Of a stretch of DNA of 64,000 nucleotides, positions 1 to 64,000 are shown one piece after another. Every line of letters starts with the position of its first letter. Within the stretch, counting starts at the first letter, position 1. The translations under genes were made by a program, and so were the position numbers. The DNA comes from Clavibacter phaseoli (GTDB taxonomy: Bacteria > Actinomycetota > Actinomycetes > Actinomycetales > Microbacteriaceae). Under the pieces are notes generated by a model, which worked only from the letters and a program-made list of their open reading frames with translations, was not told the origin of the DNA and ran no database searches. The stretch spans positions 59,062 through 123,061 of the forward strand of contig NZ_CP040787.1 in NCBI RefSeq assembly GCF_021922925.1, read 5' to 3'.

Positions 1-91
1 CGTCCTGGTCGGCGCACGTCGGCGCGAGCACGACGGCGGCGGTCAGGAGTCCGCAGGCGAGCGCGGCGGTGACGGCGGGGTGGGGGTGCAT
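1..91 (-). CDS. N-terminal fragment of a secreted protein (runs off window start)
   Basis: Only about 30 codons are inside the window. Read on the minus strand from the ATG at 91, the peptide begins MHPHPAVTAALACGLLTAA and continues VVLAPTCADQD, a typical Sec signal peptide core; an LAPTC segment could be a lipobox-like cleavage site. The start is chosen because an AGGAG lies 7 nt upstream. An in-frame ATG at 106 has no such site. The gene follows the GH43 gene ending at 196 in the same direction, so it may belong to the same carbohydrate locus. Function cannot be told from this fragment. Confidence 0.6.
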   Translation of the reverse strand, partial: MHPHPAVTAALACGLLTAAVVLAPTCADQD

Positions 92-157
92 GTCCAGGCT
101 CCTCATCGTGTCGGCGGGATGAACGTCTTCGGCGGCGGTGGTGCGGGTCGAGCCGGA

Positions 158-190
158 GAGGGAGCAGGCCGGTCGATGGCCTGCTCCCTC
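158..190 (-). terminator. Hairpin terminator behind the 196-3774 gene
   Basis: A perfect 13-bp inverted repeat (GAGGGAGCAGGCC / GGCCTGCTCCCTC) with a 7-nt loop begins directly after the stop codon of the minus-strand GH43 gene. It has no T tract, which is common for actinobacterial terminators. Confidence 0.7.
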
Positions 191-195
191 CCCTG

Positions 196-3100
196 TCAGC
201 GGCAGCTGCGCGCGGCGTAGGCGGCGCTCTGCTGCACGGTGCTCGTCGTGCTTCCCGCGGTCGATGCGGTGACCGCGACGGTCCCTGCCGCGATGGAGAC
301 CGCCCGCGTGGTGGTGGCGGTCGTCGCCGACGCTCCGGGAGCGACAGCCCTCACGGTCTTCGTGCCGTAGGCGGTCTCGGTGGTGACGTCGATCGCGGCG
401 GGGCTCTCGTTCTTCACCACGGTGCTCAGCACGACCTTGCCGCTGACGCACCGCGTCGAGGCGGCCGAGGAGACGGTCACGTTCGATCGGACGGTCACCT
501 TGGTCGTGACGGACCGGAAGGCCGGCGCGACCTCCTCGTCGGGGGTGACGTCGAACACCGGTCGGCCGTCGGCGGCGTAGTGGATGCGGATCAGCCGGGT
601 GTCGCGTCCGTCCCCACCGACCCCGTTGCCCCACGTGTGGTACACGTACACGTCGTTGCCGTCCTCGTCCTGCGTGACGGCGCCGTGGCCGGGCCCCTGC
701 TCGTAGGTGCGGTAGTCGACGACGCCGTCGGGCATGGGGACGCTCGACAGCAGCGCAGCGTCGTACTTGGTCCAGCTCGCGATGTCGGTCAGGTCGCTCC
801 CCTCCGCGGCCCAGGCTCCGCCCACGATGTACTTCGGGCTGACGCCGCTGCTGGAGTACACGAGGGTGATCCGCCCGTCGCGCTGGATGGCGAACGCGCC
901 CTCGGCGAGATGGTCCTCGAACGTCAGCGAGGGGACGACGATCGGGGTGGGCTCGCCGATCACGCGAGTGGGGTTCGCCGGGTCCACCTTGGCGATCCAG
1001 GTCGCGGGATCGCTGATGCCGCCGTCGAGGTACCGCTGTGACCACGCGTAGTACGCGGTCCCGCCGGACTCGAAGTAGGTCATGTCGAGGCTGATGTTGC
1101 GTCCCGTGCCGCTGCGGCCGAGCGGGCTCGAGTCGCTCCTCACCACCGCGCGGGGCGCCGACCAGTCCGCGGGGTTCGCGGGGTCGCCGCCGTCGCGCAG
1201 CTGCATGATGTGCGCCTGCACGGTGAACCACGCGCCGCCCTGGTTCGACTGGTCGTCGTCGGGGTTGAAGCACGGGGCGAACAGGATGGAGAGCTTGCCG
1301 CCGATCTCGTGGATCTCGGGGGCCCAGTAGCAGCCCGCGATCACCCTGCCCTCGGCGGTGCGGTCCTTCCGCGTCGTGCGGTTGAGCAGGTCGACCTCGC
1401 GGCCGCGGCCGCCGGCGTCGTCGCTGAGCTGGGCGATGGAGTCCGCCACCCGGATCGGGAGGTGCTGGGAGGCGACGTTGTCGTTGGCCGTGTCGTCGGT
1501 CGCGGTGAAGAGGTACTTCGTCTTGCCGCCGCGCTCGTACCGGTAGATGGTCGGGTCGGCGCGGTTGTAGGCGAACGGCTCGACGTACTGCCGCTGGCGG
1601 ACGGTGCCGGAGAGGTCGTACGTGCCCGGCCCCTTGGTGGCGAGGTCGGCGAGCTGCTGCGCGTTCCAGTCGACGCCGAGGCTGCCGGTCGACCCGTCGG
1701 CGTAGGACAGCCGGGCCTTCACGCCGGATAGGGCGGCGGTGCCCCCCTGGTCGATCGTCTGCGGAGCGACCGAAGAGCCGGTGTTGACCGTGCGGCCGAA
1801 CGTCTTCGTCAGCGCGTCGGCCGTCGAGGCCGAGACCGTCAGCGCGCCGCCCGGGAGGGCGTCGGCGACCCGCCCGGCGAATCCGGAGAGGTCGGGGCCC
1901 GCGACAGTGGCGGGGCTTCCGCCGAGGACCGCGCCGCGGTTCCCGTCGGTCACGACGACGCTCCTGCGGCTGCCGTCCTTCGGCCAGAAGGGCTGGGCGC
2001 GGAGCTCGGTGCGGGCGAGATCCGTGACGGTCGTGTACTTCGCGGCTCCGGCCGCGTCCGTCCACGAGACCAGGTAGCGCTTCTGGTCGGTGTCGTACAC
2101 CGCGCGGGGCGAGACGACGCCCCCGGTGGTGCCGAGGTCGATCAGGCCGAGCTCGGTGAAGTCCGTCGCGGTGGCGTCGGTGGCCTTGAACACGAGCGCG
2201 CTCGAGGCCTCGGTGCCGTCGGGGGCGCCGTTGTCCCGGACGCGGGTGGCGAGCACGCCGACGGTCCCGTCGGCGAAGGTGAACAGCGACGGCGCGGCGA
2301 TGGCGCGGTGTTCCACCTTGTCGGTCCCGACGAAGACGCCCTCTGCATAGAGGACGCCGCCATTGCCGGCCAACGCGTTCGCGGTGCCGGCGGATGCACC
2401 CAGGGCCAGGTGCATGCTGCGGGCGACCGCGTCCTGGTTGGCCTTGAGCTCGCCCGTGGGCGTGCGGGTGTAGGCGACGACGGTCTTGGCCGTGCTGGCG
2501 CTGAGGATCGTGGTTCGGAACGTCTTCGTCAGCGTGGTGGCGCCGACCTTGACAGTCGCGGTGACCGCAAGCGCCCTGTCGGTCGCCGTGTCGTTGACGA
2601 GGCGTCCACCGGACACGTCGGCGCCGTCGGCGCTCCACGACACCGTGTACCCGGCGACGGTGGGCAGCGCGGTGCCGGATGCGACGGTCGGGGGGACGAC
2701 GAGGGCCGTGCGCAGGCGCGCGGTCGCGTCGGCCTCCGTGTCCGCGGCGACGGTCACCGAGCGCGCGGTGCCGGTGGCGGTGGCTCCGGCGAAGGTCGCT
2801 GTCGGCGTCAGGCGCACGGTGGCGTTCGCTGATCCGGGTGCCGGGCGGCGCACGGTCCCGTCGGTGCCGATCATCGACGGGTCGCTGCTCGTCCAGGTGA
2901 GGACCGAGCCGCCCGCGCCGCGCGTGGGGAGGGCGATGTCACCCGTGACGGGCTCGGTCACCGAGATGGTCGCCGTCGCGGCGTCCGACGCCGCGATGAC
3001 GGAGGCCGCGGGAGCCGCGTCCTCGCGCACCTGGTCCTGCGAGAGCGCCGCGGGGTACACGTGCACGTCATCCAGAGCGCCGGCGAAGAGGGGGTCGGGT

Positions 3101-3774
3101 CCGTAGAGCGACTTGCCCAGCAGGCCGGAGAAGGTCGCGGTGCCGATGGTGGCCGCGCCGGTGGCGGAGGTCGGGGTCGTCTGCGCGAGCCGGCCGTCGA
3201 CGTAGGTCGACACGCTGACACCGCTGCGGAGCACGATGGCGACGTGGCTCCATCGACCGGATGCCGCCGGACCGGTATCCGCCGCGCGCTGCTCGGAGCC
3301 GTTCTTCACGGCGCCGATGAGGTTCCCGCCGCAGTGCGGCGTGGTGAAGAGGTACCGCTCGGTCGACTGCCCGAGCGAGTACGCCCAGCTGCAGCTCTGA
3401 CCGCCGTCCCAGCGCAACCAGGCCGACATCGTGATGTCGGTCGTCGAGGCCGAGGTGAGACCCGGTGCGATCTCGGCGAACGCGGCGGAGCTCCCTGCCG
3501 CGCCTCCCGGGAGGCGGAGCGCGCGGTCGGTACCGCCGCGCGGGCCGGCGACCGTTGTGGCGCCGGTCCCGCGGACCGTGGCGGACCGGCCAGCGACGGA
3601 GTCGGTGAAGCCCGTCCCCGCGGCGAGGGCGGATCCCGCTGCGGCGGTCGAGGCGAAGTCGTAGGAGAGGATCGGGCTGGGCACCGCGGCCTGTGCGGGT
3701 GCACTGCTGAGCGCAGCACCCCCCGCTGTCAGTGTCGCGGCGACCATGAGGGCCGTCGTGCGTCGGAACCGCAT
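196..3774 (-). CDS. Large secreted LamG-Ig-GH43 glycoside hydrolase (1192 aa)
   Basis: A probable extracellular arabinan- or arabinoxylan-attacking enzyme. A signal peptide ends near AQA at residues 27-29. A LamG/concanavalin-like module follows (about 34-255), then atrophied bacterial Ig repeats (about 265-420), a propeller-like stretch that lacks an obvious catalytic set (about 430-640), a Big_4-type module (SLGVDWNAQQLADL) and a GH43 propeller. In the GH43 part the likely general base is the Asp of RADPTIY, CYWAPEIH holds the conserved WAPE, and the likely acid is the Glu of LAEGAFAI; a GPGHG motif follows. The last ~90 residues, from STRC to the terminal CR, are shared with three other proteins in this window. 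Substrate is inferred from family only; beta-xylosidase or galactan activity is possible. A terminator follows at 158-190. Confidence 0.88.
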   Translation of the reverse strand: MRFRRTTALMVAATLTAGGAALSSAPAQAAVPSPILSYDFASTAAAGSALAAGTGFTDSVAGRSATVRGTGATTVAGPRGGTDRALRLPGGAAGSSAAFAEIAPGLTSASTTDITMSAWLRWDGGQSCSWAYSLGQSTERYLFTTPHCGGNLIGAVKNGSEQRAADTGPAASGRWSHVAIVLRSGVSVSTYVDGRLAQTTPTSATGAATIGTATFSGLLGKSLYGPDPLFAGALDDVHVYPAALSQDQVREDAAPAASVIAASDAATATISVTEPVTGDIALPTRGAGGSVLTWTSSDPSMIGTDGTVRRPAPGSANATVRLTPTATFAGATATGTARSVTVAADTEADATARLRTALVVPPTVASGTALPTVAGYTVSWSADGADVSGGRLVNDTATDRALAVTATVKVGATTLTKTFRTTILSASTAKTVVAYTRTPTGELKANQDAVARSMHLALGASAGTANALAGNGGVLYAEGVFVGTDKVEHRAIAAPSLFTFADGTVGVLATRVRDNGAPDGTEASSALVFKATDATATDFTELGLIDLGTTGGVVSPRAVYDTDQKRYLVSWTDAAGAAKYTTVTDLARTELRAQPFWPKDGSRRSVVVTDGNRGAVLGGSPATVAGPDLSGFAGRVADALPGGALTVSASTADALTKTFGRTVNTGSSVAPQTIDQGGTAALSGVKARLSYADGSTGSLGVDWNAQQLADLATKGPGTYDLSGTVRQRQYVEPFAYNRADPTIYRYERGGKTKYLFTATDDTANDNVASQHLPIRVADSIAQLSDDAGGRGREVDLLNRTTRKDRTAEGRVIAGCYWAPEIHEIGGKLSILFAPCFNPDDDQSNQGGAWFTVQAHIMQLRDGGDPANPADWSAPRAVVRSDSSPLGRSGTGRNISLDMTYFESGGTAYYAWSQRYLDGGISDPATWIAKVDPANPTRVIGEPTPIVVPSLTFEDHLAEGAFAIQRDGRITLVYSSSGVSPKYIVGGAWAAEGSDLTDIASWTKYDAALLSSVPMPDGVVDYRTYEQGPGHGAVTQDEDGNDVYVYHTWGNGVGGDGRDTRLIRIHYAADGRPVFDVTPDEEVAPAFRSVTTKVTVRSNVTVSSAASTRCVSGKVVLSTVVKNESPAAIDVTTETAYGTKTVRAVAPGASATTATTTRAVSIAAGTVAVTASTAGSTTSTVQQSAAYAARSCR

Positions 3775-3802
3775 CGTTCGTCAACTTCCGTCAGGGGTGG
3801 TG

Positions 3803-3901
3803 GCGGGGAGCACGGGCCTTGCGGGCCGTGCTCCCCGCGGGGTGGGAGCCTCGGGCTCCGTGGTGGAGGAGGTCCGGGAGGGGGATCAGGGCCCCTCCCG
3901 G
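3803..3901 (-). terminator. Two strong hairpins between the two minus-strand GH43 genes
   Basis: Directly downstream of the 3910 stop is a 10-bp hairpin (CCGGGAGGGG / CCCCTCCCGG, 3874-3901). A second one with a 13-bp stem (GCGGGGAGCACGG / CCGTGCTCCCCGC, 3803-3838) lies close to the start of the next gene. A small GGAGCC-TCG-GGCTCC hairpin lies between them. They probably end transcription of the 3910-6855 gene, so the next gene may need its own promoter or read-through. Confidence 0.65.
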
Positions 3902-3909
3902 ATCCCGGT

Positions 3910-6855
3910 CTAGCGGCAGGCGATCGCCGAGTAGGGCGCGGTCACCGTCCGGGAGCCGGAGGCGGCCTTCGACGTGACGCTCAGCTCGCCGGCGCCGATG
4001 GAGACGGCGCGGGTGCTGAACGCCGCGGTGACGGTCTTGCCGGGAACGACGCCCGAGAACGTCCTGCTCCCCCACGGCGAGGTCACCGTGAGCTCAGCGG
4101 TCGTGTCGCTGGCGTTGGTGGCGGTGCCCGTCACCGTGACCTTGCTGGCGACGCATCGGCTGGAGGCCGAGGCCTGGACGGCGGGTCCGGGAGGTGCCGT
4201 CGCCGTGACGGTCGTGATGGCCGGGGTCGCCGCCGAGTTGGCGAGCTGGCCGCGGACCTGGACGGTGTCGCCGGCCTTCTTGAGCGAGCTAAGGTCTGGG
4301 GTCTCCCAGGTCACGGCGACCGTCTCCCGGTGGCCGTCCTTGAACGACGCGCCTACCGTGGCGGGCAGGTCGACGGTGGTCGATCCGGCCGGCACGGTAC
4401 GGGCGACCGCGTCGACCGAGGTGACCAGGAGCGACGGGTTCCACTTCGCCGCGAGCGCGTCGCGCTCTTTCGCGGTGATGGAGATGACGGATCCGTGGCG
4501 GGGCGAGGCCGGCAGCGAGAAGCTGCCGGGGATGGTCCACTTGATGTCGCCCTCGAGCGAGTTGGTGCCGAGCGGGATGTAGCCGCGTCCGCCGTAGTTG
4601 TCGGTCCAGAGGAAGTACTTGTACCCCGCCCGGTCGCCCTCGTTGGCCTTGAAGATCTCGGGGCCCTCGACCTCCGGCGTCCCGGCGTCGCGGCCGATGC
4701 AGGTGTCGATCAGGCTCCAGGCTCCGGAGGCGGTGGTGGCGCGCAGGTTCGTCGACTTCTGTCCGATGATGTCGGGCGAGGGGCAGCCGGTGGTCTGCGT
4801 GCCCTTCGTGAAGCGGTAGTAGGTGTCGCCGTCCTTCAGCATGGTCGCGTCGATGAGCCCGTTGCTCTTGTTGAGCGTGGGGACGTCAGCGGCCTTGAAC
4901 CAGACCTCGGGGGTGGTGAAGTCACGGAAGTCGCGGGTGATGGAGGTGAGGATCTGCGGTCCGTTGCCGTCCTCGACGTTGCGCGTGCTGTCGGTGAACA
5001 GGGCCGAGGTCCAGTAGACGACGTAGGCGTCGATGGTGGGGTCGTAGCTGGCCTCGGGCGCCCAGGTCATGCCCGCGTTGGGCAGGTTGACCTCGATGTG
5101 GCGCTGCTGGCCCCAGTTCACCAGGTCGGTGGACTCCCAGATCTCGAGGTGGCGGCTGCCGCGATTGGTCGATCCGCCGAATCCGGTGGTGCCCACGGAG
5201 AGGTCGGTGGCCATCAGGAAGAAGCGGTCGCCCTCCTTGGAACGGAGGATGAACGGGTCGCGCAGGCCCTTCGTGCCGAGGGTCGAGGTGAGGATCGGCT
5301 GCGCGTCGTTGAGGGTCTTCCAGTTCAGCGAGTCGTTGCCGTCGGAGGTCGCGAAGCGGATCTTCTCGCCCTCGACGCTGTCGCCCGTGAAGTAGGCGAA
5401 CATGTACGCGTCGAGGTCGCTCGCGGCGACGGGGGCCGCCGCCGGGACGGTGCGGGTCAGCTGCCGCACGACGGCCGCCGTGCCGGGGACGGTCACCGTC
5501 GCCGTGAGCGTGACGCTCGTGTCGGCTGCCGGTCGCGTGACCGCACCCTTGACGACGACGTTAGGCGCGGTGCCCTTGTCGGCGGAGGAGATGACGGCCT
5601 CGTTCGAGGAGGTCCAGGTGATGACGGCGCTCGAGCTGCCGGCCCGCGAGGCCGTGGCGGCGACGTCGGCTCCGGTCGCGGGCAGGGTGAGGCTGCCGCG
5701 CACCGGTCCGGCGAGTGCGGGGTCGGCGCTGACGGCGTCGGCCACGGTCCGGGCGAGCTCGGACTCGGCCGTCTGGCCCGCGGCGTAGGCCGGCACGGTG
5801 ACGGTGGTGGCCTGGCCGACGACGGAGGTGCCGCCGTGGACGGCCGTGGGGGTCAGCGTGACGGTCGCGTCCGGGTTGCCCGCGGCGGGTCGGATCACGA
5901 CGCCGGTGGTGCTGACGGTGCCCGGGGCGCTCGATGCCCAGGTGATCGCGGAGCCGTTGGCACCGGTCGTGGGCAGGGTCAGGTCTGCGGTGACGGAGGA
6001 GGTGTCACCGAGCGAGATGGTGGCGTCCTTGCCCGCGAGCACGGAGTGCACGCCGGCGGCGCTCTGCTGCACCTGGCCGGCGGTCAGCGCCGAGGTCCAG
6101 ACCTCCATGTCGTCGATGGCTCCTGCCCAGTAGGCGTCCGCGCCGTAGAACGACTTGCCGAGGAAGCCCGAGAAGGTGGAGGTGCCGATCGCGGACGCGG
6201 CGGTGGAGGAGGTGTTGCCCTGGCCGACGAGAGCGCCGTCGAAGTAGGTGGAGACGGACTGGCCGCCCTTGACCACGACCGCCATGTGCACCCAGCGGTC
6301 CGTGGCGACCGGCGTGTTGCCGGCGCCGCGCACCTCGGAGCCGTTCTTGATCGCGCCGAACCCGGCGGGTCCGCACTTCGTGGTGGCGAGGACGTGGGAG
6401 TCGACGCTCGAGCCGAGGGTGAAGGGCCAGGTGCAGTCGGGGGCGCCGCTCCAGCGGAGCCAGGCGGACATCGTCACGTCCTGCGTGCCGGCGGGGATGA
6501 GCCCGGGCGCGATGCGGACGTGCGGGGCGGCGGACGTGCTGGATCCGCCCGGGAGCGAGAGCGCGCGATCGCCGGGAGCTCCGGAGGGGCCGGCGACGCT
6601 GGTCGCGCCGGCGTTGACGAGGGTGCCGGGGTGGTTGCCCGGCGCCGCGTCGGCGATCACGGCGCCGTTGCCGAGGGTCGCGTCGATGGCGTCGAACGAG
6701 TACTGCATCGCGGGCGCGGGGACGGTCTCGGCCGCGCCGGCGGCGCCGATGGGGCCGAGCACGCCGCCGAGGGACACGGCGGCGATCGTCAGCGCGGCGC
6801 CCGCTCGAGGGAGGCGTGAGCGCCGGATGCGCTCCTGCCGGAGGGTTCGTGACAT
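3910..6855 (-). CDS. Large secreted LamG-Ig-GH43 glycoside hydrolase (981 aa)
   Basis: An extracellular GH43 enzyme, probably alpha-L-arabinofuranosidase or arabinanase-like. A basic N-terminus and hydrophobic stretch end near GAAGAAE (about residue 42). A LamG module (about 45-265), two Ig-like repeats (about 270-475) and a single GH43 catalytic propeller (about 480-800) follow. GLRDPFILRS carries the likely base Asp, MTWAPEASYD the conserved WAPE, and VEGPEIFK the likely acid Glu. A Big_4-type module and the shared C-terminal domain (SSRC ... terminal CR) close the protein. The operator-promoter at 7242-7270 points toward this gene and would give a leader of roughly 380 nt. No other obvious gene lies in the 6856-7240 leader. 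Confidence 0.9.
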   Translation of the reverse strand: MSRTLRQERIRRSRLPRAGAALTIAAVSLGGVLGPIGAAGAAETVPAPAMQYSFDAIDATLGNGAVIADAAPGNHPGTLVNAGATSVAGPSGAPGDRALSLPGGSSTSAAPHVRIAPGLIPAGTQDVTMSAWLRWSGAPDCTWPFTLGSSVDSHVLATTKCGPAGFGAIKNGSEVRGAGNTPVATDRWVHMAVVVKGGQSVSTYFDGALVGQGNTSSTAASAIGTSTFSGFLGKSFYGADAYWAGAIDDMEVWTSALTAGQVQQSAAGVHSVLAGKDATISLGDTSSVTADLTLPTTGANGSAITWASSAPGTVSTTGVVIRPAAGNPDATVTLTPTAVHGGTSVVGQATTVTVPAYAAGQTAESELARTVADAVSADPALAGPVRGSLTLPATGADVAATASRAGSSSAVITWTSSNEAVISSADKGTAPNVVVKGAVTRPAADTSVTLTATVTVPGTAAVVRQLTRTVPAAAPVAASDLDAYMFAYFTGDSVEGEKIRFATSDGNDSLNWKTLNDAQPILTSTLGTKGLRDPFILRSKEGDRFFLMATDLSVGTTGFGGSTNRGSRHLEIWESTDLVNWGQQRHIEVNLPNAGMTWAPEASYDPTIDAYVVYWTSALFTDSTRNVEDGNGPQILTSITRDFRDFTTPEVWFKAADVPTLNKSNGLIDATMLKDGDTYYRFTKGTQTTGCPSPDIIGQKSTNLRATTASGAWSLIDTCIGRDAGTPEVEGPEIFKANEGDRAGYKYFLWTDNYGGRGYIPLGTNSLEGDIKWTIPGSFSLPASPRHGSVISITAKERDALAAKWNPSLLVTSVDAVARTVPAGSTTVDLPATVGASFKDGHRETVAVTWETPDLSSLKKAGDTVQVRGQLANSAATPAITTVTATAPPGPAVQASASSRCVASKVTVTGTATNASDTTAELTVTSPWGSRTFSGVVPGKTVTAAFSTRAVSIGAGELSVTSKAASGSRTVTAPYSAIACR

Positions 6856-7241
6856 GGAGGTTCCTTCTTCATGGTGGATGGCGGTGGAGGGGAGTCGAGG
6901 CGCACGCCGGTCGACGGGTCGCCGGCGGGTGCGGGTGGGGAAGGGCTCCGCGGATCAGGGCGGCGCGGGCGCCGACTGGCGGCGGCGGCGGAGATCACCG
7001 CGGTGGCGGACCCGATGCGGGAGTCACGGCGTCTGGCCGTGCGCCCTGCAGTCGAGCGGGAGCCCGTGTGCGACAGCCGGATGGCGGGGCTAGCCGCGAT
7101 GGAGTCCGGGTGGGCGGGCGCAGCGATCGGCGGGGGGAAGGTGCGGCATCGTCGTCATCGACGGTCCTCTCAGGTTCTTCGTCGAACCGGTAGATCGGGG
7201 TGTCTCGCACGGGACGGTGTCCCGCTCGACCACTGCCGGTC

Positions 7242-7270
7242 ACTGTATCCATGTTTGTTACCGTGAACAA
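7242..7270 (-). promoter_or_regulatory. Promoter with embedded LacI-type operator, reading toward the 6855 start
   Basis: The 16-bp near-palindrome TTGTTACCGTGAACAA at 7255-7270 has the central CG typical of LacI-family operators. On the minus strand it supplies a TTGTTC -35 (7270-7265), followed by exactly 17 bp and a TACAGT -10 (7247-7242). The same 16 bp recurs at 10432 in another promoter of identical layout. A repressor bound here would cover the -35 and spacer. No LacI gene is in the window. Confidence 0.6.
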
Positions 7271-7567
7271 CAGTGGTGGTCGTCCGGGCGTGATCCGGAC
7301 ACGTGCGCGTGCCACGGATCGCGCGACCGGCTCCCTCATCTCCCCACGAGGGAGTCAGGCCCCTGCCCGACCTCCCTGGCCGGGGTGCTCGACGTGGCCC
7401 AGCGTCCGAGTCCGAGAGCGCCCGGCCGGATCTCGACCTCCCGCCCGGCGAGGCGCACGGGCGTTGCATCCGGACCGCCGCGCACGCGCGTCGGCCGCCT
7501 TCTCGTCCGGTATTCCCAGCGCTCGTCCGCGTCCCTCCGGCGACGCCTGGCATCTCCCCCGACGAGA

Positions 7568-7583
7568 GTATTAACGTGAACAA
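7568..7583 (+). promoter_or_regulatory. Variant copy of the LacI-type operator upstream of the 7637 gene
   Basis: GTATTAACGTGAACAA matches the other two sites at 13 of 16 positions and keeps the central CG and the GTGAACAA half. It sits 54 bp before the start codon of the secreted HExxH protein. A clear -35/-10 pair is not visible around it. Confidence 0.5.
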
Positions 7584-7636
7584 CCAGCCGGTGGATCCAC
7601 CGGGACGTCATCGACGACGAAGAATCGGAGAACAGC

Positions 7637-8221
7637 ATGCAACGACGCACTCGACACTCCCTCCGCACAATGACCCTCATCGCCGCCGCCGTGGCGGCCA
7701 CCACCCTCGGCGGAGCGCTCCCCGCGCAGGCCGCCGAAGGGGAGATCACCTACACCCTCGTCCGCTCCGCGAATCCCACCGCCGACGAGCAGGACGCCTA
7801 TGCGCGCATCACCGCCGCCATGGACCAGGCCGTCGCCCGGTACAACGCCGAGTCCGACATCACGAAGGTGATCGAGGTCTCCTACGCACCCGGCGTCCCG
7901 ACGGCGGAGGGCAGCACGAACGGCGACCTGCGCTTTGGGTCGAACCGCAGCTACATGGTCGAGGGCACGGCCCTGCACGAGATCTCGCACACCATCGGCG
8001 TCGGCCTCAGCGGCGGCTGGTCCGCGCACTGCGTGGGCGGCGTCTGGAACGGGCCCACCGCGACGGCGCTCGTGCAGTCGTACGACGGGTCCGGCGCGCG
8101 GCTCTCCTGCGGCGGCTCGCACATGTGGCCCTACGGCCTGAACTACTCGAGCGAGTTCTCCGACACCGCGTTCACCCGTCACGTCGACGTGGTGGAGGCC
8201 ATGCTCGCCGACGGGCTCTAG
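7637..8221 (+). CDS. Secreted HExxH zinc metallopeptidase-like protein (194 aa)
   Basis: A signal peptide ends near ALPAQAAE (about residue 33). The mature part is about 160 residues and carries HEISHTIGVG, matching the metzincin-like pattern HExxHxxGxG, preceded by a gly-rich FGSNRSYMVEGTALHE segment. Two cysteines flank a GGWSAHCVGG / ARLSCGG loop and could form a disulfide. The length is small for a free peptidase and no propeptide is obvious. It could instead be a structural or inhibitory protein that has kept the fold. An operator copy lies just upstream, so it is probably controlled together with the GH43 genes. A protease role is inferred from the motif only. Confidence 0.75.
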   Translation: MQRRTRHSLRTMTLIAAAVAATTLGGALPAQAAEGEITYTLVRSANPTADEQDAYARITAAMDQAVARYNAESDITKVIEVSYAPGVPTAEGSTNGDLRFGSNRSYMVEGTALHEISHTIGVGLSGGWSAHCVGGVWNGPTATALVQSYDGSGARLSCGGSHMWPYGLNYSSEFSDTAFTRHVDVVEAMLADGL

Positions 8222-8350
8222 TCCGACCCGACCCCTCCGACTCGATCACGTCGAGACCGGAGGCGTCGTCGATCGGCGGCACCCGGGCCTGCCCGCTCGC
8301 GGGAGGCGGGGGCGCCGCCGATCGCGGCGCAGATGAACGAGAGGACGCCC

Positions 8351-8905
8351 ATGACGACCGATCACGGGCCCGCCGCCGACGGGTCGACGCCGCCGACGCC
8401 GGCCGTGTACGCCGACGACCTGTCGGACGAGACGCTCGCTCGCCTCATCGACGCGGTCATGCTGCTGGCTGAGGACCTCCACATGTCGGCCACTCCGTGG
8501 TGGGAGCCCCTGACCGGGCTGCAGATCCTGCTCCTGCGGACGATCGCCCGCACGGGAGGGGTCACGCGGACGGATATCGGGCGGGACTGCCGCACATCCC
8601 GCGCCGCGGTCTCGCCGGGATTGGCGTCGCTCATCCGCCAGGGCTACGTGACCGAGGCCGCTGCCGACGGCGACTCCGTCCTCACCCTGGGGACCGCGGG
8701 GCGCGACATGCTGGATCGGATCGGCCGCGCACGGGTCGATCTGGTGCGCCGGGCGCTCCACGAGCGCCCGCGCCTGGGTGCGGATTCCGCCCGGCATCTC
8801 ATCGCCTGCATCGAGCACCTGCGACGGTCCGAGGACCTGGCCTCCGGAGACCGCGGCCCCGGTCCCGGCCCCGGCCCCGGCCCGTCCGAGGGTGCTGTCC
8901 GCTGA
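8351..8905 (+). CDS. MarR-family transcriptional regulator
   Basis: A winged-helix regulator of about 184 residues: LTGLQILLLRTIARTGGVTRTDIGRDCRTSRAAVSPGLASLIRQGYV is helix-turn-helix plus recognition helix, followed by the wing (DGDSVLTLGTAGRDML). The start at 8351 is chosen over the ATG at 8333 because AGAGGA lies 5 nt upstream. The C-terminus ends in a Gly-Pro repeat encoded by a GC-rich hexanucleotide run (about 8863-8884), probably disordered. The next gene in the same direction encodes an MFS exporter, the usual partner of MarR repressors. Ligand unknown. Confidence 0.8.
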   Translation: MTTDHGPAADGSTPPTPAVYADDLSDETLARLIDAVMLLAEDLHMSATPWWEPLTGLQILLLRTIARTGGVTRTDIGRDCRTSRAAVSPGLASLIRQGYVTEAAADGDSVLTLGTAGRDMLDRIGRARVDLVRRALHERPRLGADSARHLIACIEHLRRSEDLASGDRGPGPGPGPGPSEGAVR

Positions 8906-9073
8906 CGACACCCGACGTCACATGGGCCCCGCCCCTCGGAGGCCGTGCCCTATCGTGAGCTCGTCATGGTCATGCGGCAGCTCCTTCTCCGCCGCGACGG
9001 GTCCTGAGCAGGTAGGCGCCCCCGTCGCGGTGGTCGTGCTGCCTGCGCAGATCCCCCTCGTACGGAGCCGCTG

Positions 9074-10303
9074 ATGACCCATCCATCCCCACCGCCTGCT
9101 GCCTCGCGCGTCTGGCGCCGCAACCTCCTCGTGTGCGCGCTCGGCTCGTTCACGACGATCATCGGCATGACATTGATCCTGCCGATCCTCCCCCTCTACG
9201 TCCGGGACCTCGGCGTCGACGACCCGCGTGAGGCCACCCTCTGGTCCGGCATCGCCTACGCGGCGACGTTCCTGACCGCGGCGCTGACGGCCCCGCTGTG
9301 GGGCTACCTCGGTGACCGGTTCGGGCGGAAGCCCATGCTGATCCGCGCGAGCCTCGGCATGGCCATCGCCATGTCGCTGATCGGACTGGCCCAGGACGTG
9401 ACCCAGCTCGTGCTGCTGCGCCTGCTCGTCGGGCTCCTCGGCGGCTACGCGTCGGGATCGACGATCCTCGTGGCCGCCCAGACCCCGAAGGAGCGCTCGG
9501 CCTGGGCCATCGGCGTCCTCTCGTCCGCGATCATGGCCGGCACGATCGCCGGCCCGCTGGTCGGGGGGACCCTCGCGCAGTCCATCGGCGTGCAGGGCGC
9601 GTTCCTGGCGACGGGCGGACTGATCTTCATCGCCTTCATCGGCACCAGCGTGTTCCTCCGGGAGGTCCCCCGGGACGGCACCGCACGCGCCGGCTCGCGG
9701 CGAGCGGGGTCCTGGGCCGCCGTGCCGCACAAGCTGGCGATCCTCGCCCTGCTGAGCCTGTCGACGCTGCTCACCTTCGCGACGATCTCCGTGGAGCCGA
9801 TCATCGCATCCCACGTCCAGAGCCTCACCGGCTCCACCGACGGCCTGGCGATCTCGTCCGCGGTGGTCTTCTCGCTCACGGCGCTCGGCACGATCCTCTC
9901 CGGCCCGAACCTCGGACGCATGGCCGACCGGATCGGGCACATGCAGGTCCTCGTGGTGAGCCTCGTCGCCGCGACGCTCCTCCTCGCGGTGCAGGCGCTC
10001 GCGACGGATCTCGTCACGTTCGCGATCCTGCGGTTCCTCACCGGCGTCGCCCTGGGCGGGATCACACCGAGCGTCGTCGCGACCATCCGGCGGCTCCTCC
10101 CCGACACGAGCGTCGGGCTGGTGCTGGGGTACAACGTGTCCGCGCAGTACGTCGGCCAGGTCGCCGGCCCGATCCTCGCGGGCGCGATCGGCAGCACCGC
10201 AGGCACCAGCGCCGTCTTCCTCACCACCGCGGGGGTGACCGCCGCAGGTTTCGTCACGGCGGCGGTCATCCGGCGGCGCTCCCGCGCGCAGCTCGCCGCG
10301 TAG
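9074..10303 (+). CDS. MFS transporter, DHA1 drug-efflux type (409 aa)
   Basis: A 12-helix major facilitator protein. After a short cytoplasmic N-terminus the first helix is near residues 18-40. The loop between helices 2 and 3 carries the family signature GYLGDRFGRKPML (motif A), and a degenerate copy, GRMADRIGHMQ, appears in the second half, as expected for a two-fold repeat. Helix 4 holds RLLVGLLGGYASG and helix 5 a GxxxGPxxGG motif (motif C, typical of exporters). Likely a proton-coupled exporter of a small molecule, perhaps regulated by the upstream MarR protein. The position between GH43 genes also allows sugar export, which the sequence does not decide. Confidence 0.88.
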   Translation: MTHPSPPPAASRVWRRNLLVCALGSFTTIIGMTLILPILPLYVRDLGVDDPREATLWSGIAYAATFLTAALTAPLWGYLGDRFGRKPMLIRASLGMAIAMSLIGLAQDVTQLVLLRLLVGLLGGYASGSTILVAAQTPKERSAWAIGVLSSAIMAGTIAGPLVGGTLAQSIGVQGAFLATGGLIFIAFIGTSVFLREVPRDGTARAGSRRAGSWAAVPHKLAILALLSLSTLLTFATISVEPIIASHVQSLTGSTDGLAISSAVVFSLTALGTILSGPNLGRMADRIGHMQVLVVSLVAATLLLAVQALATDLVTFAILRFLTGVALGGITPSVVATIRRLLPDTSVGLVLGYNVSAQYVGQVAGPILAGAIGSTAGTSAVFLTTAGVTAAGFVTAAVIRRRSRAQLAA

Positions 10304-10431
10304 CACCGCCGCGAGGAGCTCGCTGAGACGAGGAGGTGCACGACGACGACGACCGCGCCGGCCGCCCTGCATCAGGTGGCACGGGCGAGGAGAGGGCCAG
10401 GGGAGCGAGGAGCACTGAGCGTCCAATGCTC

Positions 10432-10460
10432 TTGTTACCGTGAACAATCTGCACTACGTT
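10432..10460 (+). promoter_or_regulatory. Promoter with embedded LacI-type operator for the 10569 gene
   Basis: The same 16 bp as at 7255 (TTGTTACCGTGAACAA, 10432-10447) begins with a TTGTTA -35 on the plus strand, followed 17 bp later by TACGTT as -10 (10455-10460). Transcription would start near 10467, about 100 nt before the chosen start codon. This rules out translation starts inside the element. Confidence 0.6.
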
Positions 10461-10568
10461 CAGCGTGTCGATGAGGCCTCACGTCCTCTCCCACTCGACT
10501 CGCGATGCGCACTCGCGCCTCCGCTCCCCCGCGTCGGGTTCATGGGTGAATCCGGAGAGGAACCGTCA

Positions 10569-13500
10569 ATGTCGACGTCCCCCCTACCGAAGAGGCTCGA
10601 ACCGAGGACCATGCGCGTGCCCGTCGTGGCCGGCGTGGCGTCGATCGCGCTGCTGGTCTCGTGCGCCGTGCCCGTGGTCGCCGCGTCGGCGGCCGACACG
10701 GTCCCGTCGCCCGAGCAGAGCCTCCTCGCCGACTTCACCTTCGACGCCGCCCCCACCGGCGGGGCGTTCGTCGATCGCACGACGCGTGCCTCCGTCGTCG
10801 GTGCCCCGGACCTCGTCCCCGGCAAGACGGGCCAGGGGACGGCAGCGCGCATCTCCTCCTCGTCGTGGCTCGACCTCACCGCCACCGACGGCAAGGCCGT
10901 GCTGGCCGGCCGTCAGAGTGTGACGATCTCGTACGACAGCAAGCCCGACTCGGCCTCGAACGCCGGGTGGACGGTCTTCGCGGCGCGCTCCGCCACGCGT
11001 CAGGAGTACGCCCAGGAGCACTATCTCGGCGTGCTCGACCGCACATCCGGGGTCACCGTCGAGCGGTACGACAACGCCACCGGGCGCAACACCTCCGGCA
11101 ACCTGGACGCCCCCGCGGCGAACGCGGAGTGGAAGCACGTGGACCTGGTGGTCACCGCGACGACGACGCGGCTCTTCGTCGACAGGAAGCCGGTCGCCGT
11201 CAACGCATCCGGGATCCCGCTGACCCAGATCCTCGGATCCTCCGGCGGCGTCCTGCAGGTGGGCAAAGCGAACTGGGGCGGCGGCGAGTACTTCTCCGGC
11301 CTGGTCGACAACCTGCGCATCTACGACCGGGCGCTCTCCGGCACGGAGCTCGGCGCGGAGGCCACGGCCCTGCCCTCCGACGTCGGAGCCGCCCTCGCAG
11401 TCCCGTCCACCGTGCTCGGCGACCTCCCCTCGCGCGTCCTCGGCAAGCAGGTGACGTGGGCCGCCACGGGCGCCGGCGCGAGCCGCGTGCAGGCGAACGG
11501 GGCGGTGGACACCACCGGGCTCGGCACCGGGACGGCGGCCGTCACGCTCACCGCCACCGTCGAGGGCTCTGCCCAGACGTACCGGTGGGACAGCCGCATC
11601 GCCGCCGCCGGCGGCCGGATCGCCACGTACGTCAAGACGGTGACGACCACCGACGGGACGAAGGACGACCCGCTGGCGTACCAGGACGACCGCCGGGCGG
11701 ACGCCCTGTACGCCGCCGCGCTGCCCGCGGGCAGCACCACCTGGGAGCCGTTGAACCGCGCCCAGGCGATCCTGTACGTCGGCAACGACGGCGACCAGGG
11801 CGCGCGACCGAACGCCCAGGTGGGATCCCCCGGCCTCTTCCGCTTCGCGAACGGCGCTCTCGGCGCCGTCTCCTCCCAGAACAACGCGACCGACTCCATC
11901 TACGTGTGGACCTCCCCCGAGGGACGCACCTTCACCCAGCAGCGGGCCGTGCGGATCGCCCCCGGCTCGGTCGTGAGCGACCCGCGGATCGTGTTCGACG
12001 CCACCAGCCAGAAGTACAAGGTCTTCTGGACCGATCTGCTCACCGGCGAGGGTCGCGTGACGGTCCTCGCGGACCTGACCACGAGCACCGCGCTCGGCGT
12101 CACGTCGAAGGCCGACGTCCGAGCCCTCGGCGTCCAGGGCGCGGGACTCCCGTCCTGGGCCACGCAGGACCAGGCGAGCGACCTCGCGCTGTCCACCCCC
12201 GAGTTCGAGACCTTCTACAAGAACTACGTCGACCTCCGGAACACGGGCGTCGAGAAGATCGACGCCTCCGTCGCCCAGGGCGCCGGAGCCGGCGGTGTCG
12301 CCGCCGCCCTCCCGAAGCAGGCCTCCCTCACCTACAACGACGGGTCGAAGAAGAGCCTGAACGTCGACTGGCAGGACGACCTCTCCGGCGTCGACACCAG
12401 CAAGCCGGGCACGTACCAGGTCTCCGGGACCGTCCAGCAGGACCCCGAGGAGATGGTCAGCGACGCCCGCGCCGATCCGTTCGTCTTCTTGAACCCCGAC
12501 GACGGCTACTACTACCTGACCGGGTCGCACTACGGCCAGCCCTCCACCGGACCGATCGAGGAGAGCTCGAGCTACCGCAAGATCGGCCTCAAGCGCGCCA
12601 CGACCCTCGCAGGGCTGCAGGACGCGCCGGAGCAGATCGTCATCGATCCCGACAAGGGCACACCCGGCAAGCAGGCGCAGTACCCGAACACCTTCTACGG
12701 CTGGGGCGGGTACATCTGGGCGCAGGAGTTCCACAAGATCAACGGCACCTGGTGGATCGTCGCCGGCATGAACAAGGGCTACGCCCCCGTCGGCGGCTGG
12801 TGCGACAACACCGTCATGATCCCCTACACGGGCACGGACGCGTCGATCGCCGCCGGCGGCTTCCTCGACCAGTCCAATTGGGGCGAGCCCGTCGTCCTCG
12901 ACGGCGCCGCGTTCGACGTCAGCTACTTCGAGCGCACGGAGGCCGGAGCCCAGCAGGGCTACTGGATCATGCCCAACGGGGGCCAGATCCTGATCGGCAA
13001 GGCCAAGATGGGCCCGAAGGGCACCGTCCCGCTCGTCGACGGCCAGCTGACCCGGGTCTACAGCGAGTCCCAGCCCTGGGAGAGCGGCAAGCGCTCTCCC
13101 ACGCCCAGCGACACCTCCGAGGGAGCCGATCAGGGCATCGTCGAGGCGCCCTTCATGGTGCAGCAGGGTGATGCGATCTCGATCACGTACTCCGGCGGCA
13201 CGGTCGACAAGTACTACAGCCTCGGGCTCCTCACGACGACCGCGAACGCGGACCTCCAGGACCCGGCCAGCTGGAAGCAGACCGCCTTCCCGGTGCTCGA
13301 CACGAACGACACGTCCACCGGGCGGATCGGCGCGGACGAGACCGCGTACTACACGAAGAAGCAGGCGGGCACGGGCCACAACTCGTTCGCCAAGGACGAG
13401 TCGGGGAACCTGGTGCTCGCGTACCACGCCCGCCCCTACCCGGACCCGCATACGGCGACGGACCCGCAGGGCGCCGGCGGGCTCTTCGACTCCGACCGCA

Positions 13501-13895
13501 ACACCTGGTTCAAGGCGGTCAACGTCCGCGCCAACGGCACGCTCGACCTGTCGCTGACGAAGGACCAGGAGGTGGCGCCCGCGAACCGGACCGTCACCGC
13601 CACGGTCGTCGTCCGTGCGGCTACCTCGGCCGTGACCTCCACCGCCACGTCGCGGTGCGTCTCGGGCAAGGCCGTCGTCACGATCGTCACCAAGAACACC
13701 GGGGCAGCCACGGTCGTCACCTGGGCGACGCCGTGGGGTGAGCGCACGCAGAGCATCGGGGCGCAGAAGACCGCCACCCTGGCGATCACCACGCGGGCGA
13801 CGGCGATCACCGCGGGAACGCTGTCCGGCACTGCGGTGGCGGGGACCGTCAGCACACCGGTCACCACCGCCTATCCCGCCGCTCGCTGCGGCTGA
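10569..13895 (+). CDS. Large secreted LamG-Ig-GH43 glycoside hydrolase (1108 aa)
   Basis: The start is the ATG at 10569, with GGAGAGG about 8 nt upstream; the open frame continues back to 10440 but that lies inside the promoter. After a signal peptide (cleavage near VVAASAADT) come a LamG module (about 45-260), an Ig-like stretch, a propeller-like region without a clear catalytic set, a Big_4 module (LNVDWQDDLSGVD) and a GH43 propeller. Likely base Asp in RADPFVFL, WAQEFHKI in place of WAPE, likely acid Glu in IVEAPFMV, and TGHNSFAKDESG near the end. The protein closes with the shared cysteine-bounded domain (TSRC ... RCG). Layout matches the 196-3774 protein, so the two are paralogues. Probably acts on arabinan side chains outside the cell. 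Confidence 0.9.
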   Translation: MSTSPLPKRLEPRTMRVPVVAGVASIALLVSCAVPVVAASAADTVPSPEQSLLADFTFDAAPTGGAFVDRTTRASVVGAPDLVPGKTGQGTAARISSSSWLDLTATDGKAVLAGRQSVTISYDSKPDSASNAGWTVFAARSATRQEYAQEHYLGVLDRTSGVTVERYDNATGRNTSGNLDAPAANAEWKHVDLVVTATTTRLFVDRKPVAVNASGIPLTQILGSSGGVLQVGKANWGGGEYFSGLVDNLRIYDRALSGTELGAEATALPSDVGAALAVPSTVLGDLPSRVLGKQVTWAATGAGASRVQANGAVDTTGLGTGTAAVTLTATVEGSAQTYRWDSRIAAAGGRIATYVKTVTTTDGTKDDPLAYQDDRRADALYAAALPAGSTTWEPLNRAQAILYVGNDGDQGARPNAQVGSPGLFRFANGALGAVSSQNNATDSIYVWTSPEGRTFTQQRAVRIAPGSVVSDPRIVFDATSQKYKVFWTDLLTGEGRVTVLADLTTSTALGVTSKADVRALGVQGAGLPSWATQDQASDLALSTPEFETFYKNYVDLRNTGVEKIDASVAQGAGAGGVAAALPKQASLTYNDGSKKSLNVDWQDDLSGVDTSKPGTYQVSGTVQQDPEEMVSDARADPFVFLNPDDGYYYLTGSHYGQPSTGPIEESSSYRKIGLKRATTLAGLQDAPEQIVIDPDKGTPGKQAQYPNTFYGWGGYIWAQEFHKINGTWWIVAGMNKGYAPVGGWCDNTVMIPYTGTDASIAAGGFLDQSNWGEPVVLDGAAFDVSYFERTEAGAQQGYWIMPNGGQILIGKAKMGPKGTVPLVDGQLTRVYSESQPWESGKRSPTPSDTSEGADQGIVEAPFMVQQGDAISITYSGGTVDKYYSLGLLTTTANADLQDPASWKQTAFPVLDTNDTSTGRIGADETAYYTKKQAGTGHNSFAKDESGNLVLAYHARPYPDPHTATDPQGAGGLFDSDRNTWFKAVNVRANGTLDLSLTKDQEVAPANRTVTATVVVRAATSAVTSTATSRCVSGKAVVTIVTKNTGAATVVTWATPWGERTQSIGAQKTATLAITTRATAITAGTLSGTAVAGTVSTPVTTAYPAARCG

Positions 13896-13907
13896 GGCTG
13901 AGTCTGA

Positions 13908-13947
13908 CGGGGTGCGGGGCTGACCGGAAGGTCCGCCCCGCACCCCG
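13908..13947 (+). terminator. Strong GC-rich hairpin terminator
   Basis: A perfect 13-bp stem (CGGGGTGCGGGGC / GCCCCGCACCCCG) encloses a further GACC-ggaa-GGTC stem with a GGAA tetraloop. It starts 13 nt after the GH43 stop codon. There is no T tract. Confidence 0.75.
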
Positions 13948-14037
13948 TCCACCCGTCCTCCCTCCCCCCCGACATCGACCCCCGACGGATCACGGCCGGC
14001 AGCGCCGTCGTCTCGCCTCGCACACGAAGGACCTCCC

Positions 14038-16731
14038 ATGAGAATCCCCCCGCGGTGGAGCACCGCTCTCTCCGGTGCACGCCGGCGCGCGATGCGGCCT
14101 GAACCGGCCAGCCACCCCATCCGTCGATCCCCGCTGCGGGCCGCGGTCGCCGCGATCGGCCTCGGGGCGGTGCTGGCCTCGGGGCTCGTCGCCCCCGCCG
14201 TCGCCACGGCCGCGGAGCCCGTCGTCCCGACCTCGGGTCTCCTCGCCGACTACCGCTTCACGCAGGCGAGCGGCACGTCGGTGCCGAACGCCGCCGGTGG
14301 CGCCGTGGGTGCCGCCCGCGTCGTGAACGGGAGCGACGCTCTCTGGACGGGGACGTCGCTGCGTCTCACGGGCGGCGCGAAGTCCAGCGCCGCACCGTGG
14401 GTCGAGCTGCCCGACGACCTGCTGACCGGGAAGACGTCCGGGACGGTGACGATCGAGACCCGCGCGGACGCGTCGATGCTGGACACCTTCCACTTCCTCT
14501 GGAACATCGGCAGCGACAGCACCTCGCAGTACTGGTTCGCCTCCGTGCGCGACAAGGTGCGCACCGCGATCACCACCACGGGCGGGAACGGCGAGAACAA
14601 CGCCCGCAGCGCCTCCGGGATCTCCGCCGACCGCTGGTACAGCCTCACCTCGGTGATCGACGCCGGCGCGGGGACCATCTCGTTCTTCGTCGACGGCGCG
14701 CGCGTCGCCTCCGCTCCGACCGCCCTCCGGCCGTCGTCGGTGGCCGACCAGTCGCTGAACACCATCGGCCGGGCACCGTATCCCGACCCCTTCTACGCGG
14801 GCGAGGTGTCGACGTTCCGCGTGTACGACCGCGCGCTCACCGGGGACGAGGTCGCGGCCGTGTCGAACGTCGACGCGAAGCTGCACGCATCGTCCTTCAC
14901 GGCGGCGACCTCCGCCGTGCTGTCCGGGGTCGCGGCCGTGACGGTCGACGACTCGACGACGAACCTCCCCGACTACGGCGGAGCCGTCACCTGGGCCTCG
15001 AGCGACCCGACGCTGCGCATCGCCGCCGACGGCCGCACGCTCACGGCCGATCGCCCGGCCGCCGGTCAGGCGGCGCGGAGCTCCACGCTCACGGCGACCG
15101 CGTCGATCCGAGGCGTCGCGCAGTCGCGCCAGGTCGCGGTCACCGTCGAGCCGCAGGTCGGCGTCGACACCCCGTACGGCTACATGATGGTGCACTTCGT
15201 CGAGGACGCTCAGGGCTACGCCGAGAAGATCTACCTCGACGTCTCCCGCGGCGACGACCCCGAGAAGTGGGACCCGCTGAACGGCGGCAAGGCCATCCTC
15301 GCGTCCGACCTCGGGACGACCGGCGTCCGCGACCCGTACCTCACCTACAACCCGCAGACGAAGAAGTACTACATCATCGCCACCGACCTGCGGGTCTTCG
15401 GCGGCGACCGCGGCACGGGCTCCTGCACCACCTGGTGCTACTGGACCACCCAGGGCAGCACCAAGATGAACGTCTGGGAGTCGACCGACCTGGTGTCCTG
15501 GAGCGACGTGCGCCAGTTCGACGTGGCGCTCGACGCCGCCGGGAAGAAGACCCTCGAGGCCGGCATGATGTGGGCTCCCGAGGCGACCTGGGTGCCCGAC
15601 TACGCCGGCGCGGGCAAGGGCGCGTTCGTCGTCTACTGGTCCTCGACCGTCTACCCGGACGCCGGGCACGCACCGGGCTCGGGCGCGTCCCGGGTGCTGT
15701 GGGGCGCGACCACCGACTTCACGCAGGCCACCTACTCCTACGGCGGCACGTTCATCGACACCGGAGCCGACGTGATCGACACGACGATGATCCAGGACGG
15801 CGGGACGACCTACCGCATCTCGAAGGACAACGGCACCGGCCGCGGCATCTACATGGAGTCGACGACGGCGACGCAGTGGTGGCTCGCGACGACGAAGTGG
15901 ACGCAGCTGCAGGATCGGATCGGCGCCGTCTGGTCCGGCGGAAATCCGAGCGGTGTGGAGGGTCCGGCAGTGTTCAAGGACCACGGCGCCGATCGCTGGT
16001 ACCTCTACGTCGACGTCATCCCCGCCGCCGGCTACCGCCCGATGGTCACGAACGACCTCGACGCCGGCTGGACGCAGCTGGTCGACCCCGGCTTCTCGCT
16101 CGCGCCGTCAACAAAGCACGGTGGCATCGTCTCCCTGACCGCTGGCCAGTACGCCGATGTGCGCGCCGCGGACGCCGCGTCCGCCGTGCGGTCCGACCTG
16201 GGCGAGGTCGGGTCGATCAGCGCCCTGCCCGCGCGCACCGACGTCGTGCTCGCCTACGGGCGCGGCACCGCCTCGCAGCCGGTGACCTGGGACACCTCCG
16301 CGGTGGGCACGGCGCCCGGCCGCTACCCCGTCACCGGGTTCGTGCGCACAGTCGGCGCGAACGACAACCAGTGGATCGGGGTAGGAGGTTCGACGGCCTA
16401 CGACGCGTCGGGTCGCGTCCTCTCCAGCTCCACGGCGGTGCGCGTGACCGCGACGGTCGTGACCGCAGCGACCGCCTCGCTCACGGCCTCGACGCGGTGC
16501 GTGGCGGGCAAGGTCGTCGTGACCGGCGTGGTGCGGAACACCGGCACCTCGCCGCTGTCGGTCGTGATCGGTTCGGCGTGGGGCTCTTCGCCGACGCTGA
16601 CGGCGGCTCCTGCGGGGAACGCCACGCACGCCTTCACGACGCGCGCCACCGCCGTCGCTGCGGGCTCACTCACTGCGACGGCCGCCGGCGCCAGGCTGAC
16701 GGCCGCGTACCCCGCTCGCGCCTGTGGGTGA
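14038..16731 (+). CDS. Large secreted LamG-Ig-GH43 glycoside hydrolase (897 aa)
   Basis: A long n-region leads to a hydrophobic signal core (AAVAAIGLGAVLASGLVAP) with cleavage near ATAAE. LamG module about 65-280, one Ig-like repeat, then a single GH43 propeller (about 380-700). GVRDPYLTYN carries the likely base Asp, MMWAPEATWV the WAPE motif, and GVEGPAVFK the likely acid Glu. A Big_4-like module (TASQPVTWDTSAVG) and the shared C-terminal domain (TRC ... ACG) follow. It resembles the 3910-6855 protein most closely. A GAAGGA precedes the ATG. No operator copy is seen in the 142 bp before it, which include a terminator, so regulation may depend on read-through. Confidence 0.9.
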   Translation: MRIPPRWSTALSGARRRAMRPEPASHPIRRSPLRAAVAAIGLGAVLASGLVAPAVATAAEPVVPTSGLLADYRFTQASGTSVPNAAGGAVGAARVVNGSDALWTGTSLRLTGGAKSSAAPWVELPDDLLTGKTSGTVTIETRADASMLDTFHFLWNIGSDSTSQYWFASVRDKVRTAITTTGGNGENNARSASGISADRWYSLTSVIDAGAGTISFFVDGARVASAPTALRPSSVADQSLNTIGRAPYPDPFYAGEVSTFRVYDRALTGDEVAAVSNVDAKLHASSFTAATSAVLSGVAAVTVDDSTTNLPDYGGAVTWASSDPTLRIAADGRTLTADRPAAGQAARSSTLTATASIRGVAQSRQVAVTVEPQVGVDTPYGYMMVHFVEDAQGYAEKIYLDVSRGDDPEKWDPLNGGKAILASDLGTTGVRDPYLTYNPQTKKYYIIATDLRVFGGDRGTGSCTTWCYWTTQGSTKMNVWESTDLVSWSDVRQFDVALDAAGKKTLEAGMMWAPEATWVPDYAGAGKGAFVVYWSSTVYPDAGHAPGSGASRVLWGATTDFTQATYSYGGTFIDTGADVIDTTMIQDGGTTYRISKDNGTGRGIYMESTTATQWWLATTKWTQLQDRIGAVWSGGNPSGVEGPAVFKDHGADRWYLYVDVIPAAGYRPMVTNDLDAGWTQLVDPGFSLAPSTKHGGIVSLTAGQYADVRAADAASAVRSDLGEVGSISALPARTDVVLAYGRGTASQPVTWDTSAVGTAPGRYPVTGFVRTVGANDNQWIGVGGSTAYDASGRVLSSSTAVRVTATVVTAATASLTASTRCVAGKVVVTGVVRNTGTSPLSVVIGSAWGSSPTLTAAPAGNATHAFTTRATAVAAGSLTATAAGARLTAAYPARACG

Positions 16732-16761
16732 CGCGGGACCCGACGGGCGGGGACAGCGAGC

Positions 16762-17235
16762 ATGAGCCGGCGATCCCAAGAACTCCTCTGGTCGCAGACA
16801 GGTGCGCTCCTGCCCGCCGTCGCCCGCCTCGTCGTCAGCCTGTATCGACCGCACCTCACGCCGCTGCGCCTGACCCATCCGCAGTTCCTCGTGCTCCTGG
16901 TCCTGGAGCTCGGTCAACCTCGAGCGGTGACGGAGATCGGGCAGCTGCTGGCGCTGACGCCGGGCACCATGACACCGATCGTGAAGCGCCTCGAGTCGCT
17001 CGGCTACGTCAGTCGGGCGCGAGCGACACCGGATGGGCGTCGTCTCGCCGTGAGTCTCACCGATTCGGGCTTAGCGCTCCTGCCGGATCTGCAGGACATC
17101 CGCCAGCGGGTCACGGAGCTCGTTGGGCTCTCTCCCGGTCAGCGTCAGCTGCTCCAGACGGTCATCGCCGGGTTCCCGCACGCAGTACCGGAGGCCGGGG
17201 CAAGCCGCTCGGATGAGATCGTGCTCGACAGGTAG
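16762..17235 (+). CDS. MarR-family regulator, OhrR-like but lacking the redox cysteine
   Basis: A compact 157-residue MarR protein. The segment LTPLRLTHPQFLVLLVLELG is very like the OhrR/SarZ helix 2 region, followed by the HTH (AVTEIGQLLALTPGTMTPIVKRLESLGYV) and the wing (RARATPDGRRLAVSLTDSG). OhrR proteins sense peroxide through an N-terminal cysteine; here the protein has no cysteine, so peroxide sensing by that route is excluded. It starts 30 nt after the GH43 stop and may be cotranscribed with it. Target unknown. Confidence 0.8.
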   Translation: MSRRSQELLWSQTGALLPAVARLVVSLYRPHLTPLRLTHPQFLVLLVLELGQPRAVTEIGQLLALTPGTMTPIVKRLESLGYVSRARATPDGRRLAVSLTDSGLALLPDLQDIRQRVTELVGLSPGQRQLLQTVIAGFPHAVPEAGASRSDEIVLDR

Positions 17236-17419
17236 GACCAGAGCACGTGACCACGTCGACGACAACAACAACAACTCCCGATGCCTCGTCGTGTGGGCGG
17301 CAGCCGTACCACGATGCATCCGGCATCCCTTCCGTTTGAGTGACCGCGGTGAGCTCGAGCGTTCCGCTAGTCGCATCATTGGCGGGCGGCATCGACAAGG
17401 GAGAGCCCCCAGGTCGAGT

Positions 17420-18199
17420 TCAAAGGGCATCGACCCCAGGCTTGCCGCTGAGATCTGGACAAGGGTCCGTATCGAAGAGCAGCGTTGACAACGTCTCTGG
17501 TGGGTAGGCCACCATCGCGGTGATCATCTCCGGTTCCCCGTGCGCGGGGGTCGTCGGCATGCCGACGAACTGCTCGGGTGCCATGTCGGCGGACATCCGG
17601 CTGAGCGCGGCCGGGAGGATCGTGTTCGTCAGGATGCCGTGCGGGGCCCCCTCGAGGGCGACGACGTTGGCGAGGCCGAAGACCCCGCCCTTGGCGGCGG
17701 CGTAGTTCGCCTGGTGGATGGAGCCGAAGAGGCCGGCTGCGGACGAGGTGAACACGATGCGGCCGTACCCGTTCTCCCGCATGTTCGCGAAGGCCGGCTG
17801 GGTCACGGAGAACGCGCCCTTCACGTGCACGGCCAGAAGCGCGTCGATAGCTTCGGGGGTGAGGTCGGCGAACGCGGCGTTGCGGATGTTCCCCGCGTTG
17901 TTGATGAGGATGTCGACCTTGCCGAACGCGTCGATCGCGGTCTGCACGATGCCGCGGCCGCCCTCGGGGGTCACGACCGAGTCGTAGTTCGCGGCCGCTT
18001 CGCCGCCCGCGGCCCGGATCTCCTCGACGACGTCGTCGGCCATGGCGGTGCCGCCGTTGCTCCCGCTGATGTCGCCGCCGAGGTCGTTGACGACGACCTT
18101 GGCGCCGCGACGGGCGAGCTCCAGCGCGTGAGCACGCCCGAGGCCTCCTCCCGCTCCGGTGACGATCGCGACACGGCCGGCGAATGACACTTCAGACAT
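17420..18199 (-). CDS. SDR-family oxidoreductase with abnormal C-terminus
   Basis: A short-chain dehydrogenase of the multifunctional-protein-2 type. VTGAGGGLGRAHALELARRG is the nucleotide-binding TGxxxGxG motif, NNAG is present, and the catalytic triad is Ser in TSSAAG plus YAAAK. The start at 18199 has AAGGAGAG just upstream. Residues up to MVAY match the family, but relatives continue with a further beta strand and tail of some 30-40 residues; here the sequence changes to PPETLSTLLFDTDPCPDLSG and stops. This suggests a frameshift or deletion joined to foreign sequence. Divergent from a TetR gene that may regulate it. Activity may be impaired. Confidence 0.8.
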   Translation of the reverse strand: MSEVSFAGRVAIVTGAGGGLGRAHALELARRGAKVVVNDLGGDISGSNGGTAMADDVVEEIRAAGGEAAANYDSVVTPEGGRGIVQTAIDAFGKVDILINNAGNIRNAAFADLTPEAIDALLAVHVKGAFSVTQPAFANMRENGYGRIVFTSSAAGLFGSIHQANYAAAKGGVFGLANVVALEGAPHGILTNTILPAALSRMSADMAPEQFVGMPTTPAHGEPEMITAMVAYPPETLSTLLFDTDPCPDLSGKPGVDAL

Positions 18200-18292
18200 G
18201 CTTCTCTCCTTCGAGACCCAGGACATCCAGGTACGCGACACAGTGTGCCACTTTGCGCGTGTGTGTCACCTGGCATTCGGGATACTGGACCA
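18200..18292. promoter_or_regulatory. Divergent SDR/TetR control region
   Basis: The 93 bp between the two start codons contains two related blocks, read on the minus strand as TGACACAC and TGGCACAC, and the short palindrome CACAGTGTG. These are plausible operator half-sites for the adjacent TetR protein. A GATACT -10-like hexamer lies 6 nt before the TetR ATG with no ribosome site, suggesting a leaderless transcript. Confidence 0.35.
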
Positions 18293-18880
18293 ATGGCAGC
18301 GGAGACGGGCGCGGTGGATCGCGGAGCGCGGATACCGCTGCGCACGCGTCGACGCGACGCCACCCTGCAGGAGATCGCCGACGCGGCCCTCGAGCTGTTC
18401 GAGAGCCAGGGCTACGCGGACACCACCGTCGAGCAGATCGCCGACGCCGCGGGGATCTCCCTGCGCACCTTCTACCGGCACTGCTCCGCCAAGGACGAGG
18501 TCCTGACGTCGCACCTCGCATCCGGGCCGTCGGAGCTGGTGTCCGCTGTGAAGGGCCACGCCGACCTGCCCCTCGTCGACGCCGTCGTCGCGGCGTTCGT
18601 CGCCGCGACGACGAATTCATCGAGGCGCCGGGAGCTGCGGATCGTGATCGAGACGCCGGCGCTCCGCGCGGCATGGCTCGCCGCCGGGCGGGAGGCGCAG
18701 GACGATCTCGTCGACGTCATCCGCGACCGCTCCCCTGAGCAGTCCCCTCTGCACGCCCGCGCTCGAGCCGCGGCGATCACGGGCGTGCTCACGATGGTGC
18801 TCGAGACCTGGGTGTCGGAGGACGCGGGGGATCTCGAGTCGCTGACCCGGGATGCGCTGCGCGTCGTCGGACTGGGGTAG
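18293..18880 (+). CDS. TetR-family transcriptional regulator
   Basis: About 195 residues from the ATG at 18293. The N-terminal HTH is classic for TetR: LQEIADAALELFESQGYADTTVEQIADAAGISLRTFYRHCSAKDEVL (about 20-66). The rest is an all-helical ligand and dimer domain of unknown specificity. It diverges from the SDR gene, the usual arrangement for autoregulation and control of the neighbour. No Shine-Dalgarno precedes the start; an in-frame upstream ATG at 18245 would place 16 extra residues across the probable operator and is less likely. Confidence 0.85.
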   Translation: MAAETGAVDRGARIPLRTRRRDATLQEIADAALELFESQGYADTTVEQIADAAGISLRTFYRHCSAKDEVLTSHLASGPSELVSAVKGHADLPLVDAVVAAFVAATTNSSRRRELRIVIETPALRAAWLAAGREAQDDLVDVIRDRSPEQSPLHARARAAAITGVLTMVLETWVSEDAGDLESLTRDALRVVGLG

Positions 18881-19142
18881 CCGTCGCGACGGCTCCGCGA
18901 GAACTCGGCGGCACGGTAATCACCTGGTCGCGATGAGCCGATTGCGTCGATGTGCCGCGAGGCGCTGGTGGACAGCCCGCGGTGCGACGGACGGGGCTCG
19001 TCTAATGTCAGGACCCTCATCAGGGCGGCGCCCTGCGAGACAGCCTCGCAACGCGGCCCCCACCGCCTGTAAGGCGACCCACGCGCGGCGGCAGCCACGA
19101 CCCCTTCCTCGACCGACCACCGGATGACACGGAGATGCACCC

Positions 19143-19970
19143 ATGGACACACCCGACCTCGCGTTGAACGACGGACGCACCATCCCGCAGATCGGACTCG
19201 GGACCTACCCGCTCACGGACGACGAGGTCCGTGAGGTGGTCGTCACGGCGGTCGAGGTCGGGTACCGGCACATCGACACGGCCGCGATCTACGGCAACGA
19301 GCGGGGGGTGGGCGAGGGCGTCCGCCGCTGCGGCCTACCGCGCGCCGAGCTGTTCATCACGACCAAGATCGGCAACGACGACCACGGTCGCAGGAGGACC
19401 CGCCGCGCGCTCGAGGAGTCGCTGAGGCGTCTCGGGGACGACCACGTGGAGCTCGCCCTCATCCACTGGCCGATGCCGTCGCAGGACCAGTACGTCGAGA
19501 CGTGGGAGACGCTCATCGAGCTCCAGCGCGAGGGGAAGGCGCGGAGCATCGGCGTCTCGAACTTCCGCCCGGAGCACCTCGACCGGATCATCCAGAGCAC
19601 CGGGGTCACGCCGGCGGTGAACCAGATCGAGGTCAACCCCGTCGTCGCCCACCGGGAGCTGCGCGCGGCCACCGCCGCCCGAGGCATCGCCGTCGAGTCT
19701 TGGTCTCCGCTCGGACCCTCGCTGGACCTACTCCAGCACCCCGTCGTCCTCGACATCGCCGAGCGCAGCGTGAGCACGCCCGCCCAGGTGATCCTGCGGT
19801 GGCACCTCGCCCACGGGCTGATCGTCATCCCGAAGTCCGCGTCTGAGGATCGCCTGCGACAGAACCTCCGGGCTCTCGACGCGACCCTCAGCGCGGCCGA
19901 CATGGCGGCCCTGGACGGCATGGATCAGGGATCGGCGGCGCGCTACGACCCTCCCCTCGCGGGGGACTGA
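19143..19970 (+). CDS. Aldo/keto reductase (275 aa)
   Basis: An NADPH-dependent carbonyl reductase of the 2,5-diketo-gluconate reductase group. IGLGTYPL opens the barrel; the tetrad is visible as Asp and Tyr in HIDTAAIYGNE, Lys in ITTKIGND and His in ALIHWPM. SIGVSNF and VNQIEVNP are the family signatures, and VIPKSASEDRLRQN binds the NADP phosphate. Full length, no truncation. The 260 bp upstream hold no convincing gene. Downstream it abuts the broken permease fragment with 22 bp between. Substrate unknown; a sugar or keto-acid is possible given the carbohydrate locus nearby. Confidence 0.9.
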   Translation: MDTPDLALNDGRTIPQIGLGTYPLTDDEVREVVVTAVEVGYRHIDTAAIYGNERGVGEGVRRCGLPRAELFITTKIGNDDHGRRRTRRALEESLRRLGDDHVELALIHWPMPSQDQYVETWETLIELQREGKARSIGVSNFRPEHLDRIIQSTGVTPAVNQIEVNPVVAHRELRAATAARGIAVESWSPLGPSLDLLQHPVVLDIAERSVSTPAQVILRWHLAHGLIVIPKSASEDRLRQNLRALDATLSAADMAALDGMDQGSAARYDPPLAGD

Positions 19971-19992
19971 TAGTCACCCCCCGGTCGCGGGA

Positions 19993-20525
19993 CTACGCCC
20001 CGAGCCCGAGGAACGCCGCGGAGAGCACGAACGGCGGGAAGTCGGTGACGCCCGAGGCGAGAAAGGAGAGGATCACCGGGTTCTTCACGACGGCCACGGC
20101 GACCACGACGCCGATCACACCTGCCGCGACCGTGGCGAAGATGCTCTCCATCATCACAGCGAAGAAGATCCGACCCGCGCTCGCGCCGAAGCTGCGGCGC
20201 ACCCCGATCACGCGGATCCGCTGCTGCACGGTCACGAGCGAGAGGTTCACGAGGCTGAGCGCCCCGAGGAGCATCACCAGCCCGGCAACGGCGCCGACGA
20301 GGATCTTGATGGACCCGAGCGGATCGTAGGAGAAGACCCCGCGATCGTGCCGCCCACGTCGACCTGGACGCCGTCGGGTACGGCCGCCACCAAGTCGGAT
20401 CGGATGGCGGTCGCGAGCCCGGGGGCCTCATGCTCCGGGACCCAGAACTCCATCTGCGGGACCCTGGCGTCCAGCGCGTCCGAGCTCAGCGACGCCCGCG
20501 CGGCGCGCACCTGGCTCCATGACAA
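19993..20525 (-). pseudogene. Frameshifted C-terminal fragment of an FtsX/MacB-type ABC permease
   Basis: Two overlapping minus-strand frames together make one permease. The upstream frame reads VPQMEFWVPEHEAPGLATAI (extracytoplasmic MacB-like domain) and continues to GGTIAGSS. Shifting one frame at about 20336-20341, in a run of C on the plus strand, continues FSYDPLGSIKILVGAVAGLV and the next helix, then QQRIRVIGVRRSFGASAGRI, the conserved FtsX cytoplasmic loop. The frame ends at GLGA, so the final transmembrane segment is missing. No partner ATPase is nearby. The 5' end is not defined; no start with a ribosome site is seen. Confidence 0.7.
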
Positions 20526-20706
20526 CGGACACGAGGTCAGCGTGCAAGGTGGGGGTGCGCGGGAGGATGTCCGCGCATCTGGTTGTTCCGCTCCGGGATC
20601 GGTAGCCCCGGTCCCCCACCGCTAGCGGCGCCCTGTGTCGGTGTGCGCTCGTACACTCGCCGACGAGCGGGGACGGATGCTCCTGCATCGACAAAGCAGA
20701 TCAACC

Positions 20707-20943
20707 GTGAGCGACGTGAAGAACACCGTCACCCGCATCGACCGACTCATCGAAAGCGTCGGGGAGTACCCTTTCGCGCATCTCGAGGTCGGCTGCTGAC
20801 GGGTGCAGGTCGACGATCGCCCCATGCTCGGGTACGTGATCCGTCACTACGGTGAGTTAAGCGATCCGTTCACGTTCGAGATCTACACCGATGCCCGCAA
20901 TGCCGTGATCAGCGCGTCTGGGTCCGCCCTGAGGAGTCTCTAG
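20707..20943 (+). pseudogene. Small gene interrupted by an in-frame TGA
   Basis: From a GTG at 20707 the frame reads VSDVKNTVTRIDRLIESVGE and runs to a TGA at 20797-20799. The same frame then continues without interruption for 47 more codons (RVQVDDRPMLGYVIRHYGEL ... SALRSL) to TAG at 20941. Codon use and residue composition look protein-like on both sides. The simplest reading is a 78-residue gene broken by one nonsense change. I do not recognise the family. Restart at a GTG just after the TGA is possible. Confidence 0.5.
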
Positions 20944-21043
20944 ACTCCGCCATGGCGTAGATGATGCAGAACGGCGACCGACTTGTGACCTTCGCCGCCC
21001 GGCAGCGTGCGACGCGTCTCGCTGAGTCCGACGGTCGATCGCC

Positions 21044-21097
21044 GAGTAGCTGCGAGGTCGCGTAGTCGAGTAGCTGCGAGGTCGCGTAGTCGAGCAG
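21044..21097. repeat. 24-bp tandem repeat, 2.2 copies
   Basis: The unit beginning GAGTAGCTGCGAGG and ending TCGCGTAGTC occurs twice head to tail (21044-21067, 21068-21091), followed by a 6-nt partial copy. It lies in the non-coding gap 20944-21215 behind the AAA ATPase gene. On the minus strand it would encode a doubled LLDYATSQ, but no supported reading frame covers it. Confidence 0.7.
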
Positions 21098-21215
21098 GTC
21101 GTTGGACAATCGGCCACCCCCGAAGACGACGTTCTCTGTGGCTAGCTGATCGACTTGGAGAAGCGGCGCTCTCCCTCGTGCCGGCCCACTCCCCCACTCA
21201 GCGCTCCCGCGGATG

Positions 21216-22385
21216 TCAGGTCGGCTGGCGTTCGATGAAGGCGGACATCCAGGGCACGGTGAAGGCGATGCGCCCGTGTTCGGGTGCGTAGATGATGCCC
21301 TTGTCCGTGAGGTTCTGGCGGATCTTGCTGAGGCGTTGGGTGGTGCGGTCGAGGCGACGTGCCACGTCGGCGGTCCGGGATCCGGTGTCGCCGTCGGTCG
21401 CCATGGCGCGGAGGTACTCCTTCTCGAGCGGCGTGGCCCGGTCCCATCGGGTTCGGTAGAAGCCGTCGTCGAGGTGGCGGAGGGCGAGTCCCGCGCCGTT
21501 CTGCGCATCGTCGCGGGAGATCGGCGATGATGCAGCCTCGAGCCATGCTTCGGACCCGTACTCCTGGAGGAAGTACGGGTACCCGCCGGTGAGCGTCACC
21601 ACGAGGTCGATGGCGTCGTCGGTCCATGTGATGCCTTCGTCGCCGGCGGGCACTGTGAGCGCAGCGGCAGCGGCTTCGGACTCGAGCTCGCGGATGTGGC
21701 GGTACTGGAACAGGCGCTCGGAGTAGGACTTGGCCTCGGCGAGGCGGGTGGGGAGGCTGGGCAGTCCGGCGAGGACGAAGAGGACCGGGCGCTGTCGTTG
21801 GGATGCGCGGTGGGCGACGGTGCAGATAGCGACGAGCTCGTCCGCGGTGAGGTCCTGTGCCTCGTCGATGAGGATCGCGAGTCCGACCCCCTCGTCGTGC
21901 ACGGCATCGACAATCCCGTCGACGACCGTGGTGAGATCGAGTTCGATGTTGCCCGAGTCGGCGAGCTCAGCCTCGATGTCGTCGAGTGTGAGCCCGAACG
22001 TGGTGGTGCCGTCCGTGTCCACGCGGGCGGAGAAGGACAGGGCGGTCTTCAGAGCACGGAGGAAGGATCGTTTGCGGTTGCGCCGAGCGATGCGGGCGAC
22101 GTGACTCTGGAGGGTCGAGGAGAGCGCCCCGCGCATGGATGTTCCGGCAGCTGCTTCGATCTGGGCGACGATCCACCCGGATGCTTCGGCCTCGGCGGAC
22201 ATCTGGCTCAGCAGGACGGTCTTGCCGACGCCCCGGAGCCCGTAGAGGACGAGAGAGCGTGGGGCGCGACCAGCGGCTGCCCGTGCGACCGAGACGTGCC
22301 ATGCCTCGAGCTCCGCATCCCGGCCGACCAGCGCTGGTGGTCGGGCGCCGGCGCCGGGTGCGTAGGGATTCGTCGTGCCGTCCAT
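21216..22385 (-). CDS. Orc1/Cdc6-like AAA ATPase (389 aa)
   Basis: A P-loop ATPase with GLRGVGKT (Walker A, residues 49-56) and LAILIDEAQD (Walker B) followed by an Asn/Ser-poor sensor segment VLFVLAGLPSLP. The C-terminal part (about 310-389) looks like a winged helix: EYLRAMATDGDTGSRTADVARRLDRTTQRLSKIRQNLTDKGII. This is the layout of archaeal Orc1/Cdc6 proteins and of the bacterial ATPases related to them found on mobile elements. Start at 22385 with AAGGGGAG seven nt upstream. Its placement next to parA suggests a role in replication or maintenance, but a TniB-like or defence role is not excluded. A 7-bp inverted repeat at 22412 may be its operator. Confidence 0.75.
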   Translation of the reverse strand: MDGTTNPYAPGAGARPPALVGRDAELEAWHVSVARAAAGRAPRSLVLYGLRGVGKTVLLSQMSAEAEASGWIVAQIEAAAGTSMRGALSSTLQSHVARIARRNRKRSFLRALKTALSFSARVDTDGTTTFGLTLDDIEAELADSGNIELDLTTVVDGIVDAVHDEGVGLAILIDEAQDLTADELVAICTVAHRASQRQRPVLFVLAGLPSLPTRLAEAKSYSERLFQYRHIRELESEAAAAALTVPAGDEGITWTDDAIDLVVTLTGGYPYFLQEYGSEAWLEAASSPISRDDAQNGAGLALRHLDDGFYRTRWDRATPLEKEYLRAMATDGDTGSRTADVARRLDRTTQRLSKIRQNLTDKGIIYAPEHGRIAFTVPWMSAFIERQPT

Positions 22386-22411
22386 ATTGGATCTCCCCTT
22401 GTCTCTCCTGG

Positions 22412-22430
22412 TCTGTCAGATCTTGACAGA
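22412..22430. promoter_or_regulatory. Inverted repeat upstream of the AAA ATPase gene
   Basis: TCTGTCA-gatct-TGACAGA is a perfect 7-bp inverted repeat with a 5-nt centre, 27 bp upstream of the start codon at 22385. Position and symmetry fit an operator. The bound protein is unknown. Confidence 0.45.
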
Positions 22431-22495
22431 GATGGGGATACATCGGGAGATCGGCCCCATCGCTCCAGCGCACGATCAGTGCAAGTGCTCACGGA

Positions 22496-22510
22496 CTAGC
22501 AGAGTGCTAG
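22496..22510. repeat. parS/iteron-like palindrome, copy 1
   Basis: CTAGCAGAGTGCTAG: 6-bp arms with a 3-nt centre, identical in its arms to copies at 22790 and 23829. The three copies bracket the two par genes. Confidence 0.55.
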
Positions 22511-22789
22511 CCATCTGCATTCGCGAGATCTGTACGGCCATCGGAAAGCATCCCGACTGGTCCGCGACGCAGTCCGCCAGCCGCGAGTTGCAGCTATGCG
22601 CGTCAACCGGCGGATGCACCCTCCGAGGACAGGCATCTTCGAAATGAGCATTCCGACTTCCACCACTCCCCCGGCCATGCACACAAGCCCTCAGGCTCAG
22701 CTGCGCCGCCATTGCCCGACCATCACCTCATGCAGAAGACACCTGCCCAGTCCGCGGTCCCCGGCACGCACACCTTCCATGAGCATTTA

Positions 22790-22804
22790 CTAGCAGATTG
22801 CTAG
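22790..22804. repeat. parS/iteron-like palindrome, copy 2
   Basis: CTAGCAGATTGCTAG, same arms as copies 1 and 3. It lies 25 bp after the stop codon of the small ParA partner gene. Confidence 0.55.
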
Positions 22805-22828
22805 CACTCCGATAGCAGGCGCAGAGGC

Positions 22829-23161
22829 TCAGCGACTGAGGTGCTCATCACGGAGGACCTCGAGCCCTCGGCGCAACGCTCGCAGCGTGGTGGCGTGGTG
22901 CGTGCGCTCTTCGAGGGCGGCGACCTCGGCGAGGAGTTTCGGGAGGTCCTCGTTCGGGTAGCGGATGAGGGCGTTCTTAGGCCAAGAGCGCTGCTCCCCC
23001 ACAGCCGGCGCAGGTTGGCGGTCACCGGACGGCACGGCTGAGGGTGCCGCTGGTTCCGGCGCGGGCGCGGGCTCATTGCTGCGCGCCTCGGCGGCGGCAC
23101 CGAATGCTTCGATGCGGGCCTCGCGGTCACGTTCCTGCTGGGTCCTCTTCTTGATGGCCAT
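22829..23161 (-). CDS. Small ParA-partner (centromere-binding) protein, 110 aa
   Basis: The ATG at 23161 overlaps the parA stop codon by one base (TAATG), so the two are translationally coupled. The N-terminus is basic and charged (MAIKKRTQQERDREARIEAF), the middle is a Pro/Ala-rich linker (about 30-55), and the C-terminal 50 residues (RYPNEDLPKLLAEVAALEER and on to RRGLEVLRDEHLSR) are helical, compatible with a short dimeric DNA-binding fold. Size and position fit the small non-ParB partners (ParG, omega or RHH type) of plasmid ParA proteins. No sequence signature proves DNA binding. It probably binds the CTAGC palindromes flanking the operon. Confidence 0.7.
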   Translation of the reverse strand: MAIKKRTQQERDREARIEAFGAAAEARSNEPAPAPEPAAPSAVPSGDRQPAPAVGEQRSWPKNALIRYPNEDLPKLLAEVAALEERTHHATTLRALRRGLEVLRDEHLSR

Positions 23162-23793
23162 TACGCCGTCACCTCCGCTGCGAGTTCCTGGATCTCGGCA
23201 CGTGCCTTGGGGTTGCTCCACTCGACGACACCGCGTCCCTCGCCGATGACGTCCCGGTAGGCCTTCCGTTCGAAGACGACGGTCTGCAGGGGTCGAAGGT
23301 CCGGGTAGTCCGAGAGGTAGTCCTCGGAGTCGGCTCGTTCGGTGACGCCGGGGTTGGTGGGGACCTGTGTCAGGAGACTGCGGACGTCGAGCCCCGGGTT
23401 GAGGTCCCGTGCCTGTTCGACGAGCTCGCTCATGTGCGGCAGGGTGTCGAGATCGAACTGGGACGGCCGGACCGTAACGATCATCTTGTGCGCCACGACC
23501 ATGCCGGTGCGCATTTCCTTGCTGTCCTTGCCTGCGACGTCGACGATGACGACCCCGTACCTGCTGTTGAGGTCGTTGAGGGTGCCGCTGATGTTGCCGA
23601 GCTTCTCGATGCAGGCGATGGCGGGTGTCAGGCCGGCGGCTTCGCGGTCTGCGTGCCATCGAGCGGAGGAGCGCTGTACGTCGGCGTCGACGAGGACCAC
23701 GTCACTCCCCTGTCGGGCGTACTCGGCCGCGAGGTTGGTCGCGATCGTCGACTTCCCTGCGCCGCCCTTTTGACTGCCGACCAGAAGAATCAT
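23161..23793 (-). CDS. parA: ParA-family partition ATPase (210 aa)
   Basis: A short type Ib-like ParA. MILLVGSQKGGAGKST is the deviant Walker A with signature Lys (residues 1-16), VVLVDADVQRS is the A' motif, and YGVVIVDVAGKDSKEMR is the Walker B region. It has no N-terminal DNA-binding extension, so a small partner usually represses the operon. The frame stays open back to 23829, but M13 at 23793 is the natural family start, and the longer form would begin inside a CTAGC palindrome. Likely moves and segregates the element with the 22829 product. Palindromes immediately upstream (23829-23843) are candidates for autoregulation and centromere function. Confidence 0.9.
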   Translation of the reverse strand: MILLVGSQKGGAGKSTIATNLAAEYARQGSDVVLVDADVQRSSARWHADREAAGLTPAIACIEKLGNISGTLNDLNSRYGVVIVDVAGKDSKEMRTGMVVAHKMIVTVRPSQFDLDTLPHMSELVEQARDLNPGLDVRSLLTQVPTNPGVTERADSEDYLSDYPDLRPLQTVVFERKAYRDVIGEGRGVVEWSNPKARAEIQELAAEVTA

Positions 23794-23828
23794 GTCGAGG
23801 CGTTCCCCTCTGTAGCCCTTGCATAGCA

Positions 23829-23843
23829 CTAGCAGGCTGCTAG
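23829..23843. repeat. parS/iteron-like palindrome, copy 3
   Basis: CTAGCAGGCTGCTAG, 36 bp upstream of the parA start, embedded in a slightly longer CACTAGCAG / CTGCTAGCAGTG symmetry. The position is right for a par operator. Confidence 0.6.
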
Positions 23844-24588
23844 CAGTGTCATAGTACTAGCTCGTGCAAGTGTGAGAGGTGCCTGGAGGCGGTGTGTCCA
23901 GACCGACCTGCCCCAAGTCGCCATCTTCGAGACACTGCTATGCAAGTGCTAGCAGTTGCATAGCGCTACGGCTGATAGGAATGCAGGGCGGTCTAGCAAT
24001 TTGCATCCTTTCGCCGCCACATGTTCCCCTCCGCCTAGATCTCCCGCAACCGCTCCATTTTGGAGCACCCATGCCCGCATCTCCGCGGCATGTGAACTCG
24101 CGGCTTGCAATCAGCTTGCACATAGCTAGCACTTGCATAGCGCAACGAATTGGGAATGATCTCGTCGGTCTGGGTCTCGATCAGCAGCCGCCGCCTCGTA
24201 GGTGGCTTTGCCGCTCAATGGCCCGAGCGGCCGTTGGCATCGGCGCGCTGGGGGAGTGGCAGCGCAGCCCGTCGAACCTTGTCACTACCGACTGCCATCA
24301 CCTGCCGTACAGGGAGGTGCCCGATCTCGGACACCTCATCACGCTGCCTCACCGTGGCTTCCACTAGCTGTATGCAAGCAGTGTGCAAGGGACGGGTCTA
24401 ATGCTGGAACCTACGGCTGCCGTCAGGTATGCGGTGATTGCATACTGCAAGCACTTCACTAGTGCTAGCACGAGGCATCGCACGCAAGGCCTTGACCATC
24501 CAACCCCGTGGTCATAGCCGTCACGCCGCAGGTACATCATGAGTGCCGCTGTACGACAGCCGGGCTCGATGAGGGTCGCTGGTGTGCC
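23844..24588. other. Probable origin/centromere region with GCTAGC and TTGCATAGC repeats
   Basis: About 745 bp with no convincing gene and visibly lower GC than the flanks. At 23937-23964 a 28-bp element has perfect 9-bp arms, GCTATGCAA and TTGCATAGC, around a central TGCTAGCA. Its 17-bp half (GCTAGCACTTGCATAGC) recurs exactly at 24125-24141 in inverse orientation. Weaker members include GTCTAGCAAT (23991), GCTTGCA (24103 and 24114), TATGCAAGCA (24371) and GTGCTAGCAC (24462-24471). Such clustered repeats between parA and the replication gene are typical of iterons and centromeres. Which is which cannot be decided here. Confidence 0.6.
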
Positions 24589-26508
24589 TCAAGCCGCCTC
24601 ACCGAGATATTGCCATCGCGCCTCGGGATTGAGGGAGCCGTCGAGTACAAGACGTCGGGCGGATCGATGGTCGGCGAGGGTGCGCGTCCGGGGATAGCGG
24701 GGCCAGACACGTTCACCGGAAGAGGGAGCCGCAAAGAGCGGGCGGCTGGATGCTGCGGGCCGTCGGGGTCGCGATCGGGGGTTGGTGTGCATGGTGATGA
24801 GTTCTGCGTTCCACCAGGCCCAGACCTCGCGCTCCGCCTGATACCGGCGAGTACGGTCATCTAGGTAACCGAAGATGTCGAGGGTTCGTGCGGCCGTATC
24901 CCGGAGATCTCGTACGGCTCGTGCCCACCCGTTGACATGGGTCTTGATGAGCCGGTGGCGGCGGAGCCGGCTGAGGATCGTGGCGGTATGGCGGGTACTG
25001 ACTCCGAGTAGGCGTGCTGCGCTGTCGACGGTGAGGGCGTCGTGCTGCCCGAGGGTGGCGTAGAGCCGGCCGGCGAGGTGTCCGAGGCCGCTGCGTGTGA
25101 ACAGGTCGTGTCTCTGGTCGGTGAGTTCGTGCTCGAGGACGCTGACGAGTTCGGCGCGATGGGCGAAGAGTTCAGCGGGGGCGGCGGGGTTATGGAGTGG
25201 TTGTGACCGGACCGAGCTTCTGTCTGTGGAAAGTCGCCAGGTCACTCGCCATTCGGCGGCATTGCCGCCGTCGGTGGGGGAGACGCGGGTGATGAAGCCG
25301 GCGTCGGCGAGGACGCGGAGGGCGTCTGCTGCGGTGGTGCGGCCGAGGCCGGTCATGAGGGCGAGGTCGCGGATGGAGGCGGCGATGGTGCGCTTGCCGG
25401 TCTGGAGGGTGAGGTAGGTGAGGGCGGTGAGGATCGAGCGGCGGGAGGCGTCGGCTTCGCTGCGGCCCCATCGGCCAGGGGTGACGCGGAAGGAGGTGAG
25501 GATGGCGTCGACGTCGGCGACGATGGCCTGCAGCTCCGTGAGGTCCTGGGGTTCGCGGCGGGGGAGCGGGCGCTGGACGGCGGCGTACTGCTGGGCCTTG
25601 GCCCACTGCCGCTCGAGGCGTTCGGCGGCTTCCTGGCTGGTGCGGGCCTTGCGGGTGCCGCGGCCGGTGTTCTTGGTGCGGTAGTGCTCCATGCCGGGAG
25701 CGGTGCGGGCGGCGTGCTGGACGTCGGTCAGCGTCCAGCCGGCATTGGCGGCGGCGAGGAGGCACATGAAGCCGGTCCAGGAGGGGTTGCCACCTCCGCC
25801 GATGGTGGCCATGTGGGCGGTGCCGGCCTTGCTGAGGGGCCGGTGCGCCTGGTGCCGAGTGTCGACGGGTCCGGAGGGGGTGCTGTCGGCGGCGCGGGTG
25901 GCGGGCATGCGGTCGGTGAGTAGCGCGGTGAGCGCGTCGAGGTCGGCCGTCGTCGTCGACGGGGCCAGGAGTGCGGTGATGTCGCCGGTGAGAACGCGCG
26001 AGCTGGTGCCGTCGCGGTGGGGCGACAGCGGGGGACGGGCGGCGCCCTCGGCGGGGTTGCGGAGCATGCCGTGGTCGAGGGTGGAGAAGTTCGCGCGCGC
26101 GGCCGTGGCCAAGGCGCCGACCTGGGCCGCCTCGGCGCCGCCGTTGACGGCGATCCAGACGTGGCGGCCGCCGGCGCCGGAGGAGCGGCAGAGGACGTGT
26201 GGGATCGCGATCTCGTCGAGGGTGCGGGAGAGCACGGCCGCCTGGTCCTGGGCTTGCTCCATGAGCTCGGGGACGACGCCGGTGCTGTCCTTACCGTCGA
26301 AGTCGAAGCAGAGGAGCCTGTATCGGCCCGCGGAATCTGCGAGTCGGATGGCCCACGGCGTCATGGGCGCGTCCGGCCCGAGCGGGTGCAGGCGCGGGTA
26401 GCTGTTGCTGTCGAGGCGGCCGTAGGCGTCACGGATCATCGCGCGCACCTGGTCGCGTGGACTCAGGCGGCGCGTCAGTTCCCACGCGGAGTCGACGGAC
26501 GGCGACAC
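24589..26508 (-). CDS. Plasmid replication initiator with primase-type domain and HTH region
   Basis: About 639 residues from the GTG at 26508. The N-terminal third resembles archaeo-eukaryotic primases: FDFDGKD (about 68-74, metal-binding acids) and RSSGAGGRHVWIA (about 108-120, nucleotide-binding SGxGxH). The middle has a primase-C-terminal-like helical part (NPSWTGFMCLLAAANAGWTL). Two HTH-like stretches follow: TIAASIRDLALMTGLGRTTAADALRVLADAGFI and DSAARLLGVSTRHTATILSRLRRHRLI. This build is known for actinobacterial plasmid and ICE replicases. The start is uncertain: a good AGGAG lies 8 nt before an in-frame ATA at 26565, aligned with the ATG of a duplicated leader at 27086. The leader is covered by an antisense RNA candidate. 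Confidence 0.8.
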   Translation of the reverse strand: MSPSVDSAWELTRRLSPRDQVRAMIRDAYGRLDSNSYPRLHPLGPDAPMTPWAIRLADSAGRYRLLCFDFDGKDSTGVVPELMEQAQDQAAVLSRTLDEIAIPHVLCRSSGAGGRHVWIAVNGGAEAAQVGALATAARANFSTLDHGMLRNPAEGAARPPLSPHRDGTSSRVLTGDITALLAPSTTTADLDALTALLTDRMPATRAADSTPSGPVDTRHQAHRPLSKAGTAHMATIGGGGNPSWTGFMCLLAAANAGWTLTDVQHAARTAPGMEHYRTKNTGRGTRKARTSQEAAERLERQWAKAQQYAAVQRPLPRREPQDLTELQAIVADVDAILTSFRVTPGRWGRSEADASRRSILTALTYLTLQTGKRTIAASIRDLALMTGLGRTTAADALRVLADAGFITRVSPTDGGNAAEWRVTWRLSTDRSSVRSQPLHNPAAPAELFAHRAELVSVLEHELTDQRHDLFTRSGLGHLAGRLYATLGQHDALTVDSAARLLGVSTRHTATILSRLRRHRLIKTHVNGWARAVRDLRDTAARTLDIFGYLDDRTRRYQAEREVWAWWNAELITMHTNPRSRPRRPAASSRPLFAAPSSGERVWPRYPRTRTLADHRSARRLVLDGSLNPEARWQYLGEAA

Positions 26509-26571
26509 GCCGATGGTCGTCTCAGGTCGTGGTTCTGGCGCTTGCGGGCGCGATGAAGCTACTATGGCGAC

Positions 26572-26716
26572 ATCTCCTCTGGAGGTATGGCAGAGCCCCG
26601 GTTGGTAGCCGGTAGGTATGTGCTGGAGCTCGGACCCGTGGTTGGTAGCCGGTAGGTGGGTCAGAGCTACGAATCTTCGAGAGCCCGTCGTTGGTAGCGA
26701 CGGGCTCTCATTCGTT
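26572..26716 (+). ncRNA. Candidate counter-transcribed RNA A, antisense to the replication leader
   Basis: On the plus strand a TACTAT -10-like hexamer (26560-26565) is followed by ~145 nt containing stem 1, GCTCGGACC (26628-26636) with GGTCAGAGC (26659-26667), 8 of 9 pairs, then 13 nt beginning TAC, then stem 2, GAGCCCGTCG-ttggtag-CGACGGGCTC (26681-26707), and a TTCGTT tail. Copy B at 27085-27211 has the same order, spacing and sequence blocks. Antisense RNAs ending in a terminator over a rep leader are standard in copy-number control. The -35 is not clear, and expression is inferred. Confidence 0.5.
26600..26657. repeat. Direct repeat in the replication leader, 40-bp period
   Basis: GGTTGGTAGCCGGTAGGT occurs at 26600-26617 and again at 26640-26657. 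A shorter copy of its start, GTTGGTAGC, forms the loop of the hairpin at 26690-26698. The repeat may be a binding site for the small regulator encoded just upstream, or part of RNA structure. Confidence 0.65.
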
Positions 26717-27086
26717 AACTGGTCGTCGGGGTGGCCTCCTCGGAAGCGGTCGCGGGGGAGAGCACGGGCAGTGCTCCCAAGTCGGTACGCAGCTGTGCTG
26801 CGAGTCGCTCGAGGTAGAGCGACATCGAGAGGTTGCCGGAGGCTTCGGCGGCGGCCTGGAAGGCGGCCTCGGTCTCGGGCGCCAGTCGGATCTTGCGGGG
26901 GACGGCGATCTCGCCGGTGGGACGTCGGTTGCGTCGGGTGCCGGCGTGAATGCTCGTCATGTCGCAAGCCTGGCGACTAAGGGGTCCACTAAGTCGCAGG
27001 CGGGTGGCCGTGTCGCCGGATCCGTAGGCAGATTCCGTGGCGTGTACGGCGACAACCCGAAGCTCGTGGGTTATGCTCGCGGACAT
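26715..27086 (-). CDS. Small ribbon-helix-helix-like regulator upstream of the replication gene
   Basis: The conserved part, from MTSIHAGTRRN onward (81 aa), contains IAVPRKIRLAPETEAAFQAA, a basic beta-strand followed by helix, then SMSLYLERLAAQLRTD, which is the RHH/CopG pattern. The 27086 start has a perfect AGGAGG 7 nt upstream and adds 42 residues, but those codons are poor in GC at the third position, so the ATG at 26960 may be the true start and the first part a leader. It stops 8 bp before the hairpin of RNA A. As a CopG-like protein directly upstream of rep, it probably represses replication or plasmid genes. Confidence 0.65.
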   Translation of the reverse strand: MSASITHELRVVAVHATESAYGSGDTATRLRLSGPLSRQACDMTSIHAGTRRNRRPTGEIAVPRKIRLAPETEAAFQAAAEASGNLSMSLYLERLAAQLRTDLGALPVLSPATASEEATPTTS

Positions 27087-27211
27087 AGAGAGACCTCCTG
27101 TGAAGGCTGGTTGATCTGGATTAGCTCGAACCTCGGCGCCGGCAAGCAGTGAGGGTGAGAGCTACAACACGTGCAGGAGCCCGTCGCGGAAGCGGCGGGC
27201 TCCTTCGTTTT
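27085..27211 (+). ncRNA. Candidate counter-transcribed RNA B, antisense to the leader of the 27086 gene
   Basis: Second copy of the element at 26572. A TATGCT hexamer (27073-27078) sits where TACTAT sits in copy A. Stem 1 is GCTCGAACC (27124-27132) with GGTGAGAGC (27154-27162); 14 nt later comes stem 2, AGGAGCCCGTCGC-ggaa-GCGGCGGGCTCCT (27175-27204), with tail TCGTTTT. Shared blocks are GCTCGRACC, GCCGG, GGTSAGAGCTAC and GAGCCCGTCG. The T tail is on the plus strand only, which favours a plus-strand transcript over a 3' end of the minus-strand gene at 27210. Confidence 0.5.
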
Positions 27212-27449
27212 AGGCGACGTCCGCGATGGGCAGCTCCTGACGTGTGGGGATGACTGCGGGAGGGTTGGCGACGAGCTCGGGCATGCCGAGGTTCTGGGCG
27301 AGCAGTGCAGCGATGTAGTCGCTGACGCTCATGCCGCGCATGTCGGCTTGGGCCTTGACGGCCTCGCCGAGGGGCGCGGGGACCCGGGAGAGGAGCGCCT
27401 GACGGTCGCCCTTCGCGGGTCGTCCTCCGTGGTGTCGCTGTGCAGCCAT
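27210..27449 (-). CDS. Second small RHH/CopG-like protein (79 aa)
   Basis: Begins MAAQRHHGGRPAKGDRQALL, basic and typical of plasmid CopG or antitoxin proteins with a GRPAKGDR strand entry. It continues VPAPLGEAVKAQADMRGMSVSDYIAALLAQ, matching the helix-turn-helix of RHH folds, and a short tail. No Shine-Dalgarno precedes the ATG at 27449, but a TACTGT -10-like hexamer lies 7 nt upstream, so the mRNA may be leaderless. It lies between the SSB-like gene and the rep-associated regulator in the same direction. A partner toxin is not seen, so a DNA-binding maintenance role is more likely. Confidence 0.65.
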   Translation of the reverse strand: MAAQRHHGGRPAKGDRQALLSRVPAPLGEAVKAQADMRGMSVSDYIAALLAQNLGMPELVANPPAVIPTRQELPIADVA

Positions 27450-27486
27450 GTCTCGGACAGTAGTGGTGGCCTGATTCAGAAACAGG

Positions 27487-27831
27487 TCACTTCGGCGGCG
27501 TGTCTGATCCGAGTCGCGCGACACGCGGCATCTCCGATGACACGCTGCGCGCGTCGACTGTGGCGAGCACGAGATCCTCATCCTCCCCGGTGCGCGGCGG
27601 ACGGCGCAGCCGGAGCTCTCCGTCGATGCGGACGTCCGCGCCGGCGCGGAAGTCGAGCAGGACCGCGACGGCCAGTGATCCGCGGCAGATGACTTCGCAG
27701 CACGCCTGGGGAAGTGGCGACAAGTCCTGGCCGGCGGTGTCCGCGTAGGTGAAGGTCGCCGTGAGCGGGCCGCCCTCCGTGTCCGCGAGCATTGGCCCGT
27801 CGATGATCGTCCCGTGCATCCGAACCCGCAT
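27487..27831 (-). CDS. OB-fold, SSB-like small protein (114 aa)
   Basis: Sequence order resembles a divergent single-stranded DNA-binding protein: MHGTIIDGPMLADTEGGPLTATFTYA parallels the first strands of SSB. CCEVICRGSLAVAVLLDFRAGADVRIDGELRL parallels the Trp-containing strand, helix and VxVxGxL strand, and LVLATVDARSV is the last strand. It lacks the aromatic stacking residues and the acidic tail of housekeeping SSB, so binding may differ. It diverges from a winged-helix regulator across a 73-bp region containing an inverted repeat. Another OB-fold function is possible. Confidence 0.55.
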   Translation of the reverse strand: MRVRMHGTIIDGPMLADTEGGPLTATFTYADTAGQDLSPLPQACCEVICRGSLAVAVLLDFRAGADVRIDGELRLRRPPRTGEDEDLVLATVDARSVSSEMPRVARLGSDTPPK

Positions 27832-27844
27832 GGACCCTCCTCGT

Positions 27845-27869
27845 CTATTGGTACTTTATAGACCAGTAG
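27845..27869. promoter_or_regulatory. Operator-like inverted repeat between divergent genes
   Basis: CTATTGGT (27845-27852) and ACCAGTAG (27862-27869) are inverted copies with one mismatch, 9 bp apart, between starts at 27831 and 27905. The AT-rich centre (ACTTTATAG) can supply -10 elements. A probable site for the adjacent winged-helix protein. Confidence 0.5.
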
Positions 27870-27904
27870 ATGCTAGGTGCGCACGACTTGGCCACACTCG
27901 CGAG

Positions 27905-28222
27905 GTGCCCAAACGCGTCGACCCGCCCCTGCCCGCCGAAGTCGGCATCAGCGTCGACGCCCTGGGCAGCCGCGTGCGAGTGGGTCTGATCCGCCACCTA
28001 CTGGCTCATGGGCCGAAGACGCGCCCGGAGCTGGCGCGTGAGATGGAGCTGTCGAGCTCCATGGTCGCGAAGAACCTGGACGTGCTCGAGGAGCTCGGAG
28101 TCGTGACGCTGGACCCTCCGCGCTCGGAGCCGGACCGGAAGCCGCGCCGCTACGTCGTGCAGCAGGAGCGCGTCGACGAGATGCTGAAGGCCTTGACGAT
28201 GGCGTTGACTGGCGCCCTCTAG
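27905..28222 (+). CDS. ArsR-like winged-helix regulator (105 aa)
   Basis: From the GTG at 27905: VGISVDALGSRVRVGLIRHLLAHGPKTRPELAREMELSSSMVAKNLDVLEELGVVTLDPP is a standard winged HTH, with wing PDRKPRRYVVQQ and a C-terminal dimer helix. It lacks the metal-binding cysteines of classical ArsR sensors. The frame is open further upstream, but an upstream start would run across the operator and into the divergent gene. A small repressor of this kind next to an SSB-like gene probably autoregulates and tunes plasmid functions. The ribosome site is weak. Confidence 0.75.
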   Translation: MPKRVDPPLPAEVGISVDALGSRVRVGLIRHLLAHGPKTRPELAREMELSSSMVAKNLDVLEELGVVTLDPPRSEPDRKPRRYVVQQERVDEMLKALTMALTGAL

Positions 28223-28533
28223 GACGCCGAGTCCCGGAGGCACCGCCTAAGGGGCAGTGAAGCTCGTGCCGTTACCGAGCCGCCGGCGCCCAACACCCGC
28301 CCAGCAGTCGTAGTCGCGCGGCCGCAGCCACCGTCCCGCTCGCGCAACGCCACGCCCCTCGCCGCCGAGAGCCGCCGCCCGATGGTGGTCCGTGTACAAC
28401 TTCATTCCTCCAGCCACACGAATCGCTAACGTGCCCCCGCCTGAGGGCGCGGCGTGCACCGCGCGTCACGTCTTCGGTGGACTGTCTGCGCGTTGTGCAG
28501 TCGTGCTGATGACCGTTGGGGGAGGAGTCGAGG
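28223..28533. other. Intergenic stretch before the transfer operon
   Basis: About 310 bp. A minus-strand frame from about 28403 (MKLYTDHHRAAALG, 52 aa) has GGAGGA directly against its ATG but no recognisable domain; I do not call it. The promoter of the downstream operon must lie here, but no strong -35/-10 pair stands out. Confidence 0.4.
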
Positions 28534-29727
28534 GTGAGCGAAGCATCACGCGTACCGGCGGGGGAGGCCTTCGGGGCTGCATCCCGGGCGAGCGATTACG
28601 TCGAGGAAGACACCTCCCCACGGGTCGAAGCTGCCCCCTTGGAAACGCCGCCGACAACAGGCCCCCGTGGCGACTCCGGCGCTCCGAGATCGACAGAAGC
28701 TGGCGCTGGCGACCATCTGTCCCACGGCCCTATCGACCGATCCACGTCCGTGCTGTTCGGCGGCGTCGTGCCGGCCTCGACTCCGGCAGCTCCGCGTCGG
28801 GCGACGATGGGCCTCCGCGGGTTGCTGGCGGGACTGGGCCTGCCGGTAGCGCCAGGCGCACGCGAGGCAGCGCATGTAGCCGCGGCGGCGGACGGGGAAG
28901 AGCGACGCTCACGGGATGAGATGACGATCCGTCAGGCGACCTGGACCCGAGCGGTGTCAGTCTTGATCGGCAACCCGAAAGGCGGGACGGGCAAGACGCC
29001 GACAGCGCTCTTGCTCGGTGGCATCATCGCGTCGATCCGCGGAGGCTCGACGGCGATCGTCGAGTTCTCCGACGACCCTGGGGCCTTGAGCTACCGCGCC
29101 GAGGGCGCCCCGCGTCTTGGCGTGGGGGAGCTAGTGCGCGACGTGGACACGATCCGCACGGCGGGGCAGCTCACCGGGTACACGGCTCCGCAGACCTCGT
29201 TCGCGAACGTGATCGGATCCACGGGCCGGCGGGAGCGCCTGACAGGCGAGGCCGTCGTCGCGGTGTCGCGCGTCATTGACGAGTTCTACGGCATCCGCGT
29301 GATGGACACCGGGAACCAGCCGACCTCGTCGGCGTTCCGTGGTGCCGTGTCTGTCGCGGACGTCCTGGTGATCCCGGTGCTGAACGCCGGCGACTCGGTG
29401 TTGGAGGCGATCCAGCTCCTCGAGGAGCTGCGTGAGGACGGCGGCCACGCGACCGAGCTCGCACAGCGGGTGATCGCCATCCGGCTCACCGACGGCCGCC
29501 CTGAGAGCGATGTCGTCCGAGACGAGGTTGCGCGGCTCCTCCGCGAGGCGGGCGTGCAGGCGCTGTTCGAGATCCCATACGACGCGCACATCGCCGAGCG
29601 CGGCCAACTCACCCTGGGTTCGCTCGCGCCGTCCACCCGCGACGCTTTCGCGGCGGCCGCGGCGGCGGTCGTCCGCATCCTGCAGGAGGCCGTCGCCCCT
29701 GCATCCGACCTCACCCGGAAGGCCTGA
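28534..29727 (+). CDS. ParA/MinD-like ATPase at the head of the type IV secretion operon
   Basis: The GTG at 28534 has GGAGGAG 7 nt upstream and gives about 397 residues. The first ~130 are Pro/Ala/Ser-rich and low in complexity. The ATPase domain follows: VSVLIGNPKGGTGKTPTALLLGG is a deviant Walker A, but the A' segment reads VEFSDDPGALSY instead of VDxDxQ, and IRVMDTGNQPTSSAFR stands where Walker B is expected. Such ParA-like proteins open many actinobacterial conjugation operons, perhaps positioning the machine at the pole. It is distinct from the partition ParA at 23161. Stop and next start are 2 bp apart. Confidence 0.8.
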   Translation: MSEASRVPAGEAFGAASRASDYVEEDTSPRVEAAPLETPPTTGPRGDSGAPRSTEAGAGDHLSHGPIDRSTSVLFGGVVPASTPAAPRRATMGLRGLLAGLGLPVAPGAREAAHVAAAADGEERRSRDEMTIRQATWTRAVSVLIGNPKGGTGKTPTALLLGGIIASIRGGSTAIVEFSDDPGALSYRAEGAPRLGVGELVRDVDTIRTAGQLTGYTAPQTSFANVIGSTGRRERLTGEAVVAVSRVIDEFYGIRVMDTGNQPTSSAFRGAVSVADVLVIPVLNAGDSVLEAIQLLEELREDGGHATELAQRVIAIRLTDGRPESDVVRDEVARLLREAGVQALFEIPYDAHIAERGQLTLGSLAPSTRDAFAAAAAAVVRILQEAVAPASDLTRKA

Positions 29728-29729
29728 CC

Positions 29730-30044
29730 ATGCGTCATCTCATCCTCGCTGCGCAGATCAAGAACCCGATCGACGGGATCGTGCCGGACTTCTCCTTCGG
29801 CGGGCAGCAGTTCACGGAGCTGTGGCAGAAGCTCATCGCGGCCATCTGGGCGATCGCGATCATCGTGGCGATCGTCTATCTGATCCGTGGTCTGGTAGCC
29901 ATGGCGGGGGCCTCAGGGGACCTCAACCCGAATCCTCAGGCTCACGCTCAGGGCAAGGCGAAGGCGCTGGCGGCGTTCATCTCCCTTGTGGGGTTAGCTG
30001 CGCTTGCGGTCATCGTCGGGGTGACGCTGTCCCTCGCGGGCTGA
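29730..30044 (+). CDS. Pilin-like (TrbC/VirB2-type) two-helix membrane protein
   Basis: A 104-residue protein with two hydrophobic helices: LIAAIWAIAIIVAIVYLIRGLVAMAG (about 36-60) and LAAFISLVGLAALAVIVGVTLSLAG (about 80-104), with a short polar loop PNPQAHAQGKAK between. Size, two-helix layout and second position in the operon fit the conjugative pilin or its actinobacterial counterpart. No classical signal peptidase site is evident. Tightly linked to both neighbours (2 bp and 13 bp). Confidence 0.7.
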   Translation: MRHLILAAQIKNPIDGIVPDFSFGGQQFTELWQKLIAAIWAIAIIVAIVYLIRGLVAMAGASGDLNPNPQAHAQGKAKALAAFISLVGLAALAVIVGVTLSLAG

Positions 30045-30057
30045 GGCGGAGCCGCTG

Positions 30058-30780
30058 ATGCCCCGCATGTACTCCTCGACCGGTCGGTCCCGTTGGCCCC
30101 TCCTCGTCGGCGGTCTCGTAGCAGTCTTGGGTCTTGGCGGGGGAGTGGCCTTCGCCCTCTCACACCACGACGCTCCTGCCGCGACCGTGCTTTCACCGAC
30201 GCCCACGGACGGTCCGCCATCCAGCTCGGCTGCAGCTGACACTGGGGTCGGTGACGATGAGGACGGAGTTCCACCGACGGGTTGTCTCGGCGGCTTGGAT
30301 CGTGACGCAGCCGTGGTCTTGACCGCGCAGAAGGAGGCGGCGCACACGCCCTATGGGGCAGTAGAGGCCGCGACGGCGTTCTACCGGTTCGTCTGGCAGA
30401 GCCCTGCCCCTCCGACGGAGGAGTTGAACTCAGTGAGTCAGGCAGTCATGGCGGATGACGCCAACCCGACGTTCCGAAATCTCGCCGGCTCCTACGCCAA
30501 AGTCCCGGACATCACGGGAGGCGTCGTATCAGCGGGACGCCCTTTCCACCTCTCCACGACCAACGGTGTCTGGATGATCGAGAGCAATGCCTCAGCTGAT
30601 CGGGTGACCGTCGACATCGCGACGGGATACGTGATCGACGGCGCTCTGAGCCCGAGCAAAGTCGCCGCGATCGGCATGACCATGGTGTGGGAGCACGATG
30701 CATGGCACCTACTTGAAGGTGCTCAAGTCGATCAGGCCAAGGTGTCCAACGGAGCTATACGCTTCACGGGCGGATGCTGA
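30058..30780 (+). CDS. Membrane-anchored VirB8/TcpC-like transfer protein (240 aa)
   Basis: A short basic N-terminus and one transmembrane helix (WPLLVGGLVAVLGLGGGVAFAL, about 13-34) are followed by a Ser/Pro/Thr-rich linker and a ~150-residue extracytoplasmic domain with the alternating pattern of NTF2-like folds (TPYGAVEAATAFYRFVWQSP, VTVDIATGYVIDG, MTMVWEHDAWHLLEG). This arrangement is characteristic of VirB8 and Gram-positive TcpC proteins, which scaffold the channel. The assignment rests on layout rather than strong sequence signature. Its last bases overlap the next start. Confidence 0.65.
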   Translation: MPRMYSSTGRSRWPLLVGGLVAVLGLGGGVAFALSHHDAPAATVLSPTPTDGPPSSSAAADTGVGDDEDGVPPTGCLGGLDRDAAVVLTAQKEAAHTPYGAVEAATAFYRFVWQSPAPPTEELNSVSQAVMADDANPTFRNLAGSYAKVPDITGGVVSAGRPFHLSTTNGVWMIESNASADRVTVDIATGYVIDGALSPSKVAAIGMTMVWEHDAWHLLEGAQVDQAKVSNGAIRFTGGC

Positions 30781-32231
30781 TGAACCTCGCATCGCCCCAC
30801 CTGATGGACAGCGACGGCGTACCGTCATGCACAGCGAACTTCCTCATCTGCGGGGTCAAGGACGTCGCCGACGGGGTAACAGGCGCCGTGAACGGCACCG
30901 CGGATGCGGTGAGGACGGCGACCGGCATCGCTGACTTCTGGTCAGATCCCGCGGGCAACACTTACAAAATGCTCGTCGCGTCCGCGAAGAGCCTCACGAA
31001 CGACGTCCTCCCGGCGCTGACGCACGCGACGTTGCCGGATGTGAGCGCGGACTGGTTCCTCAGGGCGTACGCCCTGTCCTTCGGACTCGCGATCTTCGTG
31101 CTCGTAGTGATCCTCGTCACCCAGTTCGTCGAGACGGCCCGCGGACGCATGTCGGGTCAGGAGCTCGCGGAGACGCTGACGCAGTACGGCCCGGCCTTTC
31201 TCATCGGCGGGATCTTCGGACCAGCCATGGCGTGGTTCATCGTCCAGTTCTTCGGCGCCCTCTCGGACGCTCTCATCCAGACGATGCTCTCCACGACGGA
31301 GGGCACGATCGCGGGCAAGTTCGCGACGATGATCGGGGATGAAGATGCGAGCGGCATCGTCGGAGGAGCCGTCGTCGGCACGATCCTCATGTTCTTCATG
31401 ATCATCGCTCTCCTGCTGGCGCTGCTGGTCTTGATCGTGCAGCTCATCGGGCTCTACTTCTCCGGCGTGCTCTTCCCTCTGGGGTGGGTGTGGATCGTCG
31501 ACGCGCGTAAGCGGAAGTTCGGGTCGAAGATCGCGTTCCTCTGGCTTGGAATCCTCGCCTCCCATCCGCTGCTGTTCTTCATGCTCGGCATCACGTTCTC
31601 CTTCGTCGGCGCGAACGTGGACGTGTTCTCGAGCTCGGCGAGCCTCGACAAGACAGTCACCCTCGTCGTGTCGATGCTGTCGCTCCTCATCTCGGGGCTG
31701 TCTCCGCTGTTGCTGTTCCGGTTCGCCCCGGTCCTGCCGATGGGCGGTGCCAGCGCGGACAGCGGTCCGAGCATCGGGTCGAAATCGATGCAAGAAGCTG
31801 ACCAGCGCTACAGCGCTTCGGATGACGACGGCGACCTGGCATCCGATCAGACCAGTAGCTCGTACACCCCTGAGAAGACCAGCTCGCCCGAGGAGAACGA
31901 TGGCTCTAGTGCGGGTGGGACCGAGGAGGAGTCGAGCTCGGCGCTGACCGACGCTGCCGCGGAACCCGCCGGAGCGGCCGGCGGCGGCGCCGCGGCCGCA
32001 GGCGCAGAGGGCGCCTCGGCGGCCGCTGCGGAAAAAGGCGCAGTCGCGGCTGGCGCTGCGGAGTCGTCCACGGGCGTCGGGGCCGTCGTCGGCGTACCGA
32101 CGATGGTGGTGGCCGCCGCGGCGCTCGCGTTCGACAAGGCGCAGAGCGCAGCGAACGCCACCGCCGACATGGCCGCCGGTCCTGTCGAGGACCATGAGCA
32201 GCAGTACGGACGGGAGTCCACCGGTGGATGA
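30774..32231 (+). CDS. Polytopic VirB6/TrbL-like channel protein (485 aa)
   Basis: Several transmembrane helices between about residues 98 and 330: LSFGLAIFVLVVILVTQFVE, YGPAFLIGGIFGPAMAWFIV, VVGTILMFFMIIALLLALLV followed directly by LIVQLIGLYFSGVLFPLGWVW, FLWLGILASHPLLFFMLGI and LVVSMLSLLISGLSPLLLF. The C-terminal ~150 residues are a soluble acidic Ser/Glu then Ala/Gly-rich tail. This is the expected inner-membrane pore component. The ATG at 30774 or 30780 overlaps the preceding stop; the 3' end overlaps the next gene by 38 bp, so translation is coupled on both sides. Confidence 0.75.
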   Translation: MLMNLASPHLMDSDGVPSCTANFLICGVKDVADGVTGAVNGTADAVRTATGIADFWSDPAGNTYKMLVASAKSLTNDVLPALTHATLPDVSADWFLRAYALSFGLAIFVLVVILVTQFVETARGRMSGQELAETLTQYGPAFLIGGIFGPAMAWFIVQFFGALSDALIQTMLSTTEGTIAGKFATMIGDEDASGIVGGAVVGTILMFFMIIALLLALLVLIVQLIGLYFSGVLFPLGWVWIVDARKRKFGSKIAFLWLGILASHPLLFFMLGITFSFVGANVDVFSSSASLDKTVTLVVSMLSLLISGLSPLLLFRFAPVLPMGGASADSGPSIGSKSMQEADQRYSASDDDGDLASDQTSSSYTPEKTSSPEENDGSSAGGTEEESSSALTDAAAEPAGAAGGGAAAAGAEGASAAAAEKGAVAAGAAESSTGVGAVVGVPTMVVAAAALAFDKAQSAANATADMAAGPVEDHEQQYGRESTGG

Positions 32232-33942
32232 GGGACGGAGGACGGCTCCGCACCTCCGGTGGGTCGGCGGCGAGGCCGGGCATCGGTCCTTCTTCGGAGG
32301 CACGCAGTCGCCGACCCGCGTCGTCGGGCTGGCCCTCTCCATCGGCGGGGCGATGCTGTGGCTGGTCCTGGGCGGTGGGGTTCCTGCCTTGATCGTCGGG
32401 CTGCTCGGGGTCGGCGGCACCATGTTGGTGACGCAGCGGACGCACAACGGCACGATCCAGGAGCGCCGCCGCAAGCGATCGCGCTGGGCGGCGCGCAGAC
32501 GCTTGGGCACGGACACGTTCGTCCCCTTCACGCTGGCCAGGTGGGACCAGATCCAGGCTGCAGCGAAGAGCACGGACAGACGCGAACGGCGACGCGCGGA
32601 GGTCTCCGCGCGCCAGATGCGTGCCAATCCAGATGGATCTGACGGCATGGGGTGGCTCCAGCACGGCGCGAACGTGCCGGGCGTCGCCTGGCACGCGCCG
32701 GTCGGCGAAGAGTCGTACCTGTCCGTGGCGTTCTCCGTCTCCGGCCAGCTACGCGGGATGGAGACAGCCGGTGCGCTGCACAGGGCCGCGACCTCGTGGG
32801 GGAAGTTCCTGGCGCATTGCGCCGCCCCGGTGTCGCTCGTGCGTGGCGTGCAGACGCTGACGCGGGTGCTTCCTCCGGACACGGCGAAGCACGACATCTG
32901 GTACGACCGGATGCGCGAGCCCCGCGACGCGGCGGCGGGTTCGGAGGAGCTTGCTCTGTACGACGCGCAGCAGTCCTCCTACGCGGAGGTGCGGCGCCGG
33001 GCGGCGGCGGATGCGATGGTGCAGCGGCACTTCGTGGTGCTGTCCTGGCCGTTGACGCCGGCGTTCCTCGAGACCGCGGCCAAGTACGGTTCAGGTCGCG
33101 ATGGCTGGCGTGAGCTCATGGCCGAGCAGATCGCCGCGTCGGCGCGGGATCTGCGGGAGGCCCGGATGGGGCAGGTCTCGCCCTTGACGGCGCGGCAGAC
33201 GGCGGCGCTGATCATGCATCAGCAGAACCCGTCGATCCCGATCGACATGCGCTCGAGCAGGCACATCACACCGCTCGCCGTAGGCATCGGTTCCCACGAC
33301 GAGTACTCCGCTCACGTCGTCGATCGCGGCTATGACCCGACGGTGCTTCGTGAGGAGGATCCGGTCGAGGCGGCACCCGCGGTGACCTGGTGGCATCGGA
33401 CCGCTGCCATCCATGGCGAGGATCTGGCCAGTGCCGGTCGGTCGCCGCTGTGGACCTTGGACCTCATGATCGGGCGCGAGCTGGGCTTCATCCGCTCGGT
33501 CTCCTTCCATCTGGACCTGGTGCCGGCGTCGGAGGCGAAGGCGGCCGCACGGCAGGACGTCGTGCGCGATGCGGCGGGCCTGTACGCGCAGAGGAAGAAG
33601 GGTGTATTGGTGTCGGACGAGTCCGAGGGTCTCCTCTCAGCGGCGGAACGGCGTCGACGGGATCTGGCGGCGGGGTCGCATCATCACGGGGTCGCGTGGA
33701 TCGGATACGTCACCATCACGGCGCCGACGCGGGAGGAGCTGGCACAGGCGTCGCGGCGGTTGCAGAGCGTGTGCGACACGGGGTTGGGCATCGATCGCCT
33801 CGACTGGCAGGACTCCTTCCAGGCGGCGGCCTCCGGCACGACCTGGCCGATCGGCCGGGGGCTACGCCCGCACCGTTCGACGGCGGGCGCGCGGCTCATG
33901 TCCGTACTCGCAGGTCGCGGCGACAAGGAGGCCCTTTCATGA
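32194..33942 (+). CDS. SCO6880-family conjugation protein (582 aa)
   Basis: Two adjacent transmembrane helices near residues 42-80 (VVGLALSIGGAMLWLVLGGG and the following GLLGVGGTMLV) are followed by a large cytoplasmic part. It resembles a PrgI-like anchor plus the N-terminal, non-ATPase half of VirB4, seen in VERGMETAG-type segments (SVSGQLRGMETAGALHRA) and the trailing VTITAPTREELAQASRRLQS. These proteins are paired with a separate VirB4-type ATPase, as here: the stop overlaps the next start (ATGA). Thus VirB4 function is split between this and the next gene. Confidence 0.8.
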   Translation: MSSSTDGSPPVDEGRRTAPHLRWVGGEAGHRSFFGGTQSPTRVVGLALSIGGAMLWLVLGGGVPALIVGLLGVGGTMLVTQRTHNGTIQERRRKRSRWAARRRLGTDTFVPFTLARWDQIQAAAKSTDRRERRRAEVSARQMRANPDGSDGMGWLQHGANVPGVAWHAPVGEESYLSVAFSVSGQLRGMETAGALHRAATSWGKFLAHCAAPVSLVRGVQTLTRVLPPDTAKHDIWYDRMREPRDAAAGSEELALYDAQQSSYAEVRRRAAADAMVQRHFVVLSWPLTPAFLETAAKYGSGRDGWRELMAEQIAASARDLREARMGQVSPLTARQTAALIMHQQNPSIPIDMRSSRHITPLAVGIGSHDEYSAHVVDRGYDPTVLREEDPVEAAPAVTWWHRTAAIHGEDLASAGRSPLWTLDLMIGRELGFIRSVSFHLDLVPASEAKAAARQDVVRDAAGLYAQRKKGVLVSDESEGLLSAAERRRRDLAAGSHHHGVAWIGYVTITAPTREELAQASRRLQSVCDTGLGIDRLDWQDSFQAAASGTTWPIGRGLRPHRSTAGARLMSVLAGRGDKEALS

Positions 33943-35429
33943 GCAGCACCACGAACACCCCCTCGACACCGCCCTGGTACGCGAACGTCCCCGGATTGCG
34001 CTTCCTCGCCCCGCCCACGATTGCGCGTGATACTGACGCCTCCACCCCGGGGTCCTCGGACGCCGGCATCGAGGTCGCGCCTTTCGACCTGCCTGGCGGG
34101 CAGCTGAGGCTCTCGCCCCGAGCGGCGAGTGGAGGCTGGTACGCCCCGCGTCTGACGGGGTCGCCGACGACGACGAAGCAGGCGGAGATCCTCAACACCG
34201 CAGTCATCGGCAACCCCACGGGGGACGAGGGCGTCGTCAACGGCCGGGACAACCTCTCGCAGTCGATGATCTCCTTCGACGCCCCGACGGCATACAACAC
34301 GGCGCCGGAGCGGCTCATCTCCTCGCCGAACGTGATCGTCCTCGGCACGGTCGGCTACGGGAAGTCGTCGCTGACGAAGACCGTGGGTGTCGCCCGTCCG
34401 TTGGGGCTCGCGCATCGCCGAGCGGTCGTGTTCGACAAGAAGGACGAGGGCGGCGCCGGCGAGTACACGGGCATGGCGCACCACCTCGGCGCGGAACCGC
34501 TGCGCTTCGACCCGGCCGGGGGAGGGGTGCGCCTCAACCTGCTGGATCCGCTCATCATGCGGGGGTCGGGGCTGCAGGGGCAGATGGAGCTCATCAACGC
34601 TGTGGCGCGCATCGCGCGGAACGACGTGGCGGCGACGGAGTGGGAGGAGAAGGCGACCCGCTTCGCGCTGCGGCAGATGTACGCCGACCACGAGACGTCG
34701 ACCCGGTCGTTCACGACGACGGACCTCATGCCGCACCTCGGCACGGTGCCGGCCGACGAGGGCCTGACCGGTGCCTCGGGTGAGCGCTTCCATCAGGCGG
34801 GTCTGTCGATCCGGTTCGGGTTGGAGAACCTGCTCGAGACGTATGCCGGTGTCTTCGATGGCGAGACGTCGGCGCAGGTGGACCTCGCGGGCAAGCTCAC
34901 CGTGTTCGACGTCTCGCAGCTGCCCGATGCCGGTCCGGCCATCCCCACCGTCATGGCCGTAGGGCACCAGTGGCTGCTCGGGCGGCTGCTCCGCGAGAGG
35001 GGCTTCATCACGAACGTGGTCTACGAGGAGGGCTGGCACATGATCGGCGGCCCGTCGGCGCGCCTGGTGAAGTCGAACCAGAAGCTCTCCCGGGCGCTGG
35101 GGATCTCGAACTGGTTCGTCATGCACAAGGGCACCGACATCCCCAAGGAGTCCGAGGGCTACACGGTGATCCAGGAGGCCCAGACGATCTACGCCTACCG
35201 GCAGGACCGCCCCGAGGACGCGCGGTGGGTGCAGGAGACCTTCAACCTCGCACCGGACACCGCGGACCTGCTCATGAATCTCCGTCCCGGGCACTGCATC
35301 TTCAAGTACGGCTCGAACCCCGAGACGCACATGCGCCACCTCCGCTCGCGATGGGAGGCCGCGGTCACGAACACGGACACCGGCATGGCCGGCACCGGCG
35401 CCGAGCCCCACGATGACGCCGAGGCGTGA
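33939..35429 (+). CDS. VirB4-like type IV secretion ATPase (496 aa)
   Basis: The ATG at 33939 has AAGGAGG nine nt upstream and overlaps the preceding stop. Walker A is GTVGYGKSS (136-144); VVFDKKDEG follows as the strand after the P-loop helix. YEEGWHMIGG is the Walker B-like motif, with VVYEEGWH holding the catalytic Glu pair, and KGTDIP and QEAQTIYAYRQ match the C-terminal sensor region. It energises pilus or substrate movement together with the SCO6880 protein. The frame extends far upstream to 33390, but that part overlaps the SCO6880 gene and is not coding. Confidence 0.88.
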   Translation: MSSTTNTPSTPPWYANVPGLRFLAPPTIARDTDASTPGSSDAGIEVAPFDLPGGQLRLSPRAASGGWYAPRLTGSPTTTKQAEILNTAVIGNPTGDEGVVNGRDNLSQSMISFDAPTAYNTAPERLISSPNVIVLGTVGYGKSSLTKTVGVARPLGLAHRRAVVFDKKDEGGAGEYTGMAHHLGAEPLRFDPAGGGVRLNLLDPLIMRGSGLQGQMELINAVARIARNDVAATEWEEKATRFALRQMYADHETSTRSFTTTDLMPHLGTVPADEGLTGASGERFHQAGLSIRFGLENLLETYAGVFDGETSAQVDLAGKLTVFDVSQLPDAGPAIPTVMAVGHQWLLGRLLRERGFITNVVYEEGWHMIGGPSARLVKSNQKLSRALGISNWFVMHKGTDIPKESEGYTVIQEAQTIYAYRQDRPEDARWVQETFNLAPDTADLLMNLRPGHCIFKYGSNPETHMRHLRSRWEAAVTNTDTGMAGTGAEPHDDAEA

Positions 35430-35441
35430 GCGGGAGCCCTC

Positions 35442-36521
35442 ATGAGCAAGGGCTTGATGCTCGTGCTGACGTGCATCCTCATCGTCGTGTTCGGCGGTGT
35501 CGTGCTGATCACCGGAGGCGGGACAGCGCAGGGCGCGTGCGTTAGCACCGCGGATCCCGAGGCGGCGTCAGCTCATGACGCTGTCGCCGGGTACTCCGGT
35601 GACCAGCTCGCGAACGCTGCGGCGATCATGAACGCGGGGGCTGCGCTGGGCGTCGACGCACAGGGGCAGGCCTTGGGCGTCATGACGGCGATGGGGGAGT
35701 CGTCGCTGACGAACATCGATCACGGCGACGTCGTCGGTCCGGACTCGCGCGGCCTGTTCCAGCAACGGGACACCTGGGGCACCCTCGCGCAGCGAATCGA
35801 CCCGCGGCAGGCGGCCACGTTCTTCTTCCAACGCCTCCTGCGGGTGCCGAACTGGCGCACGCTGACTCCGACGGCGGCCGCGCACGCGGTTCAGCGCAAC
35901 GCCGACCCGGACCACTACGCCCCGTACTTCCCTGCGGCGACGGCGGTGGTCCGAGCGCTGAGCGGCGGGTCCTCTGCGTGCACCGCGGGTGTCTCCGGAG
36001 ATACCCGAGCGCTGGCGGCGCACATCATGGATCTCACCGCCCAGGGCAAAGTGACCTGGTTGTCGGCGACGCATCGTTCGGAGGTGCAGGCGATCGCCGA
36101 CGGGCAGGTGATGCCGAACTGCGGCGTTGACACGCGCATCCTGCAGGTCATCACCGTGGCGACGCGGACGTTCTCCTCCGTCGGGGTCTCCGACGTGAAT
36201 CGGCTCTGCAGCGGTGAGCGGCCCGGCGCCGGCGACGCGTCCGCGCACGTCGTAAACGGGGGTGGCCACGCTGTCGATTTCTATGCCTTCGATGGCACTC
36301 CGACCACGGGTGCCGATGCGAACGCGATCAAGCTGCTCCGCACGCTCGGGCCGATCATGGCCGACGGCTCCGGCACTGGCCAATCGCAGTGCCGCGCGGC
36401 GGCCGATGACGCGCTCGACCTGCCGATGGCGCAGTTCCCGGACACCTGCAACCACGTCCACGTGCAGGTCGACCCGTGGGGTGATGAGCCGATGAAGCTC
36501 GCGGCATCTGGAACCTCGTGA
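35442..36521 (+). CDS. Membrane-anchored lytic transglycosylase/lysozyme-like protein (359 aa)
   Basis: An N-terminal helix (LMLVLTCILIVVFGGVVLIT) anchors or exports the protein. Residues about 45-170 look like a lysozyme-superfamily peptidoglycan hydrolase: YSGDQLANAAAIMNAGAALG, then ALGVMTAMGESSLTNIDHGD with Glu of GESSL as likely catalytic acid, SRGLFQQRDTWG and AHAVQRNADPDHYAPYF. The second half contains a compact domain with GGGHAVDFYAFDG and CNHVHVQVDPWG, similar to a C-terminal module often found behind such hydrolases in conjugation loci. It would open the cell wall for the transfer channel (VirB1/VirB-associated role). Confidence 0.8.
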   Translation: MSKGLMLVLTCILIVVFGGVVLITGGGTAQGACVSTADPEAASAHDAVAGYSGDQLANAAAIMNAGAALGVDAQGQALGVMTAMGESSLTNIDHGDVVGPDSRGLFQQRDTWGTLAQRIDPRQAATFFFQRLLRVPNWRTLTPTAAAHAVQRNADPDHYAPYFPAATAVVRALSGGSSACTAGVSGDTRALAAHIMDLTAQGKVTWLSATHRSEVQAIADGQVMPNCGVDTRILQVITVATRTFSSVGVSDVNRLCSGERPGAGDASAHVVNGGGHAVDFYAFDGTPTTGADANAIKLLRTLGPIMADGSGTGQSQCRAAADDALDLPMAQFPDTCNHVHVQVDPWGDEPMKLAASGTS

Positions 36522-36555
36522 TGGCCGGCGCAGAGCACAGACAGAGGGACTGCCC

Positions 36556-38277
36556 GTGAACGGGATGACGCGTGCGAACGCGCTGACGGGGGCACTCATC
36601 GGGATGCTCCTCGGTGCTGTATTCCTCGGTGTCCACATCGGCGCGGAGCTCGCCGGGATCGGGGAGGCGTACTCGTGGAACGCAGCGCAGCTCGGGATCG
36701 AGTTCATCCGTGGTGCTCCGTGGCCAGGTACGGCGGCCACCATCGCGACCATCGTATTCGTCGTCTTCGCTCTGGCGGGGTTCACGGCCGTTTTGATGTG
36801 GTCGGCGCGACGAACGGCGCGACGGCGTAACAAGGCGTCGATCAAGCTGATGTCCGCGACGCCCGAGAACGCGATCCTGCGCCGACGTGCGCGGTCTGCA
36901 GAGGCCCGGCGGCTGCACCCGACGGCACCGCACGTAGGACCTGGGCAAAAGGTGGCCCGCCTCATCGGTACTCGGACATGGATCTACCAGGGCTGGGAGG
37001 AGACGGGCGTGTACCTGTTCGGGACCCGTCGAGGGAAGACATCGGGCGTCGTCGTCCGCCATGTCGTCGAGGCGCCCGGGGCGGTGATCATGACGTCCAA
37101 CAAGGTCGACGGCGTGGGGCAGGTCCTGCGTGGTCGCCGCGGGCGCGGCCAGGCGTACGTCTTCGACCCGAACCGGATCTACCGGCACGAGGCGGGTCCC
37201 GACTTCGTGTTCAACCCGCTTGAGTACGTGGCCTCAACGGAGGACGCGCGCGAGCTCGCGGAGATCTTCGAGGCATCGACGCGAAAGGAGGGCGACCGCG
37301 GAGGGGATCCGCAGTTCGACGAGCCGGGCCGCGACATGCTCGCCTACTTCCTCCTCGCGGCCGCGCTCGATGAGCTGCCGCTGTCCAGGGTGTATCGGTG
37401 GATCACGAAGCAGGATGCCGACGCAGTGGTGGAGATCCTCAACCGCCACGGGAAGCGAGGGCCGGCGGAGACACTGCTGGGCATCGAGAAGTGGGCCGAC
37501 CGGACGCGTCAGAGCGTCTACGCGACATCGCAGCGCATGGCCGGCGCGCTCGCGTACGACGAGCTGCTCGAGTGGACGTCCGCGAACGGGGTGCGCCGGT
37601 TCGACGTCGATGCCTTTGTGCGCTCCGAGGACGTGCTAGTGCTGCTCTCTAAAGACGGCGTCGGGTCCGCCGGTGCCATCCTGACGTCACTGGTCCGCGC
37701 CGTCTGCAAGACCGGCGAGCGGGTCGCCCAGCGCTCAGGCGGCCGGCTCCCAGTCCCGCTGGTGATCGAGCTCGACGAGTGCGCCAACATCGTGCGGTGG
37801 CCGGCGCTACCTTTCGTCTACTCGTTCTACGGCTCGCTGGGCATGCCGATCAACACCTATTTCCAGTCGAAGGACCAGGCGGTCGAAGCGTTCGGGCAGA
37901 ACGGGTGGGGAGCGATCTGGGGTGCCGCGGTGACCCGCGTCTTCGGAGGCGGCGCGATGGATCCGGACTTCCTGCGCGGCCTGTCGAGTCTGATCGGGGA
38001 GCGCGACGAGGTGACGTACAGCGGATCCATGCAGGACACGGGTGGGTCGTCGACGTCAACGAGCACCAGGCGGATCCCGATCCTCTCGGTCGATGACCTG
38101 GCCAATCTGCCTCTGTGGCGGGCGGTGGTGTTCAACTCGAACACCCGGCCGGTGATCGTGGACGCGTTGCCGTGGTTCCGCGACACTCGCATGCGGTCGC
38201 TGATCACGGGCCGCTCTCGCACGTCGACGACGGCTGCTTGCAGTCTGCTAGCTGACTGCAAGGCGGATGACGAGTGA
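36556..38277 (+). CDS. VirD4/TraG-type coupling protein 1 (573 aa)
   Basis: Two N-terminal transmembrane helices (about 9-33 and 58-82) are followed by a cytoplasmic ATPase. Walker A is GTRRGKTS (156-163); GAVIMTSNKVDG, YVFDPNR and FNPL are the usual TraG/VirD4 companions, LVIELDECANI is Walker B, and GMPINTYFQSKDQ and TRVFGG follow. It recognises relaxase-DNA and hands it to the type IV channel. Last large gene of the secretion operon; its stop overlaps the DUF4913 gene (GTGA). The last codons contain a perfect 8-bp-armed palindrome (38237) that resembles the par-region repeats. Confidence 0.9.
   Translation: MNGMTRANALTGALIGMLLGAVFLGVHIGAELAGIGEAYSWNAAQLGIEFIRGAPWPGTAATIATIVFVVFALAGFTAVLMWSARRTARRRNKASIKLMSATPENAILRRRARSAEARRLHPTAPHVGPGQKVARLIGTRTWIYQGWEETGVYLFGTRRGKTSGVVVRHVVEAPGAVIMTSNKVDGVGQVLRGRRGRGQAYVFDPNRIYRHEAGPDFVFNPLEYVASTEDARELAEIFEASTRKEGDRGGDPQFDEPGRDMLAYFLLAAALDELPLSRVYRWITKQDADAVVEILNRHGKRGPAETLLGIEKWADRTRQSVYATSQRMAGALAYDELLEWTSANGVRRFDVDAFVRSEDVLVLLSKDGVGSAGAILTSLVRAVCKTGERVAQRSGGRLPVPLVIELDECANIVRWPALPFVYSFYGSLGMPINTYFQSKDQAVEAFGQNGWGAIWGAAVTRVFGGGAMDPDFLRGLSSLIGERDEVTYSGSMQDTGGSSTSTSTRRIPILSVDDLANLPLWRAVVFNSNTRPVIVDALPWFRDTRMRSLITGRSRTSTTAACSLLADCKADDE
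38237..38262. repeat. Palindrome resembling par-region repeats, inside coupling protein gene 1
   Basis: CTTGCAGT (38237-38244) and ACTGCAAG (38255-38262) are perfect inverted arms around CTGCTAGCTG. The TTGCA plus TGCTAGC combination matches the elements at 23937 and 24125, 14 kb away. Confidence 0.5.
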
Positions 38278-38726
38278 CCGACCACGGCGACTCCCGCGTC
38301 CACGCACCGCAATCGCCACCAAACGAGGCGACGCCCCCAGAGCCCTCAGGAACGCCGCGATTAGACGATCTGTTCGTGGACTGGGTGATCGAGCACTGCT
38401 CGATCGTCGAGTACGTGTGGAGCGAGAAGCGCCCAGCATGGTGCCCGCAGTGGTGGAAGCACCCGGAAGCCGTCGAGCGCCTGTTCGCGCTGTGGACGGC
38501 CCGCACGCAGGCATATGCCAACGACGACGACCTCGCGGCTGTCTCGTCCTGGTGGGTCTACCACTGGGACCACCACGCGCCGATCCTGTTCGACTCGCGC
38601 ACGGGGCCCTTCCGCAACTGCGATAGGGCGCTCGGGCACCTGCACGACTTCGACGGCAGACGAACACCAGCGGTCGATGCCGAACGGCCGCCGGCTGGCT
38701 GGCAACGCTCGGTGCAGGCGCCGTAG
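38274..38726 (+). CDS. DUF4913-family protein 1 (150 aa)
   Basis: LFVDWVIEHCSIVEYVWSEK, then PAWCPQWWKHPEAVERLFALWTA and SSWWVYHWDHHAPILFDSRTGPF are the Trp-rich blocks of DUF4913, a family confined largely to actinobacterial plasmids and conjugative elements. No enzyme motif is visible. The GTG start overlaps the coupling protein stop by 4 bp, so the two are made together; a second such pair is at 46635-48780. A direct role beside the coupling protein is inferred from this repeated linkage. The C-terminus (PPAGWQRS) is short. Confidence 0.75.
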   Translation: MTDHGDSRVHAPQSPPNEATPPEPSGTPRLDDLFVDWVIEHCSIVEYVWSEKRPAWCPQWWKHPEAVERLFALWTARTQAYANDDDLAAVSSWWVYHWDHHAPILFDSRTGPFRNCDRALGHLHDFDGRRTPAVDAERPPAGWQRSVQAP

Positions 38727-38789
38727 ACCGCTCCAAATCGTGGCCGACATCGAGCGCTGGCACCGCTCGCTCTGCACGACACTGGCGAC

Positions 38790-39188
38790 ATGGATCTCCG
38801 TATCGTCCTCGTCATCCTCACTGTCCTCGGCTTTATACTGACCACCGGCGGTCTCCTCGGAGCGGCTATTCAAGCTCGTCGTGTGCTCAAGCTGGAGGCA
38901 GTCCGCATCGACTGCTTCCATGCGCTCGGTGAAGCTGAAAAAGCAGAGCGCGAGGGCGCCCAAGATGAGACTGATGCAGAGTACGACGAAACGATCGAAA
39001 AGTGGGAAGCGGCCTACCGTGTACACGGGCTCCTGCGTCCGTCATATGACAACATGAACGCGGCGCCCCTTTTCGAAGCTGAACGCGTCGTCCGTCTTGT
39101 GCTCGGCTCGACCACTATGGGCACCTTAGTTGCCCTGTCCGGCCTCCTCGTGGGGACTACCGCGAGCGTCTGGTCACTGTGGATCTGA
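38790..39188 (+). CDS. Unrecognised membrane protein, cargo gene 1 (132 aa)
   Basis: One N-terminal helix (VLVILTVLGFILTTGGLLGAAI, about 5-28) and one C-terminal helix (LGSTTMGTLVALSGLLVGTTASVWSLW, about 105-131) enclose a charged, probably coiled-coil segment rich in Glu and Lys (about 33-85). Codon choice is less GC-biased than in the transfer operon, pointing to a separate origin. No Shine-Dalgarno is obvious before the ATG. I do not recognise the family. It may work with the next membrane protein, 39 bp downstream. Confidence 0.6.
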   Translation: MDLRIVLVILTVLGFILTTGGLLGAAIQARRVLKLEAVRIDCFHALGEAEKAEREGAQDETDAEYDETIEKWEAAYRVHGLLRPSYDNMNAAPLFEAERVVRLVLGSTTMGTLVALSGLLVGTTASVWSLWI

Positions 39189-39227
39189 TCGCTCCGCTGC
39201 ACGTCTCCGTTTCGGTAGGCTTCTGAC

Positions 39228-40031
39228 GTGAACCTCGACTGGCTGTATGGCCCCCGCGCTCGACCAGCAACAGGACCCACCTACGAGATCGGCAGATATG
39301 AATTTCGGTCGGCCGAGATCGACATTGAGGCCGTATACGAGGCCTTGGCACTAGTACCGCGTGAGGGGTATAGCGGAGAGGAAAAGTTTAGCGTCCAGAC
39401 GCCGACGTCCTTCCGAAGTTTTGGCCGCAAGTCGGTAGGCGACCTAGGGCTAAGCGATCGGCAGAACCTCCACGCGGGCTTCTACTTGCAGAAGCAAGTG
39501 CCAGATGGTGAGCCGGTCCGGGAGGTCCTAAGCGTCAGTATCAAGTTCGATGCGGGCAAGGCCCCGTCGGTTACGGTTAATCGCAACGACCCGACCGTCA
39601 TGGGCGACTACGGTCGCGAAGATCAAGTCCTTGCCATGTCCATCATCGGCACGTTGCTCAAGGACGGGCGGCTACTCATACCTTGGTGGCAGCACGCCAG
39701 GTATCTGATCGCACTTCCGGTCCTACTCGTCCTGATCTGCTGGTTGGTGCTGCTCAACTCCTACGAGTTCCTTCCCGCCGCCGTCGTGCTCGGGTGGACA
39801 CTCCTCGGCACGTTTGTCGCGGGGTCGGTCGCCGTAGCGCGCTACGTCACCAGGAAAAACCGAGATAAATGGCCGGGGATGCGAGTCCGAGGAGAGTCGA
39901 GGAAAGAAACTCACATTCGGCGAGCGGACTCTCGCCAAAACGTCAAAGTGGCTACCATCACGGCTCTCATCACAGCCGCCCTGGCTGTCATCACGGGCAT
40001 CGTCATTTGGAGCGTGACCGGCTCCTCCTAG
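39228..40031 (+). CDS. Unrecognised membrane protein, cargo gene 2 (267 aa)
   Basis: The first ~145 residues are soluble (IGRYEFRSAEIDIEAVYEAL, LSVSIKFDAGKAPSVTVNR). Two adjacent helices lie near 150-205 (YLIALPVLLVLICWLVLLNSYEF and the following AVVLGWTLLGTFVAGSVAV), then a very basic loop (RKNRDKWPGMRVRGESRKET), then a final helix (ATITALITAALAVITGIVIW). Base composition is lower in GC than the flanks, like cargo gene 1. No known domain can be named. Start GTG at 39228, weak ribosome site. Could be an effector-like or signalling membrane protein; no evidence decides. Confidence 0.6.
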   Translation: MNLDWLYGPRARPATGPTYEIGRYEFRSAEIDIEAVYEALALVPREGYSGEEKFSVQTPTSFRSFGRKSVGDLGLSDRQNLHAGFYLQKQVPDGEPVREVLSVSIKFDAGKAPSVTVNRNDPTVMGDYGREDQVLAMSIIGTLLKDGRLLIPWWQHARYLIALPVLLVLICWLVLLNSYEFLPAAVVLGWTLLGTFVAGSVAVARYVTRKNRDKWPGMRVRGESRKETHIRRADSRQNVKVATITALITAALAVITGIVIWSVTGSS

Positions 40032-40046
40032 CCATTTTTTTAGGAG
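40025..40046 (+). terminator. Terminator-like hairpin behind cargo gene 2
   Basis: CTCCTA (40025-40030) and TAGGAG (40041-40046) pair across a loop containing seven T with the first stem base. The stop codon lies inside the stem. Weak, but the T run is unusual for this DNA. Confidence 0.4.
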
Positions 40047-40215
40047 CGGCGCACACTGGGGCTTCGAGTAGCAGTCCACGTTCACGATCTAGCTCACCAT
40101 GCGACGAAGCCCTCGAGGACCTAGACAGTCGTCGGGGGCTTCTGTCGCGCGGCGGCTACTCGTCGGCGAACTCCAATAGCGCGCATCCGCGTGGGGCCTC
40201 GTCGGGGCGACGGCG

Positions 40216-43200
40216 CTAGAACTCGCGGCCGTCATCCCCTCGGGCACCATCTTTGTCACGGGACGGGTACTCCGGGTCGATGGTGTCGCAGCTCTTTGCG
40301 CGGGCGATGAGGCCGGCCCTCCGGAGCTGCTCAAGGCGGGCTTCGGCCTCGACCCGCTTCTGCTCGCGGAGCCTGTCGGCAAGTGTGAGCGGCGCCGCTG
40401 CGGCCCGCTGCCGGAGCGCAGTCGCCTTGTGGAGGTCCGTCACGCGGCTCTGCAGCTCGGCACCGAGCGTCTTCTCGCGGCATGCGACGGGCACCGCGTC
40501 GAGCTCCCTCTCGTCGATGCCGTACCGGCGCCGGAACAGGTCGACCTCTGCCGCAAGGCGGGTCCAGTCCGCGCGCCGCTCGTCCTCGGGCACGGCGCCG
40601 AGATCCTTTGCCCATGCCGGCTGTTCAGCGGCGAGGGTGTCGCCGCGCTCCTCGAGGCGGGCGGCGAGGTAGTCGTACCGTTCGGCGAGGTGTGCCCGCC
40701 ACGCAGGGTCGGTGTGCCGGGAGTGGATGGGTGCGCGATCGGCGATCCAGGTTGGCACGGCTTCCTCGCGCGGCTCCGGCGGGAAGGCGTTGGTGTAGGC
40801 GCGCACGTCGACGTCGACGCGGGAGGCGAGCACGGCCGGCTTGTTGCGGGCGTTGTCGAGCGTGTCCTTCTCCCACGCCTGGTACAGGGCGTCGACCGGG
40901 TCGTAGCCGCCGCGCTCGGCGCGGCGGAGGGCGGATTCGAGTGCGCCCCACGCCTCGTCGGCGAGGAGCTCGCGAGCGATGCGGCGGCCGACGGCCTGCC
41001 GGGCGATGCGCTCGAACCGGGTGGCGTCGGCGCGCTCGGCGACGTCCTGGTACTGGTCGACCAGCGTGACGAGATCTCCGACGCGGGTCTGCTCGGCACG
41101 GATGGTCTCATGCGCGCTGAGCATGCCGTTGGAGTTGTTGGCAATCTGCTCGAGGACGTCGCCCATCGTCTGCGCGTCGTTCGCCTCAACGTAGAGGCGG
41201 TTCGACTCCTTGCCCCGGGTCATGGCCACGTAGGCCATGGCGCGTGTCGTAGAGCTGTCGGCGAGGACGTGGGAGGTGTCCGCGGTGAGGCCCTGGGCGC
41301 GGTGGACGGTGGCGGCGTAGCCGAGCTCGACGCTGCTGGCGACGTATTCGGCCGGCAGGACGACGCGTCCGCCGTGGCCGAGGTGGGTCACGGCGAGGGA
41401 TCCGTCGCGGAGGACCTGGTCGACGCTCCACCGGTCGCCGTTCTTCACGCGGTCGCGGCCGCGATCGGTGCGGAGCTCGTGGGAGTTGACGCGGCTGACG
41501 ATGAGGTCGCCCCTGTGCGCGCTGAGTCCGTCGCGGAGGTGGGCTCTGGCGCGGCCGGTGACGGTGCCGTCGCTCATGCGGAACGCCTGTGCGCGGCCGT
41601 TGAGCTCGGCCACGGTCTCGTTCCGTTGTGCGAGCATCACGGACTGCTTGCCGGCGAGGACGTCGTCCTGCCAGGCGCCGAACACGGCGCCGGTCATCAG
41701 GTCGACGTCGCCGGCGATGATGCGGCCTTGGCCGAGGTACCAGGCGAACGGGTTACCGGCCTGCAGGGGATCTCGCAGTCGCTCCGAGGCTGCCGCCTCG
41801 GCGGTGTTCGTGCTGCCGTCGGGGTTCCGGAAGCGGTGGATGGTGTCGAGCTTGATGGACCCGACATCGCGCTCGAGGAGGCGGAGTGCGCCGCCGGCTT
41901 CGACGGCGGCGAGCTGGCGGTCGTCGCCGATGAGCCGGACGTGGGCGCCGTGGAGTTCGGCGGCACGGACGACCTTGGCGAGGTTGACGGTGCCGGCCAT
42001 GCCGGCCTCGTCGACGACGATCACGTCTCCGGGGGAGAGGTCGACGCCCTCGATCGGGCCCTCGTGTCGGTTGAGCTCAGCGAGCGACCCGAGACCGTAG
42101 GTGAACGAGTGGATGGTGTGGGCGGAGACCTCGAGCGCGTCGGCTATGACCTGCGCGGCGGCGGCCGACGGGGCGAGCGCGACGAGCCGGCCGCCCTCGG
42201 CCTCGACTGCGCGCGCGGTGATGCGGAGTGCCGTGGTCTTGCCGGTGCCGGCAGGGCCGGATCCGACGAGCAGGCGGGTGCTGGATGTCGCGAACTCCCC
42301 GGCGAGGGCGAGCTGTCCGGCGTCGAGCTTGTGTGCGCTGCTGGCCTGTTCCTCCTCGGCAATGCGGTCGAAGGTGTCGCGGCTGACGGGTCGGACGGTG
42401 CGGTCGCGGGCGGCGTCCAGCAGCAGGTCTTCCGCCTCGAGGACGGTGCTCGAGGTGAAGAGCTGCCGGCCCTTGTGCTCGTAGATACTGGTGCCGTCGC
42501 GGCGCGTGAGCGGGGCGAATGCGCCGTGCGGGCCGTCCGGGGTGAGGGCGAGGGAGTCCGTGCCGAGCGCGCGGCGGGTGATGGCCTCCGCGGCGTCCTC
42601 AGGGACGTCGATGCCGGCGATGCGCGCGCCCTGGATGTAGCGGCGTGCCTCGGCCTCGATCATGTGCGGGCCCCAGACGGGGTGGTACTCGGACACCGCC
42701 TCCACGACCTGCCTGGCTGCCTCGTCGACATCGAGCGCCTCCGGGTCTCGGGCGGTCTCGGCGCGGTCCTTCGCGGCCGCCCGTGCGCTCGCGAGAAGGC
42801 CCCGTACCGTGCGCCTCCCGACAGCCTCGGTCGCTCGTGCGCGCCACGCGTCGCGGAGCGCGGCGAGGGATCGGCCGCTGTCCTTCATGGGGCGGGTGTC
42901 GAGGGTCGCCTGTTGCGCGAGCTTGATGCGGGCCGCCTGGTTGGGGGTGCGCGCGTGCTCGGCGGTGTACTCCCGCTCGAGCTTGGCGAGCTGCTTGCGG
43001 ATGTCGGTCGAGCGGGTCGAGAAGCCTACGAGGAGGCCCTGATCGATGCCCGCGATCTCGACCACGGGTCGCTTGCCGGCGGTTACGACGCGGTGCTCGG
43101 TGGTGACGCCGAGGGCGTCACAAACCCGCTCCATCACGCGCGAGTTGTAGAACTCGGATGCGGCCACGCCCTGGCGGTGGAGGAGCTTGGAGTCGATGGT

Positions 43201-44040
43201 GCGCCACTTGCCGTCGGAGCCCTTGACCTTGTTCGCGACGACGAGGTGGTCGTGCAGCTGCGGGTCGCCGGTGCGGGAGTCGTAGTGCCGGAACCGGGTC
43301 GCGATGATCCCGCCGTCGACGTCGATCTGCGCGACGCCGTTGCGGCCGGCGCGCGTGGCAAGGGCCTCGCGCTCGAGGTACTTCACCGTGTCGGCGATGG
43401 CGTCTTCGTGGGCCTGCTCGATCGCGCGGCGGGTCTCGTCGTCGCCGAGGCCCCACAGCGTGGAGACGCTCTTGGCGGGGGAGAACACGAGGTCGAAGCC
43501 GGCCACGGCCTGCTGCGTCGGACGCGACGCGGCGGTGATGTACCGGCCGAGCTCCTCCGCATCCGCGGGCTCGCGGCCCTTCGCGGCCCGGAACGCCCGC
43601 GCGCCCTCGCGGGCGCGGATGGCGCGGCGCTCGGCGGCGTCGGGCTCGCGGTGGTTCATGCGCTCGAAGCGGGCGTATCCCTCGTCGATCTTCTCGCGGA
43701 GGTCGCTACCGCCGGCGCCATAGGCGTAGTACGCGCGGCCGAGCTTGGCTGCCGCGGTCGCCTCGTCCACGCTCGCGCCGGCGGCCTGCGCTTCGGCGAT
43801 GATGCGCTCCGCGTCAGGGTGCAGTCCCTCGCCGTAAAGCGCCTTCATCTGCTCATCGGTGACCGCGCCCGAGACGCCCAGCGCGTCGAGCCCAGAGCCC
43901 ATCCAGACGCCGGGAGGGTTGCCCTCCGCGGTGTAGTAGTCGCCGAGCTCACGGCCCGCTTCCCGGGGCACATCACCGGTCGCGATTTCGCTCGTGTAGT
44001 ACGCATACCCGTCCCCCGCGGAAAGGATGTGCATCGTCAT
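40216..44040 (-). CDS. MOBF relaxase-helicase, TraA/TrwC type (1274 aa)
   Basis: The nicking and unwinding enzyme for conjugation. The N-terminal relaxase has the catalytic tyrosine pair in YAYYTSEI (Y14, Y15), the SPAKSVSTLWGL block typical of TrwC, and the three-His metal site H252, H263 and H265 in RHYDSRTGDPQLHDHLVV. The C-terminal half is a RecD/TraI-like helicase with GSGPAGTGKTTALRI (Walker A), VIVDEAGM (Walker B) and AYVAMTRGKESNRLYV (motif VI). The start MTMHIL at 44040 is preferred because the catalytic region begins there; no strong ribosome site is seen and the frame is open to 44091. It diverges from a small helical protein across an oriT-like region. Confidence 0.92.
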   Translation of the reverse strand: MTMHILSAGDGYAYYTSEIATGDVPREAGRELGDYYTAEGNPPGVWMGSGLDALGVSGAVTDEQMKALYGEGLHPDAERIIAEAQAAGASVDEATAAAKLGRAYYAYGAGGSDLREKIDEGYARFERMNHREPDAAERRAIRAREGARAFRAAKGREPADAEELGRYITAASRPTQQAVAGFDLVFSPAKSVSTLWGLGDDETRRAIEQAHEDAIADTVKYLEREALATRAGRNGVAQIDVDGGIIATRFRHYDSRTGDPQLHDHLVVANKVKGSDGKWRTIDSKLLHRQGVAASEFYNSRVMERVCDALGVTTEHRVVTAGKRPVVEIAGIDQGLLVGFSTRSTDIRKQLAKLEREYTAEHARTPNQAARIKLAQQATLDTRPMKDSGRSLAALRDAWRARATEAVGRRTVRGLLASARAAAKDRAETARDPEALDVDEAARQVVEAVSEYHPVWGPHMIEAEARRYIQGARIAGIDVPEDAAEAITRRALGTDSLALTPDGPHGAFAPLTRRDGTSIYEHKGRQLFTSSTVLEAEDLLLDAARDRTVRPVSRDTFDRIAEEEQASSAHKLDAGQLALAGEFATSSTRLLVGSGPAGTGKTTALRITARAVEAEGGRLVALAPSAAAAQVIADALEVSAHTIHSFTYGLGSLAELNRHEGPIEGVDLSPGDVIVVDEAGMAGTVNLAKVVRAAELHGAHVRLIGDDRQLAAVEAGGALRLLERDVGSIKLDTIHRFRNPDGSTNTAEAAASERLRDPLQAGNPFAWYLGQGRIIAGDVDLMTGAVFGAWQDDVLAGKQSVMLAQRNETVAELNGRAQAFRMSDGTVTGRARAHLRDGLSAHRGDLIVSRVNSHELRTDRGRDRVKNGDRWSVDQVLRDGSLAVTHLGHGGRVVLPAEYVASSVELGYAATVHRAQGLTADTSHVLADSSTTRAMAYVAMTRGKESNRLYVEANDAQTMGDVLEQIANNSNGMLSAHETIRAEQTRVGDLVTLVDQYQDVAERADATRFERIARQAVGRRIARELLADEAWGALESALRRAERGGYDPVDALYQAWEKDTLDNARNKPAVLASRVDVDVRAYTNAFPPEPREEAVPTWIADRAPIHSRHTDPAWRAHLAERYDYLAARLEERGDTLAAEQPAWAKDLGAVPEDERRADWTRLAAEVDLFRRRYGIDERELDAVPVACREKTLGAELQSRVTDLHKATALRQRAAAAPLTLADRLREQKRVEAEARLEQLRRAGLIARAKSCDTIDPEYPSRDKDGARGDDGREF

Positions 44041-44366
44041 CACGCGCAGGACGGTACCTCGTTGATCACTGATGCCAGAGGTGTGATGCACAGGGGAGCG
44101 AGGGACGAGCGAGTCGGGGCAGCCAGCAGCGAAGATGCTGCGCCGGAAGGGCTGCGACCGCGGAGGGAGGGAGCCGAGGGAGGGAGCCGAGGGAGGAACG
44201 ACGGACGGTGAGCGAACGGGAGCGCGTCGGAGCCCTTCCGGCGAGCCGGCCGCGGTCGGCTCGCCGGAAGCTCGGTTGGAGCGCTACGTATACCCGTGCA
44301 CAGCCCGGACGGGCGTCGGGGGAGGGGCGGCATAGTGATGCCCGCCCACACCACGAGGAGGTCCAC
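44041..44366. other. Candidate oriT for the MOBF relaxase
   Basis: The 326-bp gap between the relaxase and a divergent small gene has no supported gene. It contains a 13-bp direct repeat, GAGGGAGGGAGCC, in 2.6 copies (44163-44196), and a perfect 14-bp inverted repeat, CTTCCGGCGAGCCG / CGGCTCGCCGGAAG, with an 8-nt loop (44235-44270). Directly after it is the AT-richer sequence GCGCTACGTATACCCGTG, a possible nick region. Direct repeats plus a hairpin next to a MOBF gene are the hallmarks of oriT. The hairpin could also act as a terminator. Confidence 0.55.
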
Positions 44367-44762
44367 ATGGCAGAGGTCCGCAAGTCCGCTCGACAGGTCG
44401 CGGCGCGCAAGCGCGCACGCACGCAGGCAGCCGAGTTCCGCGCCCGAGAGGATCGACTCGAGCAGCTTGCGGCCGACTACTTCGTCGCGGCGGACGTGCT
44501 CGACGAGATCGATGAGCGAGCGGAGCAGGAGATCCGGGCGGTGCGCGAGCGCGCGGCCGCGGAGCGGGCTGCCAAGACCATGGAGCTCGACGCGGTCACC
44601 CAGACGATGCTCTCGCTCGGCGTCTCCCGGAAGGAGGTCGCCGACCGGCTCGGCATCGCGGTACGCGACGTCAAGAAGAGCCCGGCGAGTCCGCGGAAGA
44701 ACGTGTCGGCGGATGATGGCGACGCGCAGGCGCGTGAGCCGCACGATGGGGAGCACGGGTAG
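44367..44762 (+). CDS. Small basic coiled-coil/HTH protein beside the MOBF oriT (131 aa)
   Basis: The ATG at 44367 has GAGGAGG five nt upstream. Residues about 1-75 are charged and helical (ARQVAARKRARTQAAEFRAR, then LDEIDERAEQEIRAVRERA). MLSLGVSRKEVADRLGIAVRDVKK (about 86-110) looks like a helix-turn-helix, and the tail is acidic and disordered. The position next to oriT suggests an accessory DNA-binding protein or a regulator of the relaxase. A protein of the same general build sits beside the second oriT candidate (54617). Confidence 0.65.
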   Translation: MAEVRKSARQVAARKRARTQAAEFRAREDRLEQLAADYFVAADVLDEIDERAEQEIRAVRERAAAERAAKTMELDAVTQTMLSLGVSRKEVADRLGIAVRDVKKSPASPRKNVSADDGDAQAREPHDGEHG

Positions 44763-44790
44763 CCGCTCCGTAGTGGGCGTTAGGTCTCGA

Positions 44791-45288
44791 TCACCACAGG
44801 GTGGGTTGATCCGGACCGATGCCATTGAGGGCTCGGCGGATGCGGTCGGGATCCCACCCGTGTACCTTCGCCGCGTCGCGGAGCTCGCGGGAGCGGCGGG
44901 CCCGCTCGGCACGCGGGAGGCCTCGGTAGGGCGTCGTCGTCCACCGGTTGGAGTGCCGCCCCCTCTGCGCGCGATCGAGCATGTTCATCCTGTGCGTGCC
45001 AGGCGCGAGGTGTGACGTCGCGGCGTCGACATCGACATGCACACACAAAGGGACGTCGCACGAGTGGAGCAGCAGATCCGACGATGCGAGCACCTCACCG
45101 GTGACGTCTTGATACGCGTACCGCGAGGGCCGCACGGCGCGCTGTCCGCGACCACGGCCGTCGATCCAGAACCGGCCGTATCCGTCGTCGGAGACGGCGC
45201 CGGTCCAGATCCAGCAGTCGTGCACATCGGGTCCCTTGATGACGTGCCGCCAGAAACGTTCCTGCTCTGAGATGTTCACTGCGGCCAT
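44791..45288 (-). CDS. HNH endonuclease-like protein (165 aa)
   Basis: From the ATG at 45288. HDCWIWTGAVSDDGYGRFWI is the N-terminal block of the phage/plasmid HNH family. PSRYAYQDVTGEV follows, then LLLHSCDVPLCVHVDVDAATSHLAPGTHRMNMLDRAQRGR, which keeps HxC, CV, HL, GT and the N/D pattern of the zinc-associated HNH fold. The Asn-Pro usually following CV is replaced by VDVDAAT, so activity is uncertain. The C-terminus is basic. A homing or defence nuclease is the usual assumption; linkage to relaxase and Fic genes is shared with other plasmids. Confidence 0.75.
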   Translation of the reverse strand: MAAVNISEQERFWRHVIKGPDVHDCWIWTGAVSDDGYGRFWIDGRGRGQRAVRPSRYAYQDVTGEVLASSDLLLHSCDVPLCVHVDVDAATSHLAPGTHRMNMLDRAQRGRHSNRWTTTPYRGLPRAERARRSRELRDAAKVHGWDPDRIRRALNGIGPDQPTLW

Positions 45289-45365
45289 CGTCCTGCGGTG
45301 CATGTCCGGGGACACGATGGCGCGCGGTGATAGCTGCGCGCGGGAGGAGTATCGAGCGAGCTGGC

Positions 45366-46205
45366 CTACTGCTCGCGCTCCCCGGCGCCACGCGCAGGCT
45401 CACGCACGGTCGGGTTCTCATACCGTGCTGGCTCGGGCGGGACTGTACGTGGGGTCGGGGCAGACGCCTGCCCTTGGGCCGCGCGGAGGGCAGCTAGATC
45501 GCGCTGGGCGCGTCTGTCGCGCCCGCCCTCTCCCGGGGCAGCCTCGGGCGCGCGATCGACGGCTCGATCGACGGCCATCTGCTGGAAGATGGGGACGAGC
45601 TCCGCGGGATGCGGCTCGTACGCGAACAAGTCAGGACCAGACCACTTCGACGCCTCGTTCCACACGTCGGGATCCACGCGGTCGTACTCGAGCGTGAAGC
45701 TCGAGAGCTCGGCGACGTGCTCCATGAAGACCTTGGACGTGCGCCCGTTGCCCTCCCGGAAGGGATGCGCCTGGTTGAGGTAGGCGAACACCATTGCGGC
45801 GCGTTCCCCGAAGCCCTCACGGTCCAGCTCCATCGACGTTGTCGCGTCGACGAGGCGATGCACGTCGGTGAGGTAGCGGTCGATGGCGCCGCTCGAGACG
45901 TCGGCGAAGCCGACAGGAGTGCCCTTGTAGATGGGGACCGTCCGGTACTCGCCGGCCCAGTCGTAGACGTCCTGGAAGAGGTGGCGGTGGATCGCGCGCA
46001 CATGGTCGGCGTCGAACGTCCGGGGGATGTCGACCTGCCCGCTCATCAGCTCGGTCAGACGGTCGATCGTCGCCGCGTACTCAAGCCCTGCTAGGACGTC
46101 ACGGTCGCGTTCACCGAAGTGGTTGCGCAGAGTACCGGTCATGGCGAGTGGGTCGTAGGTCTCCGGGTAGAAGTACCCCGCCCACAGGTCCCGTTCCGCT
46201 GCCAT
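45366..46205 (-). CDS. Fic-domain AMP-transferase toxin (279 aa)
   Basis: The active-site loop HPFREGNGRTSK (from residue 147) matches HPFxxGNGRxxR/K exactly, with His147 as catalytic base. FDADHVRAIHRHLFQDVYDWAGEYRTV and the beta-hairpin IYKGTPVGF are the usual upstream Fic core. The tail after about residue 210 is Arg/Pro/Ala-rich and disordered, and could be a secretion signal for the type IV system, as in VbhT. The gene follows its antitoxin with one-base overlap at 46205. Target protein unknown (gyrase/topo IV subunits are targets of relatives). Confidence 0.9.
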   Translation of the reverse strand: MAAERDLWAGYFYPETYDPLAMTGTLRNHFGERDRDVLAGLEYAATIDRLTELMSGQVDIPRTFDADHVRAIHRHLFQDVYDWAGEYRTVPIYKGTPVGFADVSSGAIDRYLTDVHRLVDATTSMELDREGFGERAAMVFAYLNQAHPFREGNGRTSKVFMEHVAELSSFTLEYDRVDPDVWNEASKWSGPDLFAYEPHPAELVPIFQQMAVDRAVDRAPEAAPGEGGRDRRAQRDLAALRAAQGQASAPTPRTVPPEPARYENPTVREPARGAGEREQ

Positions 46206-46447
46206 CAGCTGGCGAGGACCGTCACCTTCCGGCGACGCTCTGCGGCTTCGTGCGAGCGCCGCATGTACTCGTCGCGGTCGATCGCTCCCCGCACCTTGTC
46301 CGTCAGGTTCTCGACGTCCTCACGGTTGGGCTCCCAGCCCTCGTGCCACGCCGAAGCGAGCGACTGCACGACGGCACGTCGCTGCGCCGTGTCGAGCTGC
46401 GCGAACAGCTCAGGCCAGCGCTGCTCGATCTCGAACTTCTTAGCCAT
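46205..46447 (-). CDS. VbhA/FicA-type antitoxin (80 aa)
   Basis: A small helical protein upstream of and overlapping the Fic gene. SLASAWHEGWEPNREDVENL contains the Fic-inhibitory motif (S/T)xxxE(G/N) as S32-A-W-H-E36-G37; its Glu would block the ATP gamma-phosphate position. This defines a class I Fic system. The ATG at 46447 is preceded by AAGGGGG, and a TAGAAT -10 lies on the minus strand at 46477-46472, giving a leader of roughly 20 nt. Probably cotranscribed with the toxin. Confidence 0.85.
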   Translation of the reverse strand: MAKKFEIEQRWPELFAQLDTAQRRAVVQSLASAWHEGWEPNREDVENLTDKVRGAIDRDEYMRRSHEAAERRRKVTVLAS

Positions 46448-46634
46448 GACAGCCCCCTTCGCGGTGCAAGAATTCTACCAAGTCGAGGCCTAGTACGCAG
46501 TGATCCACAGGGGTCCGCAGCAGCCCGAGGCCGCCATGACGGCCTGTTGGCCCGCGCGTAGGCGAAGCCGCTGAGAGTGATCCAGATACCCCGGTCACGG
46601 GACGGGTGAGGTTCTCCTCGAGAGCGACGTCGCG

Positions 46635-48266
46635 GTGGGCTGGTTCCTCTACCTTCGGCACCTCAGCCGGAAGGGACGATCTTTTGTCGAGTACGCGGCG
46701 CGCTACATGGCGCCGCTCAAGACGCTCACCCACATGCAGGAGAAGCAGGCGCTCAAGAAGTCCGAGCGCCTCGGCGTCACCGGGACCCCCGGCGTCCCGC
46801 TCGGCCGCACGGTGATGGGACGCAAAATGCTCTACGCGTCGTTCGAGGACATGTCGACCGTCATCGCCGGCCCTCGGGTCGGTAAGTCGACGTCGCTGGT
46901 CATCCCTGCGCTCATCGCCGCTCCCGGCGCCGTCGTCACCACGTCGAACAAGCGCGACGTGCTCGACGCGACGCGAGAGGTGCGCGCGGAGAAGGGCCCG
47001 GTGTGGGTGTTCGACCCGCAGAAGGTCGCCCGCGAGGAGGCGACCTGGTGGTGGAACCCGCTCTCCTACGTCGTCGACGACACGCGCGCTACGAAGCTCG
47101 CGCAGTATTTCGCCTCAGGATCCCGGTCGACGGACTCCAAGACGGATGCGTTCTTCGATGGCGCCGGCATGGACCTGCTCGCGGGGATGCTCCTCGCGGC
47201 CGCGGTGGGGGAGAGGCCCATCGCGCAGGTGTTCACCTGGCTAACCGACCCGAACGAGGAGGAGCCCGTGCGGCTCCTCCGCACAGGCGGGTACCGGATG
47301 CAGGCCGACGGGGTGCTCGGTGCAATCCAGGCGACGGAGAAGACGCGCAGCAGCATCTACTCCACCGCGCAGCAGATGGCGGCGTGCTTGAAGAACGGAA
47401 GCATCGCCGACTGGGTGAACTCCCGTGGCCCGGAGGACGACCGGCCCCAGTTCGACGCGGCCGAGTTCGTGCGCGGCTCCGGCACGCTCTACAGCCTGTC
47501 CAAGGAGGGCGCCGGCACCGCCGGGCCCCTCGTCACCGCCCTCACCGCAGCAACCCTCGAGGCGGCCACGGACCTCGCGGACGTCAGCGCCGGCGGCCGC
47601 ATGCGGACACCGCTCGTCGGAATACTCGACGAGGCCGCGAACGTGTGCCGGTGGCGGGACCTGCCGGACCTGTACTCGCACTTCGGCTCCCGCGGGATCC
47701 CGATCATGTCGGTGTTCCAGTCGTGGTCGCAGGGCGTGGCCGTGTTCGGCAAGGAGGGCATGCTCAAGCTCTTCTCGGCGTCCAACGTGTTCGTGTACCT
47801 CGGCGGCGTGCGAGAGAACGACTTCCTCCACCACATCTCGCAGCTCATCGGCACCTACGACCGGGAGACGACCTCGGCGAGCATGAACAAGGGCGTCCGG
47901 TCCACGTCGACGTCGCTCAAGCGAGAGAACATCCTCGAGGTCGCCGAGCTCGCGGATCTCCCGCGCGGCCGCGCGATCATGCTGTCCTCCGGCACCCGCG
48001 CAGCGCTACTCCGCACGGTGCCGTGGTTCCAAGGCCCGAAGGAGCAGGTCGCCGCCATTCAGACGTCGATCGCCGCGCACGACCCGGCGTCACGGAAGGG
48101 CGCACCGGCCGGTGTGGCACCGGCCGCTGCACCGTCACCGGTCGTCCTCGAGCGACCGGTCGTCGCAGCACCGGCGGCACTCGCGGACGCGCCCGCCGAG
48201 CGTTCGGCGCTGAGCGCGATGCTGAGCAGCACCGAGACCGACCCCCGCACCGACACTGAACGATGA
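46635..48266 (+). CDS. VirD4/TraG-type coupling protein 2 (543 aa)
   Basis: Walker A is GPRVGKST (79-86), with APGAVVTTSNKRDVLDATRE, VWVFDPQ and WWWNPLSYV behind it. LVGILDEAANVC is Walker B, then GIPIMSVFQSWSQ and NVFVYLGGV. Unlike coupling protein 1 it has no clear transmembrane helices; the N-terminal GWFLYLRHLSRKG segment is only weakly hydrophobic. The tail (about 480-543) is Ala/Pro-rich. GTG start at 46635. It is followed 10 bp later by a second DUF4913 gene, mirroring the 36556-38726 pair. It lies beside the MOBF relaxase, so it may serve that relaxase while coupling protein 1 serves another, or the reverse. Confidence 0.9.
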   Translation: MGWFLYLRHLSRKGRSFVEYAARYMAPLKTLTHMQEKQALKKSERLGVTGTPGVPLGRTVMGRKMLYASFEDMSTVIAGPRVGKSTSLVIPALIAAPGAVVTTSNKRDVLDATREVRAEKGPVWVFDPQKVAREEATWWWNPLSYVVDDTRATKLAQYFASGSRSTDSKTDAFFDGAGMDLLAGMLLAAAVGERPIAQVFTWLTDPNEEEPVRLLRTGGYRMQADGVLGAIQATEKTRSSIYSTAQQMAACLKNGSIADWVNSRGPEDDRPQFDAAEFVRGSGTLYSLSKEGAGTAGPLVTALTAATLEAATDLADVSAGGRMRTPLVGILDEAANVCRWRDLPDLYSHFGSRGIPIMSVFQSWSQGVAVFGKEGMLKLFSASNVFVYLGGVRENDFLHHISQLIGTYDRETTSASMNKGVRSTSTSLKRENILEVAELADLPRGRAIMLSSGTRAALLRTVPWFQGPKEQVAAIQTSIAAHDPASRKGAPAGVAPAAAPSPVVLERPVVAAPAALADAPAERSALSAMLSSTETDPRTDTER

Positions 48267-48276
48267 GGGCTGACGG

Positions 48277-48780
48277 ATGACCGAGCTGGACCCGCTGGAT
48301 GACCCGGAAGCCATTGACGTGCTGCGCGCCGCTGACGATGCGGCACCCGTCGACGTCGACGACGGCGAGGGAGAGGGAGAGGACGTCCCGGAGCTGCTGT
48401 TCGCGTCCGTCGACGAGTGGGTCCGCCGGTACTGGCGGTTCGCCTACCGCCGCCGCGTGTCCGGCAAGGGCAGCGGCACCGGCCGGTGGAGCGCCCGGTG
48501 GTGGGAGAACGACGAGGCGACGCAGCGCCTCACCATCCTCTGGCGCGGCTGGGAAGCCGCACGGCAGGACCCGGGGCTCGGCACGAGCACCTGGTGGATC
48601 AACCACGCCGACCCGCACATGAGCGTGCTCCTCTCCCATGACGGCCCCTTCGCCGGCTCGCAGGACGAGAACCTGCCCGGGGAGCCACTGCCGTACAAGC
48701 GGCCGCACCCGGCACTGTTCGGGCCCGACCGTCAGCCACCAGGGATCTACAACGACTCGGAGTACCCGGACCGAGCATGA
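48277..48780 (+). CDS. DUF4913-family protein 2 (167 aa)
   Basis: The N-terminal ~45 residues are acidic (VDVDDGEGEGEDV). The DUF4913 core follows: LFASVDEWVRRYWRFAYRRR, WSARWWENDEATQRLTILWRGWEAA, and STWWINHADPHMSVLLSHDGPF. It is clearly homologous to the 38274 product, including the W-W/H-DxH/DGPF pattern, and again directly downstream of a coupling protein. It ends shortly before a terminator. Molecular function unknown. Confidence 0.78.
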   Translation: MTELDPLDDPEAIDVLRAADDAAPVDVDDGEGEGEDVPELLFASVDEWVRRYWRFAYRRRVSGKGSGTGRWSARWWENDEATQRLTILWRGWEAARQDPGLGTSTWWINHADPHMSVLLSHDGPFAGSQDENLPGEPLPYKRPHPALFGPDRQPPGIYNDSEYPDRA

Positions 48781-48783
48781 CGA

Positions 48784-48813
48784 AAAAAGAGCGCATTCAC
48801 ATTCGCTCTTTTT
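48784..48813 (+). terminator. Rho-independent terminator after the second coupling module
   Basis: AAAAAGAGCG (48784-48793) and CGCTCTTTTT (48804-48813) form a perfect 10-bp stem with a 10-nt loop and a terminal run of T. It starts 4 nt after the stop of the DUF4913 gene. Confidence 0.85.
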
Positions 48814-48876
48814 AGACTCTTGACGCCACGCCAACCTTTAAACGCTGAGAACGCTTGCAACCCGATGGCGAGACGT

Positions 48877-49230
48877 CTATAACGCGGTCGACCTACGCGC
48901 CCCACTAATATCCTGACCCAAATCTATTCGGTCAGCTTCGAACCCGCGGTAGTCGATTTTCGTAATAACTTCAACCGCAAACTGCTCCACCTCTATAAGC
49001 AGATCGATCAATTCGCTCCGGGGCGTGGCCTGCGCCCCTTGAACACATAGCCCAATCGGGGAGTGCAGTGCATCACTTAAGCGGCTGGCGCTATCAATTA
49101 ACTCTGAGTAAGGACCATTAAGATCACTGGCCTCGGTAGGAGATTCTAGGTATTTACCGATCTTGTTAACAAGCATGCCGGCTTTTGCGTAAGCTCGGTT
49201 GGCATAGTCGTTCTGCGTAAGTCCTGTCAT
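48877..49230 (-). CDS. Unrecognised small helical protein in AT-richer DNA (117 aa)
   Basis: Begins MTGLTQNDYANRAYAKAGML and is predicted mostly helical (LVNKIGKYLES, ELIDLLIEVEQFAVEVITKI). It has no signal peptide, transmembrane helix or known motif. Codons are much less GC-rich than those around it (many TTA-like and A/T-ending codons on its strand), so it is probably a recent arrival. It stands alone on the minus strand behind a plus-strand terminator. Function unknown. Confidence 0.5.
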   Translation of the reverse strand: MTGLTQNDYANRAYAKAGMLVNKIGKYLESPTEASDLNGPYSELIDSASRLSDALHSPIGLCVQGAQATPRSELIDLLIEVEQFAVEVITKIDYRGFEADRIDLGQDISGARRSTAL

Positions 49231-49584
49231 AGGTCTATGTCTACCGCAAGTTCCTACAGACGGTTGGTGCCTCGCGGCATGGTGCCTAGGCGCCAGTCGC
49301 TACTCGACCGTCAAGCACAGGGACAGAGGCGAAGACTCATGGCTTGAAACGCATTCGACACTGATGCACCTCGGCGTAGCCGATAACCTGCGTTATGTCA
49401 CACAGCAGGTGGGCGCTCGCATCCCGCCCATGGACGCCACTGGCGCCCAAGCCCTCGTCGACACGATGGCCGGTGCCCTTAGTCGACCACTACTTGGCGC
49501 CGGCCCAGCAGGACTCGTGACGAAGATCCGCTCCATTGGGGCGAGGATAGCTGCGCGAGCCCTTGCGTGGCAGTCACCTATGAA
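49231..49584. other. Gene-poor gap
   Basis: About 350 bp. A plus-strand frame from 49364 (MHLGVADNLRYVTQ, 86 codons) lacks a ribosome site and any recognisable domain, and its end overlaps the next gene; I leave it uncalled. No repeats or hairpins of note. Confidence 0.4.
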
Positions 49585-50250
49585 TCATTGCTGGCGCAGT
49601 TGCACGAAAGTCGGATCGGAATAGGTATCCGTCTCCGTAACCGACAGTGCATTTGGCGTAGCCCCAGCGACAGATTGAAACACAAAGTTCCATTCGTGAG
49701 AGACACCCTGGAGCAAATAGTCATTACATTCGGGATTTCCAGGGATGCGCGGGTTCTCGAACACTGGTGCCATCTCTTTTCCCTCCACGTCGAAGACCTG
49801 GAGATAGAGCCCGGTGTCACCACATGACAAGTCGGCCTGGTCATTGCTGTTACTGTAGATCGTTTTAAACAAAACCAGCTGGCCTCCGGCATCTGGCGTA
49901 AGGGGAGCGCCAGAGTTGGTAGCGACGGAGTCGAGTACCTCGACAGAGTTGACAGTCATCGTCACGTTTCCGACAGCAAATGCTTGTCCTACGTCGTATA
50001 TCAGCGGTGCGAGTGTTGGTGATATCTGTGGCTGCACGGGTTGCGGTGCAGGCTTAGCCGTTTCGGACGGCTGGAGCGCTGACGGCGCCGTGTCGGTAGC
50101 CTCCCGCGAGGCTTGTACAAGCCCACCGACGAGAACCGCTATTACCGCAAGTAACACGACGACAACACTAGCGGCGATGATTAGCAACTTGCGTGACACT
50201 TCCACACGCTGCTTTTGCGGGGTAGCTGAGTCGGGGGTGTGATCGGTCAC
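49585..50250 (-). CDS. Membrane-anchored DUF4352-like protein (221 aa)
   Basis: A cytoplasmic N-terminus, one helix (KLLIIAASVVVVLLAVIAVLVGGLV, about 21-45), a Pro/Gln-rich linker, then a beta-rich outer domain: IYDVGQAFAVGNVTMTVNSVEVLD, QLVLFKTIYSNSNDQ, LYLQVFDVEGKEMAPVFE. This matches the DUF4352 pattern of Ig-like, surface-exposed domains, with two cysteines that may pair. Likely an envelope accessory of unknown role; it precedes a lipoprotein gene in the same direction. Base composition is slightly lower in GC than the relaxase genes. Confidence 0.65.
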   Translation of the reverse strand: MTDHTPDSATPQKQRVEVSRKLLIIAASVVVVLLAVIAVLVGGLVQASREATDTAPSALQPSETAKPAPQPVQPQISPTLAPLIYDVGQAFAVGNVTMTVNSVEVLDSVATNSGAPLTPDAGGQLVLFKTIYSNSNDQADLSCGDTGLYLQVFDVEGKEMAPVFENPRIPGNPECNDYLLQGVSHEWNFVFQSVAGATPNALSVTETDTYSDPTFVQLRQQ

Positions 50251-50456
50251 GACGTCCTTTAAGTGAGTGCGCCGTAAAGGGAGAACAGACGCTGGGTCAT
50301 CTCACATGCTTGCATGAAGGAGCACGCGGGAGCGTCCCCCGTACTGGCGGATGTGACGACAACAGGAGCGTGGGGCGGCCAGTTCTCCTCGTGGCGCTTG
50401 TCGCCCTGGGCCGGTTGAGCGATCCCCCGAGCATGCGCAGAAAATTGGCTACGACG

Positions 50457-51176
50457 TCAGCACCGTGCCAGACCTGCGTCGATGACCGGTGAGATGTCGA
50501 TCCGCAGCCCCTCGACGTCGGGATTCGGCGCCCATATCGGTTCGATGTCGGGCAGGTCGGTGTGATCTCGTGCTGTGCCGTTGACCGCATATTCGGCGCC
50601 GCCTGGTGCCGTCAGGGTCACAAGCTGAAGGAGCCGCCCTCCGAGAGTGCGTTCGGTGCAGCGGACGATGACGTACGGGACTGTGAGCGGCCAGTCCTCC
50701 CCGACGTCACTGCTGACGAGGAGCCCCGGATCGTCACCGACCGCGTCGGGAACCTGGACGGCTGGAGCCTTGGTCGCGGTCGCTCCGACACGGTCAGCGC
50801 ATACTCCGCTCTCCGGATCGGCGATGTCCTCGCTGGGGAAGGTGACTACGACGTAGCCAGCCACAGATCCCGCAGGGAGGTCTCCAGGGCCTCCCCCTGG
50901 CCCCCAGTTGCGATCGACGCAGACAGCGTCGTCGCTGATCGGCGTCCCCGTGAAGGTCACGCCCTCCCAGATTGGGGCGGTTCCGACGCCCTGCCGTGCG
51001 AGCTGCTCTGCACGGTCAACACGCTCGGCCGGATCGAGAGCCGCCGTCTCGGTAGGAACGGACGATGATGAGCCGAGATTGCTGGACGGAGGGTCCGCTT
51101 CCGCTGCACATCCTGCAAGGAGTAGGACCGTTACTGCCGAGAGCAGATTCGGCAGAGAACGCGCGGCGGTGGGCAT
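50457..51176 (-). CDS. Lipoprotein of unknown function (239 aa)
   Basis: A signal peptide with lipobox LLLAGCAAEADPP places a lipid-modified Cys near residue 23. The mature part has a short Ser-rich linker, a helical segment (DPAERVDRAEQLARQGVG), then beta-rich sequence with several cysteines (VCVDRNWGPGGGPGD, GVCADRVGA, YVIVRCTERTL) and a C-terminal Cys. No known domain is recognised. It lies between the DUF4352-like gene and the mobilisation genes and may belong to neither. Confidence 0.65.
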   Translation of the reverse strand: MPTAARSLPNLLSAVTVLLLAGCAAEADPPSSNLGSSSSVPTETAALDPAERVDRAEQLARQGVGTAPIWEGVTFTGTPISDDAVCVDRNWGPGGGPGDLPAGSVAGYVVVTFPSEDIADPESGVCADRVGATATKAPAVQVPDAVGDDPGLLVSSDVGEDWPLTVPYVIVRCTERTLGGRLLQLVTLTAPGGAEYAVNGTARDHTDLPDIEPIWAPNPDVEGLRIDISPVIDAGLARC

Positions 51177-51209
51177 GGTCAGACCATAGCGACGCCGCCA
51201 CTCCTCACA

Positions 51210-52289
51210 TCACCTGTCTTGCTGTGTCCGCTCGGTAGCGCGGTTCGCACCGCGGGCGCCCTTAGTCTGCGGGACGTTCACCTGGTGCCCCTGCACGGGT
51301 GCCTCGGACGCGGGTCGACCCTGGGCGACCTCGGCCCGCATGCGGACATCGACGGTCTCCTTCGGGATGCCCAGGCGACCGAGCTCGGCAGCCATCGCCG
51401 TGCGACGCTCGGCGCTGTCGTACTGGGCCTCCCCGGTGCTGCGCTCGACGTTCGCGCGCCCCTGGTCGGTAGCCGCGTTCACCTCCGCGCCGGCCTGAGC
51501 GGCCTGCTGCGGCGCGCTTTGCTCGGCGCCGACCTGTGCCGGGTCGCGGTGGAGCTGCGCCTGCGCACGGGCGTCCTCGGCGAGCTCACGGAGCTCGTCA
51601 GGGGTGCGGTCCGCGATGCCGCCGGCGTCGGCCTGGCCGTCGTACTCGCGCGCCTGGAGCTCGAGCTCCGCGGCGCGGTCGCTGCGGGTCGTGTCCGGGT
51701 TAGTGTCCGGCTCGGCGCCGATCGACTGGGCGTCGTTGCGCTCGGACGCGGCACGCGCGTCGAGGCGTGCGGCCTCATCGAGTGCGGCGCCGGCGAGGGC
51801 CGTCTCGACCGCGGCCTCGCCGCGACCGGACTTCTCCGCGGACGCCGCCGGCTGTTCAGCCTCAGCCTCGTTCCGCTCCCGCTGGAGAAGCGCCTGACGC
51901 ACCGCGTCGGGATTCGCTTGCGGGTCGGTGATGTCGATCCTGTAGCGCTCCTGGAACTCACGTCCGATGGTCTGCGCCGCTGCCTGCGCGCGCGGGTCGA
52001 GGTCCTTCCACTGCTGCGCGGTCTCGTGCATGGAGGCCTGCTCCTTGAGCGTCGAGCGCTCCCAGAACTCGGCACGCTCGACGACGGCGACCTTCGCCAC
52101 CGCGGCGTCGCGCTCGGCGCCGAAGCGGGCTTGGAGCTGCTTCACCTCGTGCTCAGATCGGCTCTGCGACTCACGTGCCGCCTGCTCGCGCGCGCGTGCG
52201 AGCCGGTCGGCCATCTGCGTTGCGACGGTGATTGCGACACGTGCTGCGCTGGACAGCTCGTCGTCGATGCCGTCTCCCTGGTCGGTCAT
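51210..52289 (-). CDS. Coiled-coil protein downstream of the MOBP relaxase (359 aa)
   Basis: Almost entirely charged helix: AARVAITVATQMADRLARARE, EHEVKQLQARFGAERDAAVA, then a middle part rich in Ala/Glu/Asp and a Gln-rich tail. No membrane segment or enzymatic motif. It starts 15 bp after the relaxase stop with GAAGGGGG upstream, so mobC, relaxase and this gene form one operon. The end (AELGRLGIPKETVDVRMRAE) has a conserved look. An accessory or structural role in relaxosome or plasmid mobilisation is inferred from position. Confidence 0.6.
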   Translation of the reverse strand: MTDQGDGIDDELSSAARVAITVATQMADRLARAREQAARESQSRSEHEVKQLQARFGAERDAAVAKVAVVERAEFWERSTLKEQASMHETAQQWKDLDPRAQAAAQTIGREFQERYRIDITDPQANPDAVRQALLQRERNEAEAEQPAASAEKSGRGEAAVETALAGAALDEAARLDARAASERNDAQSIGAEPDTNPDTTRSDRAAELELQAREYDGQADAGGIADRTPDELRELAEDARAQAQLHRDPAQVGAEQSAPQQAAQAGAEVNAATDQGRANVERSTGEAQYDSAERRTAMAAELGRLGIPKETVDVRMRAEVAQGRPASEAPVQGHQVNVPQTKGARGANRATERTQQDR

Positions 52290-52304
52290 GGTTCGTGCCC
52301 CCTT

Positions 52305-53975
52305 CTATCGTTCGGTGCCGTCACGCTTCGGCGTAGATGGTGCGCGTGTAGTCGGGACGTTGACAACGGGCTTAGGCGCCGGCGTGAGCTTGTTGGGAAC
52401 GGGCGACCCAATGCCCGCCGCGATCTCGGCACGCTGACGCCTCTGGCGCTGCTCCAGAGGCAGCGCGTCGAGAGCGTTCCGGTCGATCTGTGCCGCGTAG
52501 CTGTCGCGGATGACCGTGAGGCGCTGACGCATGACGATTGCGGTCGCATGTGCGGTGCGGGCGTCGCCGGTGGCCCTCACGGCCCGGAACACCGATTGCG
52601 TCGTTTGCGCGAGCTGGCGTAGCAGCAGAGCCTCGGCGGCCGCGTTCTTGCCCTTTTTCGCCTGCGCGAGGATCAGGGCGGTGGTGCCGGTCATTGACGG
52701 CATCTGTGGCGGCCGCGGCTTGCTCTCGTAGGCGCGGATCTGCGATGCGCGAGCAATCGTGCGGGAGGCGTCGGCGAGCGGACCGGGAGTCGGCTCCAGA
52801 CGGCGGGACCACGCGGCGTAGGCGCCCGCGGCGTCCTTTGCGACGTGCGCCCATGAGGCGTGGTCGTTGGGGTCGAGGCGAGCGATGTAGTCGTGCAGCC
52901 GGGACATGTCCTTGGTGTACATCTCGAACATCTCCGGCCGCATCTCGGCCTCTTCGCGGCCGGGCGCCGCGGGCTTGTACTGCCACGGGTTCTTCGCTGT
53001 GGCCTGCCACTCCGCGACGGCCGCGGTCGCAAACTCGGGGCTGTCGGGCCAGCTCTTCCGGAGCTCCGGGAGGGTCAAGTCGCGAGCAAGCCGCCCGCCG
53101 CCGTGCCAGACCACGGGCTGTCCCTTCTCAGGCCTCAGCGCCACGGAGTAGCCGGCAACCACGTCGTCGCGACCCGCGACATACCGGGGGCGGATGAGCA
53201 CGCCGTCGCGGCACACGCGGCGCACGAACTCGCCCTCATCCTGCGACGCACCGGCGGCCGCGCGGACGGTCCGCTCCAGGCGCTTCGCGTCGACCTCGAC
53301 CGCACCGCGACGGGTCGCGGACTCGCGCTCACCCGGACGCTCGCCGCGCTGCGCGACGGTGCGCTCCGCGTCGTGCAGCGGCCGCAGACCGTAGTCGCGC
53401 TCGAGCTCGCGACTGACCTGCTGCGAGAGGCGCTTGTCGTACGGCACGTGCGCCTTGGTACCGTCCTCCCGAACCAGGGACACGGCGATGTGGATGTGGT
53501 CGTTCCCGTTCTTCGACAGGCCGTGCCGCACCGCGACCCAGCGACAATCGGCCTTGCCGATGCCCTCGCCGGCGTAACCCATGCGGCGCACGAAGTCGGT
53601 CGCGATCTCGCCCCACTTGCCGTCGTCGAGCTGGCCCTCCTCGGCGCTCAGCGACAGGGAGCAGTGCCACACGTCCGCGCCGACCTTCTCCGTCATCGGC
53701 TTGCCCGTAGCCGGGTCCTTGACGCACTCCCCCGTCTCGGGATCCCGCACCTGCACGCTGCGCATGACCTCGACGCCGTAGACCTCCTTGGGAAGGTCCA
53801 GGTCGTGTGCGATCGCCAGCGCGGCAGCACGGTCGAGCTCGCTGTCACCGTGCATCGCCATGATCGACGCGGTGCCCGCAACGAGGTGCTGGTCAGTGTG
53901 CTCGTTCGCCCGGCCGTCGCCCGCGAGGTAGACCATCAGCCCGCCCATTCGGCTGCCGGTCACAACGTTCGGCAT
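52305..53975 (-). CDS. MOBP-type relaxase (mobilisation nuclease), 556 aa
   Basis: A VirD2/MobA-like nicking enzyme. The likely catalytic Tyr is near residue 16 (GGLMVYLAGDG). HCSLSLSAEEGQL parallels the motif II block, and VRHGLSKNGNDHIHIAVSLVREDG is motif III with the HxH metal ligands (DHIHIAV). The C-terminal half is helical and basic. The ATG at 53975 overlaps the mobC stop (TGATG); a GTG one codon earlier is also possible. This is a second relaxase family on the same element, unrelated to the MOBF protein at 40216. It may serve a formerly separate mobilisable plasmid. Confidence 0.88.
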   Translation of the reverse strand: MPNVVTGSRMGGLMVYLAGDGRANEHTDQHLVAGTASIMAMHGDSELDRAAALAIAHDLDLPKEVYGVEVMRSVQVRDPETGECVKDPATGKPMTEKVGADVWHCSLSLSAEEGQLDDGKWGEIATDFVRRMGYAGEGIGKADCRWVAVRHGLSKNGNDHIHIAVSLVREDGTKAHVPYDKRLSQQVSRELERDYGLRPLHDAERTVAQRGERPGERESATRRGAVEVDAKRLERTVRAAAGASQDEGEFVRRVCRDGVLIRPRYVAGRDDVVAGYSVALRPEKGQPVVWHGGGRLARDLTLPELRKSWPDSPEFATAAVAEWQATAKNPWQYKPAAPGREEAEMRPEMFEMYTKDMSRLHDYIARLDPNDHASWAHVAKDAAGAYAAWSRRLEPTPGPLADASRTIARASQIRAYESKPRPPQMPSMTGTTALILAQAKKGKNAAAEALLLRQLAQTTQSVFRAVRATGDARTAHATAIVMRQRLTVIRDSYAAQIDRNALDALPLEQRQRRQRAEIAAGIGSPVPNKLTPAPKPVVNVPTTRAPSTPKRDGTER

Positions 53976-54373
53976 CACAGGCCAGCCACCCGCCTCACAG
54001 CGGCTTCGACCTGCGGCACGAGCTTCCGGTACTCCGCCGTCACCTCACGCGCCTCCTCCGGGAAGCGACGCTCCTCGTTCGCGTACCGGGCGAGCTGGTT
54101 GACGTTGTTGGCGATGTTCCCCAGGAGCGACTGAACCTTGAACAGGCCGGCCGCTGCCTGCTTCCACTCGGTGTCCGTTCGGATCTGCGCGTTCAACGCC
54201 GACTCGAAGAGGAGCCGCGGAACCGTAACGCCCTGGACCGCGGCACGAGCGCGGAGCTGCGCGTCCTCTTCCGGCGTCACATAGACCCGGTACGACTTCT
54301 CCCGCTTGACCTCGCCATCAACGTTGGCGCGACGCTTCCGACCGAACAGGCGGGGGCGATCCTCATCGGTCAT
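53975..54373 (-). CDS. MobC-like relaxosome accessory protein (132 aa)
   Basis: An N-terminal basic stretch and a ribbon-helix-helix-like segment (KSYRVYVTPEEDAQLRARAAVQGVTVPRLLFESAL, about 26-60) are followed by the MobC signature helix (LFKVQSLLGNIANNVNQLARYANEERRF). Such proteins bind oriT and help the MOBP relaxase melt and nick it. GGGGGAG precedes the ATG. Overlap with the relaxase start indicates coupled translation. The oriT candidate lies directly upstream. Confidence 0.85.
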   Translation of the reverse strand: MTDEDRPRLFGRKRRANVDGEVKREKSYRVYVTPEEDAQLRARAAVQGVTVPRLLFESALNAQIRTDTEWKQAAAGLFKVQSLLGNIANNVNQLARYANEERRFPEEAREVTAEYRKLVPQVEAAVRRVAGL

Positions 54374-54482
54374 CGACTCCCCCGTTCTCGTCTCTCAGGC
54401 CCAGCGCAGCGAACCCGCGACGGCGGGGACCATACGGCCAAGTATGCAGCCGCCGGCCGCGCAGCGGAAGGCCGGCAAGTCA

Positions 54483-54594
54483 TTTACCACCGGTAAACGG
54501 ACAGCTTGCTCCACGAGCGCGTGCCACAAGCACGTCGCGGTGGTGCTCGGGCCTGGCGCTACCGGAGCTGTCGTCGGGGGTAGTGCGGACACTA
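54483..54594. other. Candidate oriT for the MOBP relaxase
   Basis: In the gap between mobC and a divergent small gene are TTTACC-acc-GGTAAA (54483-54497), GTGC-cacaa-GCAC (54521-54533, nested in GCTTG/CAAGC arms) and TAGTG-cgga-CACTA (54581-54594). A series of short inverted repeats upstream of mobC is the usual oriT layout for MOBP systems. The nick site cannot be pinned down by eye. Some repeats may be operators for mobC. Confidence 0.5.
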
Positions 54595-54616
54595 AGTGGC
54601 GGCTAGCCTGACAGGC

Positions 54617-54946
54617 ATGACAGACGCACCGGCCACCCCCGACGAAGCAGCCCGACGAGCACGCGAAATCCTGGAGCGGGACGTCGACCGCCGCGTGAAC
54701 GTCGTCGTCGCCCTCACCAGTGCCGCGAACGAAAGTGACGCCGCCGAGGAGCGCGCGAAAGAAGCTCGGGCGACCCACGAGCGCGCATGGTCGGCTGCAC
54801 TGACGGCCGGCTGGAGCGAGAAGGATCTGCGCGCGACCGGAGCACGCGCACCCGGATCCACAGCACGACCCAAGCGCCGAACCCGTACCAGTACGGCGGC
54901 ACAGACAGAGGTGCGTCCGACCGAGGAGCAGCATGACTCCCAGTAG
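54617..54946 (+). CDS. Small charged helical protein beside the MOBP oriT (109 aa)
   Basis: From ATG 54617 (MTDAPATPDEAARRAREILE). Mostly amphipathic helix (VVALTSAANESDAAEERAKE, ARATHERAWSAALTAGWSEKDL) with a basic, disordered tail (PKRRTRTSTAAQ). No enzyme motif. The build (charged helix, then a short SxKDL turn, then tail) and position recall the 44367 protein beside the other oriT, though clear homology is not evident by eye. Probably an accessory or regulator of mobilisation. Followed by a strong terminator. Confidence 0.55.
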   Translation: MTDAPATPDEAARRAREILERDVDRRVNVVVALTSAANESDAAEERAKEARATHERAWSAALTAGWSEKDLRATGARAPGSTARPKRRTRTSTAAQTEVRPTEEQHDSQ

Positions 54947-54972
54947 CGCCCACACACATACCGCTGCACACA

Positions 54973-55008
54973 AAGGGCCCCCGCCGACACTCGTCGACGG
55001 GGGCCCTT
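54973..55008. terminator. Strong bidirectional hairpin terminator
   Basis: AAGGGCCCCCG (54973-54983) pairs perfectly with CGGGGGCCCTT (54998-55008), with an inner GAC/GTC extension. It lies between convergent genes (ending at 54946 and 55020), so it can serve both. Confidence 0.8.
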
Positions 55009-55019
55009 ACGCTGCTACC

Positions 55020-55796
55020 TCAGCCGAGCCGAGGGTCCCTGAGCTCGATCGTGCTCCGCACTCCCAACTGGTCTGCCATGCGTGTTAGGAATTCTTCGTT
55101 GGGTCTACCGGGGCGTATGTAATCCCACGCAATGAGTGCCTGTAGCAGCACGCCACTAGCGACCCTGAGCCATGACGCCGCCGCAGGATGCGCGGGGTAC
55201 GGCAGGAACGCCACCCCATCTTGCGAGCGAGGATCACTCTTTGTGTAGAGGTCAGCTATACCGACACCCGCGTGGCTCATGGCGGACGCGATGCGGTAGT
55301 GGACGTACACGCTCTCCGTCCCGGCTAGGGCGTTCACCCGCTGATCGAAGTTCCACTTTTTCGGCGTGCCCAGGGCCCCGGTCAGGATCTTTAACTCGCC
55401 TGTGCGCTCCGCTAGCGCGAGGTCCTCAGGTCGGAGCTCCATCACCCCTTTGATCGTCGTGGCACGTTCGCCCGCGCCGGCACTCACAAATGACTTCCAC
55501 CCGTCAGGAGTGACGACGAGCCAGGCCGCCGTGATGGCGTCTTCGATCAGTGTCCTGATGAGCGGGACGGCTGGAACAGGAAGGCTGGCTTCGTACAACA
55601 GCAGTACCGCTTTCGCGCACTCCACCGCGTGCGCCGTTGAGCTGTAGACGGCGATGGGAACGACCTTGTGTGAGAGATCCGCGCGGGTCGTGACCATTGG
55701 GTCACCCAGCTCGCGCTCCCACATGTCGATGAGATCCCGGAGGACCTGTCTATGGTTCAGCGGGCGCCCGGTCATGGCCGCAGGATACGTCGTCAC
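55020..55796 (-). CDS. DUF5677-like helical protein (258 aa)
   Basis: A predicted all-helical soluble protein. The segment VYSSTAHAVECAKAVLLLYE followed by PLIRTLIEDAITAAWLVV is the recognisable block of the DUF5677 group (R-x-L-x-E plus aromatic). HYRIASAMSHAGVGIADLY and a further amphipathic helix before the C-terminus complete it. No active site can be named. Members occur scattered on mobile DNA and are sometimes suspected of defence roles, but nothing here shows it. It stands alone behind a terminator. Confidence 0.55.
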   Translation of the reverse strand: MTTYPAAMTGRPLNHRQVLRDLIDMWERELGDPMVTTRADLSHKVVPIAVYSSTAHAVECAKAVLLLYEASLPVPAVPLIRTLIEDAITAAWLVVTPDGWKSFVSAGAGERATTIKGVMELRPEDLALAERTGELKILTGALGTPKKWNFDQRVNALAGTESVYVHYRIASAMSHAGVGIADLYTKSDPRSQDGVAFLPYPAHPAAASWLRVASGVLLQALIAWDYIRPGRPNEEFLTRMADQLGVRSTIELRDPRLG

Positions 55797-55981
55797 GTCG
55801 TGTCCACCAGGGGATCCCTATCCGGACGCATCTCGCGCTCGGCCACCTAACCCCGATAGGCGCCGCAGGGGCCGGTTGCACACCACTCACTCTCCCCCGT
55901 CGGCATGCTCAATCACGTTCCCCACGAGCTCGACCAGCGCGCCACACCCCAGGTCATCTACGCACTCGTCCGACGCCAGGG

Positions 55982-57346
55982 TCAGGCTCCGCGTGATCGC
56001 AGGAACGGCATGGGCGAGGTGGCTACGCCGCCCTGCCGGATCTCGAAGTGCAGGTGGCAGCCGGTGGAGAGCCCGGCGTTGCCGACGGCCCCGATCTGCT
56101 GGCCCGCCTGCACGGTCTGGCCCGTGCGCACCATCACGCCGTAGGAGTACATGTGGCCGTACACGCTCGTCACGCCGCCCCCGTGGTTCAGGGTGATCGC
56201 GTTGCCGAAGCCGCTGGCTCCGCCGGCGAATTGCACCGTGCCGGCCGCCGCCGCGTAGATCGGAGTGCCGCAGCCCGCACCGAAGTCGTCCCCCGCGTGC
56301 AGCCGCCAGTAGCCGAGAACCGGGTGCAGGCGCATGCCGTAGGACTGGTACGACCCGTAGCTGCGAATGGGCATCGTCCAGCCCGAGCTGGAGGTCTGGC
56401 CGCTCGAGGCCGGAGGCCGAGGTGCGTTCGCGGGAGGACGCGCGCCGGCATTCGCCGCGGCCGCCCGGGCTGCGGCAGCCGCGCGCGCCTCCGCCTGCTT
56501 GCGTGCTTCCTCGGCGGCAGCTTCCTGGCGCTTCCGCTCACCGATGGCGTAGCCCTCCTCGACGGAGATGCGCGAGTCGCGCAGCGTGGTGAGCTGCGCG
56601 GAGAGCTCGGCGCCGCGCGCCTGCTGCTCGGCTAGCGCTTGATCCGCACGTGCCTGCGCCGCGGACGCCTCCTGCAACGCCGCCTCAGCAGCGGCGGCGA
56701 GGCCGGTGAGCGCATCCTTGGCCACGGCGGCCTGCTTGCCGAGCGACTCGGCCGACCTGGCCGTGGTGACGGCACTGGCGAAGGCGATGTCCTGCCGGTC
56801 GGCGAGCTTGGTCGCTGTACCCAACCGACCAAGGAGAGCTTCGATCTCGTCTCCACTGGTGAACAGACGAAGACTCATGTCGCCGCCTCCGCCGCTGCGA
56901 GCGAGCTGCGCGACGAACTGACCCACGCGCTGCCGAGCTTCGTCGGCCTCGGCCTGCGCGTTCTCGGCCTTGCCCTCGAGCGCCTCGAGCTTCCCGGTCG
57001 CCTCGTCGACAGCGTCGATCGCGGCCTGGTGCTCGTCGGCGCGCTGAAGCGCGACCGCGTTCGCTGCCTCGACCTCGGAGGCGAGGCCGGAGATGAGCGA
57101 GGTAATGCGGGTGACCTGGTCAGCCGTGGCCTGCTCGCTGCTGCGTGCCGCCTGCACCTCGGACCACGTCGGGTAGTCCTCCGCCGCCTGCGCCGACGGG
57201 ACGCCGAGGCCGAGCAGGAGACCAGTCGCCGCCAGCACGGCGGCCATCCGCATGCGCAGAACGGAGGGAGCTGAGCGTCCGCCAGGTCCAGCCCTCCACG
57301 CTTCTCCGCTAGGGGACGGAGTACCGGACTCCTGTGGATTCGTCAT
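55982..57346 (-). CDS. Secreted M23-family peptidase with coiled coil (454 aa)
   Basis: The ATG at 57346 overlaps the stop of the upstream M23 gene (ATGA), so the two are coupled. A signal peptide (MRMAAVLAATGLLLGLGVPS, ending near AQAAED) is followed by a long Ala/Glu-rich coiled coil (about 60-300), an EnvC/FtsEX-partner or phage-tail-lysin-like build. The C-terminal lysostaphin-type domain has HAGDDFGAGCGTPIYA (HxxxD zinc ligands) and CHLHFEIRQGG (HxH). A peptidoglycan endopeptidase acting in the wall. On a conjugative element it may help local wall opening; it could also be ordinary cell-wall maintenance. Confidence 0.88.
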   Translation of the reverse strand: MTNPQESGTPSPSGEAWRAGPGGRSAPSVLRMRMAAVLAATGLLLGLGVPSAQAAEDYPTWSEVQAARSSEQATADQVTRITSLISGLASEVEAANAVALQRADEHQAAIDAVDEATGKLEALEGKAENAQAEADEARQRVGQFVAQLARSGGGGDMSLRLFTSGDEIEALLGRLGTATKLADRQDIAFASAVTTARSAESLGKQAAVAKDALTGLAAAAEAALQEASAAQARADQALAEQQARGAELSAQLTTLRDSRISVEEGYAIGERKRQEAAAEEARKQAEARAAAAARAAAANAGARPPANAPRPPASSGQTSSSGWTMPIRSYGSYQSYGMRLHPVLGYWRLHAGDDFGAGCGTPIYAAAAGTVQFAGGASGFGNAITLNHGGGVTSVYGHMYSYGVMVRTGQTVQAGQQIGAVGNAGLSTGCHLHFEIRQGGVATSPMPFLRSRGA

Positions 57347-58290
57347 CGCACGTTGCGTACGAGCCACGCGTACGGGTCGACGCGGGTGGCTCCGACTGCG
57401 ATCTCGAAGTGGAGGTGCGGGCCGGTGCTCGCACCGGTCGTCCCGACACGGCCGACAGGGTCCCCGGCTGTGACGGCTTGTCCGACTGTGAGAGGAACGG
57501 ACCCGAACTGCATGTGCGCGTACGTGCTGGTGATGCTGGTGCCGTCGATCTGGTGCTCGATGACGACGTGCACGCCGAGCCCGCTGTTGGAGCTCACCAC
57601 ACGACGCACCACACCGTCGGCCACGGCCTGGATGGCCGCGCCGTTGCCCGGGTCAAAGTCCAGGCCCATGTGCTGGGAGGAGCAGCCAGAGCAGGGAGAG
57701 ATGCGCGGGCCGAAACCGCTCGAGATCCGCATCGACGACGGGACCGGCCAGAGGACCTGACCGCTTGCCGCGACGCCGCCGAGGACGAGCGACGACGCTG
57801 CACCCGTCGCTCCCCCGGCTGCTTTCACGGGTGCGACGGGCGGCGGGGGCGGCGGAGGCGGCGGCGCGATCGACGTGAATGCCGATTCAGTGATGACGCT
57901 CGTCGTCGCGCCCTCAACCTGCAACGCCTGGACCTCGCCTGCCGCCGGCTCCTGCATGACGATGGCAGCGCCGACCGTCTCATGAGGAACCGCGTACGCC
58001 GGCAGGCCGTAGGTGACGGCGAGAGCGCCGGCCGCGAGCATGGCCGCCGCCGCCGCACGCACGGGGTTCGCGGCCGGGCCGGTTCGTGCTGCGTGAGCGG
58101 AACCGGGGATCAGGGTGAAGGCGTGCGAGCGGCGTCGAGCCTCTTCCCGTCGTGTCAGTGCAGGCCTCTGCACCGGGACCCGGGCTGCGTGCTCGTAAGT
58201 CGAGCGGCGCGTGGTGCCGGTCCGGGCGCTACGCCTTCCGTGCAAACGGGCAGTGGGTGTGGGCGTGGTGGGGGGTGTTTCGTGGAGCAA
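57343..58290 (-). CDS. M23-family peptidase with polyproline linker (315 aa)
   Basis: A long basic N-terminus precedes a single membrane or signal helix (AAAAAMLAAGALAVTYGLPAYA, about 78-100). A linker with nine consecutive prolines (APPPPPPPPPVAP, about 140-152) leads to an M23 domain: SGFGPRISPCSGCSSQHMGLDF supplies the first zinc ligands (HMGLD) and TGPHLHFEIAVG the HxH. Active-site residues are complete. Coupled by overlap to the second M23 gene. Likely a cell-wall endopeptidase anchored at the membrane. Two adjacent, dissimilar M23 enzymes suggest a dedicated wall-remodelling pair. Confidence 0.85.
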   Translation of the reverse strand: MLHETPPTTPTPTARLHGRRSARTGTTRRSTYEHAARVPVQRPALTRREEARRRSHAFTLIPGSAHAARTGPAANPVRAAAAAMLAAGALAVTYGLPAYAVPHETVGAAIVMQEPAAGEVQALQVEGATTSVITESAFTSIAPPPPPPPPPVAPVKAAGGATGAASSLVLGGVAASGQVLWPVPSSMRISSGFGPRISPCSGCSSQHMGLDFDPGNGAAIQAVADGVVRRVVSSNSGLGVHVVIEHQIDGTSITSTYAHMQFGSVPLTVGQAVTAGDPVGRVGTTGASTGPHLHFEIAVGATRVDPYAWLVRNVR

Positions 58291-58645
58291 GTGCAGCCTT
58301 TCTCAGGCGGGCGGCATCTCACGAGGACAGTGATCGACCTCGGAGCGCTGGATGAGTGGGGGCTTTCGCGCAGTCAGATGCGCGGGCGGGTGATCTCGTT
58401 CTGCGGGGTGGCGGTGATGCTCTTGCCCAGCAGGACGGCGTTCAGGTGCGGTCCGCCTCAGCGATCTCGATCGCGGTGATGCGGAGCTTGACCGTGGAGA
58501 TGATGTACGACGCTCGGCGCCGACGCGTCTCGCTGCGGCGAGCCCGGAAGCTGACCGGATGGCGACGCCTGCGCGGCAGGAGGCGCGAGGAGAACTCGTG
58601 GTCGAGGAACAGCGCCCGGTCTTCGGACGCGTGATGCCGGACGTT
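58291..58645. other. Gene-poor gap before the copper cassette
   Basis: About 355 bp with no convincing gene. Short frames exist on both strands without ribosome sites or domains. No clear operator or hairpin is seen; the promoter for the M23 pair must be near 58300. Confidence 0.4.
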
Positions 58646-59128
58646 CTAGATGCGGGAGACGGACAGCTGGGTGAGGCTCGGAGGCGTACGCCAGCCCACG
58701 CCTGATGATGCGGGTCCCCGTGTAGTGGGGTTTCGCAGCTGCAACCGCACGAAGCGTTCGGCTCCCATGATCATGAGAGCTGCGAACGCGGCAACGAGGA
58801 GGCCGAACAGGGACGCGGCGATCGCGATGGTCGCCGCCGGGCTCTGGAGCGGGGCCTCGGCCAGGGGTACTTCCGCACCCACCGAAGCCACGTCAACGAA
58901 CATGGACGGTCGGGTATCCCCGACACCATGACCGTCGGCCACACCGTGCAGATCGGTCACCGCGTGCGCGTGATCCAACGCGCTGCCGGCATCACGTGAA
59001 CCGGTCGTCGCGCTCATCGCGAGGAGTCCGACAACGACCGACACGAGCAGCAACAGGGGCAGCAGAAGCTGCGCCAGCCGCCATCCGGTGCCGTGGTCGT
59101 TGAGGGGTCGGAGAGACATGGCGAACAC
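58646..59128 (-). CDS. DUF6153-like two-helix membrane protein of the copper cassette
   Basis: About 160 residues from the GTG at 59128 (AGGAG four nt upstream; ATG 59119 is an alternative). Helix 1 is LAQLLLPLLLLVSVVVGLLA, then a His-rich outer segment (DHAHAVTDLHGVADGHGVG), then helix 2 (TIAIAASLFGLLVAAFAALMIMG), and a cytoplasmic tail ending LTQLSVSRI. The similar 59829 protein ends LTVLSISRI, so the two are paralogues. His clusters between helices suit copper binding. It diverges from the copZ-like gene across the CsoR-type operator and may share its control. The family name is my best match, not certain. Confidence 0.6.
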   Translation of the reverse strand: MFAMSLRPLNDHGTGWRLAQLLLPLLLLVSVVVGLLAMSATTGSRDAGSALDHAHAVTDLHGVADGHGVGDTRPSMFVDVASVGAEVPLAEAPLQSPAATIAIAASLFGLLVAAFAALMIMGAERFVRLQLRNPTTRGPASSGVGWRTPPSLTQLSVSRI

Positions 59129-59357
59129 GCTTCTCCTCTCCTGCCGCGGGCAACGACAGCCTGACGTTACCTGATTGTGATGGAGTTGTCGCCTTGCGGC
59201 GGATGCGAGGGAGGCTCCTGAGCCTCTGGGGTGTCGCATCCGCACGCTGCATTCGGCAGTCCGCGTCTCGCCGACACGATCGGTGTTCCGTCACCCCCAC
59301 CAGCAGCGCCGGCGATCCTGACCCGTACCTGAGGACCCACGTGGAGCTCAGGTGCAG

Positions 59358-59374
59358 ATACCCTCCCGGGGTAT
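59358..59374 (+). promoter_or_regulatory. CsoR-type copper operator overlapping a -10 element
   Basis: ATACCCTCCCGGGGTAT has the ATACCC/GGGTAT arms and G/C-rich centre of actinobacterial CsoR operators. A TATAAA -10-like hexamer starts inside its right arm (59372). It lies 40 bp before the copZ-like start. No csoR gene is in the window, so the repressor would be encoded elsewhere. Confidence 0.7.
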
Positions 59375-59413
59375 AAATTGGAGAGCATCTCGTTGATCCC
59401 GGAAGGCAACACC

Positions 59414-59758
59414 ATGACGATCTCGACCCGTCCCCTGCTCCCCATGGCCTCGGACGCGTCGGCCTGCGCGTGCTGCGCGGCGCCTGACACCGCTGAGCAC
59501 TCTGCGGCGGATTCCGAGCTCGCCTCCTCGAGCTCGCAGATCACGTCGGCCTTCGGCGTGACGGGGATGACCTGCGCGCACTGCGTTTCCACCGTGACCC
59601 AGGCCCTGGAGGAGATCCCCGGCGTCGACGAGGTGCGGGTGTCCCTCGCAGCCGGCGGAACCTCCACGGTCGACGTGGTGGGCGCAGGAAGCATTGACCC
59701 GGCCGTGGTCGCTGCCACCATTGAGCGTGCCGGCTACACCCTGGCGCCTGCCAGCTGA
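59414..59758 (+). CDS. CopZ-like heavy-metal-associated chaperone (114 aa)
   Basis: The ATG at 59414 has GGAAGGC upstream. The N-terminal ~45 residues carry a CACCAAPD cluster, unusual for CopZ and a possible second metal site. The HMA domain (about 48-114) reads SAFGVTGMTCAHCVSTVTQALEEIPGV with the MTCAHC Cu(I) motif and ends in IERAGYTL. It would carry copper to the P-type ATPase or buffer it. It follows directly after the CsoR-type operator and opens a plus-strand run of copper genes. Confidence 0.88.
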   Translation: MTISTRPLLPMASDASACACCAAPDTAEHSAADSELASSSSQITSAFGVTGMTCAHCVSTVTQALEEIPGVDEVRVSLAAGGTSTVDVVGAGSIDPAVVAATIERAGYTLAPAS

Positions 59759-59828
59759 ACCGACCACTCGAAGGCCCGTCGCCGGTCTTCGCCCGTTCCC
59801 ACTGACGATCTGCGAGGAGGGCAGGACC

Positions 59829-60302
59829 GTGACCGCATCTCGCGCATCCCGTTCGCCGTGGACGCCCATCCTCGTCGTCCTCGCGCTGATCGGCCTGCTC
59901 GTCAGCGTCTTCGCCATGCAGTCGATGACCATGCGCAGCCACGCGGATACCGGTTCCGGCGACCCCCACGCTTATGGCGCGTCCACCACCTCGGCTCCGG
60001 CCGCGAGCACGGGGACGGGAGTGTCGATCGCGCCGATGCCGGCCTCGCACGTGATGCCCGCGAATGAGACGGGAGCGATGCCCGCTGCTCCGTGTGACGA
60101 GCACTGCGTCATGGGGTGCGTCGTGATGGCCGCTGTGTGCGGCATCGTGTTCACCCTCGGGAGCCTTCTTCTCCTGCTTCGCCTTCCTGCGGCGTCGGCT
60201 CTCGCCATGCGGCTCCTGCCACGTGCGTCCCGCCCGCAGCCGCGCGCTCGCGCGCACATCTACTCACCCTCGTTGACCGTCCTGTCCATCAGTCGGATCT
60301 GA
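59829..60302 (+). CDS. DUF6153-like two-helix membrane protein, Met/Cys/His-rich
   Basis: A GTG start at 59829 behind GAGGAGG (somewhat distant) gives about 157 residues. Helix 1 is ILVVLALIGLLVSVFAMQSM; the outer segment contains SMTMRSHADTG, PMPASHVMPANETG and CDEHCVMGC, all plausible copper ligands. Helix 2 is VVMAAVCGIVFTLGSLLLLL, and the tail is basic, ending LTVLSISRI as in the 58646 protein. Its place between copZ-like and DUF305 genes supports a copper role. Whether it binds, senses or moves copper is unknown. Confidence 0.6.
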   Translation: MTASRASRSPWTPILVVLALIGLLVSVFAMQSMTMRSHADTGSGDPHAYGASTTSAPAASTGTGVSIAPMPASHVMPANETGAMPAAPCDEHCVMGCVVMAAVCGIVFTLGSLLLLLRLPAASALAMRLLPRASRPQPRARAHIYSPSLTVLSISRI

Positions 60303-60400
60303 TTCACACCCGAAGGTCGCAGCCGCGCTGCGACTGCCCCGCGCTGCGGCGCGGGGCGTCATCTGAATCCTCTTCGACCAACAGAACGGACACGATCATC

Positions 60401-61009
60401 ATGAGCACCACCCGCATCCTCCTCGCCGCCACCCTCGCGACCGCCACCACGCTCGCTCTCGCCGGCTGCGCCTCCGACACCTCATCCGGCATGAGCGGCA
60501 TGGACCACAACAGCTCCTCCTCCAGCGCTCCTGCCACCAGCGCCGCGCCCGCCGACGTCAACGACCAGGACGTCATGTTCGTCCAGATGATGAAGCCCCA
60601 CCACGAGCAGGCCATCGAGATGGCGGACATGATCTTGGAGAAGGGCGACATCAGTACCGAGGTCACCCAGCTCGCCACCGAGATCAAGGCCGCACAGGTC
60701 CCCGAGATCGAGCAGCTCGACGCCTGGATCAGTGACTGGGGCATCGAGGAGTCCGCGTCCGGGATGGACCACAGCATGGACGGCATGATGTCCGACGACG
60801 ACATGTCCGCCCTGGGCTCCGCCACCGGCACCGAGGCGGAGAAGCTGTTCCTCGAGCAGATGGTGCAGCACCACGAAGGTGCCGTCGAGATGGCTCAGAC
60901 CGAGATCGACAAGGGCCAGAACCCCGACGCGATGAGCATGGCGACCACCATCGTCCAGACCCAGAACGACGAGATCGCAACGATGAAGGACCTGCTCGCC
61001 AGCTCCTAG
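60401..61009 (+). CDS. DUF305 copper-associated lipoprotein (202 aa)
   Basis: Signal peptide with lipobox LALAGCASD (lipid Cys near residue 24). A Ser-rich linker with SGMSGMDHNS follows, then two DUF305 repeats, each with the paired-His motif: MMKPHHEQAIEMADMILEKG and MVQHHEGAVEMAQTEIDKG. Met/Asp/His segments (SGMDHSMDGMMSDDDM) lie between. This ferritin-like helical fold is regularly found in actinobacterial copper and silver resistance loci and probably binds copper outside the membrane. In the same direction as the copZ-like gene. Confidence 0.88.
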   Translation: MSTTRILLAATLATATTLALAGCASDTSSGMSGMDHNSSSSSAPATSAAPADVNDQDVMFVQMMKPHHEQAIEMADMILEKGDISTEVTQLATEIKAAQVPEIEQLDAWISDWGIEESASGMDHSMDGMMSDDDMSALGSATGTEAEKLFLEQMVQHHEGAVEMAQTEIDKGQNPDAMSMATTIVQTQNDEIATMKDLLASS

Positions 61010-61145
61010 ATCCCCACGCTGCCGGCCCGCGATGACACGTCGACGACGGGCCGACATGCGTGATCTTGCCGCGGAAGCCTGGGGCCCTCACCGGGCCCCA
61101 GGCCCTCTCCGGCGCGCTGCCGATCCCCGAATTCGAGGTCCTGAC

Positions 61146-62138
61146 ATGAACACGCCCACACATCTCCCCCTGCGCTCGAGCCCGACACCGGACAGAGCTG
61201 CCCCCACACCGCCGCATCCCTCGGTGCGCCGCCGCCTCCTCGGTGCAGGTGCGGTCGCGTCGGCGACCTTGGTCGTCGTGACCGGCTGCGCAACATCGTT
61301 GCCCACGTCACCCTCAGCGGAGGCGTCGTTCGAGCATGTGCACGGACTGGGTCACGACCCGGTCACCGGTCTCACCTATGCCGCGGCGCACACCGGCGTG
61401 TGGGTGGTGCCCACCAACGCACTCCCGGACACATACCCCAGTCATTCCGCGGCCGAAGACGACACGGACGAGGGACCGATCGCGGGCCGGATGCAGGACA
61501 CGATGGGCTTCACCATCACCCCCGAGGGTGTGTTCTACGCCTCCGGGCACCCCGATCCCGCTGAACAGAACCCTGCGGGCCCGAACCTGGGCCTAATCCG
61601 CAGCACCGACGCCGCGACAACGTGGGAGCTAGTGTCCCTGAGCGGGCAAACCGACTTCCACGACCTCTCCACGGCCCCTCTCGATGACGGCACCACCCGG
61701 ATCTACGGATATGACGCCGGCGGTGCGGGCATCAGCCGCAGCGACGACTCGGGAACCACCTGGAGCACCGCGGCCGCACTGGAAATCCGAGACCTGACCA
61801 CAGATCCCGAACTCCCCAATCGGGTCCTCGCATCGACCGCCGAGGGTCTACAGGTCAGTGATGACGGCGCCGAATCGTTCCGCCTCGTCGACGGCGCCCC
61901 ACTGCTGTACCTGGTGGAGAGCACCGGTGACGGCGCATACGTCGGCATCGATGTTGACGGAGCCGTCTGGACAGGCAGCCCGGAAGGTGACTGGAGCCGC
62001 CACGGGAACGTCACCGGGGCACCGGAGGCGTTGGCGTTCGTCGGCGGCAAGGATCCGTGGATCCTTGCCGCCGACGAACGTGGTGTGGTCGCAAGCCCCG
62101 ACTACGGGGAGACCTGGACGGTGCTGCGTTCTTCCTGA
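61146..62138 (+). CDS. F510_1955-like secreted beta-propeller lipoprotein (330 aa)
   Basis: A twin-arginine-like start (SVRRRLLGAGAVASATLVVV) leads to a lipobox TGCATS. The mature part is a BNR/sialidase-like beta-propeller without enzyme residues: FEHVHGLGHDPVTG, GLIRSTDAATTWELVS, GISRSDDSGTTWST, GVVASPDYGETWTVL are recurring Asp-box turns (S-x-D-x-G-x-T-W). This group is annotated as F510_1955 glycosylhydrolase and travels with DUF305 and copper ATPase genes; the hydrolase label is probably not a true function. The 3' end overlaps the convergent ATPase gene by 37 bp. Confidence 0.82.
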   Translation: MNTPTHLPLRSSPTPDRAAPTPPHPSVRRRLLGAGAVASATLVVVTGCATSLPTSPSAEASFEHVHGLGHDPVTGLTYAAAHTGVWVVPTNALPDTYPSHSAAEDDTDEGPIAGRMQDTMGFTITPEGVFYASGHPDPAEQNPAGPNLGLIRSTDAATTWELVSLSGQTDFHDLSTAPLDDGTTRIYGYDAGGAGISRSDDSGTTWSTAAALEIRDLTTDPELPNRVLASTAEGLQVSDDGAESFRLVDGAPLLYLVESTGDGAYVGIDVDGAVWTGSPEGDWSRHGNVTGAPEALAFVGGKDPWILAADERGVVASPDYGETWTVLRSS

Positions 62139-64000
62139 CGGACGGGCGCGGTGCCGCGGTGCAGGGCAGCGCGGGTGCTGGCGTCCGGGGCGAGGTCCAG
62201 GCGGCGCAGCAGCTGCGCGTTCAGGGCGACGACGATCGTGGATGCGGACATCAGCAACGCGCCGACCGACATGGGCAGCACGAACCCGACGGGTGCGAGC
62301 ACCCCCGCGGCCAGCGGGACGGAGAGCAGGTTGTAGCCAGCGGCCCACCACAGGTTCTGCTTCATCTTCCCGAAGCTCGCCCGGGACAGCTCGATCACGG
62401 ACAGCACCGATCGGGGATCATCCGACGCGAGGATCACCCCGGCTGACGCGATCGCGACGTCGGTGCCGGCACCGATCGCGATGCCCACGTCCGCCTGCGC
62501 GAGGGCGGGGGCGTCGTTCACGCCGTCGCCGACCATCGCGACCCGGCGCCCGTCCTTCTGCAGCTCAGCCACCTTCGCAGCCTTGTCCTCTGGCTTCACG
62601 CCCGCGAACACCCGGTCGATGTCGAGCTCCTGCCCGACGGACTGGGCCACGGCTTCCGCGTCACCGGTGATCATCACCACCTGCACCCCGATCGCGTGCA
62701 GCGCCTGGACCGCTTGGCGGGACTCCTCGCGCACCTCATCGGCCAGCCCGAGTGCCCCGACGACCTGGCCGTCCTGGAGCACGTGCAGGATGATCATCCC
62801 CTCCTCCTCCCACGCCCGAGATGCCCCAATCGGGTCCGCGTGATGGGCGCTGAGCATGCTGGGGCCGCCGACGCTGACCTGCCTGCCCTCGACAATGGCG
62901 GTGACGCCGACCGCCGTAGACGCCTCGAACCCCGATGCCCGAGGCACCTGCAACCCGCGCGCCTCAGCACCGGTGACGATCGCTCGGGCCAGGGGGTGCT
63001 CACTGTCCGCCTCGACCGCGGCGGCGATCGCGATGACCTGTTCTTCGGTGAATCCGTCGACCGTGTGGACGGCGGCGAGGGTCGGCTCTCCCTTGGTCAG
63101 GGTGCCGGTCTTGTCGAACAGGACCGTGTCGACTGTCCGCATGCTTTCCAACGCGAGCCGGTCCTTCACCAGGACCCCGCCCTTCGCGGCGCGCTCGGTC
63201 GCGATCGACACCACCAGTGGGATCGCCAGCCCCAGTGCGTGCGGGCACGCGATCACCAGCACGGTGATCGTGCGGATCACCGCCTCGTCCGGACTCCCGA
63301 GCGCGCTCCACACGATCGCGGTGATGACGCCGGCACCGAGCGCGAACCAGAACAGCCAGCCGGCCGCGGTGTCCGCGATGCGCTGCGCCCGCGAGGACGA
63401 GTTCTGCGCCTCCGCGACCAGACGCTGGATGCCCGCCAACGCGGTGTCATCGCCGACGGCCGTGACCTCGACCCGCAGCGCCGTGTCCGTCGCGACCGTT
63501 CCCGCGACGACGGTGGAGCCGGGGCCACGGCTCACCGGTCGGGACTCCCCCGTGATCATCGACTCGTCGACGTCCGCGGTGCCCTCGACGACCCGGCCGT
63601 CCGCCGGCACACGTCCTCCGGGGCGGATGATGACGACGTCGCCGCGCACGAGCTCCGCCGGGGACACCTTCTCCGCTGTCTCCCCGCGCACCCTCTCCGC
63701 CTCATCTGGAAGCAGCGCCGCCAGGGACTCCAGCGCCGTGGAGGTCTGTGCGAGCGAGCGCATCTCGATCCAGTGCCCGAGCAGCATGATCACCACCAGC
63801 AGCGCGAGCTCCCACCAGAAGTCGAGCTCGTGGTCCAGCAACCCGAGGCTCGCACCCCACGAGGACAGGAACGCGACCGTGATCGCCAGGGCGATCAGCA
63901 GCATCATCCCCGGCGTCCGGGACTTGAGCTCCGACACCGCCCCCGTGAGGAACGGCCGGCCGCCCCACACGTACATCACGGTCCCGAGGACGGGCGAGAT
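62102..64000 (-). CDS. copB: CopB-type copper P-type ATPase (5' end outside window)
   Basis: More than 630 residues visible. The phosphorylation motif DKTGTLTKG, TGES (actuator), HP of EHPLARAI (nucleotide domain) and GDGVNDAPAL are all intact. The membrane metal motif is CPH (VIACPHALGLAIPL) rather than CPC, which marks the P1B-3/CopB branch. The frame is open to the window edge (ISPVLGT ahead of VMYVWGG), so the N-terminal helices and any His-rich metal domain are missing from view. It exports copper from the cytosol and is the core of the cassette. Convergent with the 61146 gene. Confidence 0.92.
   Translation of the reverse strand: MSPVLGTVMYVWGGRPFLTGAVSELKSRTPGMMLLIALAITVAFLSSWGASLGLLDHELDFWWELALLVVIMLLGHWIEMRSLAQTSTALESLAALLPDEAERVRGETAEKVSPAELVRGDVVIIRPGGRVPADGRVVEGTADVDESMITGESRPVSRGPGSTVVAGTVATDTALRVEVTAVGDDTALAGIQRLVAEAQNSSSRAQRIADTAAGWLFWFALGAGVITAIVWSALGSPDEAVIRTITVLVIACPHALGLAIPLVVSIATERAAKGGVLVKDRLALESMRTVDTVLFDKTGTLTKGEPTLAAVHTVDGFTEEQVIAIAAAVEADSEHPLARAIVTGAEARGLQVPRASGFEASTAVGVTAIVEGRQVSVGGPSMLSAHHADPIGASRAWEEEGMIILHVLQDGQVVGALGLADEVREESRQAVQALHAIGVQVVMITGDAEAVAQSVGQELDIDRVFAGVKPEDKAAKVAELQKDGRRVAMVGDGVNDAPALAQADVGIAIGAGTDVAIASAGVILASDDPRSVLSVIELSRASFGKMKQNLWWAAGYNLLSVPLAAGVLAPVGFVLPMSVGALLMSASTIVVALNAQLLRRLDLAPDASTRAALHRGTAPVRQEERSTVQVSP

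What the first reader, a model, noticed from the sequence alone, without database searches (positions are those of the whole stretch)
26560..27211. Duplicated structured RNA, antisense to the leaders of the replication gene and a CopG-like gene
Two plus-strand elements about 500 bp apart share order and sequence: a -10-like hexamer (TACTAT at 26560, TATGCT at 27073) before GACAT, stem 1 GCTCGRACC / GGTSAGAGC with a 21-22 nt loop, a 13-14 nt linker starting TAC, and stem 2 GAGCCCGTCG / CGRCGGGCTC followed by TTCGTT. Loop sequences differ while the stems are kept. Copy B ends in TCGTTTT, so a plus-strand transcript fits. Each is antisense to the ribosome-site region of the minus-strand gene beside it. 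This looks like a counter-transcribed copy-control RNA that was duplicated to govern two genes, which I have not seen described for this replicon type.
Basis: partly seen in the sequence, partly recalled or inferred. Interest (0 to 1): 0.8.

Follow-up and report, generated by a model that had tools for sequence, protein, structure and literature searches.

The report
Stacked antisense RNAs controlling plasmid replication
The two folded elements are best read as antisense control RNAs of plasmid replication genes: they belong to a widespread, apparently unnamed RNA family that moves between plasmids, and this plasmid seems to have kept the control RNA of an earlier replication-gene start next to its present one.

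Summary
Both plus-strand elements are found by a profile trained only on non-Clavibacter sequences (E 7e-23 and 7e-10). They belong to an RNA family without an Rfam match, in Micrococcales plasmids, between the stop codon of a small CopG-like gene and the start of rep. Covariation, 121 G-U against 19 A-C cells, a -10 box at a fixed distance and a one-sided U-tract point to the plus (antisense) strand. "Counter-transcribed copy-control RNA" is thus well supported, though no transcript has been seen. "Duplicated" is not: A and B are two lineages (67% identical). B is a pCM2-like leader left behind with a neutrally evolving remnant of a rep 5' end; A is another leader type that now serves rep. 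Leader type switched at least 9 times on the Rep tree, the module also precedes the unrelated pCM1-type Rep, and stacks occur in three genera, perhaps six. Stranded copies largely keep promoter and fold. Nearest precedents: pMV158 CopG/RNAII for layout, Pseudomonas REx-C modules for swapping. New variant of a known kind. Whether stranded RNAs regulate the gene beside them, act in trans, or merely decay slowly is open.

The parts
27210..27449 (-). CopG1, 79-aa CopG/ribbon-helix-helix-like gene; its stop codon overlaps the 3' end of ctRNA B
   Evidence: weak Pfam CopG_antitoxin, E 0.014, below cut-off
27072..27077 (+). -10 box of ctRNA B (TATGCT)
   Evidence: TANNNT at exactly -12 from the anti-start CAT in 35 of 36 distinct B-type leaders
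27083..27211 (+). ctRNA B, inferred extent about 129 nt
   Evidence: -10 box, anti-start, two stem-loops, terminator with U-tract; ends inferred
27122..27164 (+). stem-loop 1 of B (apical part about 27132-27149)
27175..27211 (+). stem-loop 2 of B, intrinsic terminator with U-tract
26961..27086 (-). SD-ATG start of B's leader and remnant of an older rep 5' end (MSASITHE...), open in frame into gene 2
   Evidence: dN and dS of similar size
26715..26960 (-). gene 2, 81-aa gene resembling the RHH-like genes upstream of other elements (no Pfam match); its stop codon overlaps the 3' end of ctRNA A
   Evidence: purifying selection among close relatives
26560..26565 (+). -10 box of ctRNA A (TACTAT)
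26571..26716 (+). ctRNA A, inferred extent about 146 nt
   Evidence: ends inferred
26598..26612 (+). extra 5' hairpin of A-type leaders (CCGG-TTGGTAG-CCGG)
26627..26668 (+). stem-loop 1 of A
26679..26716 (+). stem-loop 2 of A, terminator with weak U-tract
24589..26565 (-). rep: primase-polymerase-like plus winged-helix replication protein; likely AUA start at 26565-26563
   Evidence: start codon inferred

Best explanation
Each element encodes a small plus-strand RNA (about 130-145 nt) transcribed against the leader of the minus-strand gene beside it. Transcription starts at a -10 box just inside that gene, runs over the complement of its start region and Shine-Dalgarno sequence, forms stem-loop 1 with a variable tip, and ends at the stem-loop 2 terminator, which overlaps the stop codon of the preceding RHH-like gene. 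Pairing with the RHH-rep mRNA, begun at the tips or the 5' tail, would block translation of rep and so set copy number and incompatibility, as RNAII does in pMV158. The RHH protein probably represses the operon promoter (inferred by analogy). Leader, RNA and RHH gene travel as a cassette: a newly acquired cassette takes over rep while the old one is left upstream. In this window A is the working rep control and B is the stranded control of an earlier rep start, now covering the start from which gene 2 can be read. Shown by sequence comparison: the RNA family, its strand, conserved -10 box and terminator, the cassette layout, leader switching, stacking, retained structure in stranded copies. 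Inferred: transcription, pairing, inhibition of rep, any action of B.
For: Elements of at least 45 bits lie upstream of rep in 37 of 39 rep loci (L009 has 28.5 next to rep and 39.9 further up, L030 24.9; most of these rows were also in the model). A profile without any Clavibacter row still finds both window copies. Structure: 92.3% of cells paired, 15 of 27 pairs with double changes, covariation score 0.244 against 0.155 shuffled (0 of 500) and at most 0.112 when slid. Strand: G-U 121 against A-C 19 cells, still 31 to 9 with 13 rows under 70% identity; RNAalifold -27.8 plus, -18.7 minus; at least 4 T in the 9 nt after stem 2 in 44 of 48 rows on the plus side, 6 of 48 on the other. Promoter: TANNNT at one offset in 35 of 36 distinct B-type leaders, among them all 11 stranded rows tested (6 of these are Clavibacter orthologues). 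Stop codon of an upstream ORF within 2 nt of the element's end in 52 of 57 hits picked; the 5 misses score 40.6 bits or less. Leader type changes at least 9 times on the Rep tree. The same module precedes the unrelated pCM1-type Rep, pCM1 itself at 51.2 bits. Tip entropy 1.17 bits against 0.47 and 0.54 in the two sides of stem 1, 0.71 in stem-loop 2, 0.87 in the linker.
Against: No RNA data; no copy-number or incompatibility test. No -35 consensus and no sigma-70 pair found. The minus strand folds well too, as it must for a full antisense pair. A's U-tract is weak. Stranded copies pair slightly less than rep-proximal ones, 87% (8 rows) against 93% (40 rows). No plasmid was found whose working rep leader carries B's tip. 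The RHH nature of the upstream proteins rests on a weak Pfam match and family resemblance.
Confidence: 0.85

Rival explanations
1. The elements are sense-strand leader structures (attenuator or protein-binding leader of the minus-strand operon); the plus strand only mirrors them.
For: Sense leaders also fold better than shuffles, A with z -4.7. A small hairpin seems to hold the SD of B-type leaders (seen by eye, not counted).
Against: G-U far exceeds A-C on the plus strand, consensus folding favours it, and the -10 box and U-tract are oriented for plus-strand transcription.
Confidence: 0.06
2. The hairpins are DNA sites: Rep-binding repeats or a single-strand origin.
For: Repeats of GTTGGTAGC within A; Rep has weak matches to winged-helix DNA-binding domains.
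Against: By eye on the alignment, A's repeats are not shared by B or most relatives; placement exactly between a stop codon and a ribosome site, with -10 box and terminator, is not expected of an origin; the same element precedes an unrelated Rep.
Confidence: 0.04
3. B is a relic without function, left by leader replacement and not yet decayed.
For: The ORF remnant behind it evolves neutrally; stranded copies pair slightly less well; no present target plasmid found. Over all six relatives compared, 27 of 98 columns of B's core vary, most of this from L005, against 16 of 97 for A's core.
Against: In four close relatives B's core is 100, 100, 100 and 98% identical while the remnant is 94, 89, 93 and 94% (L044, L045, L046, L063); in the divergent L005 (core 80%) 8 stem pairs differ from the window: 6 are standard pairs, 2 of them double compensatory changes, and 2 are not paired; -10 box kept in all 11 stranded B-type rows tested; stranded copies in three or more genera.
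Confidence: 0.25
4. A and B arose by tandem duplication of one element within this plasmid.
For: Same order, orientation and structure.
Against: A and B are 67% identical while B is 84-88% identical to rep-proximal leaders of other plasmids, leader types differ, and the gene before each element belongs to a different RHH-like type.
Confidence: 0.07

Closest known systems
pMV158 CopG / antisense RNAII control of repB (PMC4485353, passages read)
   Same: CopG repressor gene, then an antisense RNA gene in the intergenic region with terminator, opposite the region just before rep translation starts; RNAII determines incompatibility there.
   Different: RNAII is 48 nt with one hairpin; here about 130-145 nt with two or three. 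pMV158 replicates by rolling circle; this Rep is primase-polymerase-like. No Rfam family matches; the RNAs were not compared directly.
Pseudomonas REx-C control modules (PMC5304414, abstract and passages read)
   Same: Control module with putative antisense RNA exchanged among non-homologous rep families; incompatibility lies in the module and is overcome by a few changes in one stem-loop.
   Different: Different hosts and Rep families; no RHH gene and no stacking of an old module beside the new one in the passages read. Sequences not compared.
pCG1-family antisense RNA (cgrI) in Corynebacterium glutamicum (PMC13088423, passages read)
   Same: Antisense copy control in an actinobacterial plasmid; mutating its promoter raised copy number in that vector.
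   Different: Rolling-circle replicon; the RNAs were compared only through the Rfam search, which gave nothing.
Crenarchaeal pRN1 orf56 (repressor) / orf904 (replication protein) operon (PMC4234260, passages read)
   Same: Repressor gene cotranscribed with the replication protein gene; that the repressor is CopG-like, the protein a primase-polymerase, and that countertranscripts were reported elsewhere, is recalled.
   Different: Archaeal; the words antisense and countertranscript do not occur in the main text searched.

Membership tests
Plasmid counter-transcribed (antisense) control RNAs | Complementary to the leader or translation-start region of rep | tested here: met
   covers SD and start region in window and relatives
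Plasmid counter-transcribed (antisense) control RNAs | Own promoter on the opposite strand | tested here: inconclusive
   -10 box conserved at a fixed distance, but no -35 found and no start site mapped
Plasmid counter-transcribed (antisense) control RNAs | Stem-loops with variable tips, ending in a terminator | tested here: met
Plasmid counter-transcribed (antisense) control RNAs | Is transcribed and inhibits rep in trans | not testable with these tools
   no RNA or reporter data
pMV158 CopG/RNAII system | RHH repressor gene directly upstream, antisense RNA in the gap before rep | tested here: inconclusive
   position met; RHH assignment weak by Pfam; repressor role untested
pMV158 CopG/RNAII system | Rolling-circle (HUH) Rep | tested here: not met
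   Rep N-terminus matches primase-polymerases
Known Rfam RNA families | Match to a covariance model | tested here: not met
   no match at gathering score in the window nor at E up to 5 in 26400-27400
REx-C-like exchangeable control modules | Same control module found with unrelated Rep families | tested here: met
REx-C-like exchangeable control modules | Module alone carries incompatibility | not testable with these tools
   only tip variability seen

The most novel reading that the evidence does not exclude
Plasmids of this group collect stacks of antisense control RNAs. After a leader swap the old RNA gene stays active under its own promoter and terminator and acts in trans on plasmids that still use the old leader, so a stack is a set of incompatibility weapons, while in cis it throttles the RHH gene fused behind it. 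The working leaders of the other (A) type drive rep from an AUA/AUC/AUU start codon, which would tie rep output to initiation stringency as well as to the antisense RNA.
Probability: 0.2. Interest if true: 0.8.

Novelty: new variant of a known kind. Interest (0 to 1): 0.6.

Why it matters
It gives a testable replication-control system to plasmids whose replication modules are hard to recognise (for Arthrobacter pA19BH1, which carries this leader at 100.2 bits, the authors' attempts to identify a replication system failed; PMC6305408, passages). It predicts compatibility groups from stem-loop tips in Clavibacter and relatives, including the pCM1 and pCM2 plasmids of C. michiganensis. If stranded RNAs still act, plasmid competition by stored antisense RNAs would be a new idea to test.

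Tried and rejected
Promoter and terminator consensus scan: only B's terminator; no promoter pair. Rfam: no match. Folding z-scores do not separate the strands, so pair-type counts and RNAalifold were used instead. Incompatibility test by shared tips: 0 of 22 element pairs from the same host or plasmid share a tip, 10 of 1631 other pairs do; consistent but too weak to count; 6 of 72 elements had no tip by the pattern used and 8 near-identical Clavibacter rows were left out of the 1631. Phages: no match to B. Phylum-wide model search: 20 of 296 genomes at E 1e-3, the own genome included, the best outside the family 37.5 bits; that hit (L122) and two family hits (L118, L120) lack the gene context and were taken as chance. 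Order-wide search: 5 of 297 genomes at E 1e-5, the own included; the other four hold five hits of 37-42 bits, of which L136 and L139 show the same layout and look real, L134 and L135 are similar in part, L137 is unclear. Solved-structure sequence search for CopG1: nothing useful. Homologue search for CopG1: 2 proteins only. Literature: ten searches; only the best 1-20 rows of each were seen, in an open-licence library, and none listed a paper on an antisense RNA of this replicon type. Rows dropped: the Rep tree uses 56 of 66 loci, 10 lacked the motif used to cut the body; alignment A1 holds 48 rows, being the 48 of 66 elements under 93% identity, with two of them replaced by the window's own copies; the -10 test left out the stranded copies of L009 and L054. 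A-type is the remainder after the B pattern, and L047 was set to B by eye.

Full report
WHERE IT IS. The 1301-base stretch around the elements and the 661-residue rep frame are 100% identical to Clavibacter phaseoli plasmid pCCh. On the minus strand the order is CopG1 (27449-27210), element B, a remnant ORF and gene 2 (27086-26715), element A, rep (to 24589), and a ParA-like gene (23829-23161). Rep relatives are named 'hypothetical protein', 'helix-turn-helix protein' or 'IscR family regulator' in databases. The predicted structure is of middling confidence (mean pLDDT 70.7, pTM 0.39), but the best solved-structure matches are primase-polymerases (CRISPR-associated Prim-Pol E 5e-5; RepB' primase 8e-4), in line with a Pfam AEP-TOTE match below its cut-off (E 8e-4). 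That it is the replication gene is therefore well supported, not proven.

THE ELEMENTS ARE REAL AND SHARED. A scan of genome contigs with Rep gave 39 loci. In 37 of 39 the covariance model finds an element of at least 45 bits next to rep; L009 has 28.5 next to rep and 39.9 further up, L030 24.9. Most of these rows and both window copies were in the model, so a profile was also trained on 53 non-Clavibacter elements; it finds B at E 7e-23 and A at 7.4e-10. In 299 genomes of the family, 65 have a hit at E 1e-3, but only 25 reach 45 bits (counted from the table). Of these 25, 22 also have a match to the Rep protein (in G134 a partial one). The other three (G171, G205, G297) go with the pCM1-type Rep described below: G171 and G297 by direct comparison, G205 because its contig has the length of the Herbiconiux plasmid in which one search found a relative.

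STRUCTURE AND STRAND. On 48 elements, 92.3% of cells are paired, 15 of 27 pairs have changes on both sides, and the covariation score is 0.244 (shuffled mean 0.155, 0 of 500 as high; slid versions at most 0.112). The tool warns that related sequences inflate this, and the structure came from the alignment. The strand is decided by pair types: G-U 121 cells against A-C 19. After clustering the counts are 103:18, 52:12 and 31:9 at 90, 80 and 70% identity (42, 22 and 13 rows). Consensus folding gives -27.8 for plus and -18.7 for minus. Stem 2 is followed by at least 4 T in 9 nt in 44 of 48 rows, while the same test in the other direction holds in 6 of 48. Single-sequence folding does not separate the strands.

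PROMOTER AND PLACE. In B-type leaders TANNNT stands exactly 12 nt before the anti-start CAT in 35 of 36 distinct sequences, with varied middle letters (TATGCT, TACAGT, TATAGT, TAATCT and others); three further TANNNT fall elsewhere in the span scanned. In A-type leaders TACTAT, TACGAT and the like stand just before the start region, with a looser anchor (the commonest offset holds 18 of 31). The 3' end meets the stop codon of an upstream ORF of at least 55 codons within 2 nt in 52 of 57 hits picked; the five misses score 40.6 bits or less. The upstream proteins look like ribbon-helix-helix proteins by their patterns and their relation to each other; Pfam supports this only weakly for CopG1 (E 0.014, below cut-off) and not for gene 2.

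TWO LEADER TYPES AND THEIR SWAPPING. B-type: core, a small hairpin at the SD, then ATG of rep about 30 nt from the core. A-type: an extra hairpin (CCGG...CCGG in many), then SD, then the -10 region. By pattern 27 of 66 loci are B, with L047 set to B by eye, and the remaining 39 are called A. On a tree of 56 Rep bodies the type needs 10 changes, at least 9 forced by well-supported branches; shuffled labels need 18.8 on average and none of 500 as few, so the type is clustered but not stable. Near neighbours such as L026/L028 and L057/L004 differ in type. L047, whose Rep is 36.8% identical to the window's, has a leader nearly the same as that of L051 (83% Rep). Four loci without the window's kind of Rep (L111, L114, L117, L119) carry a second Rep family, similar to one another and without a BLAST match to the window's Rep at E up to 1. 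Relatives of L114's protein include the annotated replication protein of pCM1 of C. michiganensis NCPPB 382 (43.6% over 36%), and pCM1, C. capsici pCM1, C. sepedonicus pCSL1 and a Curtobacterium plasmid have the element at 51.2, 48.8, 53.1 and 42.4 bits; a Rhodococcus plasmid with a relative (L133) has none.

WHY NOT A DUPLICATION. A and B cores are 67% identical. B's best matches outside its own orthologues are rep-proximal leaders of Clavibacter plasmids (pCM2 88%, two others 87%), followed by Cryobacterium leaders at 86%; A's best is a Frondihabitans leader (75%). CopG1 is most like upstream proteins of one set of loci, gene 2 of another (L082, L008, L031, L059). Behind B the sequence ATGTCCGCGAGCATA resembles a B-type rep start (ATGTCCCAGAGCATA in Cryobacterium). 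The 42 codons before gene 2 have dN/dS of about 0.7-1.6 against six relatives (few changes in the close ones), while gene 2 shows about 0.13-0.32 against five close relatives and 0.57 against the distant L005, where gene 2 looks partly decayed. Other stacks show the same plan: L029 and L031 (Subtercola; three elements in L031), L073 (unnamed, near L029) and L036 (Rathayibacter) have an old leader, a rep-start remnant, then the next RHH-like ORF or element; Cnuibacter (L058), Herbiconiux (L054) and Leifsonia (L009) have weaker second hits.

IS B STILL USED? For: in four close relatives B's core is 100, 100, 100 and 98% identical, while the remnant is 94, 89, 93 and 94% (L044, L045, L046, L063). 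In the divergent L005 (core 80%) eight stem pairs differ; six are standard pairs in L005, one of them unpaired in the window, two are double compensatory changes, and two are not paired. All 11 stranded B-type rows tested keep the -10 box, six of them Clavibacter orthologues. Against: stranded copies pair in 87% of cells against 93% for working ones; over all six relatives B's core varies in 27 of 98 columns, A's in 16 of 97 and CopG1 in 34 of 237; and the ten plasmids with B at 95% or more are the same ten that carry both elements, so no current target in trans is known. I put function for B at roughly three in four, in cis on gene 2 more likely than in trans.

A SECOND ODDITY. A-type rep frames are open back to the SD but mostly lack ATG, GTG or TTG there. 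In 31 of 39 A-type loci an in-frame ATA/ATC/ATT followed by GT stands where a start codon should, and none of these 31 has a canonical in-frame start within 16 nt before it; L030 has a GTG 21 nt before it behind another SD, and in L057 a GTG follows 12 nt later. Eight loci lack the pattern and three of these (L009, L023, L024) have ATG instead. In the unrelated pCM1-type Reps the hexamer is in frame in 8 of 8 loci, L114 and L132 being the same plasmid, and the first canonical start lies more than 190 nt downstream in the Curtobacterium plasmid. The hexamer is also the mirror of the antisense -10 box, so its conservation alone proves nothing; its frame and the missing start codons are the evidence.

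KNOWN OR NEW. Layout is like pMV158 CopG/RNAII; module exchange is like Pseudomonas REx-C; antisense control in actinobacterial plasmids is known for pCG1. New here, as far as the searches named in Tried and rejected reach: the RNA family itself, its use by two unrelated Rep families in Micrococcales, and the stacking of old and new control RNAs.

Noticed in passing
window 26574-26560 (minus) and A-type leaders among the fetched loci: A-type rep genes seem to start at AUA/AUC/AUU: 31 of 39 A-type loci have an in-frame ATH-GT and none of these a canonical start within 16 nt before it; the same hexamer is in frame in 8 of 8 pCM1-type Rep loci.
   Followed up: partly
window 26601-26609, 26641-26649, 26690-26698: The three hairpins of element A share the 9 nt GTTGGTAGC, with UUGG of the U-turn (YUNR, recalled) type; all three together were seen only in the Clavibacter A elements of the aligned set, the first hairpin's loop also in L033.
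   Followed up: partly
L129, L132 (pCM1, pCSL1): The element also precedes the replication protein of pCM1 and its relative on pCSL1, a family unrelated to the window's Rep.
   Followed up: yes
window 27073-27090 and 27775-27792: 18-nt inverted repeat (89%) linking B's start region with a site inside a neighbouring ORF.
   Followed up: no
L044 3612-4301: Beside the replicon of C. californiensis pCCa lies a gene annotated as HBL/NHE enterotoxin family protein.
   Followed up: no
   Followed up: partly
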